From contig JAGATV010000059.1 in assembly GCA_017621075.1 (NCBI GenBank), positions 1 through 64,000 of the forward strand: DNA of 64,000 bases, written 5' to 3'. Below the pieces are notes generated by a model. That model saw only the letters and a list, made by a program, of their open reading frames with translations. It had not been told where the DNA came from and ran no database searches. Below, in pieces: positions 1 to 64,000 of the stretch (positions within the stretch are counted from its first letter, which is position 1; each line of letters starts with the position of its first letter). Origin of the DNA: Lachnospiraceae bacterium (GTDB taxonomy: Bacteria > Bacillota > Clostridia > Lachnospirales > Lachnospiraceae). Position numbers and translations under genes: made by a program.

Positions 1-6
1 ATAGAA

Positions 7-38
7 AATCCCAGGCTGCCGGTTGACAGTCTGGGATT
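7..38 (+). terminator. Hairpin, possible terminator at window edge
   Basis: An uninterrupted 11-12 bp stem (one G-T wobble) closes an 8-nt loop: positions 7-18 pair with 27-38. The following bases (TGTTGTGT) are only moderately T-rich. It could end a gene lying to the left of the window, but that gene is not visible. The stem is seen directly; the role is inferred. Confidence 0.4.
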
Positions 39-56
39 GTTGTGTAAAAATCAACG

Positions 57-88
57 TGTAAGGGGTTCGATTCCCCGGCGAATACAAA
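57..88 (+). other. tRNA 3'-end-like fragment (possible att remnant)
   Basis: The stretch AGGGGTTCGATTCCCCG has the form of a tRNA T-arm: a 5-bp stem around the canonical TTCGATT loop, followed by seven bases and a discriminator-like base. No D-arm, anticodon arm or complementary 5' acceptor strand (TATTCGC) is found upstream, so this is not a complete tRNA. Short tRNA 3' ends beside AT-rich accessory DNA are typical scars of integrative elements that use tRNA genes as attachment sites. No integrase gene is visible in the window. Confidence 0.4.
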
Positions 89-115
89 TCTAATATTTTT
101 TCATGAATCCATGAG

Positions 116-252
116 GTTTACACAAAATAATTTACACTCTCAAAAATCCGGCTCTGCCCTTCAGTAACTATTCACATATCTTATGTCAGATTTTTAAGTT
201 TACACAAAACTTGAAACGGTCTCATTTACAGAGATTTCTTCACACTCTCAAA
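116..252. repeat. Two ordered copies of a split direct repeat
   Basis: GTTTACACAAAA occurs at 116-127 and 198-209. ACACTCTCAAA occurs at 134-144 and 242-252. The two motifs keep the same order in both copies, with different spacing (6 and 32 bases). They lie between the tRNA-like fragment and the broken repressor gene and could be recombinase arm-type sites or regulator sites. Only the repeats themselves are certain. Confidence 0.5.
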
Positions 253-589
253 TCAAAAAAAGCGGGATGAAATTAACTATCATATTAAACAACTCTTTCG
301 TTATTTTTTCTTTTTCTGCTGTCGTATAATCAGCTACCATTTCCAATGTTTCTTTTAAATCCTCATTCATAATTTCCGTCTTCCTTTCACCATTTATTAT
401 CTCGCGAAGGTCAACTTCATAATAATCTGCCAGTTCTATCAATACACTAATATCTGGCATAGTATTTCCATTTTCCCATCATGATACTGATCTTTGTGAT
501 ACACCGAATTTCTCGGCAATTTGTTCTTGAGTCAAATTATTGCCTTTTCTTAATTCCTTAAGAAAGGTTCCTATTTTAATCTGATTCAT
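248..589 (-). pseudogene. XRE-family repressor gene interrupted by in-frame TGA
   Basis: Reading from ATG at 589 gives a typical Cro/C1-type DNA-binding domain (start MNQIKIGTFLKELRK, then LTQEQIAEKFGVSQRSVS). An in-frame TGA at 481-479 follows, and then the continuation WENGNTMPDISVLIELADYY. In this family the usual sequence at the break is SRWENG or SKWENG, so the TGA stands where an Arg or Lys is expected; CGA or AGA to TGA is one substitution. The downstream piece alone (ATG at 460) lacks the recognition helix. The intact product would be about 113 residues. It sits in the AT-rich left segment beside a small membrane protein, a common pairing in mobile elements. A sequencing error cannot be excluded. 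Confidence 0.75.
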
Positions 590-674
590 TTTCCTGTGCC
601 TCCTTACAACGGAAATCCTATCATTCTGTTTTTCTTCATAACATGTCATAGACTGAGTAAATCGCCAAAATTCA

Positions 675-696
675 AGGTAGACAGCCCTGTCTACCT
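675..696. promoter_or_regulatory. Perfect 10-bp palindrome between accessory genes
   Basis: AGGTAGACAG and its exact reverse complement are separated by only two bases (CC). It lies just after the stop of the minus-strand membrane protein (714) and upstream of the broken XRE gene (start 589). It could be a terminator for the former, although the following T-tract on that strand is poor. It could also be an operator for the repressor. The palindrome is certain; its use is not. Confidence 0.45.
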
Positions 697-713
697 CCTT
701 TTTAACATCACTA

Positions 714-1208
714 CTATTCTGCTTTCAGATGTTTCTTGGCAACCATTATTACAAATATCAGTACCTCGGTAAACCAAATGGTATTATAGAAAAAAAGAAT
801 TAACACACCAGTAAAACGTGTAAGAATACAGCCTATTAAAAATGCAACAACATAAGTTACTATAGCTACATTTTTATAAATTTTGTACTCTTCAATAGTA
901 ACGTTTCTTTTCTTGCTCAACCCAACAAAACAAAAGGGCAAGAGAAGAATTAATCCTAATATCATAACAACTACTGCATATACCACTGTATTTATTGTTG
1001 CCAAAATTCCATTCACCCCATACCCCATTAGCATTATAAAAGGTGAAAAATCCGCACCATCAACATTAGCCTCAACATTGTTCATATTAATATTTTCTAA
1101 ACCGATCCCATATAACTCATAACTATAACCGACAGAAAAATAGCATAAAACAACAAGTATAACGAAATATAACCCAATTTTAATCAATTTGAACTTGTCC
1201 ATACTCAT
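714..1208 (-). CDS. Small hydrophobic membrane protein, function unknown
   Basis: Predicted product of 164 residues with four hydrophobic helices: near the N-terminus (LYFVILVVLCYFSVGY), a central pair, and a C-terminal stretch with aromatic residues, ending in a basic tail (KKHLKAE). I chose ATG 1208 because GAGAGA lies about five bases upstream. The frame stays open to ATG 1295, but that start has no ribosome site, and the added residues are less typical. I do not recognise a family. It lies upstream of the broken XRE gene on the same strand in AT-rich DNA, as is common for accessory modules. Membrane location is inferred from hydrophobicity only. Confidence 0.55.
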   Translation of the reverse strand: MSMDKFKLIKIGLYFVILVVLCYFSVGYSYELYGIGLENINMNNVEANVDGADFSPFIMLMGYGVNGILATINTVVYAVVVMILGLILLLPFCFVGLSKKRNVTIEEYKIYKNVAIVTYVVAFLIGCILTRFTGVLILFFYNTIWFTEVLIFVIMVAKKHLKAE

Positions 1209-1341
1209 AAATCTCTCGTATAATCCATTTATCCAATATAAAATGATTGGACAAACATTTCCTTTCTCCTTATATGCAAATAATGCTGATATCATAAATC
1301 AATTCGTTACCCGCTAATTCAGTTAATTGTTTCCCTAATTC

Positions 1342-1400
1342 ACCTACCAAGGTACAAATTTACCTACTATATCAATGATAATTAATCACCTGGTAGGTAA
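1342..1400. repeat. Short inverted repeats ACCTACC / GGTAGGT
   Basis: ACCTACC (1342-1348) and TTACCTAC (1360-1367) are both complementary to the block GGTAGGTAA at 1392-1400. The arrangement allows two alternative dyads in a 217-base AT-rich gap between minus-strand genes. It may be a regulator site or a terminus scar; nothing else is seen in this gap. Confidence 0.35.
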
Positions 1401-1512
1401 CCTTATGCTTCTCTCCACAAATCCTGATTTGATAATCTCTTGAACAAGGCTACCATATGGGTTATTCTACCACATATTCATCCTTAATTCATCTAAAATT
1501 TTCACGATTGAT

Positions 1513-1752
1513 TTACCACACATCTAAACAATCCGCAGCATCCACCCATGCCTGCATCTCGCCCTCCAAAGCTAACCGAGCATATTCTATAGGGTTGTCA
1601 ATCGCAAGAGCGTTCAAAGCACATTGTGAATTAGGTGTAGTTTTCAACCCATCCTCTGTTTTATTACAGTCAATGCGTAAAAGTATATTATCAAGAGTGG
1701 TTATATCAATACTATTGCAGTACTGGTTATATGTAGCATATATAAGTTTCAT
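1513..1752 (-). CDS. DUF6061-like small protein
   Basis: 79 residues, starting MKLIYATYNQYCNSIDI and containing a DxTTLDNILLRIDC stretch and NPIEYARLALEGEMQAWVDA. The pattern (MKLIYAKYN, a short strand ending in IDC, then NxPxxYAxLxLxGxxQAW) matches small proteins annotated as DUF6061, which occur in conjugative-transposon-type DNA of gut Firmicutes. The function is unknown. A ribosome site (AAAGGA) lies about 8 bases before ATG 1752. The plus-strand frame over the same region has no such support and is a shadow. This gene supports the view that the left edge is accessory DNA. Confidence 0.6.
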   Translation of the reverse strand: MKLIYATYNQYCNSIDITTLDNILLRIDCNKTEDGLKTTPNSQCALNALAIDNPIEYARLALEGEMQAWVDAADCLDVW

Positions 1753-1832
1753 AGCTTTTCGTCCTTTCGTTTTTATTACAGATAAGCCGGTTGTATTGAT
1801 AAATTTTTGTGTGTCCTAGAATTATCCTTTAG

Positions 1833-1943
1833 AACGTGAAACTCATGGGAGATGGCTATTATACGGATTACTGGGGGATTGATGCATCAGGGGAAATATG
1901 TGAGCTCGTTATTATATTTATGAACCCTGAGTTGTTTTTATAA
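1833..1943 (+). pseudogene. C-terminal fragment resembling DUF4241 proteins
   Basis: An open stretch follows a TAG at 1830-1832 and ends at TAA 1941-1943. From the ATG at 1845 it encodes 32 residues including GDGYYTDYWGIDASGEICEL. DUF4241-type proteins end in a similar block (GDGxYPxYWGxDxxGxxxELVxxF). No upstream part of such a protein is present, and there is no convincing ribosome site, so I read it as the remnant 3' end of a deleted gene. Family assignment rests on a short motif and is tentative. Confidence 0.4.
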
Positions 1944-1969
1944 ATTATTAATTTAATTAAGGTTCTGTT

Positions 1970-2515
1970 GTGGAATTTCATGAAAAACTTCAGGAGTTGA
2001 GAAAAAACAGGGGGCTTACACAGGAAGAATTGGCGGAGGCTTTATATGTATCCAGAACTGCCATTTCAAAATGGGAATCAGTAAGAGGATATCCGAGTAT
2101 TGACTCATTGAAGGAAATATCAGATTATTTTTCGGTAACAATCGATGATTTGTTATCGGGAGAGAAATTGCTTTCCATTATGCTTGTTGTGCTGCCACTT
2201 TATCCAAACCCGGTTGATGGATATATTTTTTCGGTAACTCTGCTTGCGTACACGGAAACAACATCATTTAATCGCTTAATGTACTGGATGATGTTTATTG
2301 CCCTTATTGCGGTTGGGATTGTAAAAATATTGCTGGCACAATTCAAAATTGAAAAAGGGCATAAAATTATGACCGGGAGCTCCATGGGGCTTAGCATTCT
2401 GACAGTATTATTTTTGGCAATGACAAGAGAAGCTTATGCCATAACTGTGGCGTTTCTGCTATTGATCATAAAGGGAATACTGCTTTTAAAGTATATAAAG
2501 GCAGGTAATTGTTGA
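1970..2515 (+). CDS. XRE-family HTH protein with membrane C-terminus
   Basis: 181 residues. Residues 3-62 form an XRE helix-turn-helix (LTQEELAEALYVSRTAISKWE, then YPSIDSLKEISDYFSVTIDDLLSGE). The rest holds about four hydrophobic segments. This HTH-plus-membrane form is common in Firmicutes. In typical members a charged linker of some 30 residues separates DLLSGEELL from the first membrane helix. Here SGEKLLS runs straight into MLVVLPLYPNPVDG, suggesting an internal deletion. The start is GTG 1970 with AAGG seven bases upstream; no ATG in frame would keep the HTH. Target genes are unknown. Its 3' end overlaps a terminator-like hairpin shared with the convergent flavodiiron gene. Confidence 0.65.
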   Translation: MEFHEKLQELRKNRGLTQEELAEALYVSRTAISKWESVRGYPSIDSLKEISDYFSVTIDDLLSGEKLLSIMLVVLPLYPNPVDGYIFSVTLLAYTETTSFNRLMYWMMFIALIAVGIVKILLAQFKIEKGHKIMTGSSMGLSILTVLFLAMTREAYAITVAFLLLIIKGILLLKYIKAGNC

Positions 2516-2536
2516 ACATAAAAGCCCTGCCTTTAT
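2495..2536. terminator. Bidirectional hairpin between convergent genes
   Basis: ATAAAGGCAGG (2495-2505) pairs perfectly with CCTGCCTTTAT (2526-2536) around a 20-base AT-rich loop. The stem overlaps the last codons of both convergent genes (stops at 2515 and 2533). The position suits a shared terminator, although the long loop and short T-tracts make it weak. Confidence 0.45.
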
Positions 2537-3699
2537 GTCTCGTACCCCTGACACAATTCGGAGGCCAGTGCATCCAGTTGTGCCAGGCTTTCTTCATTCA
2601 GGGCTGACTTTATATGCACCTCATTCTCTGCAAACGTAAGATTTTTACAGGATGCCAGCATGGATTTCATGGTTTTGGCGGCAGTGGGAGCCCAGCTTCC
2701 GTTTTCTATGAAAGCAACGGTCCTGCCCTGGAAATTCCGCTCTGTAAGATGGTTGATAAATTCTCTCATAAAGGGGAAAATCCCCATGTTATAGGTGGTG
2801 GTTGCAAGCACTACTTTGCCGTAGCGGAAGGCATCTTCCACACATTCTGCCATATCTTCTCTTGCAAGGTCTGCGAGGGATACCTTGGGACAGCTCAGTG
2901 CGCGCAGTTTTTCGGCGAGGAGCCTGGCTGCTTCCCGGGTGTGGCCGTAAACAGAAGTGTAGGCGATAAAGATCCCATCGGTTTCCACCTGGTAGGAGGA
3001 CCAGGTCTGATAGAGATTCAGGTAATCTTCCAGGTTATCTTTCAGGACGGGACCATGGAGAGGGCATATTGTCCTGATCTCCAGGGAAGAGGCTTTTTTG
3101 AGAAGGGCCTGCACCTGCATACCGTATTTGCCTACGATCCCGATGTAATAGCGGCGGGCTTCACAGGCCCAGTCTTCCTCCGCATCAAGGGCACCGAACT
3201 TGCCAAAGGCGTCGGCGGAAAAGAGTACTTTTTCACAGCGCTCATAGGTAACCATGACTTCCGGCCAGTGTACCATGGGGGCAGAGAGAAAGGTCAGGGA
3301 GTGTTCCCCAAGGGAGAGGGTATCCTGATCTTTTATGACCATTCTTCTGTCTGCAAAATCCATTCCGAAAAATTGCTTCATCATGGTAAAGGCAGTGGCG
3401 GAGCCAAGAATAACGGCGTGGGGATAGGCATCCATAAAGGCAGTGATCCCGGCGGAATGATCCGGCTCCATGTGCTGAACGATCAGATAGTCCGGCTGAC
3501 GGGAACCTAGGGCATCCGGCAGATTGTGCAGCCACTCCGCTGTAAAATCGATATCCACAGTGTCGAACACTGCGATTTTGTCATCCAGGATGACATAAGA
3601 ATTGTAGGCCATACCGTTTGCAACCCGGTATTGTCCTTCGAACAGATCGATGGCATGGTCATTGACGCCGATGTATTTGATGGCATTGGAAATTTTCAT
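2533..3699 (-). CDS. fprA: Flavodiiron protein (A-type flavoprotein, O2/NO reductase)
   Basis: 388 residues. The N-terminal metallo-beta-lactamase-like domain carries the diiron ligand motif H76-x-E78-x-D80-H81 in VQHMEPDHSAG, further conserved blocks around VHWPEVM, and a later CPLHGP. The C-terminal flavodoxin domain begins near GIFIAYTSVYGHTREAA, an FMN phosphate loop. No rubredoxin domain is attached. The family reduces O2 to water (or NO to N2O) in the cytoplasm of strict anaerobes using rubredoxin or F420-type donors. The start at 3699 has AAGGAG upstream; the frame is open for 41 more codons but those look non-coding. It is a single gene diverging from the biotin operon, with its own extended -10 promoter. 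Whether O2 or NO is the main substrate cannot be told from sequence. Confidence 0.93.
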   Translation of the reverse strand: MKISNAIKYIGVNDHAIDLFEGQYRVANGMAYNSYVILDDKIAVFDTVDIDFTAEWLHNLPDALGSRQPDYLIVQHMEPDHSAGITAFMDAYPHAVILGSATAFTMMKQFFGMDFADRRMVIKDQDTLSLGEHSLTFLSAPMVHWPEVMVTYERCEKVLFSADAFGKFGALDAEEDWACEARRYYIGIVGKYGMQVQALLKKASSLEIRTICPLHGPVLKDNLEDYLNLYQTWSSYQVETDGIFIAYTSVYGHTREAARLLAEKLRALSCPKVSLADLAREDMAECVEDAFRYGKVVLATTTYNMGIFPFMREFINHLTERNFQGRTVAFIENGSWAPTAAKTMKSMLASCKNLTFAENEVHIKSALNEESLAQLDALASELCQGYET

Positions 3700-3730
3700 A
3701 AAAAGGCTCCTTTCTGGCTGATTTACAGGT

Positions 3731-3739
3731 ATTATACCA
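3731..3739 (-). promoter_or_regulatory. Extended -10 promoter for flavodiiron gene
   Basis: On the minus strand the sequence TGGTATAAT forms an extended -10 element (TGN-TATAAT) about 32 bases before the ATG at 3699. No good -35 element is found at 16-18 bases, which is tolerated by extended -10 promoters. Confidence 0.5.
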
Positions 3740-3779
3740 TATGATGCCAAATTGTGATATAAGGAATAACAAAACAAGG

Positions 3780-3812
3780 ATTGTAAACCTAAAATAATTT
3801 TGGGTTGACAAT
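3780..3812. promoter_or_regulatory. BirA-type biotin operator upstream of bioY
   Basis: TTGTAAACC (3781-3789) and GGTTGACAA (3803-3811) form an inverted repeat with one mismatch and a 13-base spacer, plus an outer A-T pair. This matches the known Gram-positive BirA operator form (TTGTnAACC-N13-16-GGTTnACAA). The right half overlaps the -35 element of the bioY promoter, so bound BirA-biotinoyl-AMP would block RNA polymerase. A BirA with an N-terminal HTH is encoded 1 kb downstream. Dyad seen; regulator inferred from family knowledge. Confidence 0.75.
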
Positions 3813-3833
3813 AAAAGGGCAATATGATAAATT
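3805..3833 (+). promoter_or_regulatory. Promoter of bioY operon
   Basis: TTGACA at 3805-3810, a 17-base spacer, and TAAATT at 3828-3833 (4 of 6 matches to TATAAT). It overlaps the right half of the BirA-type operator. Confidence 0.55.
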
Positions 3834-3896
3834 ACTTTCAGGGTCCATGCAGGATGTATTGGTACCCGAATCTAACACATGGAGATGACAGATACA

Positions 3897-4454
3897 ATGG
3901 ACACATCAACAACAAAAAAGAACAAGATCCTGGATATGGCGTATATCGCAATGTTTGCCGGCATTATGGCAGTATGCTCATGGATTTCCATTCCCATGAC
4001 AGTACCCTTTACGCTGCAGACTTTCGCAGTCTTTCTGGCAGTAGGGACGCTGGGGGGCAGAAGAGGAAGCCTGGCAGTTTTGGTCTACATTCTGTTAGGG
4101 GCAGTGGGACTGCCGGTCTTTGCGGGATTTTCGGGTGGTATCGGCATCCTTTTGGGCAATACCGGCGGTTATATCGTAGGTTTCCTCTTCACTGCGCTTT
4201 TTATGTGGGGGATGGAGGCCCTGTTGGGAAAAAAGACATGGGTTTTGGCACTTTCCATGGTGATCGGGCTTTTGATCTGCTATGCCATCGGAACTGTCTG
4301 GTTCATGGAGGTATATGCCCGCAACACAGGGGAGATCGGACTGAGTACCGTGCTGGGCTTCTGCGTGATCCCGTTTATCGTTCCTGACCTGGTGAAGATG
4401 GCGCTTGCCCTGCTTGTTTCAAAGAGGCTGGCAAAGGCAGTGAGGATAGATTGA
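3897..4454 (+). CDS. bioY: BioY biotin transporter S component
   Basis: About 185 residues with six hydrophobic segments. The family signature region is present: MTVPFTLQTFAVFLAVGTLG, then LGAVGLPVFAGFSGGIG and a GNTGGYIVGF block. BioY is the substrate-capturing membrane protein of energy-coupling factor biotin uptake and can work with shared EcfAAT, which is not encoded in this window. The start is uncertain among ATGs at 3879, 3885 and 3897. I favour 3897 because GGAG lies 12 bases upstream, while the others have no ribosome site. A BirA-type operator sits in its promoter and birA follows, which fits biotin-repressed uptake. Confidence 0.92.
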   Translation: MDTSTTKKNKILDMAYIAMFAGIMAVCSWISIPMTVPFTLQTFAVFLAVGTLGGRRGSLAVLVYILLGAVGLPVFAGFSGGIGILLGNTGGYIVGFLFTALFMWGMEALLGKKTWVLALSMVIGLLICYAIGTVWFMEVYARNTGEIGLSTVLGFCVIPFIVPDLVKMALALLVSKRLAKAVRID

Positions 4455-4465
4455 GGGCAAAGAAG

Positions 4466-4888
4466 ATGGAAGAAAGAGTATACAGGATAAGGGCACATCA
4501 TGGGATGTGCCTTGCTTTTTTTGAGGGAAAGGGTTATAGCAGTGAATTTACGGAACACATGGCGCAGGTGCAAAAGCTTCTGGAGAAAAATCCTGCTGTA
4601 TGTATCACCGCCGAAGTGGATATGATCTGCAGCCATTGTCCCAACCGGCAGGGAGGTATTTGCACAGCTGCCGGGAAAGTGTTAGAATATGACAGACAGG
4701 TGCTTTTGCGGTGCGGTATTCATGAGGGGACGATCATGCCCTTTCTTGCGTTTGATGGGCTGGTGCGTGACAGGATATTATTGACCGGCGGCCGGGAAGA
4801 AATCTGCGGGGACTGTCAATGGACCGAGTTGTGTCGTAGGAAAGACCGTGAGCAGGGAACCTGTGAGGACAAGAGCAGGGAAGAGTGA
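4466..4888 (+). CDS. DUF1284 family protein with Cys motifs
   Basis: 140 residues. The N-terminus YRIRAHHGMCLAFFEGKGYS is the hallmark of the DUF1284 family (RxHHxxC). Later Cys groups are ICSHCPNRQGGIC and ICGDCQWTELC, which together with C and H near the start could hold a metal or Fe-S cluster. The function is not known. ATG 4466 follows closely on the bioY stop and has a GAGGG-type ribosome site within the bioY end. The frame also contains a TTG at 4451, which I consider less likely. It lies between bioY and birA in one transcript, so a biotin-linked role is possible but unproven. Confidence 0.75.
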   Translation: MEERVYRIRAHHGMCLAFFEGKGYSSEFTEHMAQVQKLLEKNPAVCITAEVDMICSHCPNRQGGICTAAGKVLEYDRQVLLRCGIHEGTIMPFLAFDGLVRDRILLTGGREEICGDCQWTELCRRKDREQGTCEDKSREE

Positions 4889-4901
4889 AAGCCGGGAAAA
4901 T

Positions 4902-5876
4902 ATGAAAGTCAGAGAAGAATTGTTGGAATTGTTTGAAGCAAATAAAGGAAGGTACTTTTCGGGGGAGGAGCTGGCAGGGCGGCTTTGCGTCTCCAGGGCC
5001 GCTGTCTGGAAAGCAGTCAAGACGCTGAGAGAGGAAGGATATGTGATCGACGCAGTCACCAACAAGGGGTATTGCCTTTCTACGAAAACGGATATCCTGT
5101 CACCCCAGGGGATCAGGAAATATCTGAGTCCGGAGTGCGGGGGACTGGAGATAGAGGTCCTTTCTGCGGTTGATTCCACCAACGGACTGGTCCGCAGGAA
5201 GGCGGACAGCGGCCGGGCGGAGGGCTGCGTGGTGGTGGCCAATGAACAGACTGACGGCAGGGGACGCCGTGGCAGGCTGTTCTTTTCACCGGCAGAAACC
5301 GGGATCTATATGAGCATCCTGCTGAGGCCATGTCATTATTCGGCCGGGCAGGCGGTGCGGTTTACCACTATGGCTGCGGTGGCTATATGTGAGGCCATAG
5401 AGGAAGTCTCCACAGAGAAAGCCGGGATAAAGTGGGTCAATGATATTTATGTCGGTGGGAAAAAGGTATGCGGTATCTTGACGGAGGCTTCTTTTGATCT
5501 GGAAAGCGGCCTGGTGGAATATGCGGTGCTGGGTGTGGGCATCAACGTTTATCGCCCCCGGGGAGGATTCCCCAAAGGACTGGAGCAGACGGCAGGCTTT
5601 CTTTTTGAAAATACCCGGGATGATCTAAAGAACCGTCTGACGGCAGCCTTCCTGAATCATTTTCTGGAGTATTACCGGGCAGAATCTTTGACCGGCTATA
5701 TAGAAAAGTACAGGCAGCGCAGCCTTGTTGTGGGAAAGGAAGTTACTGTGATCGACGGCGATCGCACAAGGACTGCTTTTGCATATGGGGTAGACGATGA
5801 CTGCAGGCTGCTTGTACGGTATGATGACGGCTTGACGGAGGGATTGTCCTACGGCGAGATCGGCATCAGGCTTTGA
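4902..5876 (+). CDS. birA: Bifunctional biotin-protein ligase / repressor BirA
   Basis: 324 residues. An N-terminal winged HTH (about residues 5-58, with YFSGEELAGRLCVSRAAVWK) is followed by the class II ligase core. The core holds the adenylate-binding loop GRGRRGR at 119-125 and KWVNDIYVGGKKVCGILTE with the catalytic-site Lys. The C-terminal SH3-like domain starts near VGKEVTVIDGD. It activates biotin with ATP and transfers it to carboxylase BCCP-type proteins; the HTH form also represses biotin genes. ATG 4902 lies 13 bases after the DUF1284 stop; the frame extends upstream but overlaps that gene. The operator found before bioY gives a closed autoregulatory loop. Confidence 0.93.
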   Translation: MKVREELLELFEANKGRYFSGEELAGRLCVSRAAVWKAVKTLREEGYVIDAVTNKGYCLSTKTDILSPQGIRKYLSPECGGLEIEVLSAVDSTNGLVRRKADSGRAEGCVVVANEQTDGRGRRGRLFFSPAETGIYMSILLRPCHYSAGQAVRFTTMAAVAICEAIEEVSTEKAGIKWVNDIYVGGKKVCGILTEASFDLESGLVEYAVLGVGINVYRPRGGFPKGLEQTAGFLFENTRDDLKNRLTAAFLNHFLEYYRAESLTGYIEKYRQRSLVVGKEVTVIDGDRTRTAFAYGVDDDCRLLVRYDDGLTEGLSYGEIGIRL

Positions 5877-5976
5877 AGCCGTGATCCTGGAAACTTGATA
5901 TAAGTTTCTGTTCCCATTTATCTGTGTTTGTGGTAAAATGAATATGTGTAAAAATATGATTTCAAGAGGGATATGT

Positions 5977-7656
5977 ATGAAAGAAAAGAGAAATGTTTGC
6001 CTGGGGCGGCTCCTGGTATATATGAGTCTTGTGATCGTACTCTCTTTTACATACACGACCACGACGAAGGCGGCGGCTGAAAAAGAGGGAAGGGTACTCT
6101 TTATCAGCTCTTATTCTTATGCATGGGATACAGTGCAGATGCAGATAGAGGGTATCAAGGATACTCTGGGAACAGGGATTACCCTGGACTATGAGTTCAT
6201 GGATACCAAACGTGTCAATACGGAAGAATCGGAGAGGTTGTTCTATGAAGGCCTTAAATACAGACTGTCCATGGTGGAACCTTATGATGTAGTCATCGTA
6301 GGTGATGATGCGGCATTGATCTTTGCCATGGAGTACAGGGAGGAATTGTTCGCAGGTATCCCGATCATCTTTGAAGGGGTCAATGACGAGACACTGGCAA
6401 GAGAGTCTTCAGAAGATCCCCTGGTGACGGGAGTGGTGGAAAAACTTTCCTTGCCGGAAAATATCGAGTTGGGGCTTGCGCTGAATCCCAATGCTGACAA
6501 GGTGGTGGCCATCCTGGATGACTCTATTACCGGTCAGGCGGAGCGGGAACGTTTTTACAAATATGCCGGGGCATATCCCAACCTTACTTTTACGGAGATC
6601 AATACCTCACAGCTTTCCACGGCCAAGCTGACCATGGAACTTGCATCCATAGATAAGAACAGCATTTTGATCTATGTGGTCATGACGGAGGATGCAGACG
6701 GCAAACAATATGACAGCCTGGAATCGGTTCAGCTGATTGCCAATAAGGCCAAGGTGCCCTGCCTCAGAATGGTAGAGGCGGGAATCGGAGAGGGACTTTT
6801 GGGCGGCAACGTAGTGTCCATGTACAAGTCCGGTGAGGTTGCAGCCGGTATGGCCAAGGATATCATAAGAGGCAGGGATTGCAGCGAGATCGAGATGGTT
6901 GCGGAAAGCCCCAATGTTTATTGTGTGGATGAACAGGTGATGAAAAAATTCAATCTGGACATGGGGAGATTGCCGGAGGGTACCACGATCCTGAACCATG
7001 AGGCTTCCTTCATAGAGCGGAATCAGGAGAGTATGCGGTTCTTTGGGGCACTTTTGATAGCACTTCTGGTATTTACGTTGTGGATCTTTATCGACAATCT
7101 GAGACGGCGCAGCCTTTTGAAAGAGATCAAAGAGACCAAGGATATTATGGAGTCGGCATCCTTGCATGATTTCCTGACAGGTCTTCCCAACAGGAGCAAA
7201 TTTATGAAAGACCTGGAGCAGATCATTGAAGACAGGCAGCCCTGCACAGTCATGATGATCGATATTGATGATTTCAAAAAGATCAACGATACGATGGGAC
7301 ATACGGCGGGTGATGATGCTTTGAAGCAGGTGGCAGGCAGACTCAAGGAAATGCAGTCCCAGATCCTCACGGCATATCGGTTTGCCGGTGATGAGTTCAT
7401 CGTGATCCTGCAGAGCAATCAAAATATGCTGGTGGAGAAGACTGCTTATCAGATGCGGCAGATTTTCGGAAAAACTTTCACACTGAACGGTGAAAAAAAG
7501 AAGATCTGTGGCAGCATCGGCATCGCATCCTATCCCAAAGATACGGACAATCTGGAACAGTTGATCGTTTGTGCGGATGATGCTATGTATCATGTAAAGA
7601 AGAACGGGAAAAATGACTTTGCTTTTTATCAAAATCCGGAGGAAGATAAATCATGA
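5977..7656 (+). CDS. Membrane diguanylate cyclase with ABC-type sensor domain
   Basis: About 559 residues. An N-terminal membrane/signal segment (LLVYMSLVIVLSF) is followed by an extracellular region of about 310 residues. That region resembles ABC_sub_bind (LivK/TrpX-like) domains: VLFISSYSYAWDTVQ, VIVGDDAALIFAMEY, IPIIFEGVND. A second membrane helix (FFGALLIALLVFTLWIF) precedes the GGDEF domain (ASLHDFLTGLPNR to the C-terminus), whose active-site motif is AGDEF in RFAGDEFIVIL. The A-for-G change is common in active cyclases. No RxxD inhibitory site is seen at the usual place. It probably makes c-di-GMP in response to a small ligand. ATG 5977 has an AGAGGG site; ATG 5938 does not. Confidence 0.85.
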   Translation: MKEKRNVCLGRLLVYMSLVIVLSFTYTTTTKAAAEKEGRVLFISSYSYAWDTVQMQIEGIKDTLGTGITLDYEFMDTKRVNTEESERLFYEGLKYRLSMVEPYDVVIVGDDAALIFAMEYREELFAGIPIIFEGVNDETLARESSEDPLVTGVVEKLSLPENIELGLALNPNADKVVAILDDSITGQAERERFYKYAGAYPNLTFTEINTSQLSTAKLTMELASIDKNSILIYVVMTEDADGKQYDSLESVQLIANKAKVPCLRMVEAGIGEGLLGGNVVSMYKSGEVAAGMAKDIIRGRDCSEIEMVAESPNVYCVDEQVMKKFNLDMGRLPEGTTILNHEASFIERNQESMRFFGALLIALLVFTLWIFIDNLRRRSLLKEIKETKDIMESASLHDFLTGLPNRSKFMKDLEQIIEDRQPCTVMMIDIDDFKKINDTMGHTAGDDALKQVAGRLKEMQSQILTAYRFAGDEFIVILQSNQNMLVEKTAYQMRQIFGKTFTLNGEKKKICGSIGIASYPKDTDNLEQLIVCADDAMYHVKKNGKNDFAFYQNPEEDKS

Positions 7657-8276
7657 AGGTACTACTGGTGAACGGAAGCGCACATGCCAAGGGCTGCACC
7701 TATACGGCTCTTGAGGAAGTGGCAGGAGCGTTGGAGCAGAATGGAGTAGAGACGGAGATCATACAGGTAGGCAGTCAGCCCATTGCAGGCTGTATCGGAT
7801 GCGGGGCTTGTATCGGAAGCGGAAAATGTTTCAGGGACGACGGCGTCAATGAATTTGTGGAAAAGGCAAAGGAGGTGGACGGATTCGTGTTCGGTTCCCC
7901 TGTGCATTATGCAGCAGCTTCCGGTGCATTGACTTCTTTTCTGGACAGGGCCTTTTATGGAAAGGGTGCTATTTTCCAGGGCAAGCCGGGGGCTTGTGTG
8001 GTAAGCTGCAGACGCGGCGGTGCGGCATCCGCCTTCGATCAGCTCAACAAGTATTTTACCATCAGTTGTATGCCCATCGTTTCCAGCCAGTACTGGAATA
8101 TGGTGCATGGCAACACGCCTGAGGAGGTAAGACAGGATCTGGAGGGAATGCAGACCATGCGTACATTGGGGAACAATATGGCATGGCTTTTGAAGTGTAT
8201 TGAAGCAGGCAGGAAGGAAGGCTGTACCTTCCCGGAGAGAGAGCCTGCTGTCAAGACTAACTTTATACGCAGTTGA
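7653..8276 (+). CDS. NADPH-dependent FMN reductase-like flavoprotein
   Basis: 207 residues with the flavodoxin-like fold of the NADPH-dependent FMN reductase/iron-sulfur flavoprotein group. An N-terminal strand and phosphate loop, MKVLLVNGSAHAKGCTY, is followed by CIGCGACIGSGKC at about residues 48-60 and the flavin-contacting FGSPVHYAAASGALTSFLDR. The Cys group is of the kind that holds a 4Fe-4S cluster in iron-sulfur flavoproteins, but only some of the ligands match. The start overlaps the stop of the GGDEF gene by four bases, so the two are translationally coupled. Its electron partner is unknown. Confidence 0.8.
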   Translation: MKVLLVNGSAHAKGCTYTALEEVAGALEQNGVETEIIQVGSQPIAGCIGCGACIGSGKCFRDDGVNEFVEKAKEVDGFVFGSPVHYAAASGALTSFLDRAFYGKGAIFQGKPGACVVSCRRGGAASAFDQLNKYFTISCMPIVSSQYWNMVHGNTPEEVRQDLEGMQTMRTLGNNMAWLLKCIEAGRKEGCTFPEREPAVKTNFIRS

Positions 8277-8314
8277 GCGGCGGATTTTAGAGAGAGGCTT
8301 TATTTCACGGTAAA

Positions 8315-9001
8315 ATGGCGTCTAAAAAATATTATGCAGTAAAAAAAGGAAAGAATACGGGAATCTTTTTCAACTGGGAGGAGTGCAGGCTTTCTGTGGA
8401 CGGTTTCCCCGGAGCGGAGTACAAAGGCTTTTCTTCCCGGGAGGAGGCAATGCGGTATCTGGGTATGGAGCAGTCTGAGGACTCTGAAGGGTTGGAACCT
8501 GCGGATATTCCGCCGGAGGGAAGGCTTCTTGCTTATGTGGACGGAAGCTATGAGGATTCCTTGAAAAAGTATGCCTTTGGCTGTGTCTTTATCCTGCCGG
8601 ATGGGCGGATCTACACAGAATACGGAAACGGTGATAACCCCCAGTCTCTGCAGCATCGCAATGTGACAGGAGAGATGCTGGGGGCTATGTATGCTGTCAG
8701 GACGGCCATGAAAAACAGTTTTCAGGAACTGGAGATCCGTTATGATTACGAAGGCATTGAAAAGTGGGTCACGGGCGAATGGCGCAGCAGGACGGAACTG
8801 ACACAGAAATATGCTCAGGCTATGCGGGAGTGGAGTAAGGGTATCCGTATCCTTTTTTGCAAAGTGACCGCCCACAGCAATGTGCGGTTTAATGAACTGG
8901 CGGACGCACTGGCCAAGGAAGGTCTGGAGTGCGGGGATGGAGTGCCTCCCGTAAAGATGTTAGAGGATATGAAATTATATGGAACAGATTCGGCTGAATA
9001 A
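8315..9001 (+). CDS. rnhA: Ribonuclease H with N-terminal hybrid-binding domain
   Basis: 228 residues. Residues 4-48 (KKYYAVKKGKNTGIFFNWEEC, GFSSREEAMRYL) form the viroplasmin-like domain that binds RNA-DNA hybrids in eukaryotic-type RNase H1. The catalytic RNase H domain carries D76 (AYVDGSY), E120 (TGEMLGA), D144 (RYDYEGIEKW) and D197 (NELADALAKEG), the complete acidic set. It removes RNA from RNA-DNA hybrids. The ribosome site is weak. The 3' end overlaps the next gene by 23 bases. Confidence 0.92.
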   Translation: MASKKYYAVKKGKNTGIFFNWEECRLSVDGFPGAEYKGFSSREEAMRYLGMEQSEDSEGLEPADIPPEGRLLAYVDGSYEDSLKKYAFGCVFILPDGRIYTEYGNGDNPQSLQHRNVTGEMLGAMYAVRTAMKNSFQELEIRYDYEGIEKWVTGEWRSRTELTQKYAQAMREWSKGIRILFCKVTAHSNVRFNELADALAKEGLECGDGVPPVKMLEDMKLYGTDSAE

Positions 9002-9734
9002 ATATCTGGCCCGTTGCGGGGTATGTTCAAGAAGGGATGCGGACAGACTGATCGAACAGGGAGCGGTACAGATCAACGGTCAGGTGGCCAAGGTGGGGCA
9101 GACCGTGTGCGGAACAGAGGCGATCACCGTAAATGGGCGGGTGGTCCCCGGCAGACAGCAGGCAAAGGTTCTGGCGTTTTATAAGCCTGTGGGCATTGTC
9201 TGCACGGAAAAAGATCCCCATGCAGAAAAAAAGATCCATGATCTGATACGATATCCGGTGCGGTTAACTTATGCAGGCCGTCTGGACAAGGATTCGGAGG
9301 GACTGTTGATCTTAACCAATGACGGAGATCTGATCAACGCTATGATGCGTGGGGCAAACAGACATGAAAAAGAGTATGTGGTCAAGGTGGATAAAGAAAT
9401 AACACCTGATTTTTTAGATAAGATGGCAGAGGGCATTTATTTAAAGGAATTGGACCTTACCACCAGGCCTTGTGAGATTGTAAAATTGGGAAAATTCACT
9501 TTTCGAATAATTTTGACTCAGGGAGTCAATAGACAGATCAGAAGAATGTGCCAATCCTGTGGCTATGAGGTAAAGAGCCTCAAAAGAATCCGGGTGATGA
9601 ATATTTCCCTGGGCAGTTTAAGGCCCGGAGAATATCGGGAATTGTCAGGGGAAGAGCTGGATGCCTTGTATCAGGCGGCAGGCAGAGCGGATCATCAAAG
9701 GGAAAATCTCCCAAACTTAAACAAGAAGTTGTAG
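8979..9734 (+). CDS. rluF: RluF/RsuA-type pseudouridine synthase
   Basis: 251 residues. An S4 RNA-binding domain (residues 4-50, IRLNKYLARCGVCSRRDADRL) is followed by the RsuA/RluB/E/F catalytic domain. The catalytic Asp lies in the motif AGRLDKDSEGLLILTNDG, and the TQGVNRQIRRMC block is also conserved. The sequence looks most like RluF (23S rRNA, loop near helix 74), but subfamily cannot be fixed by eye. It overlaps the RNase H gene and lies just before ligA, giving a small nucleic-acid maintenance operon. Confidence 0.88.
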   Translation: MEQIRLNKYLARCGVCSRRDADRLIEQGAVQINGQVAKVGQTVCGTEAITVNGRVVPGRQQAKVLAFYKPVGIVCTEKDPHAEKKIHDLIRYPVRLTYAGRLDKDSEGLLILTNDGDLINAMMRGANRHEKEYVVKVDKEITPDFLDKMAEGIYLKELDLTTRPCEIVKLGKFTFRIILTQGVNRQIRRMCQSCGYEVKSLKRIRVMNISLGSLRPGEYRELSGEELDALYQAAGRADHQRENLPNLNKKL

Positions 9735-9757
9735 GACTCAGAAAGCAGAGGTACAAG

Positions 9758-11719
9758 ATGCAGTCTTCCAAAATAGAAAGAATGAAATATCTGGTGGAGA
9801 CCCTGAACCGGGCGGCAGAGGCATATTATGCCAAGGATCAGGAGCTCATGAGCAATTTTGAATATGACAGACTCTATGATGAATTGGAGGCTTTAGAGCA
9901 GGAGTGTGGTGTAACACTGGCCAACAGCCCGACTGTAAAGGTGGGTTTTGAAGCTGTGGATGAGCTGCCCAAGGAGCGTCATGAAAGCCCGATGCTTTCC
10001 TTGGGGAAGACCAAGAGCCGGGAAGAATTGCGGGAATGGCTGCAAGGAAATCCTGCAATTTTGAGTTGGAAATTGGACGGACTCACTATTGTATTGACTT
10101 ATCGTGAAGGAAAACTTGCAAAAGCAGTTACCCGGGGAAACGGTGAGATCGGTGAGGTCATCACCAATAATGCAAAGACTTTCAAGAATCTGCCATTATC
10201 CATTGCCTATCAGGGAGAATTGATCTTAAGGGGTGAGGCCGTCATCAGTTATCCTGATTTTGAGAAGATCAATCAGGAGATCGAGGATGTGGAGGCAAAA
10301 TATAAGAATCCCAGAAATCTGTGCAGTGGTTCCGTGCGCCAGTTGAACAATGAGATCACGGCCAGGCGGAATGTGAGGTTTTATGCGTTCTCGCTGGTAA
10401 AGGCAGAAGGAGTGGATTTTCACAATTCCAGAATGGCGCAGTTTGAGTTTTTAAAGGAACAGGGCTTTGAGGTGGTGGAACATCAACTGGTGACGGAGGA
10501 TACCATCCTTTCTGCCATTGAAGGGTTTGCGGAGAAAGTGGAGCATTATGAGATCCCTTCCGACGGATTGGTGCTGACCTATGAAGATATCGCTTACGGA
10601 CAGTCCTTAGGCAGGACAGCAAAGTTTCCCAGGCATTCCATTGCTTTTAAGTGGGCAGATGAATTGCGGGAGACAACCTTAAGAAAGATCGAGTGGAGCG
10701 CCAGCAGGACGGGGCTGATCAATCCCGTGGCGATCTTTGATCCTGTGGAACTGGAGGGAACTACGGTAAGCCGTGCCTCCGTCCATAATATCAGCATCCT
10801 GCGGGGGCTCAAACTGGGAATCGGTGACAGGATCACTGTTTATAAGGCAAACATGATCATTCCGCAGATTGCAGAAAATCTTACAGGGAGCGATTCCGTG
10901 GAGATCCCGGCGCTCTGTCCCGTGTGCGGGCAACCCACCCGGATCAGACAGATCAATGAGGTGCAGTCTCTGTATTGTGTGAACGAGGACTGGGCTGCCA
11001 AGAAGATCAAATCCTTTACGCTGTTTGTCAGCAGGGATGCCATGAATATCGATGGGCTTTCCGAGGCAACTCTGGAAAAGTTTATTGATCGGGGATTTAT
11101 CCGTGAATTTGCGGATCTGTTCCATCTTGAGGATTACAAAGACGAGATCATCCATATGGAAGGATTCGGCGAGAAGTCCTACAACAATCTGATATCCGGC
11201 ATTGATCTGGCCCGTAACACTACGCTTCCAAGGCTGATTTACGGTTTGGGGATCGCCAATATCGGTGTGGCCAATGCCAAGATGCTGTGCCGCTATTTTG
11301 ACTATGATCTGGACCGGATGCAACAGGCATCCGTAGAGACGTTAAGCGCCATCGAGGGCGTGGGAGAGGTCATTGCTTCCGCATTTGTGGATTTCATGAA
11401 GGAAGAAAAGAACCGTGCCAGGATCAGTAATCTTATGAAGGAGCTGAACATCGAGACTCCCCGGTTGGATGCAGAAAGCCGGAATCTGGAAGGTCTTGTA
11501 TTTGTGATCACCGGAAGTTTAAACCATTATGCCAGTCGTAATGATTTGAAGGAGCTGATCGAGCAGCGGGGCGGGAAGGTTACGGGAAGCGTTACCGGCA
11601 AGACTACCTGTCTGATCAACAATGACAGTACATCCACGTCGACTAAGAATAAGAAGGCCAAGGAATTGCAGGTGCCTATCCTGACAGAAGACCAATTCCT
11701 GGAACAATACATGCAGTAG
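9758..11719 (+). CDS. ligA: NAD+-dependent DNA ligase LigA, divergent zinc site
   Basis: 653 residues, slightly shorter than the usual ~670. Order: Ia domain (EYDRLYDELEALE), adenylation domain with nucleophile K105 in SWKLDG, OB fold (GIGDRITVYKANMIIPQI), zinc-finger region, HhH domains (GFGEKSYNNLISGI, IEGVGEVIASAF) and a C-terminal BRCT domain from about residue 577 (LEGLVFVITGS). The zinc finger shows C387, C390 and C407, but the fourth expected Cys about six residues later is absent: LYCVNEDWAAKK. The enzyme seals nicks in DNA using NAD+. It is the only ligase in the window. The start has a weak AGAGG site. Confidence 0.93.
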   Translation: MQSSKIERMKYLVETLNRAAEAYYAKDQELMSNFEYDRLYDELEALEQECGVTLANSPTVKVGFEAVDELPKERHESPMLSLGKTKSREELREWLQGNPAILSWKLDGLTIVLTYREGKLAKAVTRGNGEIGEVITNNAKTFKNLPLSIAYQGELILRGEAVISYPDFEKINQEIEDVEAKYKNPRNLCSGSVRQLNNEITARRNVRFYAFSLVKAEGVDFHNSRMAQFEFLKEQGFEVVEHQLVTEDTILSAIEGFAEKVEHYEIPSDGLVLTYEDIAYGQSLGRTAKFPRHSIAFKWADELRETTLRKIEWSASRTGLINPVAIFDPVELEGTTVSRASVHNISILRGLKLGIGDRITVYKANMIIPQIAENLTGSDSVEIPALCPVCGQPTRIRQINEVQSLYCVNEDWAAKKIKSFTLFVSRDAMNIDGLSEATLEKFIDRGFIREFADLFHLEDYKDEIIHMEGFGEKSYNNLISGIDLARNTTLPRLIYGLGIANIGVANAKMLCRYFDYDLDRMQQASVETLSAIEGVGEVIASAFVDFMKEEKNRARISNLMKELNIETPRLDAESRNLEGLVFVITGSLNHYASRNDLKELIEQRGGKVTGSVTGKTTCLINNDSTSTSTKNKKAKELQVPILTEDQFLEQYMQ

Positions 11720-11733
11720 GAGGAACTTTTGAC

Positions 11734-12675
11734 ATGCCAATCAAGACACAGAGTGATCTGCCGGCAAAAGAAATACTGGAAAATGAAAATATATTTGTCA
11801 TGGATGAGTCCCGTGCCATACATCAGGATATCCGCCCGCTTCAAGTGTTGATACTGAATCTCATGCCTGTAAAGCAGGATACGGAATTGCAGCTTTTACG
11901 AGCACTTTCCAACAGTCCGCTGCAGGTGGATGTGACCTTTATGAATACCAGGAGCCATGTTTCCAAAAATACATCTGCCAATCATCTGAACAGATTCTAT
12001 ATTTCTTTTGAGGAGGTCCGGGATCGAAAATTTGACGGAATGATCGTCACCGGGGCGCCGGTGGAGGATATTGCCTTTGAAGAGGTAGATTACTGGGAGG
12101 AGATTTGTGAGATCTTTGACTGGGCAGAGACTCATGTAACTTCCACGCTGCATATCTGTTGGGCGGCTCAGGCTGGATTTTACCATTATTACGGAATCAA
12201 TAAGAAGCAGCTCCCCCAAAAGCTGTTTGGTGTTTATGAACATAAGGTGTCCAACAGAAAAATACCCCTGGTAAGAGGGTTTGACGATATTTTCCTGGCG
12301 CCACACAGTCGTCATACCGAGACTCCGGCAGCGGATATCCATGCATGCAAGGAGTTGACGGTATTGGCGGAATCACCGGTGGCAGGAGTGTTTTTGGCCA
12401 TTGCCGAAAACGGCAGGAAGATTTTTGTAAACGGACATCCGGAGTATGACAGATACACTCTGGACAAGGAGTACCACAGGGATCTTAACAAGGGAATTCC
12501 CATCCAGTTGCCTTACAATTATTATCCCCAGGACAATGCCGGGGAAAGACCTCTTTTACAGTGGAGGTCCCACAGCAATAATCTGTACAGCAACTGGTTG
12601 AATTATTACGTTTATCAGGTGACGCCTTATGATCTGGATTTGATAGATGAGAATTGTTTCGGAATGTGGATTTGA
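11734..12675 (+). CDS. metA: Homoserine O-acetyltransferase (MetA type)
   Basis: 313 residues, typical MetA length. The catalytic Cys is C142 in LHICWAAQAGF; the His/Glu pair lies in VNGHPEYDRYTL. Residue 111 is Glu (GAPVEDIAFEEVDYW). In characterised MetA enzymes Glu at this position selects acetyl-CoA and Gly selects succinyl-CoA, so acetylation is predicted. The product O-acetylhomoserine can feed the MetB-like enzyme encoded at 20289. It starts 15 bases after the ligA stop with GGAGG upstream. No SAM riboswitch or T-box precedes it. Confidence 0.93.
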   Translation: MPIKTQSDLPAKEILENENIFVMDESRAIHQDIRPLQVLILNLMPVKQDTELQLLRALSNSPLQVDVTFMNTRSHVSKNTSANHLNRFYISFEEVRDRKFDGMIVTGAPVEDIAFEEVDYWEEICEIFDWAETHVTSTLHICWAAQAGFYHYYGINKKQLPQKLFGVYEHKVSNRKIPLVRGFDDIFLAPHSRHTETPAADIHACKELTVLAESPVAGVFLAIAENGRKIFVNGHPEYDRYTLDKEYHRDLNKGIPIQLPYNYYPQDNAGERPLLQWRSHSNNLYSNWLNYYVYQVTPYDLDLIDENCFGMWI

Positions 12676-12756
12676 CCGTACCATGCGTAAATAAACCGTT
12701 AAGATTTCTCCAAAGCGCTTGCAGGATATGGCAAAAAATGCTATTTTTCTTATAAA

Positions 12757-12860
12757 ATAAGAGGGAGTAGCCGGCACTCATCTGAGTGGGCGCGATATCG
12801 TCAATACGATTTTTGGAAGAAAAATCCGGTTCGTGACTAAGCGGCGAGACTTTTGTTGTC
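12757..12860 (+). promoter_or_regulatory. yybP-ykoY (Mn2+) riboswitch
   Basis: The aptamer landmarks are in order: GGGAGTAGC (12763-12771), a hairpin CACTCATCTGAGTG, the conserved CGTCAATACGA loop region, a hairpin GGATTTTT-like arm (TTTTTGGAAGAAAAATCCGG), then GACTAAGCGGCGAGACTT. The layout matches the B. subtilis ykoY/yybP Mn2+-sensing RNAs. The 3' strand of the closing helix is shared with a following terminator, so metal binding should favour read-through into the exporter gene. The landmarks are seen; the ligand comes from knowledge of the class. Confidence 0.82.
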
Positions 12861-12888
12861 AGTAGGACAACAGAAGTCTCGCTTTTTT
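12844..12888 (+). terminator. Riboswitch-controlled intrinsic terminator
   Basis: A 17-bp near-perfect stem pairs 12844-12860 (GCGAGACTTTTGTTGTC) with 12866-12882 around the loop AGTAG, followed by six Ts at 12883-12888. Its 5' strand overlaps the end of the aptamer, as expected for an ON switch. Confidence 0.88.
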
Positions 12889-12916
12889 GCGTACTCTCTG
12901 CAAAGGAGGAAATCAC

Positions 12917-13846
12917 ATGGAGATCTTATTACAGTGTGGATTATTGGTACTGGGGTTTGTGATGTTGGTAAAAGGAGCAGACTGGTTCGTGGAGGGCGTG
13001 GCCCAGATCGCGGACCGGTTCGGGGTTCCGCAGTTGGTGATCGGGCTTACCATTGTAGCCATGGGAACCAGTGCGCCGGAGGCTGCAGTCAGCATTACTG
13101 CGGCATTGAAGGGCAGTGCAGAGATCACCATCGGCAATATTGTGGGGAGCAATATCCTGAATATCCTGATCATCCTGGGACTGACAGCTGCCATCGTGGC
13201 TATCCCGGTGGCAAAATCTACGGTGCGCTATGAAATACCCTATATGATACTGATCACTTTGCTGTTGTTGGGAGTAGGCTATACCGGAAATGTAGTAAGC
13301 TATGGAGAAGGCATCCTTCTTTGGGCGGCATTCTTATGTTATCTTGGTTATCTGTTCCTGATGGCAAAGAAAAATAAGGAAGAAGTGGTCACGGAGAAGC
13401 CCAAACCCCTCTGGCAGCTTTTGATCGCAGCAATAGCAGGCCTCATCCTTGTGGTGTGGGGAAGTGATGTCACAGTCGGTGCAGCCACTGTCATCGCAGA
13501 AAAAATAGGCATGAGTGAGCGTTTTATCGGACTTACCATTGTGGCCCTGGGAACTTCCCTTCCGGAGCTGTTCACCTCCGTATCTGCCGCCATAAAGGGC
13601 AAGGCAGATATTGCCATCGGCAACATCGTGGGCAGCAATATCTTCAATATCCTGTTTGTGGTGGGTACTACGGCCCTGATCACTCCTGTGGTGTTTGTGC
13701 CGAAGTTTATCGTGGATACCGCTGTTGCTATCGCAGCGGCAGTGCTGTTGCTTGTGTGCCTTTGGCGGAAGCGGAAGCTTACCAGGCCGGCAGGTATCTT
13801 GATGTTGGTGTGTTACGGCATCTATTTTGGATATCTGCTGCAATAG
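12917..13846 (+). CDS. CaCA-family cation/sodium exchanger
   Basis: 309 residues, mostly membrane helices. The two inverted alpha repeats typical of the CaCA family are clear: LTIVAMGTSAPEAAVSITAA and GNIVGSNILNIL in the first half, LTIVALGTSLPELFTSVSAA and GNIVGSNIFNIL in the second. These hold the ion-binding Glu and Asn/Ser residues. Family members such as YrbG exchange Ca2+ (or related cations) for Na+ or H+. ATG 12917 has AAGGAGG nine bases upstream. Control by a Mn2+ riboswitch suggests a role in Mn2+ or mixed divalent export, which is inference. Confidence 0.88.
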   Translation: MEILLQCGLLVLGFVMLVKGADWFVEGVAQIADRFGVPQLVIGLTIVAMGTSAPEAAVSITAALKGSAEITIGNIVGSNILNILIILGLTAAIVAIPVAKSTVRYEIPYMILITLLLLGVGYTGNVVSYGEGILLWAAFLCYLGYLFLMAKKNKEEVVTEKPKPLWQLLIAAIAGLILVVWGSDVTVGAATVIAEKIGMSERFIGLTIVALGTSLPELFTSVSAAIKGKADIAIGNIVGSNIFNILFVVGTTALITPVVFVPKFIVDTAVAIAAAVLLLVCLWRKRKLTRPAGILMLVCYGIYFGYLLQ

Positions 13847-13893
13847 GAAATCCCGTGCCCCCAAAATAGACAGATTGGAGAACCATAAAGTAG

Positions 13894-13922
13894 TGGCAAA
13901 TGAATGCGGGATATTATATAAT
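13894..13922 (+). promoter_or_regulatory. Possible promoter for cyclophilin gene
   Basis: TATAAT at 13917-13922 has a weak partner TGGCAA 17 bases upstream. It lies 53 bases before the chosen start of the cyclophilin lipoprotein gene. Confidence 0.35.
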
Positions 13923-13974
13923 GAAACATGGAGCCCAAAGGCCCCGGATCAAAGGAGTGGAAAGGATACGCAAA

Positions 13975-14649
13975 ATGATGAAAAGATTATGTTTCAAACT
14001 GGCAGCGCTCTGTGCCATCACCGGGTTTCTTCTGACAGGCTGCGGCAGTGCCGGGCAGGGAAAGGATTTGGAAGCATCCCAGGGTACAGAGGCGGAAAAA
14101 GAAGTTCAGACTTCTCAGACAGAGGATAAGGAGGGAGAGGACCTTCTTTCAGGCAAACATCATGTAAAGATCCATATCAAGGACAAGGGTGAGATCCTGG
14201 TGGAACTGGACGCAGATCATGCACCTGTTACGGTGACCAATTTCATCAATCTGGCAGAATCCGGTTTTTATGACGGGCTGACCTTCCATCGTATCATCAA
14301 CGGATTCATGATGCAGGGCGGTGATCCTTTGGGTACAGGCATGGGCGGCTCCGAACAGAAGATCGTGGGTGAATTTTCCAACAATGGGGTGGACAACCCG
14401 CTTTCCCATACAAGAGGCGCCATCTCCATGGCAAGATCTGCAGCCAGTATGGACAGTGCAAGTTCTCAGTTCTTTATCGTGCATCAGGACTGTGTCAGCT
14501 TAGACGGCGATTATGCGGTATTTGGTTATGTGACAGAGGGAATGGATATTGTGGATGATATTTGTGAAAATACCACAGGACAGGACGTGAACGGTGTTGT
14601 TCCGGTGGAGAACAGGCCTGTCATTGAAAGTATAGAAGTGGTGGATTGA
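13975..14649 (+). CDS. Cyclophilin-type peptidyl-prolyl isomerase lipoprotein
   Basis: 224 residues. A lipoprotein signal (LCAITGFLLTGCGS, lipobox LTGC) is followed by a short acidic linker and a cyclophilin domain. The domain shows FHRIINGFMMQGGDPLGTGMGG (the catalytic Arg lies in FHRI) and SQFFIVHQD. It should speed prolyl isomerisation of exported proteins on the outer face of the membrane. ATG 13975 (next to a second ATG) has AAAGGA upstream; a longer frame from 13900 is not supported. It is a single gene ended by a clear terminator. Confidence 0.9.
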   Translation: MMKRLCFKLAALCAITGFLLTGCGSAGQGKDLEASQGTEAEKEVQTSQTEDKEGEDLLSGKHHVKIHIKDKGEILVELDADHAPVTVTNFINLAESGFYDGLTFHRIINGFMMQGGDPLGTGMGGSEQKIVGEFSNNGVDNPLSHTRGAISMARSAASMDSASSQFFIVHQDCVSLDGDYAVFGYVTEGMDIVDDICENTTGQDVNGVVPVENRPVIESIEVVD

Positions 14650-14655
14650 CAGGAA

Positions 14656-14689
14656 AAGACAGTCTGGTTTTGCCGGGCTGTCTTTTTTT
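14656..14689 (+). terminator. Intrinsic terminator after cyclophilin gene
   Basis: AAGACAGTCTGG pairs with CCGGGCTGTCTT (two G-T wobbles) around TTTTG and runs into seven Ts, seven bases after the stop codon. Confidence 0.85.
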
Positions 14690-14711
14690 GGAAAAAATTT
14701 TCAAATAGGTA

Positions 14712-14740
14712 TTGACGTCTGAAGAAATAGGTGTTAATAT
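14712..14740 (+). promoter_or_regulatory. Promoter of leader peptide / ABC transporter operon
   Basis: TTGACG (14712-14717), a 17-base spacer, and TAATAT (14735-14740). The surrounding bases (GTATTGAC ... GTGTTAA ... TAAACCTAC) closely match those of the metB-like gene promoter at 20118-20146, pointing to shared control. Confidence 0.65.
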
Positions 14741-14751
14741 CTATACAACAT

Positions 14752-14774
14752 AAACCTACTAAAACAGTATGTTT
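14752..14774. promoter_or_regulatory. Shared operator, copy 1 (probable Rrf2-type site)
   Basis: AAACCTAC, seven bases, GTATGTTT: a dyad with 7 of 8 paired positions, located just downstream of the -10 element. The same 8-7-8 architecture recurs at 20152-20174 and a related dyad lies in the Rrf2 gene promoter at 20054-20073. Binding here would block transcription start. The regulator is inferred from position and autoregulation logic. Confidence 0.65.
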
Positions 14775-14797
14775 ATATGAATAAAGGAGGAAGAGTT

Positions 14798-14893
14798 ATG
14801 AAGATCCAGAGAATGGTAATGGCAGGATGTTGTATGAACGGTATGGGATGCACAGGCAGTATGTGTTGCTGTATGTCCTGTTGTTCGTTATAG
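14798..14893 (+). CDS. 31-residue Cys-rich leader peptide
   Basis: ATG 14798 has an excellent ribosome site (AAAGGAGG, eight bases upstream). The peptide starts MKIQRMVMAGCCMNGMG and has nine Cys in total, including three consecutive Cys codons (TGT TGC TGT) and another adjacent pair near the C-terminus, before TAG. A terminator-like hairpin follows about 50 bases later, then an amino-acid ABC transporter operon. The arrangement suggests an attenuator in which ribosome stalling at Cys codons reports low charged Cys-tRNA. Other readings (a small metal- or thiol-binding peptide, a secreted peptide) are possible. There is no signal sequence. I know of no named family for it. Confidence 0.65.
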   Translation: MKIQRMVMAGCCMNGMGCTGSMCCCMSCCSL

Positions 14894-14939
14894 AATACGG
14901 AAATAAGTGAATCGGGCTTGAAGGATATCAGATATTACC

Positions 14940-14964
14940 AGCAGGCTTGAGGGCCTGTTTTTTT
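14940..14964 (+). terminator. Attenuator-type hairpin before transporter operon
   Basis: CAGGC (14942-14946) pairs with GCCTG (14953-14957), extendable by a G-T and an A-T pair, and is followed by seven Ts ending at 14964. It lies between the Cys-rich peptide and the transporter genes, so it must be partly read through for the operon to be expressed. Similar short blocks (GGGCTTGAAGG at 14914 and AGGCTTGAGGG at 14943) are directly repeated. Confidence 0.6.
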
Positions 14965-15021
14965 GTGCTTTTTATCAAAAATCACTCTGAAGACAGAGGA
15001 CAGAAAAGGAGAATATGAATT

Positions 15022-15972
15022 ATGAAAAAGAATTTTTTAAAAATAGTTTCCGTTGGTTTGGCATCCGCATTGGCATTAAGCCTGGCAGGCTGCGGCTCTG
15101 AAGCTGCATCGGCAGGAGACAGTGGGGCAGAAAAGACAACCACTGTGACGGCTGAGCGCACAGAAGTATCTGCAGGCACAGAGACAGCAGGCACTGGAGA
15201 GGTTCAGAAAATAGTGGTAGCCCACACCAATTATTATGTGCCGTATGATTTTGAGGACGAGAATGGAAATTCCGACGGATATGAGGTGGCGGTAATGAAA
15301 GCGGTTGATGAACTGCTGCCACAGTATGAATTTGAATTCGTACCCACCACCGACGATGATCTGCTGATCGGCGTGGAGTCGGGAAAATATGATGTGGGTA
15401 CAAAGGGAGTGTGGTGGACCCAGGCGCGTTCTGAGACTTACATCTTCCCGAAACATTATATCGGAGCAAGCATCATCGGCATCCTTACCAGGGCAGAAGA
15501 CGCTGATAAGTATACGGACCTGGAGGCCTTTGCAAAGGACGGAGGAAGGCTTGTACCCATAGCTCCACAGAACGCACAATACAATATTATCGAAAACTTT
15601 AATGCCGCTCATCCGGATACGCCCATCGAGCTTGCAGCCGCTGACCAGTTCCAGTTGTCGGACGCTTATCAGTGGGTGCGTGAAGGAAGATATGATGCCT
15701 ACTTCGAGATCAAGACCAGCTATGAGAACAATGTGGTGAATGAAGGCGGAGAGTATCATGATTTTGCGGAGGAACTGGCGTATGCTGCCTATGAAGGAAT
15801 CCCTACATGGCCTTTGTTCAACAGCAGCAATCAGGAGTTGGCGGACGCCTACGACGAGGCATGGGAACAGCTTAATGCCGATGGAACACTGGAGAAGCTG
15901 GCGATAGAATATTTTGGATACAGCCTCTTTGACTATGTACCGGAAGGATACCAGATCGGCGACCAGTTATAA
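15022..15972 (+). CDS. Amino-acid ABC transporter substrate-binding lipoprotein
   Basis: 316 residues. A signal peptide with lipobox (LALSLAGCGS) precedes a Ser/Thr/Glu-rich linker and a family 3 periplasmic-binding-type domain. That domain shows YYVPYDFEDENGNSDGYEVAVMKA, then GVESGKYDVGTKGVWWTQ and later EGRYDAYFEIKTSYE. The domain captures a polar amino acid. Cystine is the most likely ligand because the operon has a Cys-codon leader and sulfur-related genes, but this is inference. It is the first structural gene of the operon, with AGGAG upstream. Confidence 0.85.
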   Translation: MKKNFLKIVSVGLASALALSLAGCGSEAASAGDSGAEKTTTVTAERTEVSAGTETAGTGEVQKIVVAHTNYYVPYDFEDENGNSDGYEVAVMKAVDELLPQYEFEFVPTTDDDLLIGVESGKYDVGTKGVWWTQARSETYIFPKHYIGASIIGILTRAEDADKYTDLEAFAKDGGRLVPIAPQNAQYNIIENFNAAHPDTPIELAAADQFQLSDAYQWVREGRYDAYFEIKTSYENNVVNEGGEYHDFAEELAYAAYEGIPTWPLFNSSNQELADAYDEAWEQLNADGTLEKLAIEYFGYSLFDYVPEGYQIGDQL

Positions 15973-16007
15973 GTGACCGTCAGACAGGAATAAGGAGGTG
16001 CCGGACC

Positions 16008-16712
16008 ATGCGTCCCTTTCATCCGGAATTTATTTTCACAGCGTTGAGACAGATTCTCCCTTATCTTTGGGTGACCATTGCGACCATGGCAGGAACGGTT
16101 TTCTTCGGAAGTCTTGCAGGAATCCTTCTGGCGAGGGCCAAGATCCGCAGAGGGCCGGTGTTGCGGGCATTGTCGGAGATCTATATATATGTGACACGGT
16201 GTATCCCATCCATCGTCATGCTGTTCATCGTTTACTATGGATTGCCGGAATTTATGCTGGCATTCGGTATCGATATCAACAATTTCAGTAAGGCGTTCTT
16301 TGTGATCGTCACATTTTCGATCCTGTTTGCTGCGAATATGGCTGAGGTATTCCGCGCAGCTTATGAATCCATCGATCCGGGACAGAGAGAGGCGGCCCTC
16401 AGTGCAGGCCTGAGTGAGTGGCAGGCGTTTTACCGCATTATCCTGCCACAGTGTATCGTGGTGGCCCTGCCCAATTTCACCAATGCACTGGTAAACCTGA
16501 TGAAAGAGGGATCTTTGTCATATACCATAGGCATGTTGGACGTGATGGGCAAAGGACAACTGATGATCGGTATCAATCACGGATCTTACAGCCTGGAGGT
16601 CTATCTGGCATTGTCACTGATATACTGGGCAATGACCCTGGTAATAGAGCATGGTTTCGGGACCCTGGAAAAGCATCTTTCCAAGGGCAGGAAAATCGTG
16701 GCGGCATCCTAG
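16008..16712 (+). CDS. Amino-acid ABC transporter permease
   Basis: 234 residues with several membrane helices and the His/Glu/Cys-transporter permease signature. The EAA loop, which docks the ATPase, is EAALSAGLSEWQAFYRIILPQCI. It is similar to TcyB/GlnP-type permeases. ATG 16008 has AAGGAGGTG upstream. A second, different permease follows immediately, so the channel is probably a heterodimer. Confidence 0.88.
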   Translation: MRPFHPEFIFTALRQILPYLWVTIATMAGTVFFGSLAGILLARAKIRRGPVLRALSEIYIYVTRCIPSIVMLFIVYYGLPEFMLAFGIDINNFSKAFFVIVTFSILFAANMAEVFRAAYESIDPGQREAALSAGLSEWQAFYRIILPQCIVVALPNFTNALVNLMKEGSLSYTIGMLDVMGKGQLMIGINHGSYSLEVYLALSLIYWAMTLVIEHGFGTLEKHLSKGRKIVAAS

Positions 16713-16722
16713 GAGGGAAAAA

Positions 16723-17436
16723 ATGAAGCTGAATACGGACTTTATGATAAAAACATTCTTGGCGGCTTTAAAAGGCATTCCCGTTACGCTGGAAATCACA
16801 GTAGTCACCTTATTGTTGTCTGCTCCTATTGCGTTCTTTATGGCTTTGAAAAGATTGCACAAAAAAGGGATCGGGAGCAGGATCACAGCCGGATATGTCT
16901 CTTTTGTCCGGGGGACTCCCATTGTATTGCAGATCCTGTTCCTGTACAGTCTCCTGCCTTCTCTGCTGAACTATCTGCTGAACCGGGTATTGGAGCTCGA
17001 CTTTGATGTGTTTGGAGTTCCGCCGATCCTGTATGCCTTTGCTGTGTTCGGACTCAACACTACGGCCGTGCTTTCGGAGGTGTTCCGCTCCGCACTGCTG
17101 ACAGTGGGACACGGACAGATGGAGGCAGCTATCTCCGTAGGCTTGTCCAGACGGCAGGCATATCTGCGGATCATCATTCCCCAGGCCATGGTCTCCGCAC
17201 TCCCCAATATCTGCAATACCACGGTGAACCTGTTGAAAAGCACCTCTCTTGCATTTATGATGACCGTCAAGGATATCATGGCAATCGCGAAGGTGCAGGC
17301 GGCATACGGATACAATTATATCGAGGCCTACCTGGTGGTCCTTCTGATCTACATCCTGCTCTGCACCCTGGTACAGCTGCTGTTCAAGGCCGTGGAAAGA
17401 TATCTGTCATCCTATAAAAAACTGGTAACTTGTTAG
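16723..17436 (+). CDS. Second amino-acid ABC transporter permease
   Basis: 237 residues, another polar-amino-acid permease with the EAA loop [23 protein letters not shown] and a conserved N-terminal region ([23 protein letters not shown]). ATG 16723 has GGAGGG close upstream, ten bases after the previous stop; the frame is open further upstream but overlaps the first permease. It partners the gene at 16008. Confidence 0.88.
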
Positions 17437-17453
17437 AAGGAGAGGTCTGTCAA

Positions 17454-18209
17454 ATGTTAGAAGTGAAAGATATCCATAAATCATATAGCGGTAACGAGAT
17501 ATTAAAGGGAGTCTCCCTCAAAGTGGAAAAGGGGGATATCATCGTGATCTTAGGTCCCAGCGGTTCCGGAAAGACTACCTTGTTGCGATGCCTCAATTTT
17601 TTGGAGCGCGCAGAAAAGGGAAGCATTGATTTTGACGGCATTCACACAGAGTTTAAGTCCGCCACCGGACATCAGATCAATGAGATCAGAAAGAGGACCG
17701 GTTTTGTATTCCAGAATTACAACCTGTTCGCCAACAAGACCGCTCTGCAGAATGTGACGGAAGGACTCATTGTGGCCAGAAAGGTCCCTAAAAAAGAGGC
17801 CGTTGACAGGGCAAAGCAGGCCCTGGATAAAGTGGGATTGTCAGACCGGTATGATTATTACCCGTCACAGCTTTCCGGAGGCCAGCAGCAACGTGTGGGG
17901 ATTGCCCGCGCCATTGCCGTGAATCCGGATGTGATCCTGTTCGATGAACCTACTTCCGCACTTGATCCGGAATTGGTGGGAGAGGTGTTAAATGTCATGA
18001 AATCCCTGGCGGAGGAAGGAGCTACCATGGTGGTGGTGACTCATGAGATGGGATTTGCGCAGGATGTGGCAAGCCGTGTGGTCTTTATGGACGGCGGAAC
18101 TATCGTGGAGGAGGGGACACCCCATGAGATTTTTTCCAGGCCAAGGGATCCCCGCACCATACAATTCTTACGGAGAATCCTGCGGGAGGATTATGAGTAC
18201 AGTATTTGA
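17454..18209 (+). CDS. Amino-acid ABC transporter ATP-binding protein
   Basis: 251 residues. Walker [11 protein letters not shown]-loop in VFQNYNLF, signature [14 protein letters not shown], Walker [14 protein letters not shown] and the switch His in VTHEMGFA are all intact. The sequence is of the GlnQ/TcyN type. The start at 17454 has AGAAGGAG upstream. It powers uptake through the two preceding permeases. Confidence 0.93.
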
Positions 18210-18238
18210 ACAATGACAGGAAAGGAGGAAGCGTCAAG

Positions 18239-19051
18239 ATGGATCTGGGATTGCAGGGGAAGCGTGTGGTGGTGACCGGAGGAAGTAAAGGGATCGGTTA
18301 TGCCATTGCGGAAGAATTCCTGAAGGAGGGATCCCATGTCGTGATTTCCGGTCGGAATCCCAAGGACTTGGAAGATGCGGTAAAACGGCTGCAGCAAAAG
18401 GGAGGAGGAACCATACAAGGCTTTGCACTGGACGGCTCCCGGGAGCTTGAAGTGTATGAGCTGGCCCGCCTGGCTGCAGAGGATACCGGCAATATCGATG
18501 TATGGATCAATAATATCGGCACCAACAGGCCCAGAGCAGGGGAATTGTACACGGAGGAAGAATTGGATTTTCTCATCAGTGCCTGCTTTAAATCCGCAGT
18601 TTTCGGAAGTCAGGCCGCCTTTACCTATATGAAGGACGGCGGAGGCAGTATCGTGAATATTGCGTCCCTGGCGGCCAGAAGTGCCACCTGTGGCCGTTCC
18701 ACCATATATGGGGCACTGAAATCCGCCATTCTGGGGTTAACCAACACTACGGCCGGAGAGTATGCGGCTTACGGGATCAGGGTAAACGCTGTGCTTCCCG
18801 GATATACCAGGACCCCTTTGGTGGAGGGGAGCTTTTCGAAAGAGGCGTTGACAAGGCTGTTAAAGGACAATCTGACCGGAAGAATGGCGGAGCCGGCAGA
18901 AATCGCAAGGCCGGTGGTATTTCTGGCGAGCGATGCGGCCAGCTATATCACGGCGGCATCTTTGGAGGTTTCCGGTGGACATGCAAGAGTGCTGAACCCA
19001 TGGTATTCCTTTGAAAAGAGGCAGTCGGAAGAACTGTCCGGGAAAGAGTAA
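18239..19051 (+). CDS. Short-chain dehydrogenase/reductase in cysteine operon
   Basis: 270 residues of the SDR fold. The NAD(P) loop is VVVTGGSKGIGYAIA, the NNAG-type motif reads NNIGTN, and the catalytic Ser and Tyr-x3-Lys lie in IVNIASLAA and YGALKSAI. An oxidoreductase acting on a carbonyl or hydroxyl group is certain at family level; the substrate is unknown. Its position after a cystine-type transporter and before an ATC-hydrolase-like gene suggests a role in processing an imported sulfur compound. ATG 18239 has AAAGGAGG upstream. Confidence 0.85.
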   Translation: MDLGLQGKRVVVTGGSKGIGYAIAEEFLKEGSHVVISGRNPKDLEDAVKRLQQKGGGTIQGFALDGSRELEVYELARLAAEDTGNIDVWINNIGTNRPRAGELYTEEELDFLISACFKSAVFGSQAAFTYMKDGGGSIVNIASLAARSATCGRSTIYGALKSAILGLTNTTAGEYAAYGIRVNAVLPGYTRTPLVEGSFSKEALTRLLKDNLTGRMAEPAEIARPVVFLASDAASYITAASLEVSGGHARVLNPWYSFEKRQSEELSGKE

Positions 19052-19094
19052 CACAAAAGAAAACATCAAAATATAAGAAGCGGAGGAAATAGAA

Positions 19095-19574
19095 ATGTCA
19101 AGTTTGTGCAAAAAGATTTCAGAAGAAGCAAAAGGATTGAAAGCGGGGATCGCAGACCGTGCGATATGGTTCCACCTGTTGATCCAGGCGGCAGAAAACC
19201 AGGGAGTGGATATTGAAAAGCTTACGGATGATGCCATTTTTACTTTTGGAGCAAACCTGTACCGGGACAAGAAGGCTGAGACGGCAAAGGATTTTGTGGA
19301 TCTGATGACAGAGCCGGGGCCCGGCAGGGAGGCTTTCGCACAGGAAGTGATCCTGTCAGGAGAAGATCATGCCGTGGCACATTTCCATGCATGCCCTCTG
19401 GTAGAAGCATGGAGAGATTATGGGCTCAGTGAAGAACGCATCTCTTATCTGTGCGATCTGGCCAGCAAGGGTGATTTTGGCAGGGCCAGCAATTTCCCCA
19501 ATCTGGAGATTTCCTTCCCCCAAAAGATCGCTCACGGGGATGCGGTATGCGAGCTGGATGTGGTAAAGAAATAG
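19095..19574 (+). CDS. ATC hydrolase family protein (L-2-amino-thiazoline-4-carboxylate)
   Basis: 159 residues. The conserved parts resemble the L-2-amino-thiazoline-4-carboxylic acid hydrolase family: HFHACPLVEAWRDYGLSEE, YLCDLASKGDFG, and the C-terminal KIAHGDAVCELDV. In the classical pathway ATC is opened to a carbamoyl-cysteine and then cysteine. The many relatives in Clostridia are not biochemically tested, so the exact substrate is open. The operon context (Cys-codon leader, cystine-type transporter, SDR) fits a cysteine-releasing role. AGCGGAGG lies upstream of ATG 19095. It converges on the Rrf2 gene. Confidence 0.75.
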   Translation: MSSLCKKISEEAKGLKAGIADRAIWFHLLIQAAENQGVDIEKLTDDAIFTFGANLYRDKKAETAKDFVDLMTEPGPGREAFAQEVILSGEDHAVAHFHACPLVEAWRDYGLSEERISYLCDLASKGDFGRASNFPNLEISFPQKIAHGDAVCELDVVKK

Positions 19575-19595
19575 CCTGCTGCGCAAGGCAGTAAG

Positions 19596-20027
19596 TCAGA
19601 TCACATAGTCATCCCCGGGGTCCTCCTGATATAGAAGATCGGCAAGGGTGATATTATCCAGATGATCATTGATCACCCGGTAAAGGCCCTGCCACATCCC
19701 CAGTGTCTTGCAAAAGGGCTTTCTTGGGCAGGTATCCTGGGGAGAAGCAAGGCAGGATACCGGTGCAAGAGAATTCTCCGTTACCTGTAAAATGCTACCG
19801 ATGGTATATTGGTCGGGAGATTTTGTCAGGCGGTAGCCTCCGCCTTTTCCGCGCAGTCCGGTCAAAAACTTATTTTTGACCAGGAGCTTGATAACCGCTT
19901 CCAGATACTTTTCGGATATTTCCTGCCGTCTGGCAATGTCTTTTAATGGAATATAGTCTTCTGCCTGGTGCTCCGCCAGATCTATCATGATACGGAGAGC
20001 ATAGCGCCCTTTGGTTGAAACCAGCAT
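19596..20027 (-). CDS. Rrf2-family transcriptional regulator with three Cys
   Basis: 143 residues. The N-terminal winged HTH (STKGRYALRIMIDLAEH, then ISEKYLEAVIKLLVKNKFL and GKGGGYRL) is typical of Rrf2/IscR/CymR. Three Cys at 92, 100 and 106 (SCLASPQDTCPRKPFC) sit where IscR has its Fe-S ligands (92, 98, 104), so a cluster is possible. CymR-type members control cysteine genes in Firmicutes. Its promoter carries a dyad like those before the transporter operon and the metB-like gene. I infer that it represses itself and both flanking units. GGAGG lies eight bases upstream of the start. Confidence 0.88.
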   Translation of the reverse strand: MLVSTKGRYALRIMIDLAEHQAEDYIPLKDIARRQEISEKYLEAVIKLLVKNKFLTGLRGKGGGYRLTKSPDQYTIGSILQVTENSLAPVSCLASPQDTCPRKPFCKTLGMWQGLYRVINDHLDNITLADLLYQEDPGDDYVI

Positions 20028-20053
20028 ATATGATTCCTCCTTTCTACTTTATT

Positions 20054-20073
20054 AACCTATTATACAATAGGGT
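20054..20073. promoter_or_regulatory. Shared operator, copy in Rrf2 promoter
   Basis: AACCTAT, six bases, ATAGGGT: a dyad with 6 of 7 paired positions that covers the -10 element of the Rrf2 gene promoter. The half-site AACCTA matches the operators at 14752 and 20152, with one base less spacing. Confidence 0.55.
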
Positions 20074-20088
20074 AAATAGGAAAATCAA
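20059..20088 (-). promoter_or_regulatory. Promoter of Rrf2 regulator gene
   Basis: On the minus strand: TTGATT (20088-20083), an 18-base spacer, and a perfect TATAAT (20064-20059), about 32 bases before the start codon. Confidence 0.7.
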
Positions 20089-20117
20089 TTTGAAATTTGG
20101 GAAAATTAAAAAAAGTA

Positions 20118-20146
20118 TTGACAATATCTTCCGGCAGTGTTAAATT
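20118..20146 (+). promoter_or_regulatory. Promoter of metB-like gene
   Basis: TTGACA (20118-20123), a 17-base spacer, and TAAATT (20141-20146). The context GTATTGAC ... GTGTTAA ... TAAACCTAC is shared with the promoter at 14712. Confidence 0.65.
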
Positions 20147-20151
20147 ATAGT

Positions 20152-20174
20152 AAACCTACAGAAAAGGTATGAAT
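20152..20174. promoter_or_regulatory. Shared operator, copy 2
   Basis: AAACCTAC, seven bases, GTATGAAT. The left half is identical to the operator at 14752 and the spacing is the same; the right half pairs less well (5 of 8). It lies immediately downstream of the -10 element. Confidence 0.55.
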
Positions 20175-20186
20175 TAAGTGAAGAAA

Positions 20187-20252
20187 ATGTTATGCGCTTT
20201 GTGGCAGATGTATGACCTGCTTTTTTTATGCCGAAATTACGGCGGCCCATGA
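20187..20252 (+). CDS. Possible 21-residue upstream peptide
   Basis: ATG 20187 to TGA 20250-20252 encodes a small peptide starting MLCALWQMYDLLFLC, in the leader of the metB-like gene. The upstream GTGAAGA is only a fair ribosome site. Inside it lies a weak hairpin (GCAG 20204-20207 with CTGC 20217-20220) followed by seven Ts. By analogy with the Cys-rich leader at 14798 it might be regulatory, but it could equally be chance. Confidence 0.3.
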   Translation: MLCALWQMYDLLFLCRNYGGP

Positions 20253-20288
20253 GACAAAAGAGGCAGCCGATACAGGAGGTATGACGAC

Positions 20289-21437
20289 ATGGCTTATGCA
20301 ACGGAAACGATCTGCGTTCAGGGGAGTGAGGAACGCACTGACTGCTATGGGGCGGTCAGTGTCCCCATTTATCAATGTGCTGCCTTTGCTCATCCTGCTT
20401 TGGGAAAGAGCACGGGATATGACTATTCCAGAGTGTCCAATCCCACCAGGGATGCTCTGCAGGATACGGTAGCTGCGCTTGAACATGGCAGCAGATCACT
20501 GGCATTTTCTACCGGAATGGCGGCGATCACCGCAGTGATGGAACTGTTTTCACCGGGCGACCATATCGTGGCCACCGATGATCTGTACGGGGGCACCCCG
20601 CGCCTGTGGAACAGCATCAGTCAGAAAAACGGTCTGCAGGTAAGCTGTGTGGACACTTCCCGGCTGGAAGAGCTGAAGGGGGCCATCAGACCAAATACCA
20701 AGGCAATATTCTTGGAAACGCCCACCAATCCCATGATGAAGGTGACGGATATCAGGGCAGTTTCCCGGATCGCCAAAGAGCACGGATGTCTGGTGATCGT
20801 GGACAATACCTTCCTTTCCCCTTATTTTCAGAATCCTTTGGATCTGGGTGCGGATGTGGTGGTCCACAGCGGGACCAAATATCTGGGGGGACACAATGAT
20901 GTGCTTGCCGGCTTTGCGGTTGTCAAGGAGGAAGCACTGGGAGATAAGCTGAACACCATATATAAGACTACGGGAGCCTGTCTTTCCCCCATGGATAGCT
21001 GGCTGGTGTTAAGGGGGATCAAGACCCTCGCCCTGAGAATGGAACAGCATCAGAAGAATGCTCTTGCAATCGCCGAATGGCTGAAAGAGCAGCCTCTTGT
21101 CAGGGAGGTGTATTACATAGGTCTTAGCGGGCGGCCGGACAGGGAGCTGATAGATCGGCAGTGCAGGGGCTATGGCGGTATGATCTCTTTCCGGGTGGCA
21201 TCGGAAGCAGTGGCGGTAACACTGTTGGAGAGCGTGAGACTGATACGGTTTGCGGAAAGTCTGGGCGGTGTGGAGAGCCTGATGACTTATCCCATGAGGC
21301 AGACCCATGCGGAGGTGCCTGAGGAAACCAGAAAAGCGCTGGGAATCGATGAAACGCTCCTTCGCATGTCAGTGGGCATCGAGAGTGCACAGGATCTGAT
21401 CCTGGATCTGGAGCAGGCTTTCAGGCAGGCGGGATGA
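20289..21437 (+). CDS. metB: Cystathionine gamma-synthase/lyase family PLP enzyme
   Basis: 382 residues, class of Cys/Met metabolism PLP enzymes. Landmarks: YDYSRVSNPTRDALQ, GMAAITAVMELFSPGDHI, LETPTNPMMKVTDI, the Schiff-base Lys in HSGTKYLGGHNDVLAG, and a C-terminal SVGIESAQDLILDLEQA. It may join O-acetylhomoserine with cysteine (gamma-synthase) or split cystathionine (gamma-lyase); sequence by eye does not decide. The operon partner is a PatB-like beta-lyase and metA lies at 11734, which together would complete transsulfuration to homocysteine. GGAGG lies 11 bases before the ATG. Confidence 0.88.
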   Translation: MAYATETICVQGSEERTDCYGAVSVPIYQCAAFAHPALGKSTGYDYSRVSNPTRDALQDTVAALEHGSRSLAFSTGMAAITAVMELFSPGDHIVATDDLYGGTPRLWNSISQKNGLQVSCVDTSRLEELKGAIRPNTKAIFLETPTNPMMKVTDIRAVSRIAKEHGCLVIVDNTFLSPYFQNPLDLGADVVVHSGTKYLGGHNDVLAGFAVVKEEALGDKLNTIYKTTGACLSPMDSWLVLRGIKTLALRMEQHQKNALAIAEWLKEQPLVREVYYIGLSGRPDRELIDRQCRGYGGMISFRVASEAVAVTLLESVRLIRFAESLGGVESLMTYPMRQTHAEVPEETRKALGIDETLLRMSVGIESAQDLILDLEQAFRQAG

Positions 21438-21493
21438 GATCGGCCAAGAGAATCAAAAAAGATCGAAGGAAACTGGTAAAGGGTGACACGCAG

Positions 21494-22660
21494 ATGAAAT
21501 ATGATTTTGATAAGATAACGGACCGCAGAGGTACCAACAGCCTGAAATATGATTTTGCCGCAGAGCGCGGTAAGCCGGAGGATATCCTGCCTCTGTGGGT
21601 GGCGGATATGGATTTTCCGGTGGCGTATGAGATCACGCAAAGCCTGGAACGTGTGGTCCGGCATGGTATTTATGGATACAGTGAGGCAAAAGATTCTTAT
21701 TTTCAGGCAGTGGCATCCTGGATGGAAAAGCAGCATGACTGGAAGGTGGAGAAAGATTGGCTGGTAAAGACTCCCGGCGTGGTCTATGGGATCGCCGCTG
21801 CTATCCGGGCATTTACCCGGGAGGGAGACAGCATCCTGATTCAGAATCCGGTGTATTATCCCTTCAGTGAGGTGATCCGGGACAATGACAGGGTCCTGGT
21901 GGACAATACCCTGGTGGAGAAAGACGGAAAGTATACCATGGATTTTGAGGATATGGAACAGAAGATCAGGGAAAATCATGTCAAGCTGTTCATTTTGTGC
22001 AATCCCCACAATCCGGTGGGAAGGGTCTGGACCAGAGAAGAACTTCAGAAAGTGGGAGAGCTATGCCTGCAGTATGGTGTGCTAGTGGTCAGTGATGAGA
22101 TCCATCATGATTTTGTCTACCCGGGATACAGGCATCAGGTGTTTGCGGCACTGGACCCCCGTTTTCAAAAGATCACGGTGACCTGCACGGCGCCCAGTAA
22201 AACCTTCAATCTGGCGGGGCTGCAGGTGTCCAATATCTTTATTGCCGACAAAAAGCTGCGTTCTTTGTTCCGCAAAGAGATAGACCGTACCGGATACAGT
22301 CAGTTAAATACTTTCGGGCTGGTAGCCTGTGAGAGTGCATACAGGGACGGAGAAGAGTGGCTGACGCAGCTAAAGCAGTATCTTGGCGGCAATCTGGAGT
22401 TGGTGAGGAAGTTTGTTGCAGAAAGGCTTCCCGGTGTGCGCCTGGTAGAACCGGAAGGTACTTATCTGGTGTGGCTGGACCTGAGAGCACTGGGACTTAC
22501 GGAAAGAGAACTGGACCGGGCTGTGGTGGAGAAGGCAGGGCTTTGGCTGGACGGCGGCGGGATGTTCGGTGCCTGTGGGGAAGGTTTCCAGAGGATCAAT
22601 ATTGCCTGCCCCAGGTCGGTGCTTGAGGAAGCGTTGGAAAGGCTGACCAAAATTCTGTAA
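21494..22660 (+). CDS. patB: PatB/MalY-type cystathionine beta-lyase
   Basis: 388 residues, fold-type I aminotransferase class of the MalY/PatB group. It starts MKYDFDKITDRRGTNSLKYD, typical for the family. LPLWVADMDF, CNPHNPVGRVW, VVSDEIHHDFVY and the PLP Lys in TAPSKTFNLAGLQ are all present. It cleaves cystathionine (and cysteine) to homocysteine or H2S plus pyruvate and ammonia. ATG 21494 is preceded by AAAGGGTG, about 57 bases after the metB stop; the upstream open frame overlaps metB. Control is probably shared with metB. Confidence 0.9.
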   Translation: MKYDFDKITDRRGTNSLKYDFAAERGKPEDILPLWVADMDFPVAYEITQSLERVVRHGIYGYSEAKDSYFQAVASWMEKQHDWKVEKDWLVKTPGVVYGIAAAIRAFTREGDSILIQNPVYYPFSEVIRDNDRVLVDNTLVEKDGKYTMDFEDMEQKIRENHVKLFILCNPHNPVGRVWTREELQKVGELCLQYGVLVVSDEIHHDFVYPGYRHQVFAALDPRFQKITVTCTAPSKTFNLAGLQVSNIFIADKKLRSLFRKEIDRTGYSQLNTFGLVACESAYRDGEEWLTQLKQYLGGNLELVRKFVAERLPGVRLVEPEGTYLVWLDLRALGLTERELDRAVVEKAGLWLDGGGMFGACGEGFQRINIACPRSVLEEALERLTKIL

Positions 22661-22745
22661 ATATTCTAAAAGGTTTAGCTTGAGGTATAATTTTCCAACC
22701 TTGTCCATATACTGTAGTATATTATTACAAACAGGAGGCAGTAAT

Positions 22746-22985
22746 ATGGCAAGAGGACAGAGAAAGAGCATAGAAGAAAAAATCGCTGCAAAGCAGGAGC
22801 TGATCGATGCGTTGATGATCCGGGTGGAGTCAGAGAAGAGAGAGCTGGCCCAGTTGTACGAAGAAAAGAAACGTAAAGAGCTGGAAGCGGTAAGCGGGCT
22901 GATCACGGATGCGGGGCTTGAGCCTTCCGAGGTGGCCAGCATGCTGAAACAGTATATCGAGAGCCGCACAGCCACCGCCTCTTAG
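22746..22985 (+). CDS. Small charged coiled-coil protein, unknown
   Basis: 79 residues, almost entirely helical and charged: KSIEEKIAAKQELIDALM, then KRELAQLYEEKKRKELEA, ending in a short GLEPSEVASMLKQYIE segment. Heptad-like spacing suggests a coiled coil. ATG 22746 has an AGGAGG site, so translation is likely. I do not recognise a named family. It is a single gene ended by a strong terminator. It may be a nucleoid- or ribosome-associated factor, but nothing shows this. Confidence 0.6.
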   Translation: MARGQRKSIEEKIAAKQELIDALMIRVESEKRELAQLYEEKKRKELEAVSGLITDAGLEPSEVASMLKQYIESRTATAS

Positions 22986-23004
22986 GTCAGAAAAAAGATA
23001 GAAG

Positions 23005-23042
23005 AAAGCACTTGGGATCTTAGGGATCTCAAGTGCTTTTTA
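23005..23042. terminator. Bidirectional terminator
   Basis: AAAGCACTTG-GATC pairs with GATC-CAAGTGCTTT around a short loop (one G/T interior mismatch), with a T-run on the plus strand and a T-rich tract on the minus strand. It serves both the small coiled-coil gene and the convergent activase-like gene. Confidence 0.85.
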
Positions 23043-23046
23043 TGTA

Positions 23047-26000
23047 CTACTTTTTCAGATTCTTCTGGGCGGTGGACAGCATCAGCTTGATACGGTTCAA
23101 CTGGTTTACCTCGCTGGCACCGGGATCGTAGTCGATGGCCACCACGTTGGATTCGGGATAAGCTTTCCGAAGGGCCTTGATGACACCTTTTCCCACCACA
23201 TGGTTGGGCAGACAGCCAAAGGGCTGTGTGCAGACGATGTTGGGCACACCGCCGTGGATCAGTTCCACCATTTCTCCGGTTAAGAACCATCCTTCACCGG
23301 TCTGGTTGCCGATGGATACGATAGGCTCTGCGAAGGATACGATCTCACGGATGGGAGTGGGCGCACTAAAATGTGTGCTTGCCTTGAATTCCTTTACAGC
23401 GGTGCCGCACAGCAGATGCTCAATAGCCCATATTCCAAGGGAGGAGATCCGGGCGGTCTTTTTGCTGGTGCCTAAGTGCTCTGCCTTGTAGATCTGATTG
23501 TAGAAACAGTAGAGCATGAAATCCATCAGATCGGGAACTACAGCTTCGGCACCTTCTGCTTCCAGAAGTTCTACCAGATGGTTGTTTCCGGCAGGAGAGA
23601 ATTTAACCAGGATCTCTCCTACGATACCCACCCTGGGCTTCTTGATATCCAAAAGAGGAATCCGGTCAAAGTCCCGGATGATCTGCTTACACAACTTGCG
23701 GAACCGCAGCAGGTTGATATGTTTGGCAGATACGAATTCCTGTACCACTTTCAGCCACTTTTGATGAACTTCATTGACGCTGCCCGGCACAGCCTCGTAA
23801 GGGCGCATGCGGTAGACGCAGCGCATGAAGATATCACCGAACTGTGCTCCCACAGCGGCCCGAAGTAGCAGATCGGCATTTAAATGGAACCCGGGGTTGG
23901 TCTCGATACCGGCCAGGTTTAAGGAGATAACGGGAATCTGAGGCATTCCGGCCTTCTCCAACGCACGTCTGATAAAGCCCACATAATTGGTGGCACGGCA
24001 TCCGCCTCCTGTCTGGGTCATGATGATGGCTGTCCTGTTCAGGTCATATTTGCCGGAGAGCAGTGCTTCCATGATCTGCCCAACCACCAGCAGGGAAGGA
24101 TAGCAGGCATCATTGTTCACATATTTCAGTCCCACGTCCACGGAGTGTTTGTTGTCGTTGTCCAGCACCACAAAATGGTAGCCGCAGGCATTGAATGCAG
24201 GCTCCAGAATCTGGAAATGGATAGGGGACATCTGGGGACAGAGTATGGTATAGTTCTTTCGCATTTCCTCTGTAAAGGGTACTTTTACGATGGCAGAGGA
24301 ATGGAGGGTGCGCTGTCCGCCCTGTTTTTCCCGGACGCGGATGGCGGAGAGCAGGGAGCGGATACGGATCCTTGCGGCTCCCAAATTGTTGACTTCATCA
24401 ATCTTTAAACAGGTATAGATCTTGCCGGAGCCCGACAGGATATCATTTACCTGATCTGTAGTCACGGCATCCAGACCACATCCGAAGGAATTGAGCTGTA
24501 CCAGATCCAGGTTATCCACAGTCTTCACATAGCTTGCTGCGGCATAAAGACGGGAATGGTACATCCACTGGTCGGAAACGATCAGCGGCCTTTCGGGAAC
24601 TGCCAGGTGGGAAACAGAGTCCTCTGTCAGCACAGCCATATCGTAGGAAGTGATCATTTCCGGGATACCGTGGTTGATCTCGGGATCGATATGATAGGGG
24701 CGCCCTGCCAGGACGATCCCGCGCTTTCCGGTTTCCTTCAGATAAGCAAGTACTTCCTCACCTCTCTTTTGCATATCGGTGCGGGTGGCGGCCAGTTCTT
24801 CCCAGGCGGCCCTGCAGGCTGCTTCGATCTCGTCCCCGGGGATTTGGGTAAATTCTTTCTTTAAGGCAGAGCTGATGGTATCCACATCCCGGAAGGACAG
24901 GAAGGGATTGCAGAATGTTACCCGGCCCTCGCTGATCTCCTCCACATTATTTTTGATGTTCTCAGAGTAGGAGGTAACGATAGGACAGTTGTAATGGTTA
25001 TTGGCATCCGGAAACTCATTGCGCTCGTAGAACAGGGCAGGATAGAAGATGAAATCAATACCCTGCCTGATGAGCCAGGTCACATGACCGTGTGCCAGCT
25101 TGGCCGGATAGCATTCGGATTCGCTGGGAATGGACTCGATGCCAAGTTCATAGATCTTTCGGTTTGAGAGAGGGGAGAGGACCACCCGGTAGCCCAGCTT
25201 CGTAAAGAAGGTGAACCAGAAAGGATAGTTCTCGTACATATTGAGGACTCTGGGAATGCCCACCGTGCCTCTGGGAGCCTGGTCTGCCTCCAGGGGAGTG
25301 TAGGAAAAGAGCCTCTTTAACTTATAGTCAAATAAGTTGGGCACATTGTTGGCATTTTTCTGCCCGCCGATGCCTCGCTCACAGCGGTTGCCGGAAATGA
25401 ACTGGCGTCCGCCGGAGAACTTGTTGATGGTAAGACGGCAGTTGTTGGTACAGCCCTTACATTTTGCAAGGCTGGTCTCGAACTGGAGATTGCAGATTTG
25501 CTCAAAGGAGAGCATGGTGGTCTCGTAGCCTTCCTCATAACGCTCCCTGGCGATCAGAGCAGCACCGAAAGCACCCATGATGCCTGCAATATCCGGGCGT
25601 ATGGCCTCGCAGCCTGCGATTTTTTCAAAGCTTCTTAACACGGCATCATTGTAGAAAGTACCTCCTTGCACCACAATGTTGGAACCCAGCTCCGAGGCAT
25701 CGGATACCTTGATGACCTTGAAAAGGGCATTTTTGATGACGGAGTAAGCCAGTCCTGCGGAAATATCCGCAACGGAAGCGCCTTCCTTCTGTGCCTGCTT
25801 TACCTTGGAGTTCATGAAAACGGTACACCGGGTGCCAAGGTCGATGGGATGTGCTGCAAACAATGCTTCGTGGGCAAAATCCTGTACACTGTAGTTTAAG
25901 GATTTGGCAAAGGTCTCAATAAAGGAGCCGCAGCCGGAGGAACATGCCTCATTGAGCTGTACGCTGTCCACGGTCCGGTTCTTGATCTTGATGCATTTCA

Positions 26001-27285
26001 TGTCCTGCCCGCCGATATCCAGGATACAGTCTACCTCGGGATTAAAGAATGCGGCGGCATAGTAGTGGGCCACCGTCTCAACCTCGCCGTCATCCAGCAA
26101 AAAGGCGGCCTTTAACAGAGCTTCACCGTAGCCGGTGGAGCAGGAACGCACGATCTTCACATCCCCGGGAAGCTGGGAATAGATCTCTTTGATGGAGCGG
26201 ATGGCGGTCTTTAAAGGGCTGCCGTCGTTGTTGCTGTAAAAGGAGTACAACAGGGAACCGTCTTCCCCTACCAGAGCGATCTTGGTGGTGGTGGAGCCGG
26301 CATCAATGCCCAGAAAAGCGTTTCCGTGGTAATCGGAAAGTTTGCCTGCTGCAACATGATGGGTATTGTGGCGTGCAAGAAACTGATCGTAAGCCGCCTG
26401 GTCTTTAAAGAGGGGCTCCATGCGTTCCACTTCAAATTCCATCTTGATATCGGAGGAGAGCTTGTTCACCATCTCCTCCATGGTATAGGAGACCGCTTTA
26501 TCGGCATTCAGTGCGGAACCGATTGCCGCAAAGAGGTGGGAATTGTCAAGGTCGATGATATGCTCTTCATCCAGCTTTAGAGTGCGGATGAAGGCAGCTT
26601 TCAGCTCTGACAGAAAGTGCAGAGGCCCACCCAGAAAAGCAACGTGTCCTCTGATGGGTTTGCCGCAGGCAAGGCCGCTGATGGTCTGATTCACTACCGC
26701 CTGAAAGATGGAAGCAGCCAGGTCTTCCTTGGTGGCACCCTCATTGATCAGGGGCTGGATATCCGTTTTTGCAAAAACGCCGCAACGGGCGGCAATGGTA
26801 TACAGGGATTTGTAATTTTTGGCATATTCGTTTAAGCCTGAGGCATCTGTCTGGATCAGGGATGCCATCTGGTCGATGAAGGAGCCTGTACCACCGGCAC
26901 AGATACCGTTCATTCGCTGCTCCACGTTGCCACCTTCAAAATAAATGATCTTGGCATCCTCACCGCCAAGCTCGATGGCAACATCCGTCTTGGGTGCCAG
27001 TTCCTTTAGGGAGGTGGCAACAGCGATGACCTCCTGGGTAAAAGGAACCCCAAGGTGATTGGCAAGGGTAAGCCCGCCGGAGCCGGTGATCATGGGATGG
27101 AGGGTCAGATTGCCCAGCTTGTTATATGCTTCTTTCAAAAGCAGGGACAGAGTCTCGCGGATATTGGCGTAGTGACGCCTGTAATCAGAGAATAATATAT
27201 TGTGTTCTTCATCCAAAATTGCAATCTTTACGGTAGTAGAACCGATATCAATGCCCAAGGTTGCAGATTCGTTCGTGAGATTCAT
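23047..27285 (-). CDS. Giant 2-hydroxyacyl-CoA dehydratase activase-like protein
   Basis: 1412 residues. Two ASKHA ATPase domains of the BadF/BadG/HgdC type come first: [17 protein letters not shown] at about 10 and [18 protein letters not shown] at about 323. The second has [10 protein letters not shown], the place of the cluster Cys in HgdC; the first has [10 protein letters not shown], with one Cys changed to Thr. A Cys group [11 protein letters not shown] (about 612) precedes a DUF2229-type domain. The C-terminal third resembles HgdB/C-like subunits ([15 protein letters not shown]). HgdC-type activators use ATP to fire one low-potential electron into a dehydratase. This all-in-one protein is known in Clostridia but its target is not. 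The start has AAAGGTG upstream; the frame continues 27 codons further without support. Confidence 0.85.
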
Positions 27286-27354
27286 AAATAGACACCTTTC
27301 TAAAGTCAAAACAAATTTAATGCAAAAATACGACAATTTACAACATATCAATGT

Positions 27355-27383
27355 ATTATACGACAAACACTCCCAAAATGCAA
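27355..27383 (-). promoter_or_regulatory. Promoter of activase-like gene
   Basis: On the minus strand TTGCAT, a 17-base spacer, and a perfect TATAAT (27360-27355), about 70 bases before the start. Confidence 0.5.
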
Positions 27384-27446
27384 TCGACTATAGAGGTAAA
27401 AAAAATGTTAAAAATCATAAATTTCTATAAAAAGGAAATTGGTTTG

Positions 27447-27475
27447 TTTACTTATGGGATGGGGAATGATAAAAT
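27447..27475 (+). promoter_or_regulatory. Promoter of rhomboid-like gene
   Basis: TTTACT (27447-27452), a 17-base spacer, and TAAAAT (27470-27475), about 39 bases before ATG 27514. Confidence 0.5.
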
Positions 27476-27513
27476 ATATTCGTCTATGTGCTTTAAGATG
27501 AGAGGAATGTAAA

Positions 27514-28368
27514 ATGAGCAATATGAATAAATACGAGAAGAAATTCGGCAAATACGCCATACCCAATCTGACGGTGATCCTGCTTTTGTGCTATGTGGCA
27601 GGTTATGTAATGATGTTCTTTAATTCGTCCTTTTTGAACTACCTGACCCTGGACCCTTATCAGATCCTCCATGGGCAGATCTGGAGACTGGTGACCTGGA
27701 TCGTGATACCACCTTCCTCGCTGGACCCGTTTGTGATCATCCTGCTGTTATTCTATTACAGCATCGGCACAGCGCTGGAGAGGACCTGGGGGACATGGAG
27801 CTATAATGTCTATCTGTTCCGCGGTATCCTGTTCACCATTCTGGCCGGTTTTCTTTCCATGGGATTACAGTATCTGATGTACGGGGAAGCACTGGCAGCT
27901 GTTGCTGGTCCGTATTTTGCATATGATTCCTACAGCTTCGGAACTTACTATATCTGCCTTTCCATCTATATGGCTTATGCGGCTACCTATCCGGAGGCAA
28001 GAGTGCTTTTGATGTTCATCATTCCCGTAAAAATGAAGTGGATGGGCATCGTGAACCTGGTGCTTCTGATGATCGAATTTATGCTGGGCGGTATTTCCAC
28101 CAAATTTGCGGTGGGGGCAGCACTGCTCAATATGGCGGTATTTTATCTGGTGAATATCAAGAGGGTAGCGTCTCCCAGGCAGATCAGGCGGAAGGCCCAG
28201 TTCAATCAGGAGATCCGCAAAAGCAGTGCGCAGGTGAAACATAAATGTGCGGTGTGCGGCAGGACACAGGAGGATGATCCCACGCTGGAATTCCGTTACT
28301 GCTCCAAGTGCAAGGGAAATTATGAATATTGCCAGTACCACCTTTTCACCCATGAGCACGTTCAGTGA
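27514..28368 (+). CDS. Rhomboid-like membrane protein with Cys/His tail
   Basis: 284 residues. About six membrane helices with rhomboid/derlin flavour: a QILHGQIWRLVTWIVIPPS loop, then LLLFYYSIGTALERTWGTWSYNVYLF. The GxSG serine motif and paired His of active rhomboid proteases are not seen, so it is probably a non-catalytic relative. The C-terminal 45 residues hold CAVCGRTQEDD and YCSKCKGNYEYCQYH, which would make a zinc ribbon, ending HLFTHEH. It is followed at short distance by the sigma-like gene and an unknown gene, all on one strand. Membrane substrate recognition or scaffolding is a guess. Confidence 0.7.
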   Translation: MSNMNKYEKKFGKYAIPNLTVILLLCYVAGYVMMFFNSSFLNYLTLDPYQILHGQIWRLVTWIVIPPSSLDPFVIILLLFYYSIGTALERTWGTWSYNVYLFRGILFTILAGFLSMGLQYLMYGEALAAVAGPYFAYDSYSFGTYYICLSIYMAYAATYPEARVLLMFIIPVKMKWMGIVNLVLLMIEFMLGGISTKFAVGAALLNMAVFYLVNIKRVASPRQIRRKAQFNQEIRKSSAQVKHKCAVCGRTQEDDPTLEFRYCSKCKGNYEYCQYHLFTHEHVQ

Positions 28369-28393
28369 CCGGTGAGAGTATGAGAGGGATAAA

Positions 28394-29137
28394 ATGATGG
28401 AAAAAGAAGTTTTGTTCGCAAAAACGTTAGAGCAGGTGCGAAAGACTGCCAGGGAGCAGGGCGGCAGCATCAGCGAAGAACAGGTCAGGGAAGCCTTTGG
28501 CCCCCTTAAGCTGGAGGAGGATCAGCTTAAGATGGTATTTGATTACCTGGAAAAGCATAAAATAGGGATCGGAGAGCCTGTGGACCCGGAGGATTATCTG
28601 ACAGAGCAGGAAAAGAATTATCTGCAGAATTATCTGGATGAACTGGAGGATCTTCCCGATTACAGCAAAGGGCAGAAGGAAGCTTTTGCGATTTCTGCCA
28701 TGGCGGGGGAGGCGGATGCCAGACAGAAGCTGGTGGAGGCATATCTCAAAGATGTGGTGGAGATTGCCAAGATCTATACCGGGCAGGGTGTGTATCTGGA
28801 GGATCTGATCGGTGAGGGCAACGTGGCGCTGGCTTTCGGAACGGAGATGTTAGGCAGCCTGGAAAGCCCATCAGAGGCAGAAGGAATGCTGGTCCGCATG
28901 GTCATGGATGCCATGGAGGAATATATCAAGGAAAATGCCGATCATGAGAAGATCGACAACCGGGCCCTGAAAAAGGTAAACGAGGTCCTGGAGCGGGCGA
29001 AGGAGCTTTCGGAGGAGTTACAGCGGAAAGTGACCGTGGAAGAACTGGCGGCAGAGACGAAGATGACCGAGAAGAGTATCCGGGATGCCCTGCGCATCAG
29101 CGGTTTTCAGATCGATTACATCGAAAATGTGCAGTAA
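28394..29137 (+). CDS. Sigma-70-like protein lacking regions 2.4 and 4
   Basis: 247 residues. The N-terminus is a helical, acidic region (SISEEQVREAFGPLKLEEDQL) like sigma region 1.1. The middle (KLVEAYLKDVVEIAKIYTGQGVYLEDLIGEGNVALAF) matches sigma-70 region 2.1-2.2, the core-RNA-polymerase-binding part. The usual aromatic-rich 2.3-2.4 block for -10 melting is absent. The C-terminus (VTVEELAAETKMTEKSIRDALRI) resembles region 3. There is no region 4. Such a protein could bind core polymerase without reading promoters, for example as a regulator or anti-sigma mimic; this is inference. The start is one of two adjacent ATGs with GAGAGGGA upstream. Confidence 0.65.
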   Translation: MMEKEVLFAKTLEQVRKTAREQGGSISEEQVREAFGPLKLEEDQLKMVFDYLEKHKIGIGEPVDPEDYLTEQEKNYLQNYLDELEDLPDYSKGQKEAFAISAMAGEADARQKLVEAYLKDVVEIAKIYTGQGVYLEDLIGEGNVALAFGTEMLGSLESPSEAEGMLVRMVMDAMEEYIKENADHEKIDNRALKKVNEVLERAKELSEELQRKVTVEELAAETKMTEKSIRDALRISGFQIDYIENVQ

Positions 29138-29148
29138 GGAAGCAAAGA

Positions 29149-29568
29149 ATGAAAAGTACCGTATATGAAGATTATAAATATAGCATGCAGGATGTTTCCG
29201 GTCTGTATATCGGGACCCGGTATACCTTTGGGGAATTGCTCAAGGAGGAGATGATCCCCTTTAAGTTTAGGCTGATCGTGGAGCATTATATCCTGCCCAA
29301 AGCAGATCTTGAGGATACTCTGGAGACCCATCTGTATTACCTGGAGCCGGACAGCTTTTTAGTACAGATCTATACGCAGTTGAAGGCCCGTATCAAGGTA
29401 AATGTGATCGAGGAGAAAAAGACTCCTTTTGGAAAACCCAAAAAGCAATATGTGACAAAGATCATGACAGCGCAGCAGCTGGTTGGGATAAGCCCGACAG
29501 AGAAGGAGCGCTTAGGCATGGTGGTCCAGGAACTCAAGGTGAGCAAGCTGGCTATGATGACTTTGTAA
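29149..29568 (+). CDS. Conserved-looking protein of unknown function
   Basis: 139 residues, mixed alpha/beta composition, starting MKSTVYEDYKYSMQDVSGLY and ending ELKVSKLAMMTL. No known motif, signal or membrane segment. It lies 11 bases after the sigma-like gene with GGAAGC upstream, so it is probably co-expressed. The acidic/basic alternation and lack of Cys do not suggest an enzyme class. I do not recognise a family. Confidence 0.6.
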   Translation: MKSTVYEDYKYSMQDVSGLYIGTRYTFGELLKEEMIPFKFRLIVEHYILPKADLEDTLETHLYYLEPDSFLVQIYTQLKARIKVNVIEEKKTPFGKPKKQYVTKIMTAQQLVGISPTEKERLGMVVQELKVSKLAMMTL

Positions 29569-29628
29569 AGAGCGTTTCAGAATCATTTCCGGTCTGTAAG
29601 GAGCCGGACAGCATCAAGGAGAGACAAT

Positions 29629-32547
29629 ATGAAGATAGAAGAATTGACAGCTTACGAGATACTGGAGAAAAGAGAGATCCCGGATATCAACAGCGTAACT
29701 TATCTGTGCAGGCACAAAAAGACCGGCGCCAGGGTAGCACTGGTGTCCAATGATGATGAGAACAAGGTGTTTTATATCGGCTTCCGTACCCCGCCCAAGG
29801 ATTCCACCGGGGTGGCGCATATCCTGGAGCATTCCGTGCTCTGCGGTTCCAGGGAATTTCCGGTGAAGGACCCCTTTGTGGAGCTGGTAAAAGGTTCCCT
29901 GAATACTTTCTTAAATGCCATGACCTATCCGGACAAGACGGTATATCCCGTGGCAAGCTGCAATGACAAGGATTTCCAGAATCTGATGCATGTGTATCTG
30001 GATGCGGTCTTTTATCCCAATATCTATGAAAAGGAAGCCATTTTTTTACAGGAGGGCTGGCATTATGAGATGAAGGACCCCACAGAGGAACTCACCATAA
30101 ACGGGGTGGTCTATAATGAGATGAAGGGGGCGTTCTCCTCCCCGGATGACGTGCTGGAGCGGGAAATGATGAGTTCTTTGTATCCTCATACTCCTTACGG
30201 CTGTGAGTCCGGCGGCGATCCCAAGGTGATACCGGAGCTTACAAATGAGCAGTTTTTGGAGTTTCACAGGACCTATTATCATCCCTCCAACAGTTATATC
30301 TACCTTTACGGTGATATGGATATGGCGGAGAAGCTTAACTTTATTGATGAGCATTATCTGTCTGCATTCGGGGAGAAATCGGTGGATTCCTCCATTGCGA
30401 CAGAGCCTGCCTTTCAGAAGGTGAACCGAGTGGTGAAGGAATATCCGCTGGGAGAGGGGGAGGATGCGGAGGAAAATACTTTCCTTTCCCTGAATATGTC
30501 GGTGGGAGACAGCCTGGACCGGGAGCTTTATGTGGCGTTCCAGATCCTGGATTATGCGCTCTGCTCCGCACCGGGCGCACCCTTAAAGCAGGCGCTGGTG
30601 GACCGGGGGCTTGGCAAGGATGTGTACAGCATTTATGAAAACGGCATCAAACAGCCCTATTTCAGTATCGTGGCAAAGGATACCACCGTGGATAAGGAGG
30701 AAGCGTTCCTTGACACCATAAGGGAGGTGCTTGAGGATATCGTGAAGAAGGGCTTTGACAGAAAGGCCCTGCTTGCAGGCATCAATTACTACGAATTCAA
30801 ATACAGGGAGGCGGATTTCGGTTCCTATCCCAAGGGGCTGATGTATGGCCTTCAGGCACTGGACAGCTGGCTCTATGACGATACAAAGCCCTTTATCCAT
30901 ATTGAGGCCAATGAGACTTTTGCGATCCTTCGCAAGAAAGCACAGACCGGTTATTTTGAGGAGCTGGTAAGACAGTATCTCTTAGAGAATCCCCACAGGA
31001 GCATTGTGATCTTAAAGCCTCGTCTGGGTCTGGAGGAAGAGAACCAGGAGGCTTTGAAAGAGCGGCTGGCTGCAATAAAGAAATCCATGACAGAAGAGGA
31101 ATTGCAGACTGTCATCAGAAAATCAAGGGAACTTGCGGCATTCCAGGAGACGCCGGATTCCAGGGAGGATCTGGAGAAGATCCCGCTGCTGAAGAGAGAG
31201 GATTTAAAGAAGGAGATCACGGCCCCCGTAAACGAGGAGCGCACCATCGGCGACACCCTCCTTTTGTACCATAAACTGTTCACCAACGGTATCGGTTATC
31301 TGCGGCTGATCTTTAAACTGCAGGATGTCCCGGCGGAATATTTCCCTTATGTGGGCATCTTAAAGGGATGTCTGGGACTTTTGAATACGGAGCATTATCA
31401 GTACGGCGATCTTTTCAATGAACTGAATCTGGTGACCGGAGGCATGGCGGCTGCCAACAATATTTATGTGGATGCGGAAGATGAGGACCGGTACACTGTG
31501 ACGCTGGAGCTTAAGACCAAGGTGCTTTATCCCAATCTGGAAAAGGCCATAGAACTGATGCAGGAAGTGATCATCACCAGTGATTTTGGGGATGCCAAGA
31601 GGCTTTATGAGATCCTGGCGGAGGGCAGGTCCCGGATGCAGGCACAGATGATTTCCGGCGGGCACAGCGTGGCGGCAGGACGCGCCATGTCTTACGGCAG
31701 CGTGGGCGCTGCGGTCACCGAGAGCTTTTCGGGGATACCTTTTTACCGCCTGATCACAGACCTGGAGGAGCATTTTGAGGAGCGCAGGGAGGACCTGGTG
31801 CAGAAGTTGGAGACTCTGGCGAAGATGATCTTCCGCAAAGAAAATCTGATGGTGGATTTCGTGGGAGAGGGAAACTCTGTGGAGGGGTTGACAGCCCCGG
31901 TGGAGGCATTAAAGGCAGCTCTTTATACGGAGCCTGTAGAGAAGGGAAGATTTGTGCCTGAACTTGTAAAAAGGAATGAAGGATTCATGACCTCCGGTCA
32001 GGTGCAGTATGTGTGCCGGGCAGGAAATTTCAAGAAAAAGGGCCTTAAATATACGGGAGCTCTTAAGGTGCTCAAGGTCATGATGGGATATGAGTATCTG
32101 TGGACCAATGTGCGGGTGAAAGGCGGTGCCTACGGCTGTATGTGCAATTTCGGCAGATCGGGAGACAGCTATTTCGTGTCCTACAGGGACCCAAATCTGG
32201 AAAAGACCATTGGCATTTATGAAAAAGCGGCAGACGCAGTGGCAGATTTTCAGGCAGACGAAAGAGTCATGACCCAGTATATCATCGGCGCCGTCAGTGC
32301 CCTGGATACCCCGATGAATGCTGCTGCAAAAGGCCTGTATTCCCTGGGAGTCTATATGACCGGCGGAACGGAAGAAATGTTACAGCAGGAGCGGGATGAG
32401 ATCCTGCAAGCCCGACCGGAGGATATCCGCCGACTGGCGGCTCACATCCGGGCGTTCATGGAGGATGATTTTGTATGTGTGGTGGGAAATGCAGGAAAGA
32501 TCAAAGAACAGGGTGAAAAATTTAGGAAAATCGAGAACCTTTTTTAG
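29629..32547 (+). CDS. M16C (presequence protease-like) metallopeptidase
   Basis: 972 residues, the full length of PreP/Cym1-type enzymes. The inverted zinc motif H64-x-x-E67-H68 lies in GVAHILEHSVLCGS, followed by the distal Glu region (VVYNEMKGAFSSPDDVL). The two halves each hold M16 repeats, the second without the zinc motif, with a helical linker between them. The family degrades short unstructured peptides inside a closed chamber. No signal peptide is seen, so it is cytoplasmic. The ribosome site GGAGAG lies upstream of ATG 29629. Confidence 0.9.
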   Translation: MKIEELTAYEILEKREIPDINSVTYLCRHKKTGARVALVSNDDENKVFYIGFRTPPKDSTGVAHILEHSVLCGSREFPVKDPFVELVKGSLNTFLNAMTYPDKTVYPVASCNDKDFQNLMHVYLDAVFYPNIYEKEAIFLQEGWHYEMKDPTEELTINGVVYNEMKGAFSSPDDVLEREMMSSLYPHTPYGCESGGDPKVIPELTNEQFLEFHRTYYHPSNSYIYLYGDMDMAEKLNFIDEHYLSAFGEKSVDSSIATEPAFQKVNRVVKEYPLGEGEDAEENTFLSLNMSVGDSLDRELYVAFQILDYALCSAPGAPLKQALVDRGLGKDVYSIYENGIKQPYFSIVAKDTTVDKEEAFLDTIREVLEDIVKKGFDRKALLAGINYYEFKYREADFGSYPKGLMYGLQALDSWLYDDTKPFIHIEANETFAILRKKAQTGYFEELVRQYLLENPHRSIVILKPRLGLEEENQEALKERLAAIKKSMTEEELQTVIRKSRELAAFQETPDSREDLEKIPLLKREDLKKEITAPVNEERTIGDTLLLYHKLFTNGIGYLRLIFKLQDVPAEYFPYVGILKGCLGLLNTEHYQYGDLFNELNLVTGGMAAANNIYVDAEDEDRYTVTLELKTKVLYPNLEKAIELMQEVIITSDFGDAKRLYEILAEGRSRMQAQMISGGHSVAAGRAMSYGSVGAAVTESFSGIPFYRLITDLEEHFEERREDLVQKLETLAKMIFRKENLMVDFVGEGNSVEGLTAPVEALKAALYTEPVEKGRFVPELVKRNEGFMTSGQVQYVCRAGNFKKKGLKYTGALKVLKVMMGYEYLWTNVRVKGGAYGCMCNFGRSGDSYFVSYRDPNLEKTIGIYEKAADAVADFQADERVMTQYIIGAVSALDTPMNAAAKGLYSLGVYMTGGTEEMLQQERDEILQARPEDIRRLAAHIRAFMEDDFVCVVGNAGKIKEQGEKFRKIENLF

Positions 32548-32617
32548 AAAACTGCGTTTATTGGGGTGACAGACAATAAAAGGAACCCGGAGACAACCGG
32601 GAAAGGGAGGAAAATTT

Positions 32618-33655
32618 ATGAGAAGGTTACGGAACACAAAAGCAAGACGGGCAGGGGCAGCCTGCCTGGCGGCGGCAATGATCCTTGCGCTGACGGGTTG
32701 TGGAAGCGCAGATAAGAGTGCGCCGGTGTCATTACAGACGGGCTATTCCATGAATTCTGCCGACATAAAGGACAGCGCCATGAGCGAAGCTGCCACAGAG
32801 ATGGACATGGGGATCTATGAGAGCGAAAGCGTTGAGAGTACATCTGCTTCCGTGGGGGAGAGCGCAGCTGCGGCGGACAGTCAGCGGAAGCTGATCAAGA
32901 CCGTGAACATGACTGTGGAGACCAAGGAGTATGACACGCTGATGAGCACCCTCACCGACCGGGTAGAGACCCTGGGCGGTTACATAGAGCGCATGGATGC
33001 CTATAACGGCAGCAGCTATTCCAACTATCGCAGCGCCAGAAATGCGAGCCTGACCATCCGCATCCCCAAGGATAAGCTGGACAGTTTTTTGGAAACCGTA
33101 TCTTCTGTGGGAAATGTCATCAGCCGTTCTGATAACGTGGAGGATGTGACTTTAACTTATGTGGACTTGGAAAGCCACAAGGAAGCCCTGGAGGTGGAGC
33201 AGGAGAGACTGCTCACCTATCTGGAGCAGGCCGAGACTCTGGAGGATATGATCACTCTGGAAAGCAGATTGTCCAGTGTGCGCTACCAGTTGGAGAGCAT
33301 GGAATCCCAGCTTAGGACCTTCGACAATCAAGTGGACTACAGCACTGTGTATATAAACATTGAGGAAGTAAAGGAACTCACACCCGTGCCCGTGGATGAA
33401 CCCACCAGATGGGAGAGGTTGACAGAGGGCTTTGTGGAGAGTCTTAAGGATGTAGGAAACGGCATTCTGGACTTCCTGATCTGGATCGTGGTACATCTTC
33501 CCTACTTTGCCGTATGGGCGGTAGTGATCATCGGTATCATCCTGATCGTCAAGGGAATCCGGAAGCACTCTAAAAAGAAGAAAGCAAAGAAGCTGGAAAT
33601 GATGCAAAAGCAACAGGCGCAGCAGACACAGCAGCAGAACCAGCAACAGCAGTAA
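32618..33655 (+). CDS. DUF4349 lipoprotein with Gln-rich tail
   Basis: 345 residues. A lipobox (ILALTGCGS) is followed by a Ser/Glu-rich spacer and the DUF4349 domain (KLIKTVNMTVETKEYDTLMS, LTIRIPKDKLDSFLETVSSVG, DVTLTYVDLESHKEALEVE). This has a long coiled coil, then a membrane helix (PYFAVWAVVIIGIILIVKGI) and a lysine-rich stretch. The last 20 residues are almost all Gln from CAG/CAA repeats. DUF4349 proteins are thought to be envelope proteins, with unknown role. Both the lipid anchor and the helix point to the membrane. The reverse strand of the Gln repeat gives a misleading Cys-rich frame. Confidence 0.82.
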   Translation: MRRLRNTKARRAGAACLAAAMILALTGCGSADKSAPVSLQTGYSMNSADIKDSAMSEAATEMDMGIYESESVESTSASVGESAAAADSQRKLIKTVNMTVETKEYDTLMSTLTDRVETLGGYIERMDAYNGSSYSNYRSARNASLTIRIPKDKLDSFLETVSSVGNVISRSDNVEDVTLTYVDLESHKEALEVEQERLLTYLEQAETLEDMITLESRLSSVRYQLESMESQLRTFDNQVDYSTVYINIEEVKELTPVPVDEPTRWERLTEGFVESLKDVGNGILDFLIWIVVHLPYFAVWAVVIIGIILIVKGIRKHSKKKKAKKLEMMQKQQAQQTQQQNQQQQ

Positions 33656-33674
33656 TATTGACAGAAAGAATTGG

Positions 33675-33703
33675 TTGAATCTGTCATGAAAATGTGATAT
33701 ACT
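33675..33703 (+). promoter_or_regulatory. Promoter of cobalamin riboswitch / B12 operon
   Basis: TTGAAT (33675-33680), a 17-base spacer, and TATACT (33698-33703) preceded by TGA, giving an extended -10. It starts transcription about 10 bases before the riboswitch. Confidence 0.65.
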
Positions 33704-33722
33704 TATTTTCAATTGAATATGT

Positions 33723-33896
33723 AACAGTCAGGTGTCGGAACAATACATTGCGATTGGTTCCGGTGAAAAGGGAAACAGGTGCAGATCCTGTGCGAACTCG
33801 TCACCGTAATTAGGGAGCAGAAGCCGATATATCACTGGGAAACTGGGAAGATGGCCCATGCGTTGATCTATAAGCCGGGAGACCTGCCTGACTGTT
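33723..33896 (+). promoter_or_regulatory. Cobalamin (AdoCbl) riboswitch
   Basis: The closing helix is 10 bp perfect (33723-33732 with 33887-33896). The conserved core is present: GGTTCCGGTGAAAAGGGAA near 33756, the ACAGGTGCAG block, GAACTCGTCACCG, GGAGCAGAAGCC, and the B12 box AGCCGGGAGACCTGCC (33873-33888). It should turn down the long corrinoid operon when cobalamin is plentiful, with the downstream hairpin at 34019 as the likely terminator. Confidence 0.93.
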
Positions 33897-34018
33897 GTAC
33901 AGAAACATTTGTTTCAGACCACGAGTAACTGGTTGTACATGAATTTGCAAAAGCAGGTTTTCCTGTGATGGACTCATCTTTCGGGAAATGCGGCTTTCGG
34001 CAGATTTGTTTTGTGTAT

Positions 34019-34050
34019 AAACCCTTTACCTGTAACAGGAAAGGGTTTTT
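34019..34050 (+). terminator. Terminator of the cobalamin riboswitch
   Basis: AAACCCTTT-A-CCTG pairs with CAGG-AAAGGGTTT around TAA (one bulged A), followed by TTTTTCTTTTT. It lies about 120 bases after the aptamer. The bases between hold only a small hairpin (GAAACATTTGTTTC) and no other gene. Confidence 0.82.
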
Positions 34051-34154
34051 CTTTTTGTTGTGCAATCATGAGAAGGATCAGCATCGTTTCTGTAGGAACT
34101 TACATATTTGATCAAAATGTTAAATGGCAGGAAAACTGCAGAAACGAGGAAAGA

Positions 34155-35828
34155 ATGAAGAGACAATTGGTAGTAATGTTGGCAGCTCTGTTCAGTATGT
34201 GCTGTCTGGCGGCCTGCGGTAACGAAGATCCCGCATTAAAGACAGACGGGACAGTGCAGCTTGAGAGCCCGGTATCCGGCACGGAGGAAACACAAACCAC
34301 AGCGGACAAGGAGCAGAAAAAGAGTGATGCTGCGATTCTGGTAGTAAGCTTCGGCACCAGCTACAATGACAGCAGGGATCTTACCATTGGCGCCGTTGAG
34401 GAGGCCATTGCGGAGGCATTTCCGGAATATGAGGTCCGCAGGGCTTTTACCAGCCAGATCATCATTGACAAGCTGAAAGAACGTGACGGACTGGAAATCG
34501 ACAATGTGGAGCAGGCTTTGGACAGAGCTGTAGCGGACGGTATCAGGGAATTGACGGTACAGCCCACTCATCTGATGGATGGGTATGAGTATCATGATCT
34601 TGTAAAGGCTCTGGCAGATTACCAGGACAGGTTTGACAAGATCGCACTGGCAGAGCCCCTGTTGTCAGATGATGCCGATTTTGAGGCAGTGATCAAGGCA
34701 ATTACGGAGAAGACTGCGTCATATGATGATGGGGAGACCGCTATCTGCTTTATGGGACATGGAACGGAAGCGGCGTCCAATGAGGTTTACGCAAAACTCC
34801 AGGATAAGCTGACACAGAGCGGTTATGACAATTATTATATTGGCACGGTGGAAGCGTCCCCTTCTATTGAGGATGTGATAGCGGCCCTTGCAGCCAAGGG
34901 AACTTATAAGCGGGTGATTCTGCAGCCCCTGATGGTTGTTGCGGGAGATCACGCAAACAATGATATGGCAGGTGCAGAGGAGGATTCCTGGAAAACCATG
35001 CTGGAAGAGGAAGGCTATGAGGTAGAGTGCATCATAGAAGGTTTGGGACAGATCCCGGATATCCGGGAAATCTATGTGGCCCATACCCGGACGGCTTTTT
35101 CCGCAGGAAAGAGCCCTGCCGAAATCATAGGGGAAGAAGAAAGCAGCCGGGCAGCTTCCGGTAATCTTGGAAACGGAACCTATCAGATAACCGTAGAGTC
35201 CAGTTCCTCCATGTTCCGGGTGGAAAAAGCAGAACTGACGGTAGCTGACGGAAATATGACGGCTGTCATTACACTGGGCGGCACGGGCTATTCCAAGCTC
35301 TACATGGGTACGGCAGAGCAGGCGGCATCGGCAGAGGAATTCGAATGTATTCCTTATGTGGAGGATGCAGACGGCGCTTATACCTATACCATACCGGTGG
35401 AGGCATTGGATCAGCCCATTGACTGTGCTGCCTTCAGCAAAAAGAAAGAAGAATGGTATGACCGCCAGCTCACTTTCCTTTCTGCATCCGCTTTGGAAGG
35501 GATGGCTGAGGACGGTATGTATACTATAGACGTGACCCTTGGCGGCGGAAGCGGGAAGACAACCATCGTTTCACCTGCGACAATCACCGTAACAGGGGGC
35601 ACGGCAGTTGCAACCATAGAGTGGAGCAGTCCAAACTATGACTACATGCTGGTAGATGGAGAAAAATATCTGCCGGTGAACACGGAGGGCAATTCCGTAT
35701 TTGAAATTCCGGTGTCGGTATATGATGAAGAGATGCCTGTGATCGGAGATACCATAGCAATGAGCAAGCCTCATGAGATCGAATATACACTTACGTTCCA
35801 CTCAGAGACCATGAAGGCGGCAGAATAA
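34155..35828 (+). CDS. cbiK: Exported CbiK-like cobaltochelatase lipoprotein with repeat domains
   Basis: 557 residues from ATG 34155. A lipoprotein signal (LAALFSMCCLAAC) is followed by a CbiK-type chelatase domain (about 55-315). Its metal-site residues are in place: His in QPTHLMDGYEYHD, Glu in GTVEASPSIED, and His in VVAGDHANNDMAG. The remaining 240 residues are two tandem beta-rich repeats (each with TYQITVE/MYTIDVT, YTIPVEA/FEIPVSV and RQLTFLS/YTLTFHS). They resemble haem-binding NEAT or similar modules only loosely. CbiK inserts Co2+ into sirohydrochlorin. An extracytoplasmic version may capture cobalt or tetrapyrroles for the transporter encoded next. First gene after the B12 riboswitch. 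Confidence 0.85.
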   Translation: MKRQLVVMLAALFSMCCLAACGNEDPALKTDGTVQLESPVSGTEETQTTADKEQKKSDAAILVVSFGTSYNDSRDLTIGAVEEAIAEAFPEYEVRRAFTSQIIIDKLKERDGLEIDNVEQALDRAVADGIRELTVQPTHLMDGYEYHDLVKALADYQDRFDKIALAEPLLSDDADFEAVIKAITEKTASYDDGETAICFMGHGTEAASNEVYAKLQDKLTQSGYDNYYIGTVEASPSIEDVIAALAAKGTYKRVILQPLMVVAGDHANNDMAGAEEDSWKTMLEEEGYEVECIIEGLGQIPDIREIYVAHTRTAFSAGKSPAEIIGEEESSRAASGNLGNGTYQITVESSSSMFRVEKAELTVADGNMTAVITLGGTGYSKLYMGTAEQAASAEEFECIPYVEDADGAYTYTIPVEALDQPIDCAAFSKKKEEWYDRQLTFLSASALEGMAEDGMYTIDVTLGGGSGKTTIVSPATITVTGGTAVATIEWSSPNYDYMLVDGEKYLPVNTEGNSVFEIPVSVYDEEMPVIGDTIAMSKPHEIEYTLTFHSETMKAAE

Positions 35829-35840
35829 GAGGACTTTTAT

Positions 35841-37019
35841 ATGAACGGAAGAAAAAAAGCGGTAACGATATGTTCCCTGCTTTTGACAGGACTGTTGGGG
35901 CAGTGCAGCTGTGGCAGTCCTGCTTCTGCTTTGGATCCCGGTCCGGAAGCCGTGGCAGGGAATGAAAACATGAAAACGGCATTCCGATATGAAAGCAGCA
36001 TGGAACTTGCTTATGCGGAAAATTTTTCTGTGGATTATTATGAGGGCGGTTATACGCTATTGACCATTATGGACGAAAGCAGGTTCCTGGTGGTTCCCGA
36101 AGGCAAAGAGGCACCCGTGGGTCTGGAGGAGGACATTGTGATCTTACAACGTCCCATAAAGGATCTTTATCTGGTGGCAACAGCGGCCATGAACATGTTT
36201 TCTGAACTGGATGCTCTGGATGCCATCAGCCTTTCCGGTCAGGAGGCGGACGGGTGGTATCTGGAGGAAGCAAGGACGGCCATGGAAAAAGGGGAGATGG
36301 TCTATGCCGGAAAGTATAATAAGCCGGATTATGAACTGATCCTTTCTAAAGATTGTTCCCTTGCCATTGAAAATAGGATGATTTCCCATTCCCCTGAGGT
36401 GGCGGAAAAGCTGGAGGGCTTCGGGATACCGGTTATGATCGACTATTCCAGTTATGAATCTCATCCGTTAGGACGGGTGGAATGGATAAAGTTCTATGGG
36501 GCGCTTCTGGGCAAAGAAGAACAGGCGGAGGAAATCTTCGAGGAACAGGCAGTGATCCTGGAGCGCGTGTCCGCAGAAGAAAAGACGGATAAAACCGTAG
36601 CTTTCTTTTTTATTACCGCAGGAGGCATGGTTCAGGTGAGGACCACCTCCGATTATGTGCCCAAAATGATAGAGCTTGCGGGGGGCAGATATGTTTTTGA
36701 TGAGCTTGGGGAACAAGGCACAAGGCAGTCTACCATGAATATACAGATGGAAGAGTTCTATCGAACTGCCAAGGATGCCGATTTCCTCATTTATAACAGT
36801 GCAATAGACGGAGGCGTAGCCTCATTGGATGAGTTGTTGGAAAAGAGTGAGCTTCTTGGGGATTTCAAGGCAGTGCAGGAAGGGAATGTCTTTTGTACGA
36901 CCAACGATCTGTATCAGCAGTCCATGTCCATCGGCTTTTTGATAGAGGATATGCACAATATGCTTTCGGAAGAGGAAGAAGAGCAAAAGGAAATGAAATA
37001 TCTTTTTCGATTGGAATAG
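35841..37019 (+). CDS. BtuF/FhuD-like ABC substrate-binding lipoprotein
   Basis: 392 residues. A lipobox-like LLGQCSCGS is followed by a class III binding-protein domain: YEGGYTLLTIMDESRFLVVPE, then LYLVATAAMNMFSELDALDAI, a GKYNKPDYELILSKDCSLAI block, and VRTTSDYVPKMIELAGG near the end. The family captures corrinoids, haem or siderophores. Position in the B12-riboswitch operon and the neighbouring permease and ATPase point to a corrinoid or cobalt-tetrapyrrole ligand. The ribosome site is weak (AGAGGA). Ligand is inferred from context. Confidence 0.82.
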   Translation: MNGRKKAVTICSLLLTGLLGQCSCGSPASALDPGPEAVAGNENMKTAFRYESSMELAYAENFSVDYYEGGYTLLTIMDESRFLVVPEGKEAPVGLEEDIVILQRPIKDLYLVATAAMNMFSELDALDAISLSGQEADGWYLEEARTAMEKGEMVYAGKYNKPDYELILSKDCSLAIENRMISHSPEVAEKLEGFGIPVMIDYSSYESHPLGRVEWIKFYGALLGKEEQAEEIFEEQAVILERVSAEEKTDKTVAFFFITAGGMVQVRTTSDYVPKMIELAGGRYVFDELGEQGTRQSTMNIQMEEFYRTAKDADFLIYNSAIDGGVASLDELLEKSELLGDFKAVQEGNVFCTTNDLYQQSMSIGFLIEDMHNMLSEEEEEQKEMKYLFRLE

Positions 37020-37028
37020 GAGGAAGGT

Positions 37029-38057
37029 ATGAGGTGGCAGCAGAACCGAAAAGTAAGATATCTGGGAGTATTCCTATTGCTCGGTATCAGTGTGATCATA
37101 TTTCTTATCTGCAATATCTGCATGGGCAGTGTGGAAATTTCATTAGCGGATATCGAAAGATGTCTGATGGGCAGGGAAACAGATAAGACCGTCCAGAGGA
37201 TAGTCTGGGATATCCGGTTCCCCAGGGCAGTGTCGGCCATGATACTTGGCGGCGCATTGGCACTTGCGGGATATCTTTTGCAGACCTTTTTTCATAATCC
37301 CATTGCGGGTCCCTTCATCCTGGGCATTTCCTCCGGGGCCAAAATGATCGTTGCACTGGTCATGATATTTCTGCTTGAGAGGTCCATAAGAGTCAGTTCT
37401 GCAGCTCTCATTCTGGCGGCTTTTTCAGGGGCGATGCTCTCCATGGGCTTTGTTCTTTTGATGTCGCACAAGGTGAACAATATGTCAACGCTCATTGTCA
37501 GCGGGGTCATGATCGGGTATATCTGTTCTGCGGTTACGGAGCTGGTAGTGACCTTTGCCGATGATGCGGACATTATAAATCTCCACAGCTGGTCCCAGGG
37601 AAGCTTTTCAGGGATGACATGGGAGCATGCAAAGGCAATGACAGTTGTGGTGTTTCTCACCTTTCTGATTGTCTTTTTGTTTTCCAAACCGCTGAGTGCC
37701 TATCAGCTCGGCGAGGGATATGCAAGGAATATGGGGATACACATAAGGGGTCTAAGGATTGCCATGATCGTCTTATCCAGCCTTCTGTCAGCCTGTATCG
37801 TGGCTTATGCAGGTCCCATCTCCTTTGTGGGAATCGCAGTGCCCCAGCTGGTAAAAAGTCTTTTGGGAACTGCAAAGCCGATCCTGATGATACCTGCCTG
37901 CTTTTTGGGAGGAAGCGTTTTCTGCCTGTTCTGTGATCTGCTGGCAAGAAACTTATTTGCTCCCACGGAGCTTGGCATCAGTACGGTAACGGCAATTTTC
38001 GGAGCCCCGGTAGTGTTATGGATCATGGTAAAGCACAAGAAGGAGAGGGCGGTCTGA
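37029..38057 (+). CDS. FecCD/BtuC-type ABC permease
   Basis: 342 residues with about ten membrane helices of the BtuC/FecCD family. Landmarks: IRFPRAVSAMILGGALALAGYLLQ, NPIAGPFILGISSGA, and GPISFVGIAVPQLVKSLLG near the C-terminus. It forms the channel for corrinoid-type uptake. AGGAGGAAGG lies upstream of ATG 37029. The stop overlaps the start of the ATPase gene (TGATG). Confidence 0.9.
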   Translation: MRWQQNRKVRYLGVFLLLGISVIIFLICNICMGSVEISLADIERCLMGRETDKTVQRIVWDIRFPRAVSAMILGGALALAGYLLQTFFHNPIAGPFILGISSGAKMIVALVMIFLLERSIRVSSAALILAAFSGAMLSMGFVLLMSHKVNNMSTLIVSGVMIGYICSAVTELVVTFADDADIINLHSWSQGSFSGMTWEHAKAMTVVVFLTFLIVFLFSKPLSAYQLGEGYARNMGIHIRGLRIAMIVLSSLLSACIVAYAGPISFVGIAVPQLVKSLLGTAKPILMIPACFLGGSVFCLFCDLLARNLFAPTELGISTVTAIFGAPVVLWIMVKHKKERAV

Positions 38058-39172
38058 TGGAGTACTATTTCGAGGCAAAGAAAATGAGCGTCGGTTATCA
38101 GGGGCGTCCTTTGATCAGTGACATAGAGATTTCTCTTAAAAAAGGGCAGATACTGACGCTGATCGGTCCTAACGGTGTGGGAAAATCCACGGTCTTAAAA
38201 AGTATTGCAAGACAGCTTTCCCTGATTGGAGGAGTGATCTTTCTGGACGGACAAAGCCTGCAGAAAATGTCCGGCGGGGAGCTGTCCCGGAAAATGGCAG
38301 TGATGTTTACGGAGAAACTAAAGGCAGAGCTGATGACCTGCGAAGATGTGGTGGCAACCGGACGCTATCCTTATACGGGAAGGTTTGGACTTCTGTCGGA
38401 AACGGATCGCCAGGTAGTGAGAAAGGCCATGGAACTGATACGGATAATGGATATCAAAGACCGGGATTTTACACAGGTCAGTGACGGACAGAGGCAGAGA
38501 GTCATGCTGGCACGGGCTGTGTGTCAGGAGCCTGAGATCATTATATTGGACGAACCCACCTCCTATCTGGACGTAAGATATAAGCTGGAATTTCTATCTC
38601 TTTTACAACAAATGTGCCGGGAAAAGGGGCTTACCGTCATCATGTCCCTGCATGAGCTGGAGTTGGCGGAAAGGATTTCGGACAAGGTACTATGTCTGGA
38701 CGGAAAATATGTGGACCGTTTCGGAACTCCGGAGGAAATTTTTAAAGCGGGATATCTTCGCCATCTTTTTCACATCTCATCGGGAAGTTTTGACGAAGAA
38801 AACGGGAATATGGAACTGGAAGCTCCGAAAGGAAAGGCGGATATCTTTGTGATCGCAGGGGGTGGAAGCGGAAGAATGGTTTACCGAAGGCTGCAGAGAC
38901 AGGACAGGGCGTTCTTTACGGGCATTCTTTTTGACAACGACCTGGATTATCCCGTGGCAAAGGCACTGGCACAAAATGTTTTTGCGGCAGGTGCCTTTGA
39001 AGCGGTGGAAGAGGCTCTTTTAAAGGAGGCAAAGAAGCAGATAGACGCCTGTAGGACTGTGATCTGCTGCCGGGAAAGATTCGGTTCTTTCGAGGCCGCC
39101 AACCGGGAACTGGCAGAGTATGCGGTGCAGACGGGGAAAGAACTGATCATGGCTTATGAGGAGAAAAGTTAG
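38057..39172 (+). CDS. BtuD-type ABC ATPase with extra C-terminal domain
   Basis: 371 residues. Residues 1-255 are a complete FecE/BtuD ATPase: Walker [10 protein letters not shown], signature region [14 protein letters not shown] (standard LSGGQ changed to VSDGQ), Walker [13 protein letters not shown], and the switch His in MSLHELELA. The last ~115 residues ([21 protein letters not shown] ... ELIMAYEEK) form a separate alpha/beta domain with a Rossmann-like GGGSG turn, not seen in plain BtuD. Its role is unknown; it might sense a nucleotide or corrinoid. The start overlaps the previous stop by one base. Confidence 0.88.
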
Positions 39173-39173
39173 C

Positions 39174-40669
39174 ATGGCAAAGGTAATCATGATACAGGGA
39201 ACCATGTCCAATGTGGGAAAAAGCCTTTTGACAGCCGGGCTTTGCAGGATCTTTAAGCAGGACGGATATAAAGTGGCTCCCTTTAAGTCCCAGAATATGG
39301 CGCTGAACTCCTATATCACAAAGGAGGGACTGGAAATGGGGCGGGCACAGGTGATGCAGGCGGAGGCGTCAGGCATAAAGCCCCTGGTCTGCATGAATCC
39401 CATCCTGCTAAAACCCACCAATCATACAGGCTCCCAGGTCATCGTAAACGGAGAAGTCCTGGGCAATATGCAGGCTGCGGAATATTTTGCATACAAAAAG
39501 AATCTGGTGCCCGATATTAGAAAAGCGTTCCGCAAGCTGGAAGAGATGGCGGATATCATTGTCATAGAGGGGGCCGGAAGCCCGGCGGAGATTAATCTGA
39601 AAGAAAATGATATCGTGAATATGGGCATGGCTGAGCTGGTGGATGCCCCGGTGCTCCTTGTGGGAGATATCGACAGGGGCGGTGTCTTTGCCCAGCTTTT
39701 GGGGACACTGATGTTGCTCACCGAAGCGGAACGCAAGAGGGTGAAAGGGCTGCTCATTAATAAATTCCGAGGGGACAAATCGATTCTTGATCCGGGGATC
39801 GGGATGCTTGAAAAGCGGGGAAACATTCCGGTCATGGGCGTCATCCCGTATATGGAACTGAACTTGGAGGATGAGGACAGCTTGACGGAGCGTTTTGGAA
39901 AGAAGGAAGCGGATGCTATTGATATTGCGGTCATCCGTTATCCCAGAATATCCAATTTTACGGATTTTAATGTGTTTGAACAGCAGACGGGGGTGAGCGT
40001 CCGCTATGTTGCATCGGTGGGGAACTGCATCGCCCGGATTTGATCTTTCTGCCCGGAAGCAAGAATACCATGGGGGATCTGAAGTGGATGCGGCAGAACG
40101 GTCTGGAGACGGCGGTAAAGAAGCTTTCGGAAGAGATCCCGGTATTTGGTATCTGTGGCGGTTATCAGATGCTGGGACTGCGCATAGAAGATCCGGAAGG
40201 CGTGGAAGAAGGGGGGAGCATGCGGGGAATGGAGCTTCTGCCCGTTGCCACGGTCTTAAAAAGGGAAAAGACCAGATGCCAGGTAAAAGGCAGGCTGGAA
40301 CAGATAAAAGGCATTTTTTCCGGGCTGTCCGGAATGGATTATGAGGGATACGAGATCCATGTGGGACAGACGCAATACTGTAAAGATGCCGCATCTTTCG
40401 ATGAGGAAGGAACGGCATTGCAGACAATCGTCACGGAGGAAAGTCAAAGGATCTACGGCACTTATGTGCATGGTCTGTTTGACAAGGGAAACATCGCGGC
40501 TGCCACGGTAAGATGTCTGGCGGAACAAAAGGGAGTGCCCTTCCAGGAAGGGCAGACGCCTGATTACGGGGAATGGAAAGAAAGACAGTATGACAAACTG
40601 GCGGATATCCTCAGGGCATCCCTGGATATGGAGGCAGTTTATGGAATGCTCAGAGAAGCAAAGCAGTAA
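39174..40669 (+). pseudogene. cobQ: Cobyric acid synthase gene with single-base frameshift
   Basis: ATG 39174 opens a CobQ/CbiP reading frame ([48 protein letters not shown]) that stops at 40043. The frame resumes without loss in the next phase: [19 protein letters not shown], then GICGGYQMLG with the amidotransferase Cys, and YVHGLFDKG with its His. One G is missing in the run GTGGGGAA (40019-40022); adding a G restores a 498-residue protein of usual length. CobQ amidates four side chains of adenosyl-cobyrinic diamide. Either a sequencing or assembly slip, a real inactivation, or slippage repair. The neighbouring genes are intact, which favours an error or recent change. Confidence 0.88.
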
Positions 40670-41735
40670 TAAGTATACCAGGGAGGCTTTGTCCGGACTA
40701 CAAGTCAAAGCACCGGATGAAAAGATCCGAAGGCAGGTACAGGAAAACTGGGATAGGGTATCCAAGCCTCTTGATGGTCTGGGAAAGTTTGAAAAGCTGA
40801 TCGCCGGGATCGGCGCCATTGCAGGAACTCCCCGGATCGATATTTCCAGGAAAGCGGTGGTCATCATGTGTGCGGATAACGGCATCGTGGAGGAAGGCGT
40901 CAGCCAGTCCGGGCAGGAGATCACCAAAGTGGTGGCGGAAGGAATGGCGCAGAGGGATACTTCCGTGGGAAAGATGGCGTCTGTGATCGGTGCCGACACC
41001 ATACCTGTGGATATCGGAATCAATTGCAGAGAGCCCATTGAGGGGGTGGTACAGAAAAAGATCAGATGCGGCACCCGGAATTTTAAAAGGGAACCGGCTA
41101 TGACGGAGGAAGAGGCCATACATGCCATTTTTGTAGGGATACAGATGGCAGCGGACTGCAAGGCCAAAGGGTATCATATGATTGCCACCGGGGAGATGGG
41201 CATTGGAAATACCACCACCAGCAGCGCTGTTGCGGCGGCACTCTTACAATGTGAAGCCGGGGAGATGACCGGGCGGGGGGCAGGGCTTGACGACGAGGGA
41301 CTTGCCAGAAAGTGCCGGGTGATCGAAGAGGCCGTTGCACATTACGGGCTGCGGGACGCAGATGCCTTAAAGGTGCTTGCTACCGTGGGCGGGCTGGATA
41401 TTGCAGGGCTTGTCGGGGTGTGTATGGGCGGAGCCCTGTATCATATCCCCATCGTACTGGACGGTGTGATCAGTCTTGTGGCTGCGCTGGTGGCAGAAGA
41501 ACTGCTGCCCGGATGCAGGGAATTTCTCATTGCGTCCCATAAAGGCAAAGAACCGGCCATGCCCCGTATCCTAAAACGTCTGGGACTGGACCCGGTGATC
41601 GACGGTGAACTTGCTTTGGGAGAAGGAACGGGAGCAGTCATGATGATGGCGCTTTTAGATGTGGCATTGGCTGTCTACCATGGCGGAACTACTTTTGAAG
41701 ATATGGCAATAGAAAGATACAAGAGGTTTTCGTAA
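40641..41735 (+). CDS. cobT: Nicotinate-nucleotide:DMB phosphoribosyltransferase
   Basis: 364 residues. SKPLDGLGKFEKLIAGIGAI, VIMCADNGIVEEGVSQSG, GEMGIGNTTTSSAV, GRGAGLDDEGL and the catalytic Glu in LGEGTGAVMMM are all conserved. It makes the alpha-ribazole phosphate used as lower ligand. ATG 40641 has GGAGGC upstream and overlaps the cobQ end by 29 bases. The open frame begins earlier but that part lies within cobQ. The lower base actually activated cannot be told. Confidence 0.93.
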   Translation: MECSEKQSSNKYTREALSGLQVKAPDEKIRRQVQENWDRVSKPLDGLGKFEKLIAGIGAIAGTPRIDISRKAVVIMCADNGIVEEGVSQSGQEITKVVAEGMAQRDTSVGKMASVIGADTIPVDIGINCREPIEGVVQKKIRCGTRNFKREPAMTEEEAIHAIFVGIQMAADCKAKGYHMIATGEMGIGNTTTSSAVAAALLQCEAGEMTGRGAGLDDEGLARKCRVIEEAVAHYGLRDADALKVLATVGGLDIAGLVGVCMGGALYHIPIVLDGVISLVAALVAEELLPGCREFLIASHKGKEPAMPRILKRLGLDPVIDGELALGEGTGAVMMMALLDVALAVYHGGTTFEDMAIERYKRFS

Positions 41736-41737
41736 GG

Positions 41738-42283
41738 ATGCTTATATTGATCACGGGAGGCAGCGGAAGCGGGAAGTCTTCTTATGCGGAAAGTTATATA
41801 GATGCTGTTTCCAAAGGGATGCCCAAATACTATCTTGCCACCATGCAGGTCTTTGACGAGGATGGCAGACGGAAGGTGGAGCGTCATAGAGAGCTGAGGA
41901 AAGGGAAAGGCTTTGTCACCATAGAACAGCCTTTCTCCATTGAGGAGGCATTGGAAAGGATGAAGCCCGGCAGGAAGTCAGCCCTGCTTGAGTGCATGTC
42001 CAATCTGACCGCCAATGAAATGTTCGGAGGCAGTGTGCGGGTTTCGGGAAAGCAGGCGGCGGATCAGATCCTGCAGGGGATCGGGAAACTGCAGAAAGAA
42101 CTGGAGGTGTTTGTCATCGTGACCAACAATGTCTTTGAGGACGGCATTCTTTATGAAAAGTCCACCAGGGAATATATGGAGGCGCTGGCTTCGGTGAACA
42201 GCACTTTGGCGGCTATGGCAGATGTAGTCATAGAAGTAGTGGCGGGGATTCCTGTGGTACTTAAGAAGGGAGAATACAGATGA
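41738..42283 (+). CDS. cobU: Adenosylcobinamide kinase/guanylyltransferase
   Basis: 181 residues. Walker A ITGGSGSGKSSYAE, then YYLATMQVFDEDGRRKVERHRE with the guanylylation-site His region, and VIVTNNVFEDGILYEKSTREYME. The protein phosphorylates adenosylcobinamide and transfers GMP to it. It starts two bases after the cobT stop and overlaps cobS by four bases. A degenerate paralogue lies two genes downstream. Confidence 0.92.
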   Translation: MLILITGGSGSGKSSYAESYIDAVSKGMPKYYLATMQVFDEDGRRKVERHRELRKGKGFVTIEQPFSIEEALERMKPGRKSALLECMSNLTANEMFGGSVRVSGKQAADQILQGIGKLQKELEVFVIVTNNVFEDGILYEKSTREYMEALASVNSTLAAMADVVIEVVAGIPVVLKKGEYR

Positions 42284-43050
42284 CGGTGCTCAAATCGTTT
42301 TTTATCGCCTTTGCTGTTTATTCCAAAATACCGGTGCCCCAATTTCCGTGGAAGAAAGAGGATATGCGGTATATGCTGTGCTTCTTTCCATGGATCGGGG
42401 CAGTGATCGGCGTATTGGTTTACGGATGGGGGATTTTTTGTGAAAGCTTCCCGGTGGGAAGTCTGTGCCATGCACTGATCGGTGCTGCGGTTCCGCTTCT
42501 TTTGACCGGCGGTTTCCATGTGGATGGCTTTATGGATACGATGGATGCGTTTCATTCCTATCAGCCCAGGGAAAGGAAACTGGAAATATTAAAGGACTCC
42601 CATATCGGAGCCTTTTCGGTGATCATGCTGGCGGCTTTGGGGCTTGTGTACATGGGAGCTTTTTCGGAGGTGGCAGACAGAAAAGTATTGAGCGTGGCGG
42701 CAGCAGGCTTCTTTTTATCCAGGGTGCTTAGCGGCATCAGTGTGCTGGTGTTCCCAAAGGCCAAAAAGGAGGGTATGGTACAGCTGTTTGCAGGCAGCGC
42801 AAGAAAGGGGACGGTGCTGGGGGCTCTGGTCTTTCAGGGTATCCTGTGCGCCGCCTTCATGCTGTGGCGGTCTGTTACCTGTGGCACGGCAGTACTATTG
42901 ACGGCATTGGCAGTTTTTGGGTATTACCGTTACCGCACAGGGAAGGAGTTCGGGGGAGTTACAGGCGATACGTCAGGCTATTTTGTGGTACTTTGTGAAT
43001 GCGCCATGATGATGGCGGCTGCTGTCTGCAATATGCTGATAAGCGGATAG
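42280..43050 (+). CDS. cobS: Cobalamin-5'-phosphate synthase CobS
   Basis: 256 residues, membrane protein. FHVDGFMDTMDAFHSYQPRERKLEILKDSHIGAF is the conserved Asp-rich CobS signature (DGxxDxxDA). Several hydrophobic helices follow, and GGVTGDTSGYFVVLCECAMM near the end is also characteristic. It joins adenosyl-GDP-cobinamide with alpha-ribazole (phosphate) at the membrane. Overlaps cobU by four bases. Confidence 0.93.
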   Translation: MTVLKSFFIAFAVYSKIPVPQFPWKKEDMRYMLCFFPWIGAVIGVLVYGWGIFCESFPVGSLCHALIGAAVPLLLTGGFHVDGFMDTMDAFHSYQPRERKLEILKDSHIGAFSVIMLAALGLVYMGAFSEVADRKVLSVAAAGFFLSRVLSGISVLVFPKAKKEGMVQLFAGSARKGTVLGALVFQGILCAAFMLWRSVTCGTAVLLTALAVFGYYRYRTGKEFGGVTGDTSGYFVVLCECAMMMAAAVCNMLISG

Positions 43051-43082
43051 GTTAACAGAAAATACATTTCGTATGGAGGCTT

Positions 43083-43499
43083 ATGATGAAGCTTATTATC
43101 GGCGGATACGCCCAGGGGAAGCTTAAGTATGTATTACAAAACTATTGTTTGGGGGCAGATTCTGTGTGGGAGGGAACACTGCCCACAGGGAAGCCGGCGG
43201 CGGAAACGTTGGCCGGGGAGGATGAAGCGGGGGTATCCCCGGTTGTGATCAACCGTTTCCATATATGGTTTCGGGAGCGCCTGGAGGCCGGAGAAGCTCC
43301 CGAAGCAGTCATTCGGGAATATGTCACAGGGAATCCGGACTGTATCATCATCAGTGATGAAGTGGGAAATGGCATCGTGCCCGTGGATGCTTTGGAAAGA
43401 GAGTATAGAGAGCGGCTTGGGAGAATCCTCGTTGAGCTTGCCCAAAATGCAGAGGAAGTGGTGAGAGTGATATGCGGACTGGGACAGAAGATAAAATGA
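43083..43499 (+). CDS. CobU-like paralogue with altered Walker A
   Basis: 138 residues, shorter than CobU. The N-terminus IIGGYAQGKLKYVLQ resembles the CobU P-loop but has Leu where the Ser/Thr that binds Mg-nucleotide is expected. The C-terminal part IIISDEVGNGIVPVDALEREYRERLGRILVELAQ matches the CobU end well; the middle His/Asp region is missing. The product might bind corrinoid or nucleotide without full catalysis, or have a new role. AGGC-type site with GGAGGC upstream; the next gene starts inside its stop codon (ATGA). Confidence 0.75.
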   Translation: MMKLIIGGYAQGKLKYVLQNYCLGADSVWEGTLPTGKPAAETLAGEDEAGVSPVVINRFHIWFRERLEAGEAPEAVIREYVTGNPDCIIISDEVGNGIVPVDALEREYRERLGRILVELAQNAEEVVRVICGLGQKIK

Positions 43500-44089
43500 C
43501 CCTGGTGTTCATTCGGCATGGAGAGACAAGATCCAATAAAGAGCACCGTTATCTGGGACAAACAGATGAGGAACTTTCCGAAGAGGGAAGAAAAAAGCTC
43601 AGGCAGCATGGAAAATATCCCAGGGTGGACAGGTTGTTTTCCGGACCCATGCGCCGCTGCAGGGAGACGGCTGCTATCCTGTATCCCGATATGGATCCTG
43701 TCATCATCGGGGAATGGACGGAAACGGATTTTGGGACCTTTGAGGGGAAGAATTATGAGGAACTGAAAGACGACAAGCAGTATCAGACGTGGATTGACAG
43801 TGGCGGAAGGATGGCGTTTCCGGAAGGAGAGAGCAGGGAGGCGTTTATACGCCGCTGTAACAAGGGATTTGAGCGGGTGAAGGCATACCTTCGGGAAGAG
43901 AAAGAACGGACCGGACGTTTTCCGGGGACGGTAGGACTGGTCGTGCATGGGGGGACCATCATGGCGCTGCTTTGCACATATCTGGGAGGAGATTATTTCG
44001 ATTACCGGATGGCAAACGGTGAAGTGTATCTGTGCAGACTCACAGAATCGGAGGGAGATTTCAGGTGGGAAGATTGGAATACCATATAG
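43496..44089 (+). CDS. cobC: Histidine phosphatase (alpha-ribazole phosphatase-like)
   Basis: 197 residues of the histidine phosphatase superfamily. The phosphoryl-accepting His is in VFIRHGETRSN; the second His is in VVHGGTIMALLC; RRCRETAAILYPD is also present. In a B12 operon the likely job is removal of phosphate from alpha-ribazole-5'-phosphate or cobalamin phosphate (CobC). The start overlaps the preceding stop (ATGA). Confidence 0.85.
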   Translation: MTLVFIRHGETRSNKEHRYLGQTDEELSEEGRKKLRQHGKYPRVDRLFSGPMRRCRETAAILYPDMDPVIIGEWTETDFGTFEGKNYEELKDDKQYQTWIDSGGRMAFPEGESREAFIRRCNKGFERVKAYLREEKERTGRFPGTVGLVVHGGTIMALLCTYLGGDYFDYRMANGEVYLCRLTESEGDFRWEDWNTI

Positions 44090-45096
44090 TTGCTTTTTTT
44101 CTGGGATTTTTTCTGGACCTGCTCTTGGGAGACCCTGATACGCTGCCCCATCCCGTCCGTCTGATCGGGAAGTGGACCGCTTTCCTGGAAAAGCGGCTTT
44201 TGAGAAAATCCGATGGAAGGAAAGAGGAAGCGGCGCAGGAAGCTGTGGGAAATGGGAACCGGGAAGTATGGCAGGGCAGATTACTGGTGTCCGGGGTGCT
44301 GTTTTTCACAGTGATGATGACAGTCACCGTACTGGAGGCTTCCTACCTGGTGCATCCTCTGGCGGGGCTTTTTTGCGAGACGGTGATGACCTATCAGATC
44401 CTTGCCGTAAAATGCCTTAAGACGGAGAGCGGAAAGGTTTATGAAAAGTTGCAGGATGGGGATATCCATGGGGCGAGAAAGGCCGTGTCCATGATCGTGG
44501 GCAGGGATACCGATTGTCTGGATGAGGGTGGAATCATACGGGCGGCAGTGGAGACCGTGGCGGAAAATACTTCCGACGGGGTCATTGCTCCCATGCTGTA
44601 TACGGCACTGGGAGGGCCTGTGCTGGGATTTTTCTATAAGGCGGTGAACACCATGGATTCCATGGTGGGATATAAAAATGACCGCTATCTGTATTTTGGC
44701 AGAGCGGCGGCAAAGCTGGACGATGTGGTGAATTTTCTTCCGGCAAGAATCAGTGCCCATCTCATGGTAGCGGCGTCCTTTTTGTGCGGCAGGGATTTTG
44801 ACGAAAAGCGGGCATATCGGATCTATAAGCGGGACCGCAGAAAACACGCAAGTCCCAACTCGGCACAGACAGAAGCGGTGTGTGCGGGAGCACTGGGGAT
44901 CCGGCTTGGGGGAGACGCCAGTTATTTTGGAAAGCGGGTATCGAAACCATACATCGGGGATGCCTGCCGCCAGATGGAGCCGGAAGATATCAGGAAAAGC
45001 AACCGTCTGTTGTATATGACGGCCTGGCTGTGCGAGGGGATCTGTCTGATGCTTATGGGAATTGTGAAGATGGCACTTATTCAGGGGCTTTCATAA
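44065..45096 (+). CDS. cbiB: Adenosylcobinamide-phosphate synthase CbiB
   Basis: 343 residues, integral membrane protein. FFLDLLLGDPDTLPHPVRLIGKW, VSMIVGRDTDCLDEGGIIRAAVETVAENTSDGVIAP, KAVNTMDSMVGYKNDRYLYFG and HASPNSAQTEAVCAGALGIRLGG are standard CbiB blocks. It attaches aminopropanol (or its phosphate) to cobyric acid. The start is best placed at GTG 44065, with GGAGGGAGA upstream; an ATG 11 codons earlier would lie deep inside the phosphatase gene. Confidence 0.92.
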   Translation: MGRLEYHIVAFFLGFFLDLLLGDPDTLPHPVRLIGKWTAFLEKRLLRKSDGRKEEAAQEAVGNGNREVWQGRLLVSGVLFFTVMMTVTVLEASYLVHPLAGLFCETVMTYQILAVKCLKTESGKVYEKLQDGDIHGARKAVSMIVGRDTDCLDEGGIIRAAVETVAENTSDGVIAPMLYTALGGPVLGFFYKAVNTMDSMVGYKNDRYLYFGRAAAKLDDVVNFLPARISAHLMVAASFLCGRDFDEKRAYRIYKRDRRKHASPNSAQTEAVCAGALGIRLGGDASYFGKRVSKPYIGDACRQMEPEDIRKSNRLLYMTAWLCEGICLMLMGIVKMALIQGLS

Positions 45097-45128
45097 AACA
45101 CAGGAAAGAGGACATAGAGGAAATCGTT

Positions 45129-46151
45129 ATGATACATGGTGGAGATATTTACCGCAATCAGGTGGAATTGGATTTTTCCGTGAATATCAATCCGTTGGGA
45201 ATGTCTGCGGGGGTCAGGAAAGCACTGACAGAAGCGGTGGATGAGTGTATGTGCTACCCGGACCCTTGGGCGGAACAGTTAAAGAGAGCGGTGGCAGGGA
45301 TGCTGTCCGTCAGAGAGGAGTCCCTGTTGTTGGGAAACGGTGCCTCAGAACTTTTTTTGGCTGTGGTTTGCGGGCTGCGGCCCCAAAGGACAGTGATACC
45401 GGTTCCGTCCTTTTACGGATATGAGTATGCGGCGGCAGCAGGATCGGGAGAAATCTGTTATTATCCTCTGAAACAGGAGAATCACTTTGGGGTGGAGGAG
45501 GGACTGCTTTCGTGTCTGGATGAGGAAACGGACCTTCTGTTTTTGGCCAATCCCAACAATCCCGTGGGCAATCTGATACCGTCTTATCTCCTGGAAAAGA
45601 TATTGTGCCACTGCAGGGAAAAAGGAATCTGTGTGGTGCTGGATGAATGTTTTATAGAATTTTGCAGGGAAGTTCCCTCCATGGTCTCCCGGATAGAGGA
45701 ATATGACAATCTGATCCTGATACGGTCATTTACCAAGACCTTTGCCATACCGGGAGTGCGGCTGGGATATCTGGTTTGCAGCAACAGGAAACTGCTTTCA
45801 TCCATCAAAAGACAGCTGCCGGAGTGGAATCTTTCCGTTTTTGCCCAGCGGGCCGGGACTGCCTGTGTCCGGGAATATGCCATGTTGGAAGAGATGCGGA
45901 AAACGGTGCAAAGGGAGAGGGAATTCCTTGAGAGAGGACTTAAGGAGGCCGGTTTTTTGGTGTTTCCCGCAGAGGCGGACTTTATCCTGATCCACACGCA
46001 GATCCCTCTGGGAAAGAGATTGTGTGAAAAAGGAATCCTGATCAGGGACTGCAGTAATTTCAGGGGCCTTTCCGAAGGATATTTCCGCATTGCGGTAAAG
46101 ACCAGGGAGGAAAACTTAAAGCTATTGCAGGCGATAGGAGAACTGATATGA
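45129..46151 (+). CDS. cobD: L-threonine-O-3-phosphate decarboxylase-like PLP enzyme
   Basis: 340 residues of the histidinol-phosphate aminotransferase fold. HGGDIYRNQVELDFSVNINPLG, LLGNGASELFLAVV, LANPNNPVGNLI, VVLDECFIEFC and the PLP Lys in IRSFTKTFAIPGVRLGY are all present. The N-terminal DFSVNINPLG and the place after cbiB identify CobD, which makes aminopropanol phosphate for the nucleotide loop. ATG 45129 has GAGGAAA upstream; the longer frame from 44880 lies within cbiB. Overlaps cbiC by four bases. Confidence 0.9.
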   Translation: MIHGGDIYRNQVELDFSVNINPLGMSAGVRKALTEAVDECMCYPDPWAEQLKRAVAGMLSVREESLLLGNGASELFLAVVCGLRPQRTVIPVPSFYGYEYAAAAGSGEICYYPLKQENHFGVEEGLLSCLDEETDLLFLANPNNPVGNLIPSYLLEKILCHCREKGICVVLDECFIEFCREVPSMVSRIEEYDNLILIRSFTKTFAIPGVRLGYLVCSNRKLLSSIKRQLPEWNLSVFAQRAGTACVREYAMLEEMRKTVQREREFLERGLKEAGFLVFPAEADFILIHTQIPLGKRLCEKGILIRDCSNFRGLSEGYFRIAVKTREENLKLLQAIGELI

Positions 46152-46783
46152 AGGAGATAGAATATGTGCTTCCGGAAGAGATCGAGAAACGGAGTTTTGC
46201 CATTATCTCGGAAGAGTTAAAACAGCGTGGGATCTCTCTGCCGAAGGAGCAGGAGATGATCACAAAGCGGGTGATCCACACCAGTGCGGATTTTGACTAC
46301 GCAGATACCATGACCTATTCGGAGGATGCGGTTTCCATTGCCAAAACGCTGATCCTGGAGGGGGCGGATATTGTGACGGACACCAATATGGCCCTATCGG
46401 GGATCAACAAAAAGGTGCTGGCCCGGTATGGGGGGACAGTGCACTGCTTCATGGCAGAGGAGGAGACGGCACGGATGGCAAAGGAGAAAGGGACCACCCG
46501 CGCGGCGGTCAGTATGGAAAGGGCGGCCGATCTAAAGAAGCCGGTGATCTTTGCCATCGGAAATGCGCCCACAGCGCTGATCCGGCTTTATGAGCTGATG
46601 GGCCGGGAGGATTTTAGGCCGGCTTTCATCATCGGTGTTCCGGTGGGCTTTGTGAATGTGGAAGCCGCCAAGGAGCTGATCATGGAGACGGAGGTGCCCT
46701 ACATCATCAACCGGGGAAGAAAGGGCGGCAGCAACATAGCGGCGGCGATCTGCAATGCCCTGCTATATGAGCTGGGCAGGTGA
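46148..46783 (+). CDS. cbiC: Cobalt-precorrin-8 methylmutase CbiC
   Basis: 211 residues. EIEKRSFAIISEEL, VIHTSADFDYADTMTYSEDAV with the catalytic His, TDTNMALSGINKKVL, AIGNAPTALIRLYEL and PYIINRGRKGGSNIAAAICNALL are conserved. It moves the methyl group from C11 to C12. Overlaps cobD by four bases. Confidence 0.93.
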   Translation: MKEIEYVLPEEIEKRSFAIISEELKQRGISLPKEQEMITKRVIHTSADFDYADTMTYSEDAVSIAKTLILEGADIVTDTNMALSGINKKVLARYGGTVHCFMAEEETARMAKEKGTTRAAVSMERAADLKKPVIFAIGNAPTALIRLYELMGREDFRPAFIIGVPVGFVNVEAAKELIMETEVPYIINRGRKGGSNIAAAICNALLYELGR

Positions 46784-46784
46784 A

Positions 46785-46818
46785 GAAACCGGACAGAGAA
46801 ACCGGACAGAGAAACCGG
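46785..46818. repeat. 13-bp tandem repeat in cbiC-cbiD gap
   Basis: GAAACCGGACAGA is present twice in direct succession (46785-46797, 46798-46810) plus a partial third copy. It lies between the cbiC stop and the cbiD ribosome site and changes only spacing. Confidence 0.8.
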
Positions 46819-46830
46819 GGAGGAGATCAG

Positions 46831-47949
46831 ATGCGTTACGGATTTACCACGGGGAGCTGTGCGGCTGCGGCAGCAAAGGCGGCGGCCTATATGCTCCTCT
46901 CAGGGACGGAAAAGACAGAAATATCCATTGAGACACCCAAAGGGATCCCCTATACTGCCAGACTGGAAGATATCCGCAGGATGGAAGGGGAGGTCAGCTG
47001 CGGTGTCAGGAAGGACGGAGGGGACGATCCGGACATTACCACGGGAACCTTTATTTATGCCAGAGTGGGGATCCTGCAAGGGCAGGAGCGCACGATCAGG
47101 ATCGAGGGCGGCACCGGTGTGGGCAGGGTCACCAGACCGGGGCTGGATCAGCCGGTAGGCAGCGCAGCTATCAACCATGTTCCAAGGGAAATGATCCAAA
47201 AAGAGGTGGAGGAAGTATGTGATCTTATGGACTACAGAGGGAGCCTCTTTGTGGAGATTTCCGTGCCGGAGGGCGAGCGGCTGGCAGAGCATACCTTTAA
47301 TCCAAGACTTGGGATCGTTGGGGGAATCTCCATTCTGGGGACCACGGGAATCGTGGAACCCATGAGCAGTCAGGCACTTCTGGACACCATCAGGGCGGAG
47401 CTTTCCCAGAGAAGGACGGAAGGCTATGATTATGTGGCTGTTTCGCCGGGGAATTACGGACTGGATTTCATGAGACAGCATTATGGATATGATCTGGACA
47501 AAAGTGTAAAATGCAGCAATTTCATCGGAGACACCATTGACATGGCGGTGGAGCTTGGATTTTGCAGAATGCTCCTGACCGGGCATATCGGCAAGCTGAT
47601 CAAGATATCCGGCGGCATCATGAACACCCATTCACGGGAAGGAGACTGCCGAATGGAACTGTTGGCAGCGTTTGCGTTGAGAGAGGGCGTGGAGCCTGAT
47701 CGGATACGGCAGATCTTAGATTGCGTGGCCACGGAGGAAGCGGTAAGGATTCTGAAAAAAACGGGAAGCTGTGAAGGGGTCATGGACCGTGTTATGGAAC
47801 GGATCTGTTACTATCTGGAAAAGCGTTCCGGAGGACGGATAGAGATGGATTGTATCATGTATGCCAACGAATTCGGAGAGTTGGCAAGAAGCAGGAGGGC
47901 AGAGGAATGGTTTATTTTGTTGGCGCAGGATCAGGAGCGGCAGATTTGA
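46831..47949 (+). CDS. cbiD: Cobalt-precorrin-5B C1-methyltransferase CbiD
   Basis: 372 residues. The start MRYGFTTGSCAAAAAKAA is the family hallmark, followed by GVRKDGGDDPDITTGT, EGGTGVGRVTRPGLDQPVG, SILGTTGIVEPMS and GHIGKLIKISGGIMNTHS. It methylates C1 of the corrin ring in the anaerobic route. ATG 46831 has GGGGAGGAG upstream; a GTG at 46780 overlaps the cbiC stop but its extra codons come from the tandem repeat. Confidence 0.92.
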   Translation: MRYGFTTGSCAAAAAKAAAYMLLSGTEKTEISIETPKGIPYTARLEDIRRMEGEVSCGVRKDGGDDPDITTGTFIYARVGILQGQERTIRIEGGTGVGRVTRPGLDQPVGSAAINHVPREMIQKEVEEVCDLMDYRGSLFVEISVPEGERLAEHTFNPRLGIVGGISILGTTGIVEPMSSQALLDTIRAELSQRRTEGYDYVAVSPGNYGLDFMRQHYGYDLDKSVKCSNFIGDTIDMAVELGFCRMLLTGHIGKLIKISGGIMNTHSREGDCRMELLAAFALREGVEPDRIRQILDCVATEEAVRILKKTGSCEGVMDRVMERICYYLEKRSGGRIEMDCIMYANEFGELARSRRAEEWFILLAQDQERQI

Positions 47950-48752
47950 TCACCGTGAGGGGGATGCGGCTTATGCAGCAGGCAGATGTGATCATTTATG
48001 CGGGATCGTTAGTAAATCCCCAACTATTGGAGTATGCAAAGGTGGGCTGCAGGCTGCACGACAGTGCCATGCTTACCCTGGAGGAGATCATCGCACTGAT
48101 GGAACAGGCAGAGAGCGCCGGAGAGACCACTGTGCGGCTCCACACCGGGGACCCCAGTATCTACGGGGCGGTGAGAGAACAGATGGACGAACTGGACAGG
48201 CTGGGGATCTGTTATGAGAGCTGTCCCGGAGTCAGTGCCTGCTTTGGGGCGGCGGCCTCCTTAAATCTGGAATACACGCTGCCGGAGGTATCCCAGTCCC
48301 TGATCATCACCAGGATGTCCGGCAGGACCAAGGTGCCCCAAAAGGAGAGCATCGAGAGCCTTGCCGCCCATCAGGCGTCCATGGCGATCTATCTGAGTGC
48401 GGGAATGCTTTCAGAGCTGGGACAGAGGCTCATTGCGGGAGGCTATGGGAAGGAGACCCCGGCGGCCCTTGTCTATAAGGCTACCTGGCCGGAGGAGGAA
48501 GCATATCTGTGTACGGTGGGTACGCTCTATGAGACCGCAAAGGAACATGGTATCACCAAAACGGCACTGGTGTTGGTGGGAGAGGCGGTTGCCCACGAAC
48601 ACTATCAGAGATCCAGGCTGTATGCGGCGGATTTCTCCACGGGATTCAGAAGGGCAAAGGAAGATGGAAATGAACAGGTTATCAGTCATCAGCTTTACCG
48701 GGAAGGGAGTGGCTCTTTCCCGGAAGATAAAAGAGCTGACAGAAGAATATGA
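47907..48752 (+). CDS. cbiF: Cobalt-precorrin-4 C11-methyltransferase CbiF
   Basis: 281 residues of the uroporphyrin-III C-methyltransferase fold. VYFVGAGSGAADLITVRGMRLMQ, VIIYAGSLVNPQLL, RLHTGDPSIYGAVREQMDEL and LIITRMSGRTKVP are typical. It uses SAM to methylate C11. It starts 43 bases before the cbiD stop, with GGAGGGCAGA upstream, and overlaps cbiG by 83 bases. Confidence 0.92.
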   Translation: MVYFVGAGSGAADLITVRGMRLMQQADVIIYAGSLVNPQLLEYAKVGCRLHDSAMLTLEEIIALMEQAESAGETTVRLHTGDPSIYGAVREQMDELDRLGICYESCPGVSACFGAAASLNLEYTLPEVSQSLIITRMSGRTKVPQKESIESLAAHQASMAIYLSAGMLSELGQRLIAGGYGKETPAALVYKATWPEEEAYLCTVGTLYETAKEHGITKTALVLVGEAVAHEHYQRSRLYAADFSTGFRRAKEDGNEQVISHQLYREGSGSFPEDKRADRRI

Positions 48753-49779
48753 AGTATCCCTTTTTACCGGGTATTCCGGGTATGAGGAGGAAGAGGCGGA
48801 AGGAAAAGTAAAGGAAAGCGAAACTACAGAAACGGACGGAGGCAGAGTACACCCTTTACGGGAAAAGGCAGGGGAGTGGGCCGGGCGGCAGATGACAGAA
48901 GGAAACGGCCTTCTGTTCATCGGAGCCTGCGGGATCGCGGTGAGGGCAGTGGCCCCTCATCTTACGGACAAACTCCACGACGTGCCTGTGCTTGTCATGG
49001 ATGACGGAGGCAGATATGTCATTCCCATTCTTTCCGGCCATGTAGGGGGAGCCAATGAACTGGCAAAAGCCCTGGCGGGGAAGCTGGGAGCCATACCCGT
49101 CATCACCACAGCCACCGACGGGAACGGAAAATTTGCGGTGGATCTGTTTGCCGGGCAAAACGCCCTGAACATCAAAAACAAACCGGGAATTGCCAAGGTG
49201 TCCGCCAAGGTGCTGGATAGAAAAACGGTCACGTTTGCCATAGAGCCGGGGCACTTGCCGGAAGGGGAGGCGCTGCCTGAGGGGGTGGCACAGGTGCCCT
49301 ATCCGCCCAAAGAGCCTGTGGATGTGGTGATCGCCAGGGAGCCGGAGAGATTTTCCGCAGCACTTTTCCTAAGTCCCAGAGAATATGTCATAGGAATGGG
49401 ATGCAGAAAAGGAAAAGGACCAAAAGAGATCGCAGACTTTATCCACATCACGCTGCAGGAAGCGGGAATTTCCCCCGGTCAGATCTATGCCCTGGCATCC
49501 ATCGATCAAAAGAGAGAGGAGCCGGGACTCCTTGCATGGAGCAGGAAACACAGGATTCCGTTTCTGACTTATACCGCAGAGGAGCTTGGGCAGGTGCCGG
49601 GAGCGTTTGCCAAGTCTGCTTTTGTAAAGGCGACAGTGGGGGTGGACAATGTCTGTGAGCGGGCGGCACTTTTGGCCTGCGGAGCAGGAGGGGAACTGAT
49701 CCTGCACAAGAGAGCCGGAGACGGTATGACTATTGCCGTTGCCAAAAGAAAATGGAGGGTGACATTTCATGAGTACTAA
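48670..49779 (+). CDS. cbiG: Cobalt-precorrin-5A hydrolase CbiG
   Basis: 369 residues. The N-terminal part (LSVISFTGKGVALSRKIKEL), the central FIGACGIAVRAVAPHLTDK and PVLVMDDGGRYVIPILSGHVGGANELA, and the C-terminal VIGMGCRKGKGPKEIADFI plus ASIDQKREEPGLL match CbiG. It opens the lactone and removes acetaldehyde during ring contraction. ATG 48670 has AAGGAAG upstream; the longer frame lies within cbiF. Overlap of 83 bases implies coupled translation. Confidence 0.9.
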   Translation: MNRLSVISFTGKGVALSRKIKELTEEYEVSLFTGYSGYEEEEAEGKVKESETTETDGGRVHPLREKAGEWAGRQMTEGNGLLFIGACGIAVRAVAPHLTDKLHDVPVLVMDDGGRYVIPILSGHVGGANELAKALAGKLGAIPVITTATDGNGKFAVDLFAGQNALNIKNKPGIAKVSAKVLDRKTVTFAIEPGHLPEGEALPEGVAQVPYPPKEPVDVVIAREPERFSAALFLSPREYVIGMGCRKGKGPKEIADFIHITLQEAGISPGQIYALASIDQKREEPGLLAWSRKHRIPFLTYTAEELGQVPGAFAKSAFVKATVGVDNVCERAALLACGAGGELILHKRAGDGMTIAVAKRKWRVTFHEY

Positions 49780-50536
49780 GATTTTTATTGTGGGAATGGG
49801 GCCGGGGAAGGAAGAGATGATGACTCTGGAGGCCATACAGGCACTGGAGGATTCCGATGTCATTATCGGCTACCCTCTCTATCTGGAGCTGTTAGGGGAG
49901 CGTTTCCGGGACAAGGAGTTTTTTCCCACCCCCATGAAACAGGAGACAGAACGGTGCGAGAAATGCTTTGAGGAGGCAGGAAAGGGGAAGCAGGTAGCTT
50001 TAGTCTGCAGCGGGGATGCGGGAATCTACGGAATGGCATCTTTGATGTATGAGATCGGGAAAGGATATCCGGAAACGGAGCTTGTGGTCATTCCCGGAAT
50101 CACTGCCGCAAGCAGCGGGGCCGCAGTGCTGGGCGCTCCCATCAATCACGATTTCTGCGTCATCAGCTTAAGCGATCTGCTCACGCCATGGGAGAAGATC
50201 GCAAGGCGGCTGCAGGCAGCGGCAGAGGGTGACTTTGCCATTGCCATCTACAATCCGGCAAGCCGCAAGAGGCAGGATTATCTGGCCAGGGCCTGCGAGA
50301 TCCTTCTTCGGACCATAGAGCCTGACAGAGCCTGCGGCTATGTGGAAAATATCGGCCGGGAGGGCACCAGGGCAGTAACCTGTACTTTACAGGAGCTTAG
50401 GGAGGCTAAGGTCAATATGTTCACCACGGTCTTTGTGGGAAATGCAGGGTCTGAAATCATAAACGGAAAACTGATTACGAAGCGGGGGTATCAAATTGAG
50501 AGAAATACTGCTGTTTGCGGGGACAACGGAAGGTAG
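49769..50536 (+). CDS. cbiH: Cobalt-precorrin-3 C17-methyltransferase CbiH
   Basis: 255 residues. IFIVGMGPGKEEMMTLEAIQAL, VIIGYPLYLEL, VCSGDAGIYGMASLMYEI and VIPGITAASSGAAVLGAPINHDFCVISLSDLLTPWEKI are diagnostic. The enzyme methylates C17 and contracts the ring. GGAGGGTGAC lies upstream; it overlaps cbiG by 11 bases and the next gene by 41. Confidence 0.93.
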   Translation: MSTKIFIVGMGPGKEEMMTLEAIQALEDSDVIIGYPLYLELLGERFRDKEFFPTPMKQETERCEKCFEEAGKGKQVALVCSGDAGIYGMASLMYEIGKGYPETELVVIPGITAASSGAAVLGAPINHDFCVISLSDLLTPWEKIARRLQAAAEGDFAIAIYNPASRKRQDYLARACEILLRTIEPDRACGYVENIGREGTRAVTCTLQELREAKVNMFTTVFVGNAGSEIINGKLITKRGYQIERNTAVCGDNGR

Positions 50537-52553
50537 GAGATTGTCGGAATGCCTGGCATGCGCCGGCGTGCGGCACACGGTCTGCGTGGCCACGGAATAC
50601 GGTGAGATCGTGCTTAAGGCCCATCCGATGGCAACGGTACATAAGGGCAGGATGGACAGACAGGATATCAAAAGATTTATGGAAGATCATCACTTTGCGG
50701 CGGTGGTGGACGCAACCCATCCTTACGCCTGTGAGGTGACGGAGAATATCAGAGAGGCGGCATCGGAAACGGATATTGCCTATTACAGATTAAAACGGGA
50801 AGAAGGGACGGAGCCGTCCCTTGGACAGCCGGTATGGTTTGAAAACCATGAATCCTGTGCGGCTGCACTGGAGCAGACGCAAGGGAATATCCTTCTGACC
50901 ACAGGGAGCAGCAGCCTGTCAGACTATTGTGTCTCTGAGGAACTGAAAAAGAGATTGTATGTAAGAGTGCTGCCCGGCAGGGAAAGCATTGCCCTGTGTG
51001 AGGAACAAGGGATCTGCGGGAAACAGATCCTGGCAATGCAGGGGCCTTTTTCGGAGGAACTGAACATGGCTATCCTGCACCAGTACCGCATTTCCTGTCT
51101 GGTGACCAAGGAGAGCGGAAGAGAGGGAGGCTATGGGGCAAAGCTGGCAGCCGCAAAGAAAGCCGGGATTTCGGTCTTTGTCATCGGAAGGCCCAAGGAG
51201 GAAGGGGAATCCTTTGAGGAGATCTGTGAAAGGCTTTCAGAGCTTTTGGGGCAGAGGATCTTTAGAGAGAGACAGTTGGAAATTATCCTTGCGGGGACCG
51301 GCATGGGAAGCCGGGACAATCTCACCAGGGAAGTATCGGATGCCATCAGGGAGGCGGATATCCTGTTGGGGGCAGAGCGGATGATAAAAGATTACAGCCC
51401 CCGATATGAGAAAAAGCCTTATTATATGGCATCCCAGATCATTCCTTATCTGCAGGAACTCCAAAAAGAAAGTGTTTCCCAAAGTCTGCGGAAGGCAGTG
51501 GTGCTCTTTTCCGGGGACAGCGGTTTTTACAGCGGAAGCGGGAAACTGTTTACGCAGCTTAAGGAAGCCGTAGATGCCGGGACGCTGAACGCAGCGATCC
51601 GCATCCTGCCGGGGATTTCTTCCGTGGCCTATCTGGCGGCCTGCGTGGGAGAAAGCTATCAGGACAGCGCAATAAAGAGCATTCACGGAAAAAGCGGGGA
51701 ATGGCAGGCGGAAATCCTGGATGCGGTAAGGCATCACGAAAAGACTTTTCTGCTTCTGTCCGGGGCAGAGGATGTCAGAAAGGTAGGGAGATTGCTGTCA
51801 GAAAGGGGACTGTCCCGATGCCGGGTCACGGTGGGATACCGGCTGTCCTATCCGGAGCAGCAGATCAGATGTCTGTCCCCGGAAGAATGCCTCCATGTGG
51901 AGGAGGAAGGTCTGTATACCTGTCTGATCCGAAATACCGGTTTCCAAAGGAGGTTCCTGGCACACGGAGTGCCGGATCAGGAATTTGTCCGGGATAAGGT
52001 GCCCATGACCAAGGAGGAGGTGCGGGAGGTCAGTATCTGCAAGATGAGGCTTCGGGAGGAGGCCGTGGTCTTTGACATCGGAAGCGGCACCGGCTCCATA
52101 GCGGTAGAACTGGCGCGGATTTCCCCCAAAGTACAGGTTTATGCCATAGAACGCAAGAAAGAGGCTGTTTCCCTGATCCGACAGAATCGGGAGAAATTTG
52201 GCACCCTGAACCTGACGGTGGTGGAGGCAGAGGCCCCGGAGGGGCTAGAGGGTCTGCCCGTTCCCACCCATGCATTCCTGGGAGGCAGCAAAGGAAGACT
52301 GCAGGAAATCCTGAAATATCTGTATGGGCGCAATCCGAAGATGCGCATCGTGATCAATGCAGTGACCATAGAGACCATCTTGGAGATCCATAGGGCAATG
52401 TCGGAATTTAGGATACAGGAGGAAGAAATCCTCCAGCTACAGACAAGCAGAGCAAAAAAGGCAGGAGGATATTCTATGATGCAGGCGGAAAATCCCGTGT
52501 GGATCTGCTCCTTTACCTTTGTGCCGGACGGGGAGGAAGGCAGCGGGAAATGA
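50496..52553 (+). CDS. CbiJ-CbiE-CbiT fusion protein
   Basis: 685 residues with three enzymes in line. Residues 1-250: precorrin-6A reductase CbiJ (ILLFAGTTEGRRLSECLA, DATHPYACEVTENI). About 254-470: CbiE C5-methyltransferase (LEIILAGTGMGSRDNLTREV, VVLFSGDSGFYSGSGKL). About 490-685: CbiT C15-methyltransferase/decarboxylase with SAM loop FDIGSGTGSIAVELA and FLGGSKGRLQEILKYL. The start is most likely TTG 50496 (GGGGGT seven bases upstream), since the first ATG would lose the NADPH loop. The fusion would hand product from one site to the next. Confidence 0.9.
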   Translation: MREILLFAGTTEGRRLSECLACAGVRHTVCVATEYGEIVLKAHPMATVHKGRMDRQDIKRFMEDHHFAAVVDATHPYACEVTENIREAASETDIAYYRLKREEGTEPSLGQPVWFENHESCAAALEQTQGNILLTTGSSSLSDYCVSEELKKRLYVRVLPGRESIALCEEQGICGKQILAMQGPFSEELNMAILHQYRISCLVTKESGREGGYGAKLAAAKKAGISVFVIGRPKEEGESFEEICERLSELLGQRIFRERQLEIILAGTGMGSRDNLTREVSDAIREADILLGAERMIKDYSPRYEKKPYYMASQIIPYLQELQKESVSQSLRKAVVLFSGDSGFYSGSGKLFTQLKEAVDAGTLNAAIRILPGISSVAYLAACVGESYQDSAIKSIHGKSGEWQAEILDAVRHHEKTFLLLSGAEDVRKVGRLLSERGLSRCRVTVGYRLSYPEQQIRCLSPEECLHVEEEGLYTCLIRNTGFQRRFLAHGVPDQEFVRDKVPMTKEEVREVSICKMRLREEAVVFDIGSGTGSIAVELARISPKVQVYAIERKKEAVSLIRQNREKFGTLNLTVVEAEAPEGLEGLPVPTHAFLGGSKGRLQEILKYLYGRNPKMRIVINAVTIETILEIHRAMSEFRIQEEEILQLQTSRAKKAGGYSMMQAENPVWICSFTFVPDGEEGSGK

Positions 52554-53986
52554 AGATAGACAGGATCATGATCGCCGCTCCCAAAAGCGGCAGCGGCAAA
52601 ACGTTGATCACCTGTGCCCTGTTACAGGCGCTGAAGGAACAGGGACAGCAGGTGTTTGCCTACAAATGCGGACCGGACTATATCGACCCCATGTTCCATC
52701 AAAAGGTCATCGGTGTGCCGTCCAAGAATCTGGATACCTTTTTTACCGGGGAGGAAGGCACCAGAAGGCTTTTCTTAAGGGACAGGAAAGAGGGGGATTT
52801 TGCGGTTTTGGAAGGTGTCATGGGACTTTTTGACGGACTGGGCGGTGTGAAAGAGGAAGGCTCCTCCTATCATCTGGCACAGGTGACAAAGACACCCATT
52901 ATCCTGGTGGTGGACGCCAAGGGCATGGGACGGTCGCTGGTTCCTTTGCTTTCCGGTTTCCAGCAGTATGACAGAGGACATTTCATACAGGGTGTGATCT
53001 TAAACAGGATAAGTAAGTCTTATTATGAGATCCTCAAGCCGATCTTGGAAGCGGAACTGCAGGCGGATATACTGGGATATTTCGGGGAACATAAGGAACT
53101 GGCGTTTGAGAACAGGCATCTTGGGCTGAAAATGCCGGGAGAGGTAGCGGATTTTCAGAAAAAGATTCTTCTTGCAGCAGAAGAATTGAAAAAGACAGTC
53201 TCCTTGGAAAAGATCCTGCAGATTGCAGCCGGGGCAGAGGAGCTTCCCGGCAGGGCGGAAGAGTTTATAGGCGGCGGAAAGTCCCAAAGCTCCCTGGAAG
53301 GCGGAAATGTTCCGAAAGCAGGAAACACTCCGGAAACTGCCCGCCCGGTCATTGCCGTGGCAAGGGACGAAGCCTTCTGTTTTTATTATGAGGACAATCT
53401 CAGGCTGCTTGAGGAGTGCGGTGCTAAGATAAAATATTTTTCTCCGCTGCATGATAAGAGACTTCCCAAGGGGTGTTGTGGTATACTGATAGGAGGAGGG
53501 TACCCGGAGCTTTTTGCAGAGAGGCTTGGCAGCAATACCAAAATGGCCGGAGTATTGCGGGAAGCGGTGCAGGATAAGATGCCGATAGTGGCGGAATGCG
53601 GAGGCTTTTTGTATCTGCAGACGGCGCTTTTGGATGCGGAGGGAAGAAGATACGCCATGGCGGGAGTCCTGCCCTCATCCGGTTATGATACGGGAAAGGC
53701 TGTGCGCTTCGGCTATGTCGAGCTGGAAGAGAAAGAGAGCAGCTTCCTGCCGGCCGGAGAACGGATCAAAGGCCATGAATTCCACTATTTTGACAGTACG
53801 GATAACGGAAGCGACTGTCTTGCCATAAAGCCTGTTACCGGCAGGCAGTATCCCTGTGTGATGGCGGGAGAGGACCATTGGCTGGGGTTTCCGCATCTCT
53901 ATTATCCGTCCAATCCGGCATTTGCAAAAAGGTTTGTGGAAAAGGCATGCCGATACCGGGACCGGAAAGGCGGCACCCATGCATAA
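52550..53986 (+). CDS. cbiA: Cobyrinate a,c-diamide synthase CbiA
   Basis: 478 residues. The ATP-binding half starts IMIAAPKSGSGKTLITCALL, with YKCGPDYIDPMFH and EGVMGLFDGLGG. The glutamine amidotransferase half has CCGILIGGGYPELFAE, the nucleophile Cys in VAECGGFLYLQ and HEFHYF. It amidates the a and c acetate chains. The linker between halves (residues ~240-275, rich in Gly/Pro/Glu) is longer than usual. The start overlaps the previous stop (ATGA). Confidence 0.93.
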   Translation: MKIDRIMIAAPKSGSGKTLITCALLQALKEQGQQVFAYKCGPDYIDPMFHQKVIGVPSKNLDTFFTGEEGTRRLFLRDRKEGDFAVLEGVMGLFDGLGGVKEEGSSYHLAQVTKTPIILVVDAKGMGRSLVPLLSGFQQYDRGHFIQGVILNRISKSYYEILKPILEAELQADILGYFGEHKELAFENRHLGLKMPGEVADFQKKILLAAEELKKTVSLEKILQIAAGAEELPGRAEEFIGGGKSQSSLEGGNVPKAGNTPETARPVIAVARDEAFCFYYEDNLRLLEECGAKIKYFSPLHDKRLPKGCCGILIGGGYPELFAERLGSNTKMAGVLREAVQDKMPIVAECGGFLYLQTALLDAEGRRYAMAGVLPSSGYDTGKAVRFGYVELEEKESSFLPAGERIKGHEFHYFDSTDNGSDCLAIKPVTGRQYPCVMAGEDHWLGFPHLYYPSNPAFAKRFVEKACRYRDRKGGTHA

Positions 53987-53999
53987 GGAGGCAGCGTTC

Positions 54000-54248
54000 A
54001 TGGAAAATTCCTATCGCTTTTTTGAAAACAGGGAATGCAGATATTTTCCCTGCCATACAGGACTGGAAGCGTTTAATTGTCTGTTCTGTTATTGCCCGTT
54101 GTATCATAAAGAAACGTGCCCGGGGAATCCGGTATATGTGGAAAAACAGGGGGTAAGGATCAAGGTGTGCAGGGATTGTACCTTTCCCCACCGGCCGGAA
54201 AATTATGATGTGATCATAAAAAGCCTGAAGGACAGTGGGCAAAAATAA
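54000..54248 (+). CDS. Cys-rich small-domain protein of B12 operons
   Basis: 82 residues, starting MENSYRFFENRECRYFPCH. Eight Cys are arranged as CRYFPC, CLFCYC, C and CRDC, with His residues (CH, PLYHKETC, PHRP) in between, as in the cysteine-rich small domain family found beside cobalamin genes. It may bind zinc or a cluster, or assist corrinoid chemistry; its function is unknown. ATG 54000 has AAGGAGG upstream. Last gene of the long operon. Confidence 0.82.
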   Translation: MENSYRFFENRECRYFPCHTGLEAFNCLFCYCPLYHKETCPGNPVYVEKQGVRIKVCRDCTFPHRPENYDVIIKSLKDSGQK

Positions 54249-54319
54249 TTTCTTTTCAAACGTCCGGGAATTTGATATACTTCAATGAGGATCATATATG
54301 CAGGAGAAAGAGGAATATC

Positions 54320-55237
54320 ATGAACGAGAACAATGCTTACAAATCGGGATTCGTCACACTGATCGGAAGGCCCAACGTGGGCAAGTCCACCCTGATGAAC
54401 CGTCTGATCGGACAGAAAATCGCCATCACCTCCAATAAGCCCCAGACTACCAGAAACCGCATCCAGACGGTGCTCACTCTGCCGGAGGGGCAGATCGTGT
54501 TCTTAGACACGCCGGGCATCCACAAGGCCAAGAACAAGCTGGGGGACTATATGGTCAATGTGGCGGAACACACTTTGAATGAGGTGGATGTGATCCTGTG
54601 GCTGGTGGAGCCCACCACCTTTATCGGAGCGGGAGAGCGCCATATCATAGAACAGTTAAAGAAGACAAAGACTCCGGTGATCCTGGTCATCAACAAGACG
54701 GACACCGTCAAGAAAGAAGAGATCCTCACCTTCATCGATACCTACCGAAAAGAGCTGGATTTCCAGGAGATCGTGCCCGTGTCTGCGTTAAAGGGTGACA
54801 ATACGGACACTCTGGTAAAGTGCATCCTGAAATATCTGCCCTATGGACCTGCCTTTTATGATGAGGACACGGTGACGGACCAGCCCATGCGCCAGATCGT
54901 GGCAGAGCTTATCAGAGAGAAAGCACTGCGTCTGCTTTCCGACGAGATTCCCCACGGCATTGCAGTGAGCATTGAGAGCATGAAGAACCGCAAGGGGATC
55001 TGGGACATTGAGGCTACCATTATCTGTGAGAGAGATTCCCACAAGGGGATCATCATCGGAAAGGGCGGGCAGATGTTGAAAAAGATCGGTTCATTGGCCC
55101 GGCCGGAGATCGAGGATATGCTGGATGAGAAAGTCAATCTGCAGCTTTGGGTGAAGGTGAAAAAGGATTGGCGGGACAGTGATTTCCTTTTGAAAAATTA
55201 TGGATATAATCCAAAAGATATCGACGGGAACGCATAG
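54320..55237 (+). CDS. era: GTPase Era
   Basis: 305 residues. G domain: G1 GRPNVGKST, G2 around KPQTTRN, G3 DTPG, G4 NKTD, G5 SALKG. The C-terminal KH domain holds IIGKGGQMLKKIG. Era binds 16S rRNA 3' end and assists 30S assembly. ATG 54320 has GGAGAAAGAGGA upstream. It begins a core-gene cluster of usual Firmicute order (era, yqzL, recO). Confidence 0.96.
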   Translation: MNENNAYKSGFVTLIGRPNVGKSTLMNRLIGQKIAITSNKPQTTRNRIQTVLTLPEGQIVFLDTPGIHKAKNKLGDYMVNVAEHTLNEVDVILWLVEPTTFIGAGERHIIEQLKKTKTPVILVINKTDTVKKEEILTFIDTYRKELDFQEIVPVSALKGDNTDTLVKCILKYLPYGPAFYDEDTVTDQPMRQIVAELIREKALRLLSDEIPHGIAVSIESMKNRKGIWDIEATIICERDSHKGIIIGKGGQMLKKIGSLARPEIEDMLDEKVNLQLWVKVKKDWRDSDFLLKNYGYNPKDIDGNA

Positions 55238-55293
55238 AAAGGCACAAATCGGCAGACTCTAATAACAGTCTTAAGAGAATAGGGGAGCCGAAG

Positions 55294-55494
55294 ATGCAGA
55301 GCATAAATTACTGGAAACAGTTTGAGAATACCGGGAAGATCGAAGATTACTTAAGCTACAGGAGTCATGCCGCAGTGCCCGGTGAAAATGTGGCAGAAAG
55401 AGAACAGGAAGGAGCACCCCGGACAGATCCTTATGCAGGAATTCATATATGTGACAGGAATGATATTGAAACAGGCACCTATCGGGGAATATGA
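55294..55494 (+). CDS. YqzL-like small protein
   Basis: 66 residues. The N-terminus MQSINYWKQFENTGKIEDYLSY matches the YqzL pattern (WxxFxxTGxIxxYLxY) known from the era-recO gap of Firmicutes. The usual protein is about 45-50 residues; here the frame runs on and its last 62 bases overlap recO, giving a less conserved tail. GGGAGCC precedes the ATG. Function unknown. Confidence 0.65.
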   Translation: MQSINYWKQFENTGKIEDYLSYRSHAAVPGENVAEREQEGAPRTDPYAGIHICDRNDIETGTYRGI

Positions 55495-56083
55495 CAGGCG
55501 TGTCTGTCTGCTCACCAGAGAAAGAGGGAAGATATCCGCTTTTGCCAGAGGGGCAAGGAAGCCGGGAAGCCGTCTGGCTGCGGCTACCAGCCCTTTCTGT
55601 TTCGGAACCTTCAAGCTGTACCGGGGCAGGGACTCTTACACGGTGGCAGAGGCTGAGATCCAGAACTTTTTTGAGGACCTCATGACGGATTATGTGGGGG
55701 CCTGTTACGGGATGTATTTTGCCGAGGTCGCGGATTATTATACCCGGGAAAATAATGATGAAAGACAGATGTTAAAGCTTTTGTACCAGTCCTTAAGGGC
55801 TGTGTGTTCCCCCTCCTTCAAAAACGAGCTGGTCAGATGCATTTTTGAACTGAAATCCATCCAGGTGAACGGAGAATATCCGGGGGCACCTGCAGATCTT
55901 AAACTTTCTGATTCGGCCCTGTTTGCCCTTCAGTACATAGAAAAGAGTCCCGTGGAGAAATTATATACTTTTGCGGTGACAGACTCCGTTCTTGCGGAAC
56001 TGCAACAGGTTTCCGCACAGTATTGCAGACGCTTTATGGACCACTCATTCAAAAGTCTTGAAATACTGAAAACCCTGTGTTAA
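55433..56083 (+). CDS. recO: DNA repair protein RecO
   Basis: 216 residues. It begins MQEFIYVTGMILKQAPIGEYDRRV, then LTRERGKISAFARGARKPGS, the OB fold of RecO. The helical part contains CIFELKSIQVNGEYP, where the usual zinc-finger Cys cluster of RecO is not clear. It loads RecA with RecF and RecR. Start 55433 is chosen by similarity to relatives; the ribosome site is weak and lies inside the YqzL-like gene, so coupling is likely. Confidence 0.85.
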   Translation: MQEFIYVTGMILKQAPIGEYDRRVCLLTRERGKISAFARGARKPGSRLAAATSPFCFGTFKLYRGRDSYTVAEAEIQNFFEDLMTDYVGACYGMYFAEVADYYTRENNDERQMLKLLYQSLRAVCSPSFKNELVRCIFELKSIQVNGEYPGAPADLKLSDSALFALQYIEKSPVEKLYTFAVTDSVLAELQQVSAQYCRRFMDHSFKSLEILKTLC

Positions 56084-56120
56084 TATGTTGTGTGAAATAT
56101 CTTCCGAAAAGGAGACTCCT

Positions 56121-56732
56121 ATGAGCAGATATCTGAAAGCAGCGGCATGTTCCCTGCTCTGCATGCTGGCACTTCTGGGATGCGGAGAGGCAAAGCTGCC
56201 GGAACATATAGAGGTGAATACATTGTCTGTAAGCAGGGACGGAAAAGTGGCTGCTTACCTGGTCAGTGATTTTGAAAAGGAATATTATGATATCGGAGAG
56301 CTGACTTCCATGGCTATGGAGGAAGCAGCAGCGTATAATACAGAGCATGCTGCGGGGAACGGCACTCCTGTTGTGGTGGAAAAGGTGGAAACTTTGGAAG
56401 ACGGCACATCCAGAGTGCGCATTTCTTATCAGTATGACAGTGCGGATACCTTTAACGGCTTCAATGAAGGGGATCTGTTTTTCGGTACGGTGTCAGAGGC
56501 TGTTTCTGCGGGATATCCCGTGGAAGCCGGTTCGCTGGAAAGCGTGACGGGTGGAGCGGCAGCGGACGGTGCCAAGGTTTCCGGGAAGCATGTGCTGATC
56601 ACGGATGAGAAGGCATTCATATACTGTCCTTATAAAGTGGCTTACCTCAGTAAGGGTGCAGTGCTGAATGCAGACGGAAGCGTGGATACCACCGGGACAG
56701 ACGGAAGCTGTGTCATCCTGATGGCAAAATAG
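56121..56732 (+). CDS. Lipoprotein of unknown function
   Basis: 203 residues. Signal peptide with lipobox LALLGCGE, then a soluble domain (EVNTLSVSRDGKVAAYLVSDFEKEYYD, RVRISYQYDSADTFNGFNEG, HVLITDEKAFIYCPYKVAYLSKGAVL). No known motif. A predicted membrane-anchored outer protein. AAAAGGAG lies upstream. Between recO and glyS; a link to either is not evident. Confidence 0.7.
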   Translation: MSRYLKAAACSLLCMLALLGCGEAKLPEHIEVNTLSVSRDGKVAAYLVSDFEKEYYDIGELTSMAMEEAAAYNTEHAAGNGTPVVVEKVETLEDGTSRVRISYQYDSADTFNGFNEGDLFFGTVSEAVSAGYPVEAGSLESVTGGAAADGAKVSGKHVLITDEKAFIYCPYKVAYLSKGAVLNADGSVDTTGTDGSCVILMAK

Positions 56733-56796
56733 CAGGGACGGAGCATAAAGGAAGTACCCAATAAACAGAAATCAGAGAGAATGGAGAACAATCATT

Positions 56797-58185
56797 ATGG
56801 AAAAGACAATGGACAAGATCGTGGCACTTGCAAAGGCAAGGGGATTTGTATATCCCGGCTCCGAGATCTACGGTGGACTGGCAAATACCTGGGATTACGG
56901 CAACCTGGGCGTTGAGCTGAAAAATAATGTGAAGAAGGCATGGTGGCAGAAGTTTGTTCAGGAAAACCCTTATAATGTGGGTGTGGACTGCGCCATCCTG
57001 ATGAATCCTCAGACCTGGGTGGCAAGCGGTCATCTGGGCGGATTTTCCGATCCTCTGATGGACTGTAAGGAATGCCATGAGAGATTCCGTGCGGATAAGC
57101 TCATCGAGGATTTCTGCCAGGAGAACGGGATCGCCTTAACGGAGAGCGTGGATGCCTGGAGCCAGGAGCAGATGAAGGAATTTGTGGAGGAACACAACAT
57201 TCCCTGCCCTACCTGTGGAAAGCACAACTTTACTGATATCCGTCAGTTCAATCTGATGTTCAAAACCTTCCAGGGTGTCACCGAGGATGCCAAGAATACG
57301 GTATACTTGCGGCCTGAGACTGCCCAGGGTATTTTCGTGAACTTTAAGAATGTACAGAGAACCTCCAGAAAGAAGGTTCCCTTCGGTATCGGACAGATCG
57401 GCAAGTCCTTCAGAAATGAGATCACTCCCGGCAACTTTACCTTCCGCACCAGAGAATTCGAGCAGATGGAGTTAGAGTTCTTCTGTGAGCCCGGTACGGA
57501 TCTGGAGTGGTTCCAGTACTGGAGAGGCTTCTGCCGTGACTGGCTGTTTGCCCTGGGTATGAAGGAAGAGGAGATCCGTCTCAGAGACCATTCCCCTGAG
57601 GAACTGTGCTTCTATAGCAAGGGGACCACTGATATTGAATTTTTGTTCCCCTTCGGTTGGGGTGAGCTGTGGGGTATTGCCGACAGGACCGATTACGACC
57701 TGACACAGCATCAGAATGTGTCCGGTGAGGATATGTCCTATTTTGATGATGAGAAGAAGGAGAAGTACATACCTTATGTCATTGAGCCTTCCCTGGGTGC
57801 GGACCGGGTGGTGCTGGCTTTCCTGTGCGCTGCTTATGACGAGGAGGAATTAGAGGGCGGTGATATGCGCACCGTGCTTCGTTTCCATCCTGCATTGGCA
57901 CCTGTAAAGATCGGTATCCTGCCTCTTAGCAAGAAACTGAATGAGGGCGCGGAGAAGATTTATGCGCAGTTGTCCAAAAAGTACAACTGTGAATTTGATG
58001 ACAGAGGAAACATCGGAAAGAGATACCGTCGTCAGGATGAGATCGGGACGCCTTTCTGCGTGACTTATGATTTTGAATCTGAGACAGACGGCTGTGTGAC
58101 AGTACGGTTCCGTGATTCCATGGAGCAGGAGCGAGTAAGGATCGAGGAGCTGGACGCTTATTTTGCAGATAAGTTTGTTTTCTAA
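56797..58185 (+). CDS. glyS: Glycyl-tRNA synthetase, single-chain type
   Basis: 462 residues, the homodimeric class II form. It begins [29 protein letters not shown], contains motif 2 around [21 protein letters not shown], motif 3 near [12 protein letters not shown], and an anticodon-binding C-terminus. It charges tRNA-Gly. No T-box leader is found in the 64-base gap upstream. A terminator follows. Confidence 0.96.
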
Positions 58186-58196
58186 GTGGAAAGGCT

Positions 58197-58220
58197 TCCC
58201 ATAAGGAGGCTCTTATGGGA
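58197..58220 (+). other. Hairpin after glyS
   Basis: TCCCATAAG and CTTATGGGA form a perfect 9-bp stem around a 6-base loop, 11 bases after the glyS stop. It lacks a good T-tract; the terminator follows directly. Confidence 0.55.
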
Positions 58221-58226
58221 GTTTGA

Positions 58227-58257
58227 GGGAGCAGAATCGTCATTCTGCTCTCTTTGT
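58227..58257 (+). terminator. Intrinsic terminator after glyS
   Basis: GAGCAGAAT pairs with ATTCTGCTC around CGTC, then TCTTTGTGTT. Two further G-T/G-C pairs extend the stem. Confidence 0.7.
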
Positions 58258-58301
58258 GTTAAAGAAGCGGCATAAGGCAGAGAAGGACAGGGAGAGAAAA
58301 T

Positions 58302-61300
58302 ATGCAGTTGACAGAAATATTCCAGGTGCTGGGAATAGAGGTTACCAAGGATCAGAGAGCGATCAAAAATGCTTATCGGGAAAAACTGGCGGTGACGAAC
58401 CCGGAGGATAACCCGGAAGGTTTCAAGAGGCTCCGTGCGGCTTATGAGGAGGCTTGCGTTTATGCGTCCCGGACAGAGGAAGATCAGATTCCGGAGAGAG
58501 ACGAGACTCCTTCCGGGCTCTGGGTGGAAAAGGCTGCAGGGATCTATAAGAATATCCATACAAGGCAGGATGCGGACAAATGGAAGGAATTATTCGAGGA
58601 GGATATTTTCCTGTCTTTGGAGGAGGAAGAAAATTGCAGATTCAAGTTGCTTCGTTTCCTCATGGACAACTTTAAACTGCCCACGGATGTGTGGAAACTC
58701 CTGGATGAGAAGCTGAACATCACAGAGGACGCACAGAAACTCAGGGAGACTTTCCCGGCGGATTTCATCCATTATGTGGTCAGCAAATGTGAGCGGGGAG
58801 AGGATGTGGAGTTTTCCCAGTTTGAAGGAGACCCGGAGGCTGATTATGATCTGTATTTAAGGTATTATGACTGTTGCTGGAACGCCCTGCAGGAAAAGCA
58901 GTACGACCAGGCGGCAGAATACATAAAAAATGCGGATGAACTGAATATTTTTCATCCCGTGATCGAGGTGTGCCGTGCCCATCTTCTGGTGGCACAGGAA
59001 AAGATGGAAGAGGCAGTCGGGCATTTGGAAAAGCTGCTTTTGCGTTATCCTGCAGATGCCATGGTCTGCTATAATGCGGCAGAGATCCTGTGGAGCCATG
59101 ACAGGAAAGAGCGGGCGGCGGAGATCTACAAAGGTTTAAAGGAAGCCAATGACAAGCATTATATGGCAAATGTGCGCCTGACGGAATGGTACTACGAGCA
59201 GGGAGAATTTGAGGAAGCAAAGAAGTGTGCCGAAAAGGTACTTTCTTCCGGGGCGGATGACGATTTCATGGATATCCTGGCAAAGGTGAACAGCCAGCTG
59301 GAAAAGAGTCTGCTCATGCATTACCGCACCGAGAAGGATGCGCATTCTGCCCTGGAACTGGGCTGGTGTTACCTGCAGGACGGCAAGGTGGAGCAGGGCA
59401 TCCGTCTGGTGGAATCTTTAAAGGGAAATGTGCCACAGGATCGCAGGTCGGAGTATCTGGGACTGCTTACCAAGCTGTACATGGAGGAAACCGAGTATGA
59501 GAAAGCGGCTGCCATGGCTGTGCGCTGGGAGGAGGCCCTTCAGGAGCGTCTTGCCTCAGAGGAACCTGAGGAGGAGAAGGAAAAAGACAGGGACCGCGTG
59601 CGGCAGTATCACCTGATCCGCATGCAGTGCCATCGCGCCATGGGCGACATGAAGAGCACCAGAAAGCCGGAGGAGTGCCGGAAGGATTATGAGGCGGCCA
59701 TTATGGAAGCCGACGGACAGATGAGCGGTACTTCCCAGGATATCGGTCTTTTGCTGGAAAAGGCGCAGATCTACATGGATATGGAGGAATATGAAAAGAG
59801 TCTGGAAGTCCTCCGCATCCTGACAGAGGAACATCAGGTGTATGCGGCTTATGCAACGGAACTGGAGGTACACCGCAGGGAGTGGAATGCCTCCGGCGTG
59901 GTGCAGGCAGGACGCCAGTGTATCCACTATTTTCCCAATTATATCCGTGCTTATGAGCATATTGCAAAGGTATTCCTGGATCTGAAAAGACCGGAGGATC
60001 TGAATGCCATTCTGGATGAGGCAAAGCAGAATAATATTGAGAGCCCCATTCTGGACGCTTACAATTATCAGAAGGATCATGAGGTCCCGGAGACTGAGGT
60101 CCTTGACCGGGCATTGGAAGCGTTCCGTAAAGAATATTTTGCCCGCGTGGAAAAAGGGGACATGAAGGCTTACGAGGAAGGACTTCCCCGCCTCACAGAA
60201 TATCTCTATTGGTATCCCGGCACCTATATGCTGGTGGAGAGAGGGCTGTTCCACAGGGCGGCACGGCACTACGAGGAGGCAAAGGCGGATTTTGAGAAAG
60301 CACTGGCGGAGAATCCCCATCAGCCATATGCTTTAAACGGTCTGAGCTTTACTTATAAGTACATGGGCGACTATGAGAAGGCGCTGATCTATATCAAGCG
60401 GGCTATCCGTTACAGAGATCCGGAAATGAGTGATTTCATCTATGCGGATATGGCCGATCTTTATTCTCTGTTGGGCAATTTTAAGGAAGCGGTCAATGCT
60501 TATGAAAAATTTGCGGCAAGCAACGGTTATAAGAATGTATACCATGTATCCAGGCTGGCTATGTGCAAGGCCAGGAACGGGGAGGTGGATCAGGCCGTCA
60601 GTCTGCTTACCTCCGCTTACAAGGAGAATACCTGGAAAAGGTATGATCAGACTGTGAACCTCTATCAGCTGACCGGAAAGCAAACCATGGCGGCAGCCCT
60701 TCTGGCGGATTGGGAGAAAGAACTTTCCCAGACTTCGGCCAATAAATTTGTCGGGTATGAACCATACAAAAACCTGTATATCCGCCTGGCGTGGCAGGAT
60801 GCCCTGTTCGGAGAGGGTTTAAGGGCTGTGGAGTATTATGAAAAGGCCATGAGCTATGAAGAAAGGATGCACACCTCCGAGGAGTGGAAGATGTGCGGGA
60901 CTTTGAGTGACGCCGTGTATATGTGCATCATTTGCGGAGATGAGAAAAAGGGCAGGGAGCTTTCGGCAAAGCTGCGCCTGTATATGCAGAAGGCAAAGAG
61001 CGCCGGAAAGCAGATTTATGACAATATGGACAAACAGCTGGCTCAGACCGAATTCCATGCCTATTATTACATGGAGCCCTGGGATGGGGAGGAGATGAAG
61101 ACCATCCTGGAGGTGGGCAGGGCAAGCGAAGCCTGCCGTTACTGTGATTATTGTATCTGCAAGGAACTGGAAGCAGCATGGATACTGTGGCTTATGAAGA
61201 GCGGGAAAAAGGAGGAGGCCATGGAGCGGCTGGCAGAAAACCTGGAAAGGCAGCCTTTGGATGAGTATGCGCTTACTATAAAGCATATGTATGAGATCGG

Positions 61301-61439
61301 GGGATTTGACAGGAAGATACAAAGCCCTGCCGGCAGTGAAAGTGCCTCCGGGACAGGAAAAGCAGTACAGAAGAAAGAAAAGGCGACAGCAAATTTGGGA
61401 CTGATGTCAAAGCTAAAGGGTCTGTTCGGAAAGAAATAG
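58302..61439 (+). CDS. J-domain-like protein with long TPR array
   Basis: 1045 residues. The first ~60 resemble a DnaJ J-domain (MQLTEIFQVLGIEVTKDQRAI, NAYREKLAVTNPEDNPEGF, RLRAAYEEA), but the HPD motif that stimulates Hsp70 is replaced by NPE. The remaining ~950 residues are helical repeats of TPR type (for example YEEAKADFEKALAENPHQ and YEKALIYIKRAIRYRDPEM). No signal or membrane helix. The tail is Lys-rich (LKGLFGKK). The next gene encodes an HscC-like Hsp70, so the two probably form a chaperone pair. GGGAGAG precedes ATG 58302. Confidence 0.8.
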   Translation: MQLTEIFQVLGIEVTKDQRAIKNAYREKLAVTNPEDNPEGFKRLRAAYEEACVYASRTEEDQIPERDETPSGLWVEKAAGIYKNIHTRQDADKWKELFEEDIFLSLEEEENCRFKLLRFLMDNFKLPTDVWKLLDEKLNITEDAQKLRETFPADFIHYVVSKCERGEDVEFSQFEGDPEADYDLYLRYYDCCWNALQEKQYDQAAEYIKNADELNIFHPVIEVCRAHLLVAQEKMEEAVGHLEKLLLRYPADAMVCYNAAEILWSHDRKERAAEIYKGLKEANDKHYMANVRLTEWYYEQGEFEEAKKCAEKVLSSGADDDFMDILAKVNSQLEKSLLMHYRTEKDAHSALELGWCYLQDGKVEQGIRLVESLKGNVPQDRRSEYLGLLTKLYMEETEYEKAAAMAVRWEEALQERLASEEPEEEKEKDRDRVRQYHLIRMQCHRAMGDMKSTRKPEECRKDYEAAIMEADGQMSGTSQDIGLLLEKAQIYMDMEEYEKSLEVLRILTEEHQVYAAYATELEVHRREWNASGVVQAGRQCIHYFPNYIRAYEHIAKVFLDLKRPEDLNAILDEAKQNNIESPILDAYNYQKDHEVPETEVLDRALEAFRKEYFARVEKGDMKAYEEGLPRLTEYLYWYPGTYMLVERGLFHRAARHYEEAKADFEKALAENPHQPYALNGLSFTYKYMGDYEKALIYIKRAIRYRDPEMSDFIYADMADLYSLLGNFKEAVNAYEKFAASNGYKNVYHVSRLAMCKARNGEVDQAVSLLTSAYKENTWKRYDQTVNLYQLTGKQTMAAALLADWEKELSQTSANKFVGYEPYKNLYIRLAWQDALFGEGLRAVEYYEKAMSYEERMHTSEEWKMCGTLSDAVYMCIICGDEKKGRELSAKLRLYMQKAKSAGKQIYDNMDKQLAQTEFHAYYYMEPWDGEEMKTILEVGRASEACRYCDYCICKELEAAWILWLMKSGKKEEAMERLAENLERQPLDEYALTIKHMYEIGGFDRKIQSPAGSESASGTGKAVQKKEKATANLGLMSKLKGLFGKK

Positions 61440-61480
61440 CCTAAGACAGCAAGAGGCAAGGATAAAAGGATTGGATAAAG

Positions 61481-63166
61481 ATGATAGTAGGAATTGATTT
61501 GGGAACTACCAATAGTTTGATTGCTTATTTTACGGAGGAAGGGCCAAAGGTCATTCCCAACAGACTGGGGAAAAATCTGACGCCTTCCGTGGTGAGCGTG
61601 GATGAAGAAGGCAATGTATATGTGGGGGAGACTGCCAAGGAACGCATGAGCCTGTATCCGGATTCCGTGGCCCAGACTTTCAAAAGAAGCATGGGTACGG
61701 AGCGGGCGTACACCTTAAGCGGCCGTGTATTCAAGCCGGAGGAGCTTTCCAGCATGGTGCTGCGTGCCCTGAAGGAGGATGCGGAAGCCTATCTGGGAGA
61801 GGAGATCACGGAGGCGGTGATCAGTGTCCCGGCGTATTTTGACGACAAGAGAAGGAAGGCTACCAAGCGGGCGGGAGAGCTGGCGGGACTGAAGGTGGAG
61901 CGCATGATCTCCGAGCCTACGGCTGCGGCTGTGGCTTACGGGCTGTATGACAAGACCCAGGACACCCGCTTCCTGGTATTTGACTTGGGCGGCGGTACTT
62001 TTGATGTCTCCATTCTGGAACTGTATCACAATATCCTGGAGGTCAGGGCCGTGGCAGGAGACAATTATCTGGGCGGCGAGGACTTTACGGCGGTCATGGC
62101 AAAACTGTTCTTACAGAAGAGCGGACTGTCCTTGCAGAATATGACGGAAAAGGATCAGATACGCCTTTATCGTCAGGCAGAAAAGGCAAAGAGGAGCATC
62201 AGTGATGAGGGCACGGTGACCATGAGCCTGTTGTATCAGGAGGAAGTGAAGGAGCAGAAGATCACGGCAAAGGAATATGAGGAGGCCTGTGAAGAGCTGC
62301 TTATGAAGATCAGGGAGCCGGTAAAGAAAAGCCTTGCGGACGCGGGACTTAGGTTGAGTGATATCGACGATGTGCTGTTGATCGGTGGTGCCACCAGACT
62401 TTCCATTGTCAGGGATTTTTTGATCCGACTGTTTCGGAAATTCCCTGACACCAAGATGAATCCCGATGAGGCTGTGGCACTGGGCGCCGCCATACAGGGA
62501 GCCATGAAGGAGCGCAGGGAAGAGGTAAAAGAGGTCATCCTGACGGATGTATGTTCCTTTACTCTGGGCACGGAAGTAGTGGTGGAATACGAGGAGGGCA
62601 GATTTGAGGATGGAAGATTCTGTCCCATTATCGAGAGGAATACCGTGATCCCCGCCAGCCATACCGAACGCCTGTATACGGTCCGGGACAATCAGGATAA
62701 GGTGCGGGTACGGGTATTGCAGGGGGAGAGCCGTTTTGCCCGCAACAATCTTTATCTGGGAGAGCTGGAGATCGATGTGCCCAAGGGACCTAAGGGGCAG
62801 GAGGCTGTGGACGTGACCTACACCTACGATATCAATTCTCTTTTGGAGGTGGAAGTGAAGGTGGTTTCCACGGGATTTTCCCAGAAAATGATCATCAAGG
62901 GCCAGGACAATCAGATGACGGAGGAAGAGATCAAAAAGCGCATGGAAGAACTTGCGTATCTGAAGATCCAGCCCAGGGATTACGAGGAGAACCGTCTGGT
63001 GCTGCTTCGGGCAGAGAGGATGTATGAGGAGGCGCTGGGAGACCACAGGAAAAAGCTGGACCATTACATTACTGCCTTTGAGGCTGCGCTCAGAAGAGGC
63101 GATCATGACGAGATACAGGATGCCAGGGAAGCGCTGAACCAGGTGCTGGAGGAAGAGGACGATTGA
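61481..63166 (+). CDS. HscC-like Hsp70 chaperone
   Basis: 561 residues, shorter than DnaK (~610-640). The ATPase domain is complete: GIDLGTTNSLIAYF, SVPAYFDDKRRKATKRAGELAG, EPTAAAVAYGL, FDLGGGTFDVSIL and LIGGATRLSIVRDFL. The substrate-binding domain follows, with a shortened helical lid. It resembles HscC rather than DnaK. Such proteins need a J partner; the gene at 58302 is the obvious candidate. It is 41 bases downstream of it; AAAAGGATTGG lies upstream. Confidence 0.9.
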   Translation: MIVGIDLGTTNSLIAYFTEEGPKVIPNRLGKNLTPSVVSVDEEGNVYVGETAKERMSLYPDSVAQTFKRSMGTERAYTLSGRVFKPEELSSMVLRALKEDAEAYLGEEITEAVISVPAYFDDKRRKATKRAGELAGLKVERMISEPTAAAVAYGLYDKTQDTRFLVFDLGGGTFDVSILELYHNILEVRAVAGDNYLGGEDFTAVMAKLFLQKSGLSLQNMTEKDQIRLYRQAEKAKRSISDEGTVTMSLLYQEEVKEQKITAKEYEEACEELLMKIREPVKKSLADAGLRLSDIDDVLLIGGATRLSIVRDFLIRLFRKFPDTKMNPDEAVALGAAIQGAMKERREEVKEVILTDVCSFTLGTEVVVEYEEGRFEDGRFCPIIERNTVIPASHTERLYTVRDNQDKVRVRVLQGESRFARNNLYLGELEIDVPKGPKGQEAVDVTYTYDINSLLEVEVKVVSTGFSQKMIIKGQDNQMTEEEIKKRMEELAYLKIQPRDYEENRLVLLRAERMYEEALGDHRKKLDHYITAFEAALRRGDHDEIQDAREALNQVLEEEDD

Positions 63167-63189
63167 GAACGGGAGGATTCCTAAAATGT

Positions 63190-63218
63190 TTGACAACGGT
63201 CCCGATAGCTTCTATAAT
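63190..63218 (+). promoter_or_regulatory. Consensus promoter of alaS
   Basis: TTGACA (63190-63195), exactly 17 bases, TATAAT (63213-63218): a perfect match to the housekeeping sigma consensus. The leader is only ~55 bases, too short for a T-box. Confidence 0.85.
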
Positions 63219-63279
63219 ATCTTTGGTTCGTGAAGCAATGAGCAATTTTAAAGGATAGTTATTTTTGGAGGATAAAATC

Positions 63280-64000
63280 ATGAAACCCGTAGGTGTAAAC
63301 GAATTGAGAAGGATGTACCTTGATTTCTTTGAGAGCAAGGGACATTTAAAGATGAAGAGTTTTTCCCTGGTGCCCCACAATGACAACAGTCTGTTGATCA
63401 TCAATTCCGGTATGGCTCCTTTAAAGCCGTACTTTACCGGGCAGGAGATCCCGCCCAGACGCAGGGTGACTACCTGCCAGAAGTGCGTGCGTACCGGTGA
63501 TATCGAAAATGTGGGCAAGACTGCAAGACATCTTACATTCTTTGAAATGCTGGGCAATTTCTCTTTTGGGGATTACTTTAAGCATGAGGCCATTGCCTGG
63601 AGCTGGGAGTTTTTGACAAAGGTGGTGGGCATGGACCCTGAAAGGCTGTATCCTTCCATTTATTGTGAAGATGATGAGGCTTATGATATCTGGACAAAGG
63701 AGATCGGTGTGCCCGGGGAGAAGATCACCAGATTCTACCGTGATGAGAATGGTGACTGCGACAATTTCTGGGAGCACGGCGCAGGTCCCTGCGGTCCCTG
63801 TTCCGAGATCTATTATGACAGAGGTGAGAAGTATGGCTGCGGCAAGCCTGACTGTAAGGTGGGCTGTGACTGCGACCGTTTCATGGAAGTATGGAATAAC
63901 GTATTTACCCAGTTCGACAATGACGGACACGGCAATTATACGGAGCTGGCACAGAAGAATATCGATACCGGCATGGGTCTGGAACGTCTGGCTGTAGTAG
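63280..64000 (+). CDS. alaS: Alanyl-tRNA synthetase, 5' part
   Basis: 240 codons are visible and the gene runs off the window. It starts [22 protein letters not shown]; the class II motifs follow: [77 protein letters not shown] and a Cys-rich insert with [15 protein letters not shown] then lead to VWNNVFTQF. It charges tRNA-Ala. GGAGGAT lies eight bases before ATG 63280. Confidence 0.95.

Follow-up and report, generated by a model that had tools for sequence, protein, structure and literature searches.

Short upstream ORFs rich in Cys codons, the polycysteine sORFs of mycobacteria, are said to act as attenuators giving cysteine-responsive control (Canestrari et al. 2020, via the part of PMC9094748 cited here), and no conserved terminator was seen at mycobacterial cys leaders according to the cited section of PMC1262725. 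The uORFC-8-2 motif upstream of cysS in Rhodobacterales combines two conserved tandem Cys codons with a terminator containing a U run, and ribosome-mediated attenuation was proposed for it in the portion of PMC8632094 referred to here. Histidine leader peptides were described upstream of hisS/hisZ paralogs in bacilli and were presented, to the knowledge of their authors, as the first regular leader peptides in bacteria other than Proteobacteria and Actinobacteria (PMC2965389, cited in part). The aminoacyl-tRNA synthetase genes of Firmicutes mostly carry T-boxes, with none showing classical attenuation in the cited section of PMC1262725. For the cysteine T-boxes of Clostridium perfringens, an excerpt of PMC2940859 reports that low charging of tRNA-Cys relieves premature termination at genes for cysteine uptake and synthesis.

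The locus analysed here lies in a 64-kb stretch of DNA from a gut Lachnospiraceae bacterium (the window), for which an initial annotation had proposed a strong ribosome binding site, a 31-codon ORF with nine Cys codons, three of them in a row, and a T-tailed hairpin upstream of a cystine-type ABC operon. The ORF was found at positions 14798-14893 of the plus strand (31 codons plus TAG) and encodes the peptide MKIQRMVMAGCCMNGMGCTGSMCCCMSCCSL; its Shine-Dalgarno (SD) site AGGAGG (14785-14790, plus strand) lies 7 nt 5' of the ATG. The three consecutive Cys codons are there, whereas the total turned out to be eight rather than nine (14828, 14831, 14849, 14864, 14867, 14870, 14879 and 14882), accompanied by six Met codons besides the start codon. 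When both strands of the window were scanned with strict criteria (at least four Cys, at least 13% Cys, a CC pair and an SD match of at least 4), this was the sole SD-led Cys-rich short ORF. The intrinsic terminator, detected by a simple scan and by a strict terminator test, consists of a hairpin at 14940-14959 and a T tract reaching to 14964 (plus strand), and thus lies, as annotated, between the ORF and the importer operon, whose binding-protein gene starts at 15022. The overall stability of the 218-nt leader RNA was ordinary compared to shuffled sequences (z 0.14).

All genes of the downstream operon are on the plus strand. The first one (15022-15972) encodes a family 3 substrate-binding lipoprotein (Pfam PF00497), for which a PDB sequence search returned solved relatives including amino-acid binders such as YtmK. 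It is followed by an ABC permease (16008-16712) with a cystine permease as best NCBIfam match, below the cut-off of that model, a second ABC permease (16726-17436; start picked by eye inside the ORF 16651-17436) and an ABC ATPase (17457-18209) with TcyN, an L-cystine ATPase, as best match (323.8 bits, cut-off 406). A short-chain dehydrogenase (18233-19051; model and Pfam matches) and a member of the L-2-amino-thiazoline-4-carboxylic acid hydrolase (ATC-hydrolase) family (19095-19574; Pfam PF14196, E 2.9e-12) complete the set. Near the cystine-type transporter, a URO-D-like protein was present in 74 of 91 rows, with the window counted twice (e.g. L053, 4893-5882); no such gene was seen between 9000 and 24000 of the window.

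Upstream of the leader, a simple scan for consensus matches gave the promoter-like pair TTGACG-17 nt-TAATAT (14712-14740, plus strand). Since shuffled sequence yields about 1.2 promoter-like sites per region (and 0.3 terminator-like ones), this match is weak by itself. Directly 3' of the -10 box lies a 27-bp inverted repeat, ATAAACCTACTAAAACAGTATGTTTAT (14750-14776, plus strand), in which 10 of 11 arm positions pair and which was equalled in none of 100 shuffles. Judged from its sequence, it is a probable operator of the Rrf2/CymR type. The candidate binder is the Rrf2-family regulator encoded at 19596-20027 on the minus strand, i.e. oriented toward the importer operon; it matches the IscR and CymR models below their cut-offs (96.4 bits for CymR, cut-off 195). 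Look-alike sites were noted by eye upstream of L069, L037, L047, L007 and L105, and immediately 5' of the gene in several leaderless relatives. Testing of 20 leader loci gave a strong inverted repeat in only three of them, the window, L003, where it overlaps the -10 region, and L069 (0 of 100 shuffles each), and a common operator is therefore unsupported. An operator model from a motif sampler mixed registers and was set aside as evidence.

In order to place the leader among its relatives, we collected loci related to the binding-protein gene from 61 genomes (6 of 61 at E 1e-30 or better), 397 family genomes (8 of 397 at 1e-45) and public genome records (80 loci, the best 80 of 215). These 94 loci, the window included, gave 90 rows after removal of four exact duplicates and 75 groups after merging of near-identical rows, and up to 2.2 kb upstream was scanned per locus. 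Strict leaders occurred on the coding strand in 20 of 90 rows (18 of 75 groups) and never on the opposite strand. Relaxed criteria (at least three Cys and a CC, plus MC or CCC) raised this to 28 rows (23 groups) by adding L039, L041, L052, L056, L059, L062, L072 and L091, which had missed the strict Cys threshold; the single match on the opposite strand reads as an ordinary protein, and the other 62 rows lacked a leader even by these criteria. The carriers are, by record title, Acetatifactor, Oribacterium, Marvinbryantia and other Lachnospiraceae, as well as a Treponema and a Spirochaetaceae bacterium. The gene behind the strict leader encodes the binding protein in the window, L003, L004, L055, L069, L071, L075, L079 and L098, a URO-D-like protein in L049, L053, L057, L063 (leader start shifted upstream by hand), L064, L086, L088, L089 and L090, a dehydrogenase in L105 and an ATPase in L006; the leader tracks the operon rather than a single protein. 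The class is thus conserved in relatives, with Cys codons kept in drifting flanks, and the conservation check put forward in the initial annotation came out in its favour.

Two other searches for leaders were less informative. The pattern TGYTGYNNNATGTGYTGY matched 18 sites in 17 of the 61 genomes; all were read, most look like alternative frames of coding genes and none was judged an SD-led leader, so that finding more of them than in the reversed control does not count as evidence. The 397 family genomes were also searched with a profile of 15 strict leaders, which gave ten matches. Nine of them are within long ORFs on either strand, and the best one (L123) is a leader located in front of a MetQ-type gene; as it missed the window's own genome, the profile is unfit to gauge prevalence. 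By eye, a short frame ending in MVMCCVMCCA was seen slightly upstream of a rho-like gene (L022, G036:C12), with no clear SD.

The Cys and Met codons of the leader class are under selection. Cys, which was a selection criterion for the strict set, makes up 18.1% of the strict leaders and Met, which was not, 12.3%, compared to 0.91% and 2.13% in the long ORFs of the same loci. ATG accounts for 86 of 700 in-frame codons versus 27 of 1400 out-of-frame ones, and Met away from Cys neighbours for 30 of 440. In four close leader pairs, taken from 15 pairs of more than 40% identity after leaving out the more distant ones, the near-copies L086/L090 and the identical L089/L090, changes affected 1 of 27 Cys and 1 of 15 Met sites compared to 35 of 98 others; more distant pairs changed more at every type of site.

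With regard to termination, a strict T-tailed hairpin within 180 nt of the stop codon follows 18 of the 20 strict leaders, as opposed to 4 of 400 shuffles, and all 18 strict leaders from Lachnospiraceae have such an intrinsic-type terminator. Among genes lacking a strict leader, it was found in 1 of 55 when measured at the chosen start codon; another control, 68 leaderless rows with four terminators, was measured at the match start, which is often inside the gene. The relaxed set has a terminator behind 26 of 28 leaders. Its two exceptions, the spirochaete leaders L088 (4752-4829) and L105 (3998-4069), are short, carry their Cys runs at the end and are close to the next gene; they perhaps represent a translation-level version or a transfer of the operon. 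The tetranucleotide GTGC was seen to follow the terminator T tract in the otherwise dissimilar leaders of the window, L003, L049, L071 and L086.

RNA folding suggests a possible antiterminator in the window, in which UCGGGCUUG (14912-14920) would pair with CAGGCUUGA (14942-14950; plus strand, together 14912-14950), the latter overlapping the 5' arm of the terminator. Its predicted probability was the same for a ribosome at the Cys codons as for one at the stop codon (0.72 vs 0.73), and the predicted terminator was least likely (0.13) with the ribosome at the stop. By itself, the window's own RNA, as modelled, fails to display the expected switch, and the switching pairing there is a putative one. 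At the level of the family, the same modelling points to an antiterminator that depends on ribosome position. Using 14 of the 18 leaders with terminators (without L063, L075, L089 and L090), the terminator 5' arm was predicted to pair upstream with a mean probability of 0.70 versus 0.51 for shuffles when the ribosome was placed at the first Cys pair (p 0.0002), compared to 0.40 versus 0.39 for a ribosome at the stop (13 loci, L064 being too short); the difference between the positions had a p of 0.0024. A rerun gave 0.0003 for the stalled ribosome and 0.0033 for the difference, and swapping close relatives (L063 for L053) weakened both, to p values of up to 0.005 and 0.028. Taken singly, four of the 14 cystine-type loci reached at most 4 of 100 shuffles, with no signal in L057, L064, L079 and L098, and L063, which had been dropped as a relative of L053, had an antiterminator signal below that of shuffles (167 of 200).

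The same leader class was found before methionine-type (MetQ) importers. MetQ matches were obtained in 185 of 397 genomes, and 10 of 70 loci examined among the matches listed, with two at contig ends skipped and G351 itself included, carry such a leader; three of these ten fail the strict terminator test. In these leaders, the terminator arm pairs with a block of the ORF that lies just beyond a ribosome positioned at the Cys run, and this pairing shows compensatory changes, i.e. the MetQ-linked leaders carry a compensated antiterminator. This test comprised six of the ten leaders, picked for the shared block; L194 supplied the pairing, and L196 is misaligned at the second arm. Further pair types were no more numerous than in shuffles (370 of 500). 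The antiterminator of the MetQ-linked set is again predicted to depend on ribosome position (nine leaders, leaving out L150 in which no terminator was found, and eight in the stop test), with L159 retaining it when the ribosome is at the stop. The leader of L151 is followed by a 542-aa gene encoding a single lipoprotein with a family 3 binding domain fused to a MetQ/NlpA one, and open frames comparable in length were also seen at other MetQ matches.

Known RNA elements were searched with Rfam. No T-box reached the gathering score at the leader site, and the sole match in the window that did was a cobalamin riboswitch (33713-33905, 104.2 bits), located upstream of a 605-aa ORF (34011-35828), which by eye resembles a lipoprotein of the cobaltochelatase type, and of another lipoprotein gene. 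The genome of the window contains ten T-box matches, four of them above the cut-off, and the best one (L133, C16:24688-24962) precedes genes that were taken, by eye, for cysE and cysS. Judged from sequence matches, a Cys T-box thus probably coexists with the Cys leader in the same genome.

Taken together, the element is very probably a ribosome-mediated transcription attenuator sensing the supply of cysteinyl-tRNA, and it probably acts beneath an Rrf2-type repressor. Transcription would start near 14747, with the Rrf2/CymR-type repressor probably binding at 14750-14776, and a ribosome would load at the strong SD and translate the leader. With ample charged tRNA-Cys, it would proceed to the stop codon, and the terminator (14940-14964) would form; with cysteine in short supply, it would stall on the Cys run, the RNA ahead would pair with the terminator 5' arm, and transcription would continue into the genes for the importer, the dehydrogenase and the ATC-hydrolase family protein. 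Translation of the leader, stalling and the response to cysteine are the parts of this model that we infer. The conserved class, the strand bias, the kept Cys and Met codons, the terminators and the compensated antiterminator of the MetQ set all support the cysteine attenuator proposed in the initial annotation. Perhaps the leader class senses Met-tRNA as well. That the leaders are joint sulfur-amino-acid sensors, in which Met codons interspersed with Cys codons (frequently as Met-Cys-Cys) stall the ribosome upon shortage of either charged tRNA, and that one class coordinates cystine-type and methionine-type import across Lachnospiraceae in genomes also using T-boxes, is a tentative proposal to which we give somewhat less than an even chance. 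The MetQ-linked leaders with their compensated antiterminator raise our estimates for attenuation and joint sensing; the weakening seen with L063, together with a Met share that did not change, keeps us from raising them further.

Retention of Met in close pairs (1 of 15 sites changed) and its abundance besides Cys (12.3% and 18.1%) would also fit a peptide that is functional itself, namely a small metal- or redox-binding protein rich in Cys and Met and encoded at the head of the operon, with a hairpin that only lowers downstream expression. The strict leaders, however, are 23-47 aa long and share little besides Cys and Met (mean column identity of 26% over 15 of them), the window peptide has no NCBIfam match at E 0.01, 26 of 28 leaders are followed by a terminator and the MetQ-linked ORF itself holds an antiterminator arm, all of which makes a functional peptide very unlikely. 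The intrinsic-type terminators of all 18 strict Lachnospiraceae leaders, together with antiterminator signals in both the cystine-type and MetQ sets and compensatory changes in one of them, likewise render it highly improbable that the leaders work via translation coupling or Rho-dependent polarity, a mechanism suggested for certain Cys leaders of actinobacteria. In its favour, both spirochaete leaders are without a terminator and are located close to the next gene, and folding of the window RNA gives the switch pairing about the same probability at both ribosome positions (0.72 vs 0.73). Sole control by an Rrf2-type repressor at the promoter, with an incidental ORF and a decayed terminator as hairpin, would be in line with the strong inverted repeat directly after the -10 box and with the similar site right before the gene in several leaderless relatives; given that strand bias, kept Cys codons and association with terminators are unexpected for an incidental ORF, we regard it as extremely unlikely.

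The attenuator is of a known kind, and the statement in the initial annotation that Cys-codon leaders exist elsewhere agrees with the cited parts of PMC9094748 and PMC8632094 on mycobacteria and Rhodobacterales. The Met-Cys leader class in Lachnospiraceae was not found in the literature searched: our search, thin on subscription papers, gave no Cys or Met-Cys leader for Lachnospiraceae or Clostridia, in line with the lack of a described counterpart noted earlier. Recurring Met-Cys leaders and a probable Cys T-box in one genome place both solutions side by side, which makes testable why one operon reads the tRNA directly and another one via the ribosome, and whether a single leader can sense two amino acids. 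As far as the cited portions of the respective papers allow a comparison, the present leaders resemble the mycobacterial polycysteine sORFs in being short Cys-rich ORFs upstream of their target genes (PMC9094748); the latter are leaderless according to the title of the paper, whereas the Lachnospiraceae ORF is SD-led and comes with an intrinsic terminator and Met enrichment. Tandem Cys codons and a terminator with a U run are shared with uORFC-8-2, which is alphaproteobacterial and located before cysS, while the leaders described here contain a larger number of Cys codons, in most cases interspersed with Met, and precede cystine- or methionine-type import operons. The histidine leaders of bacilli are likewise a case of leader-peptide attenuation in Firmicutes, albeit for a different amino acid, different genes and in a different class. 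The T-box, finally, reads the tRNA without translation, unlike the present leader, and in both systems low charging of tRNA-Cys would relieve premature termination at cysteine-related genes (PMC2940859, in the part cited).
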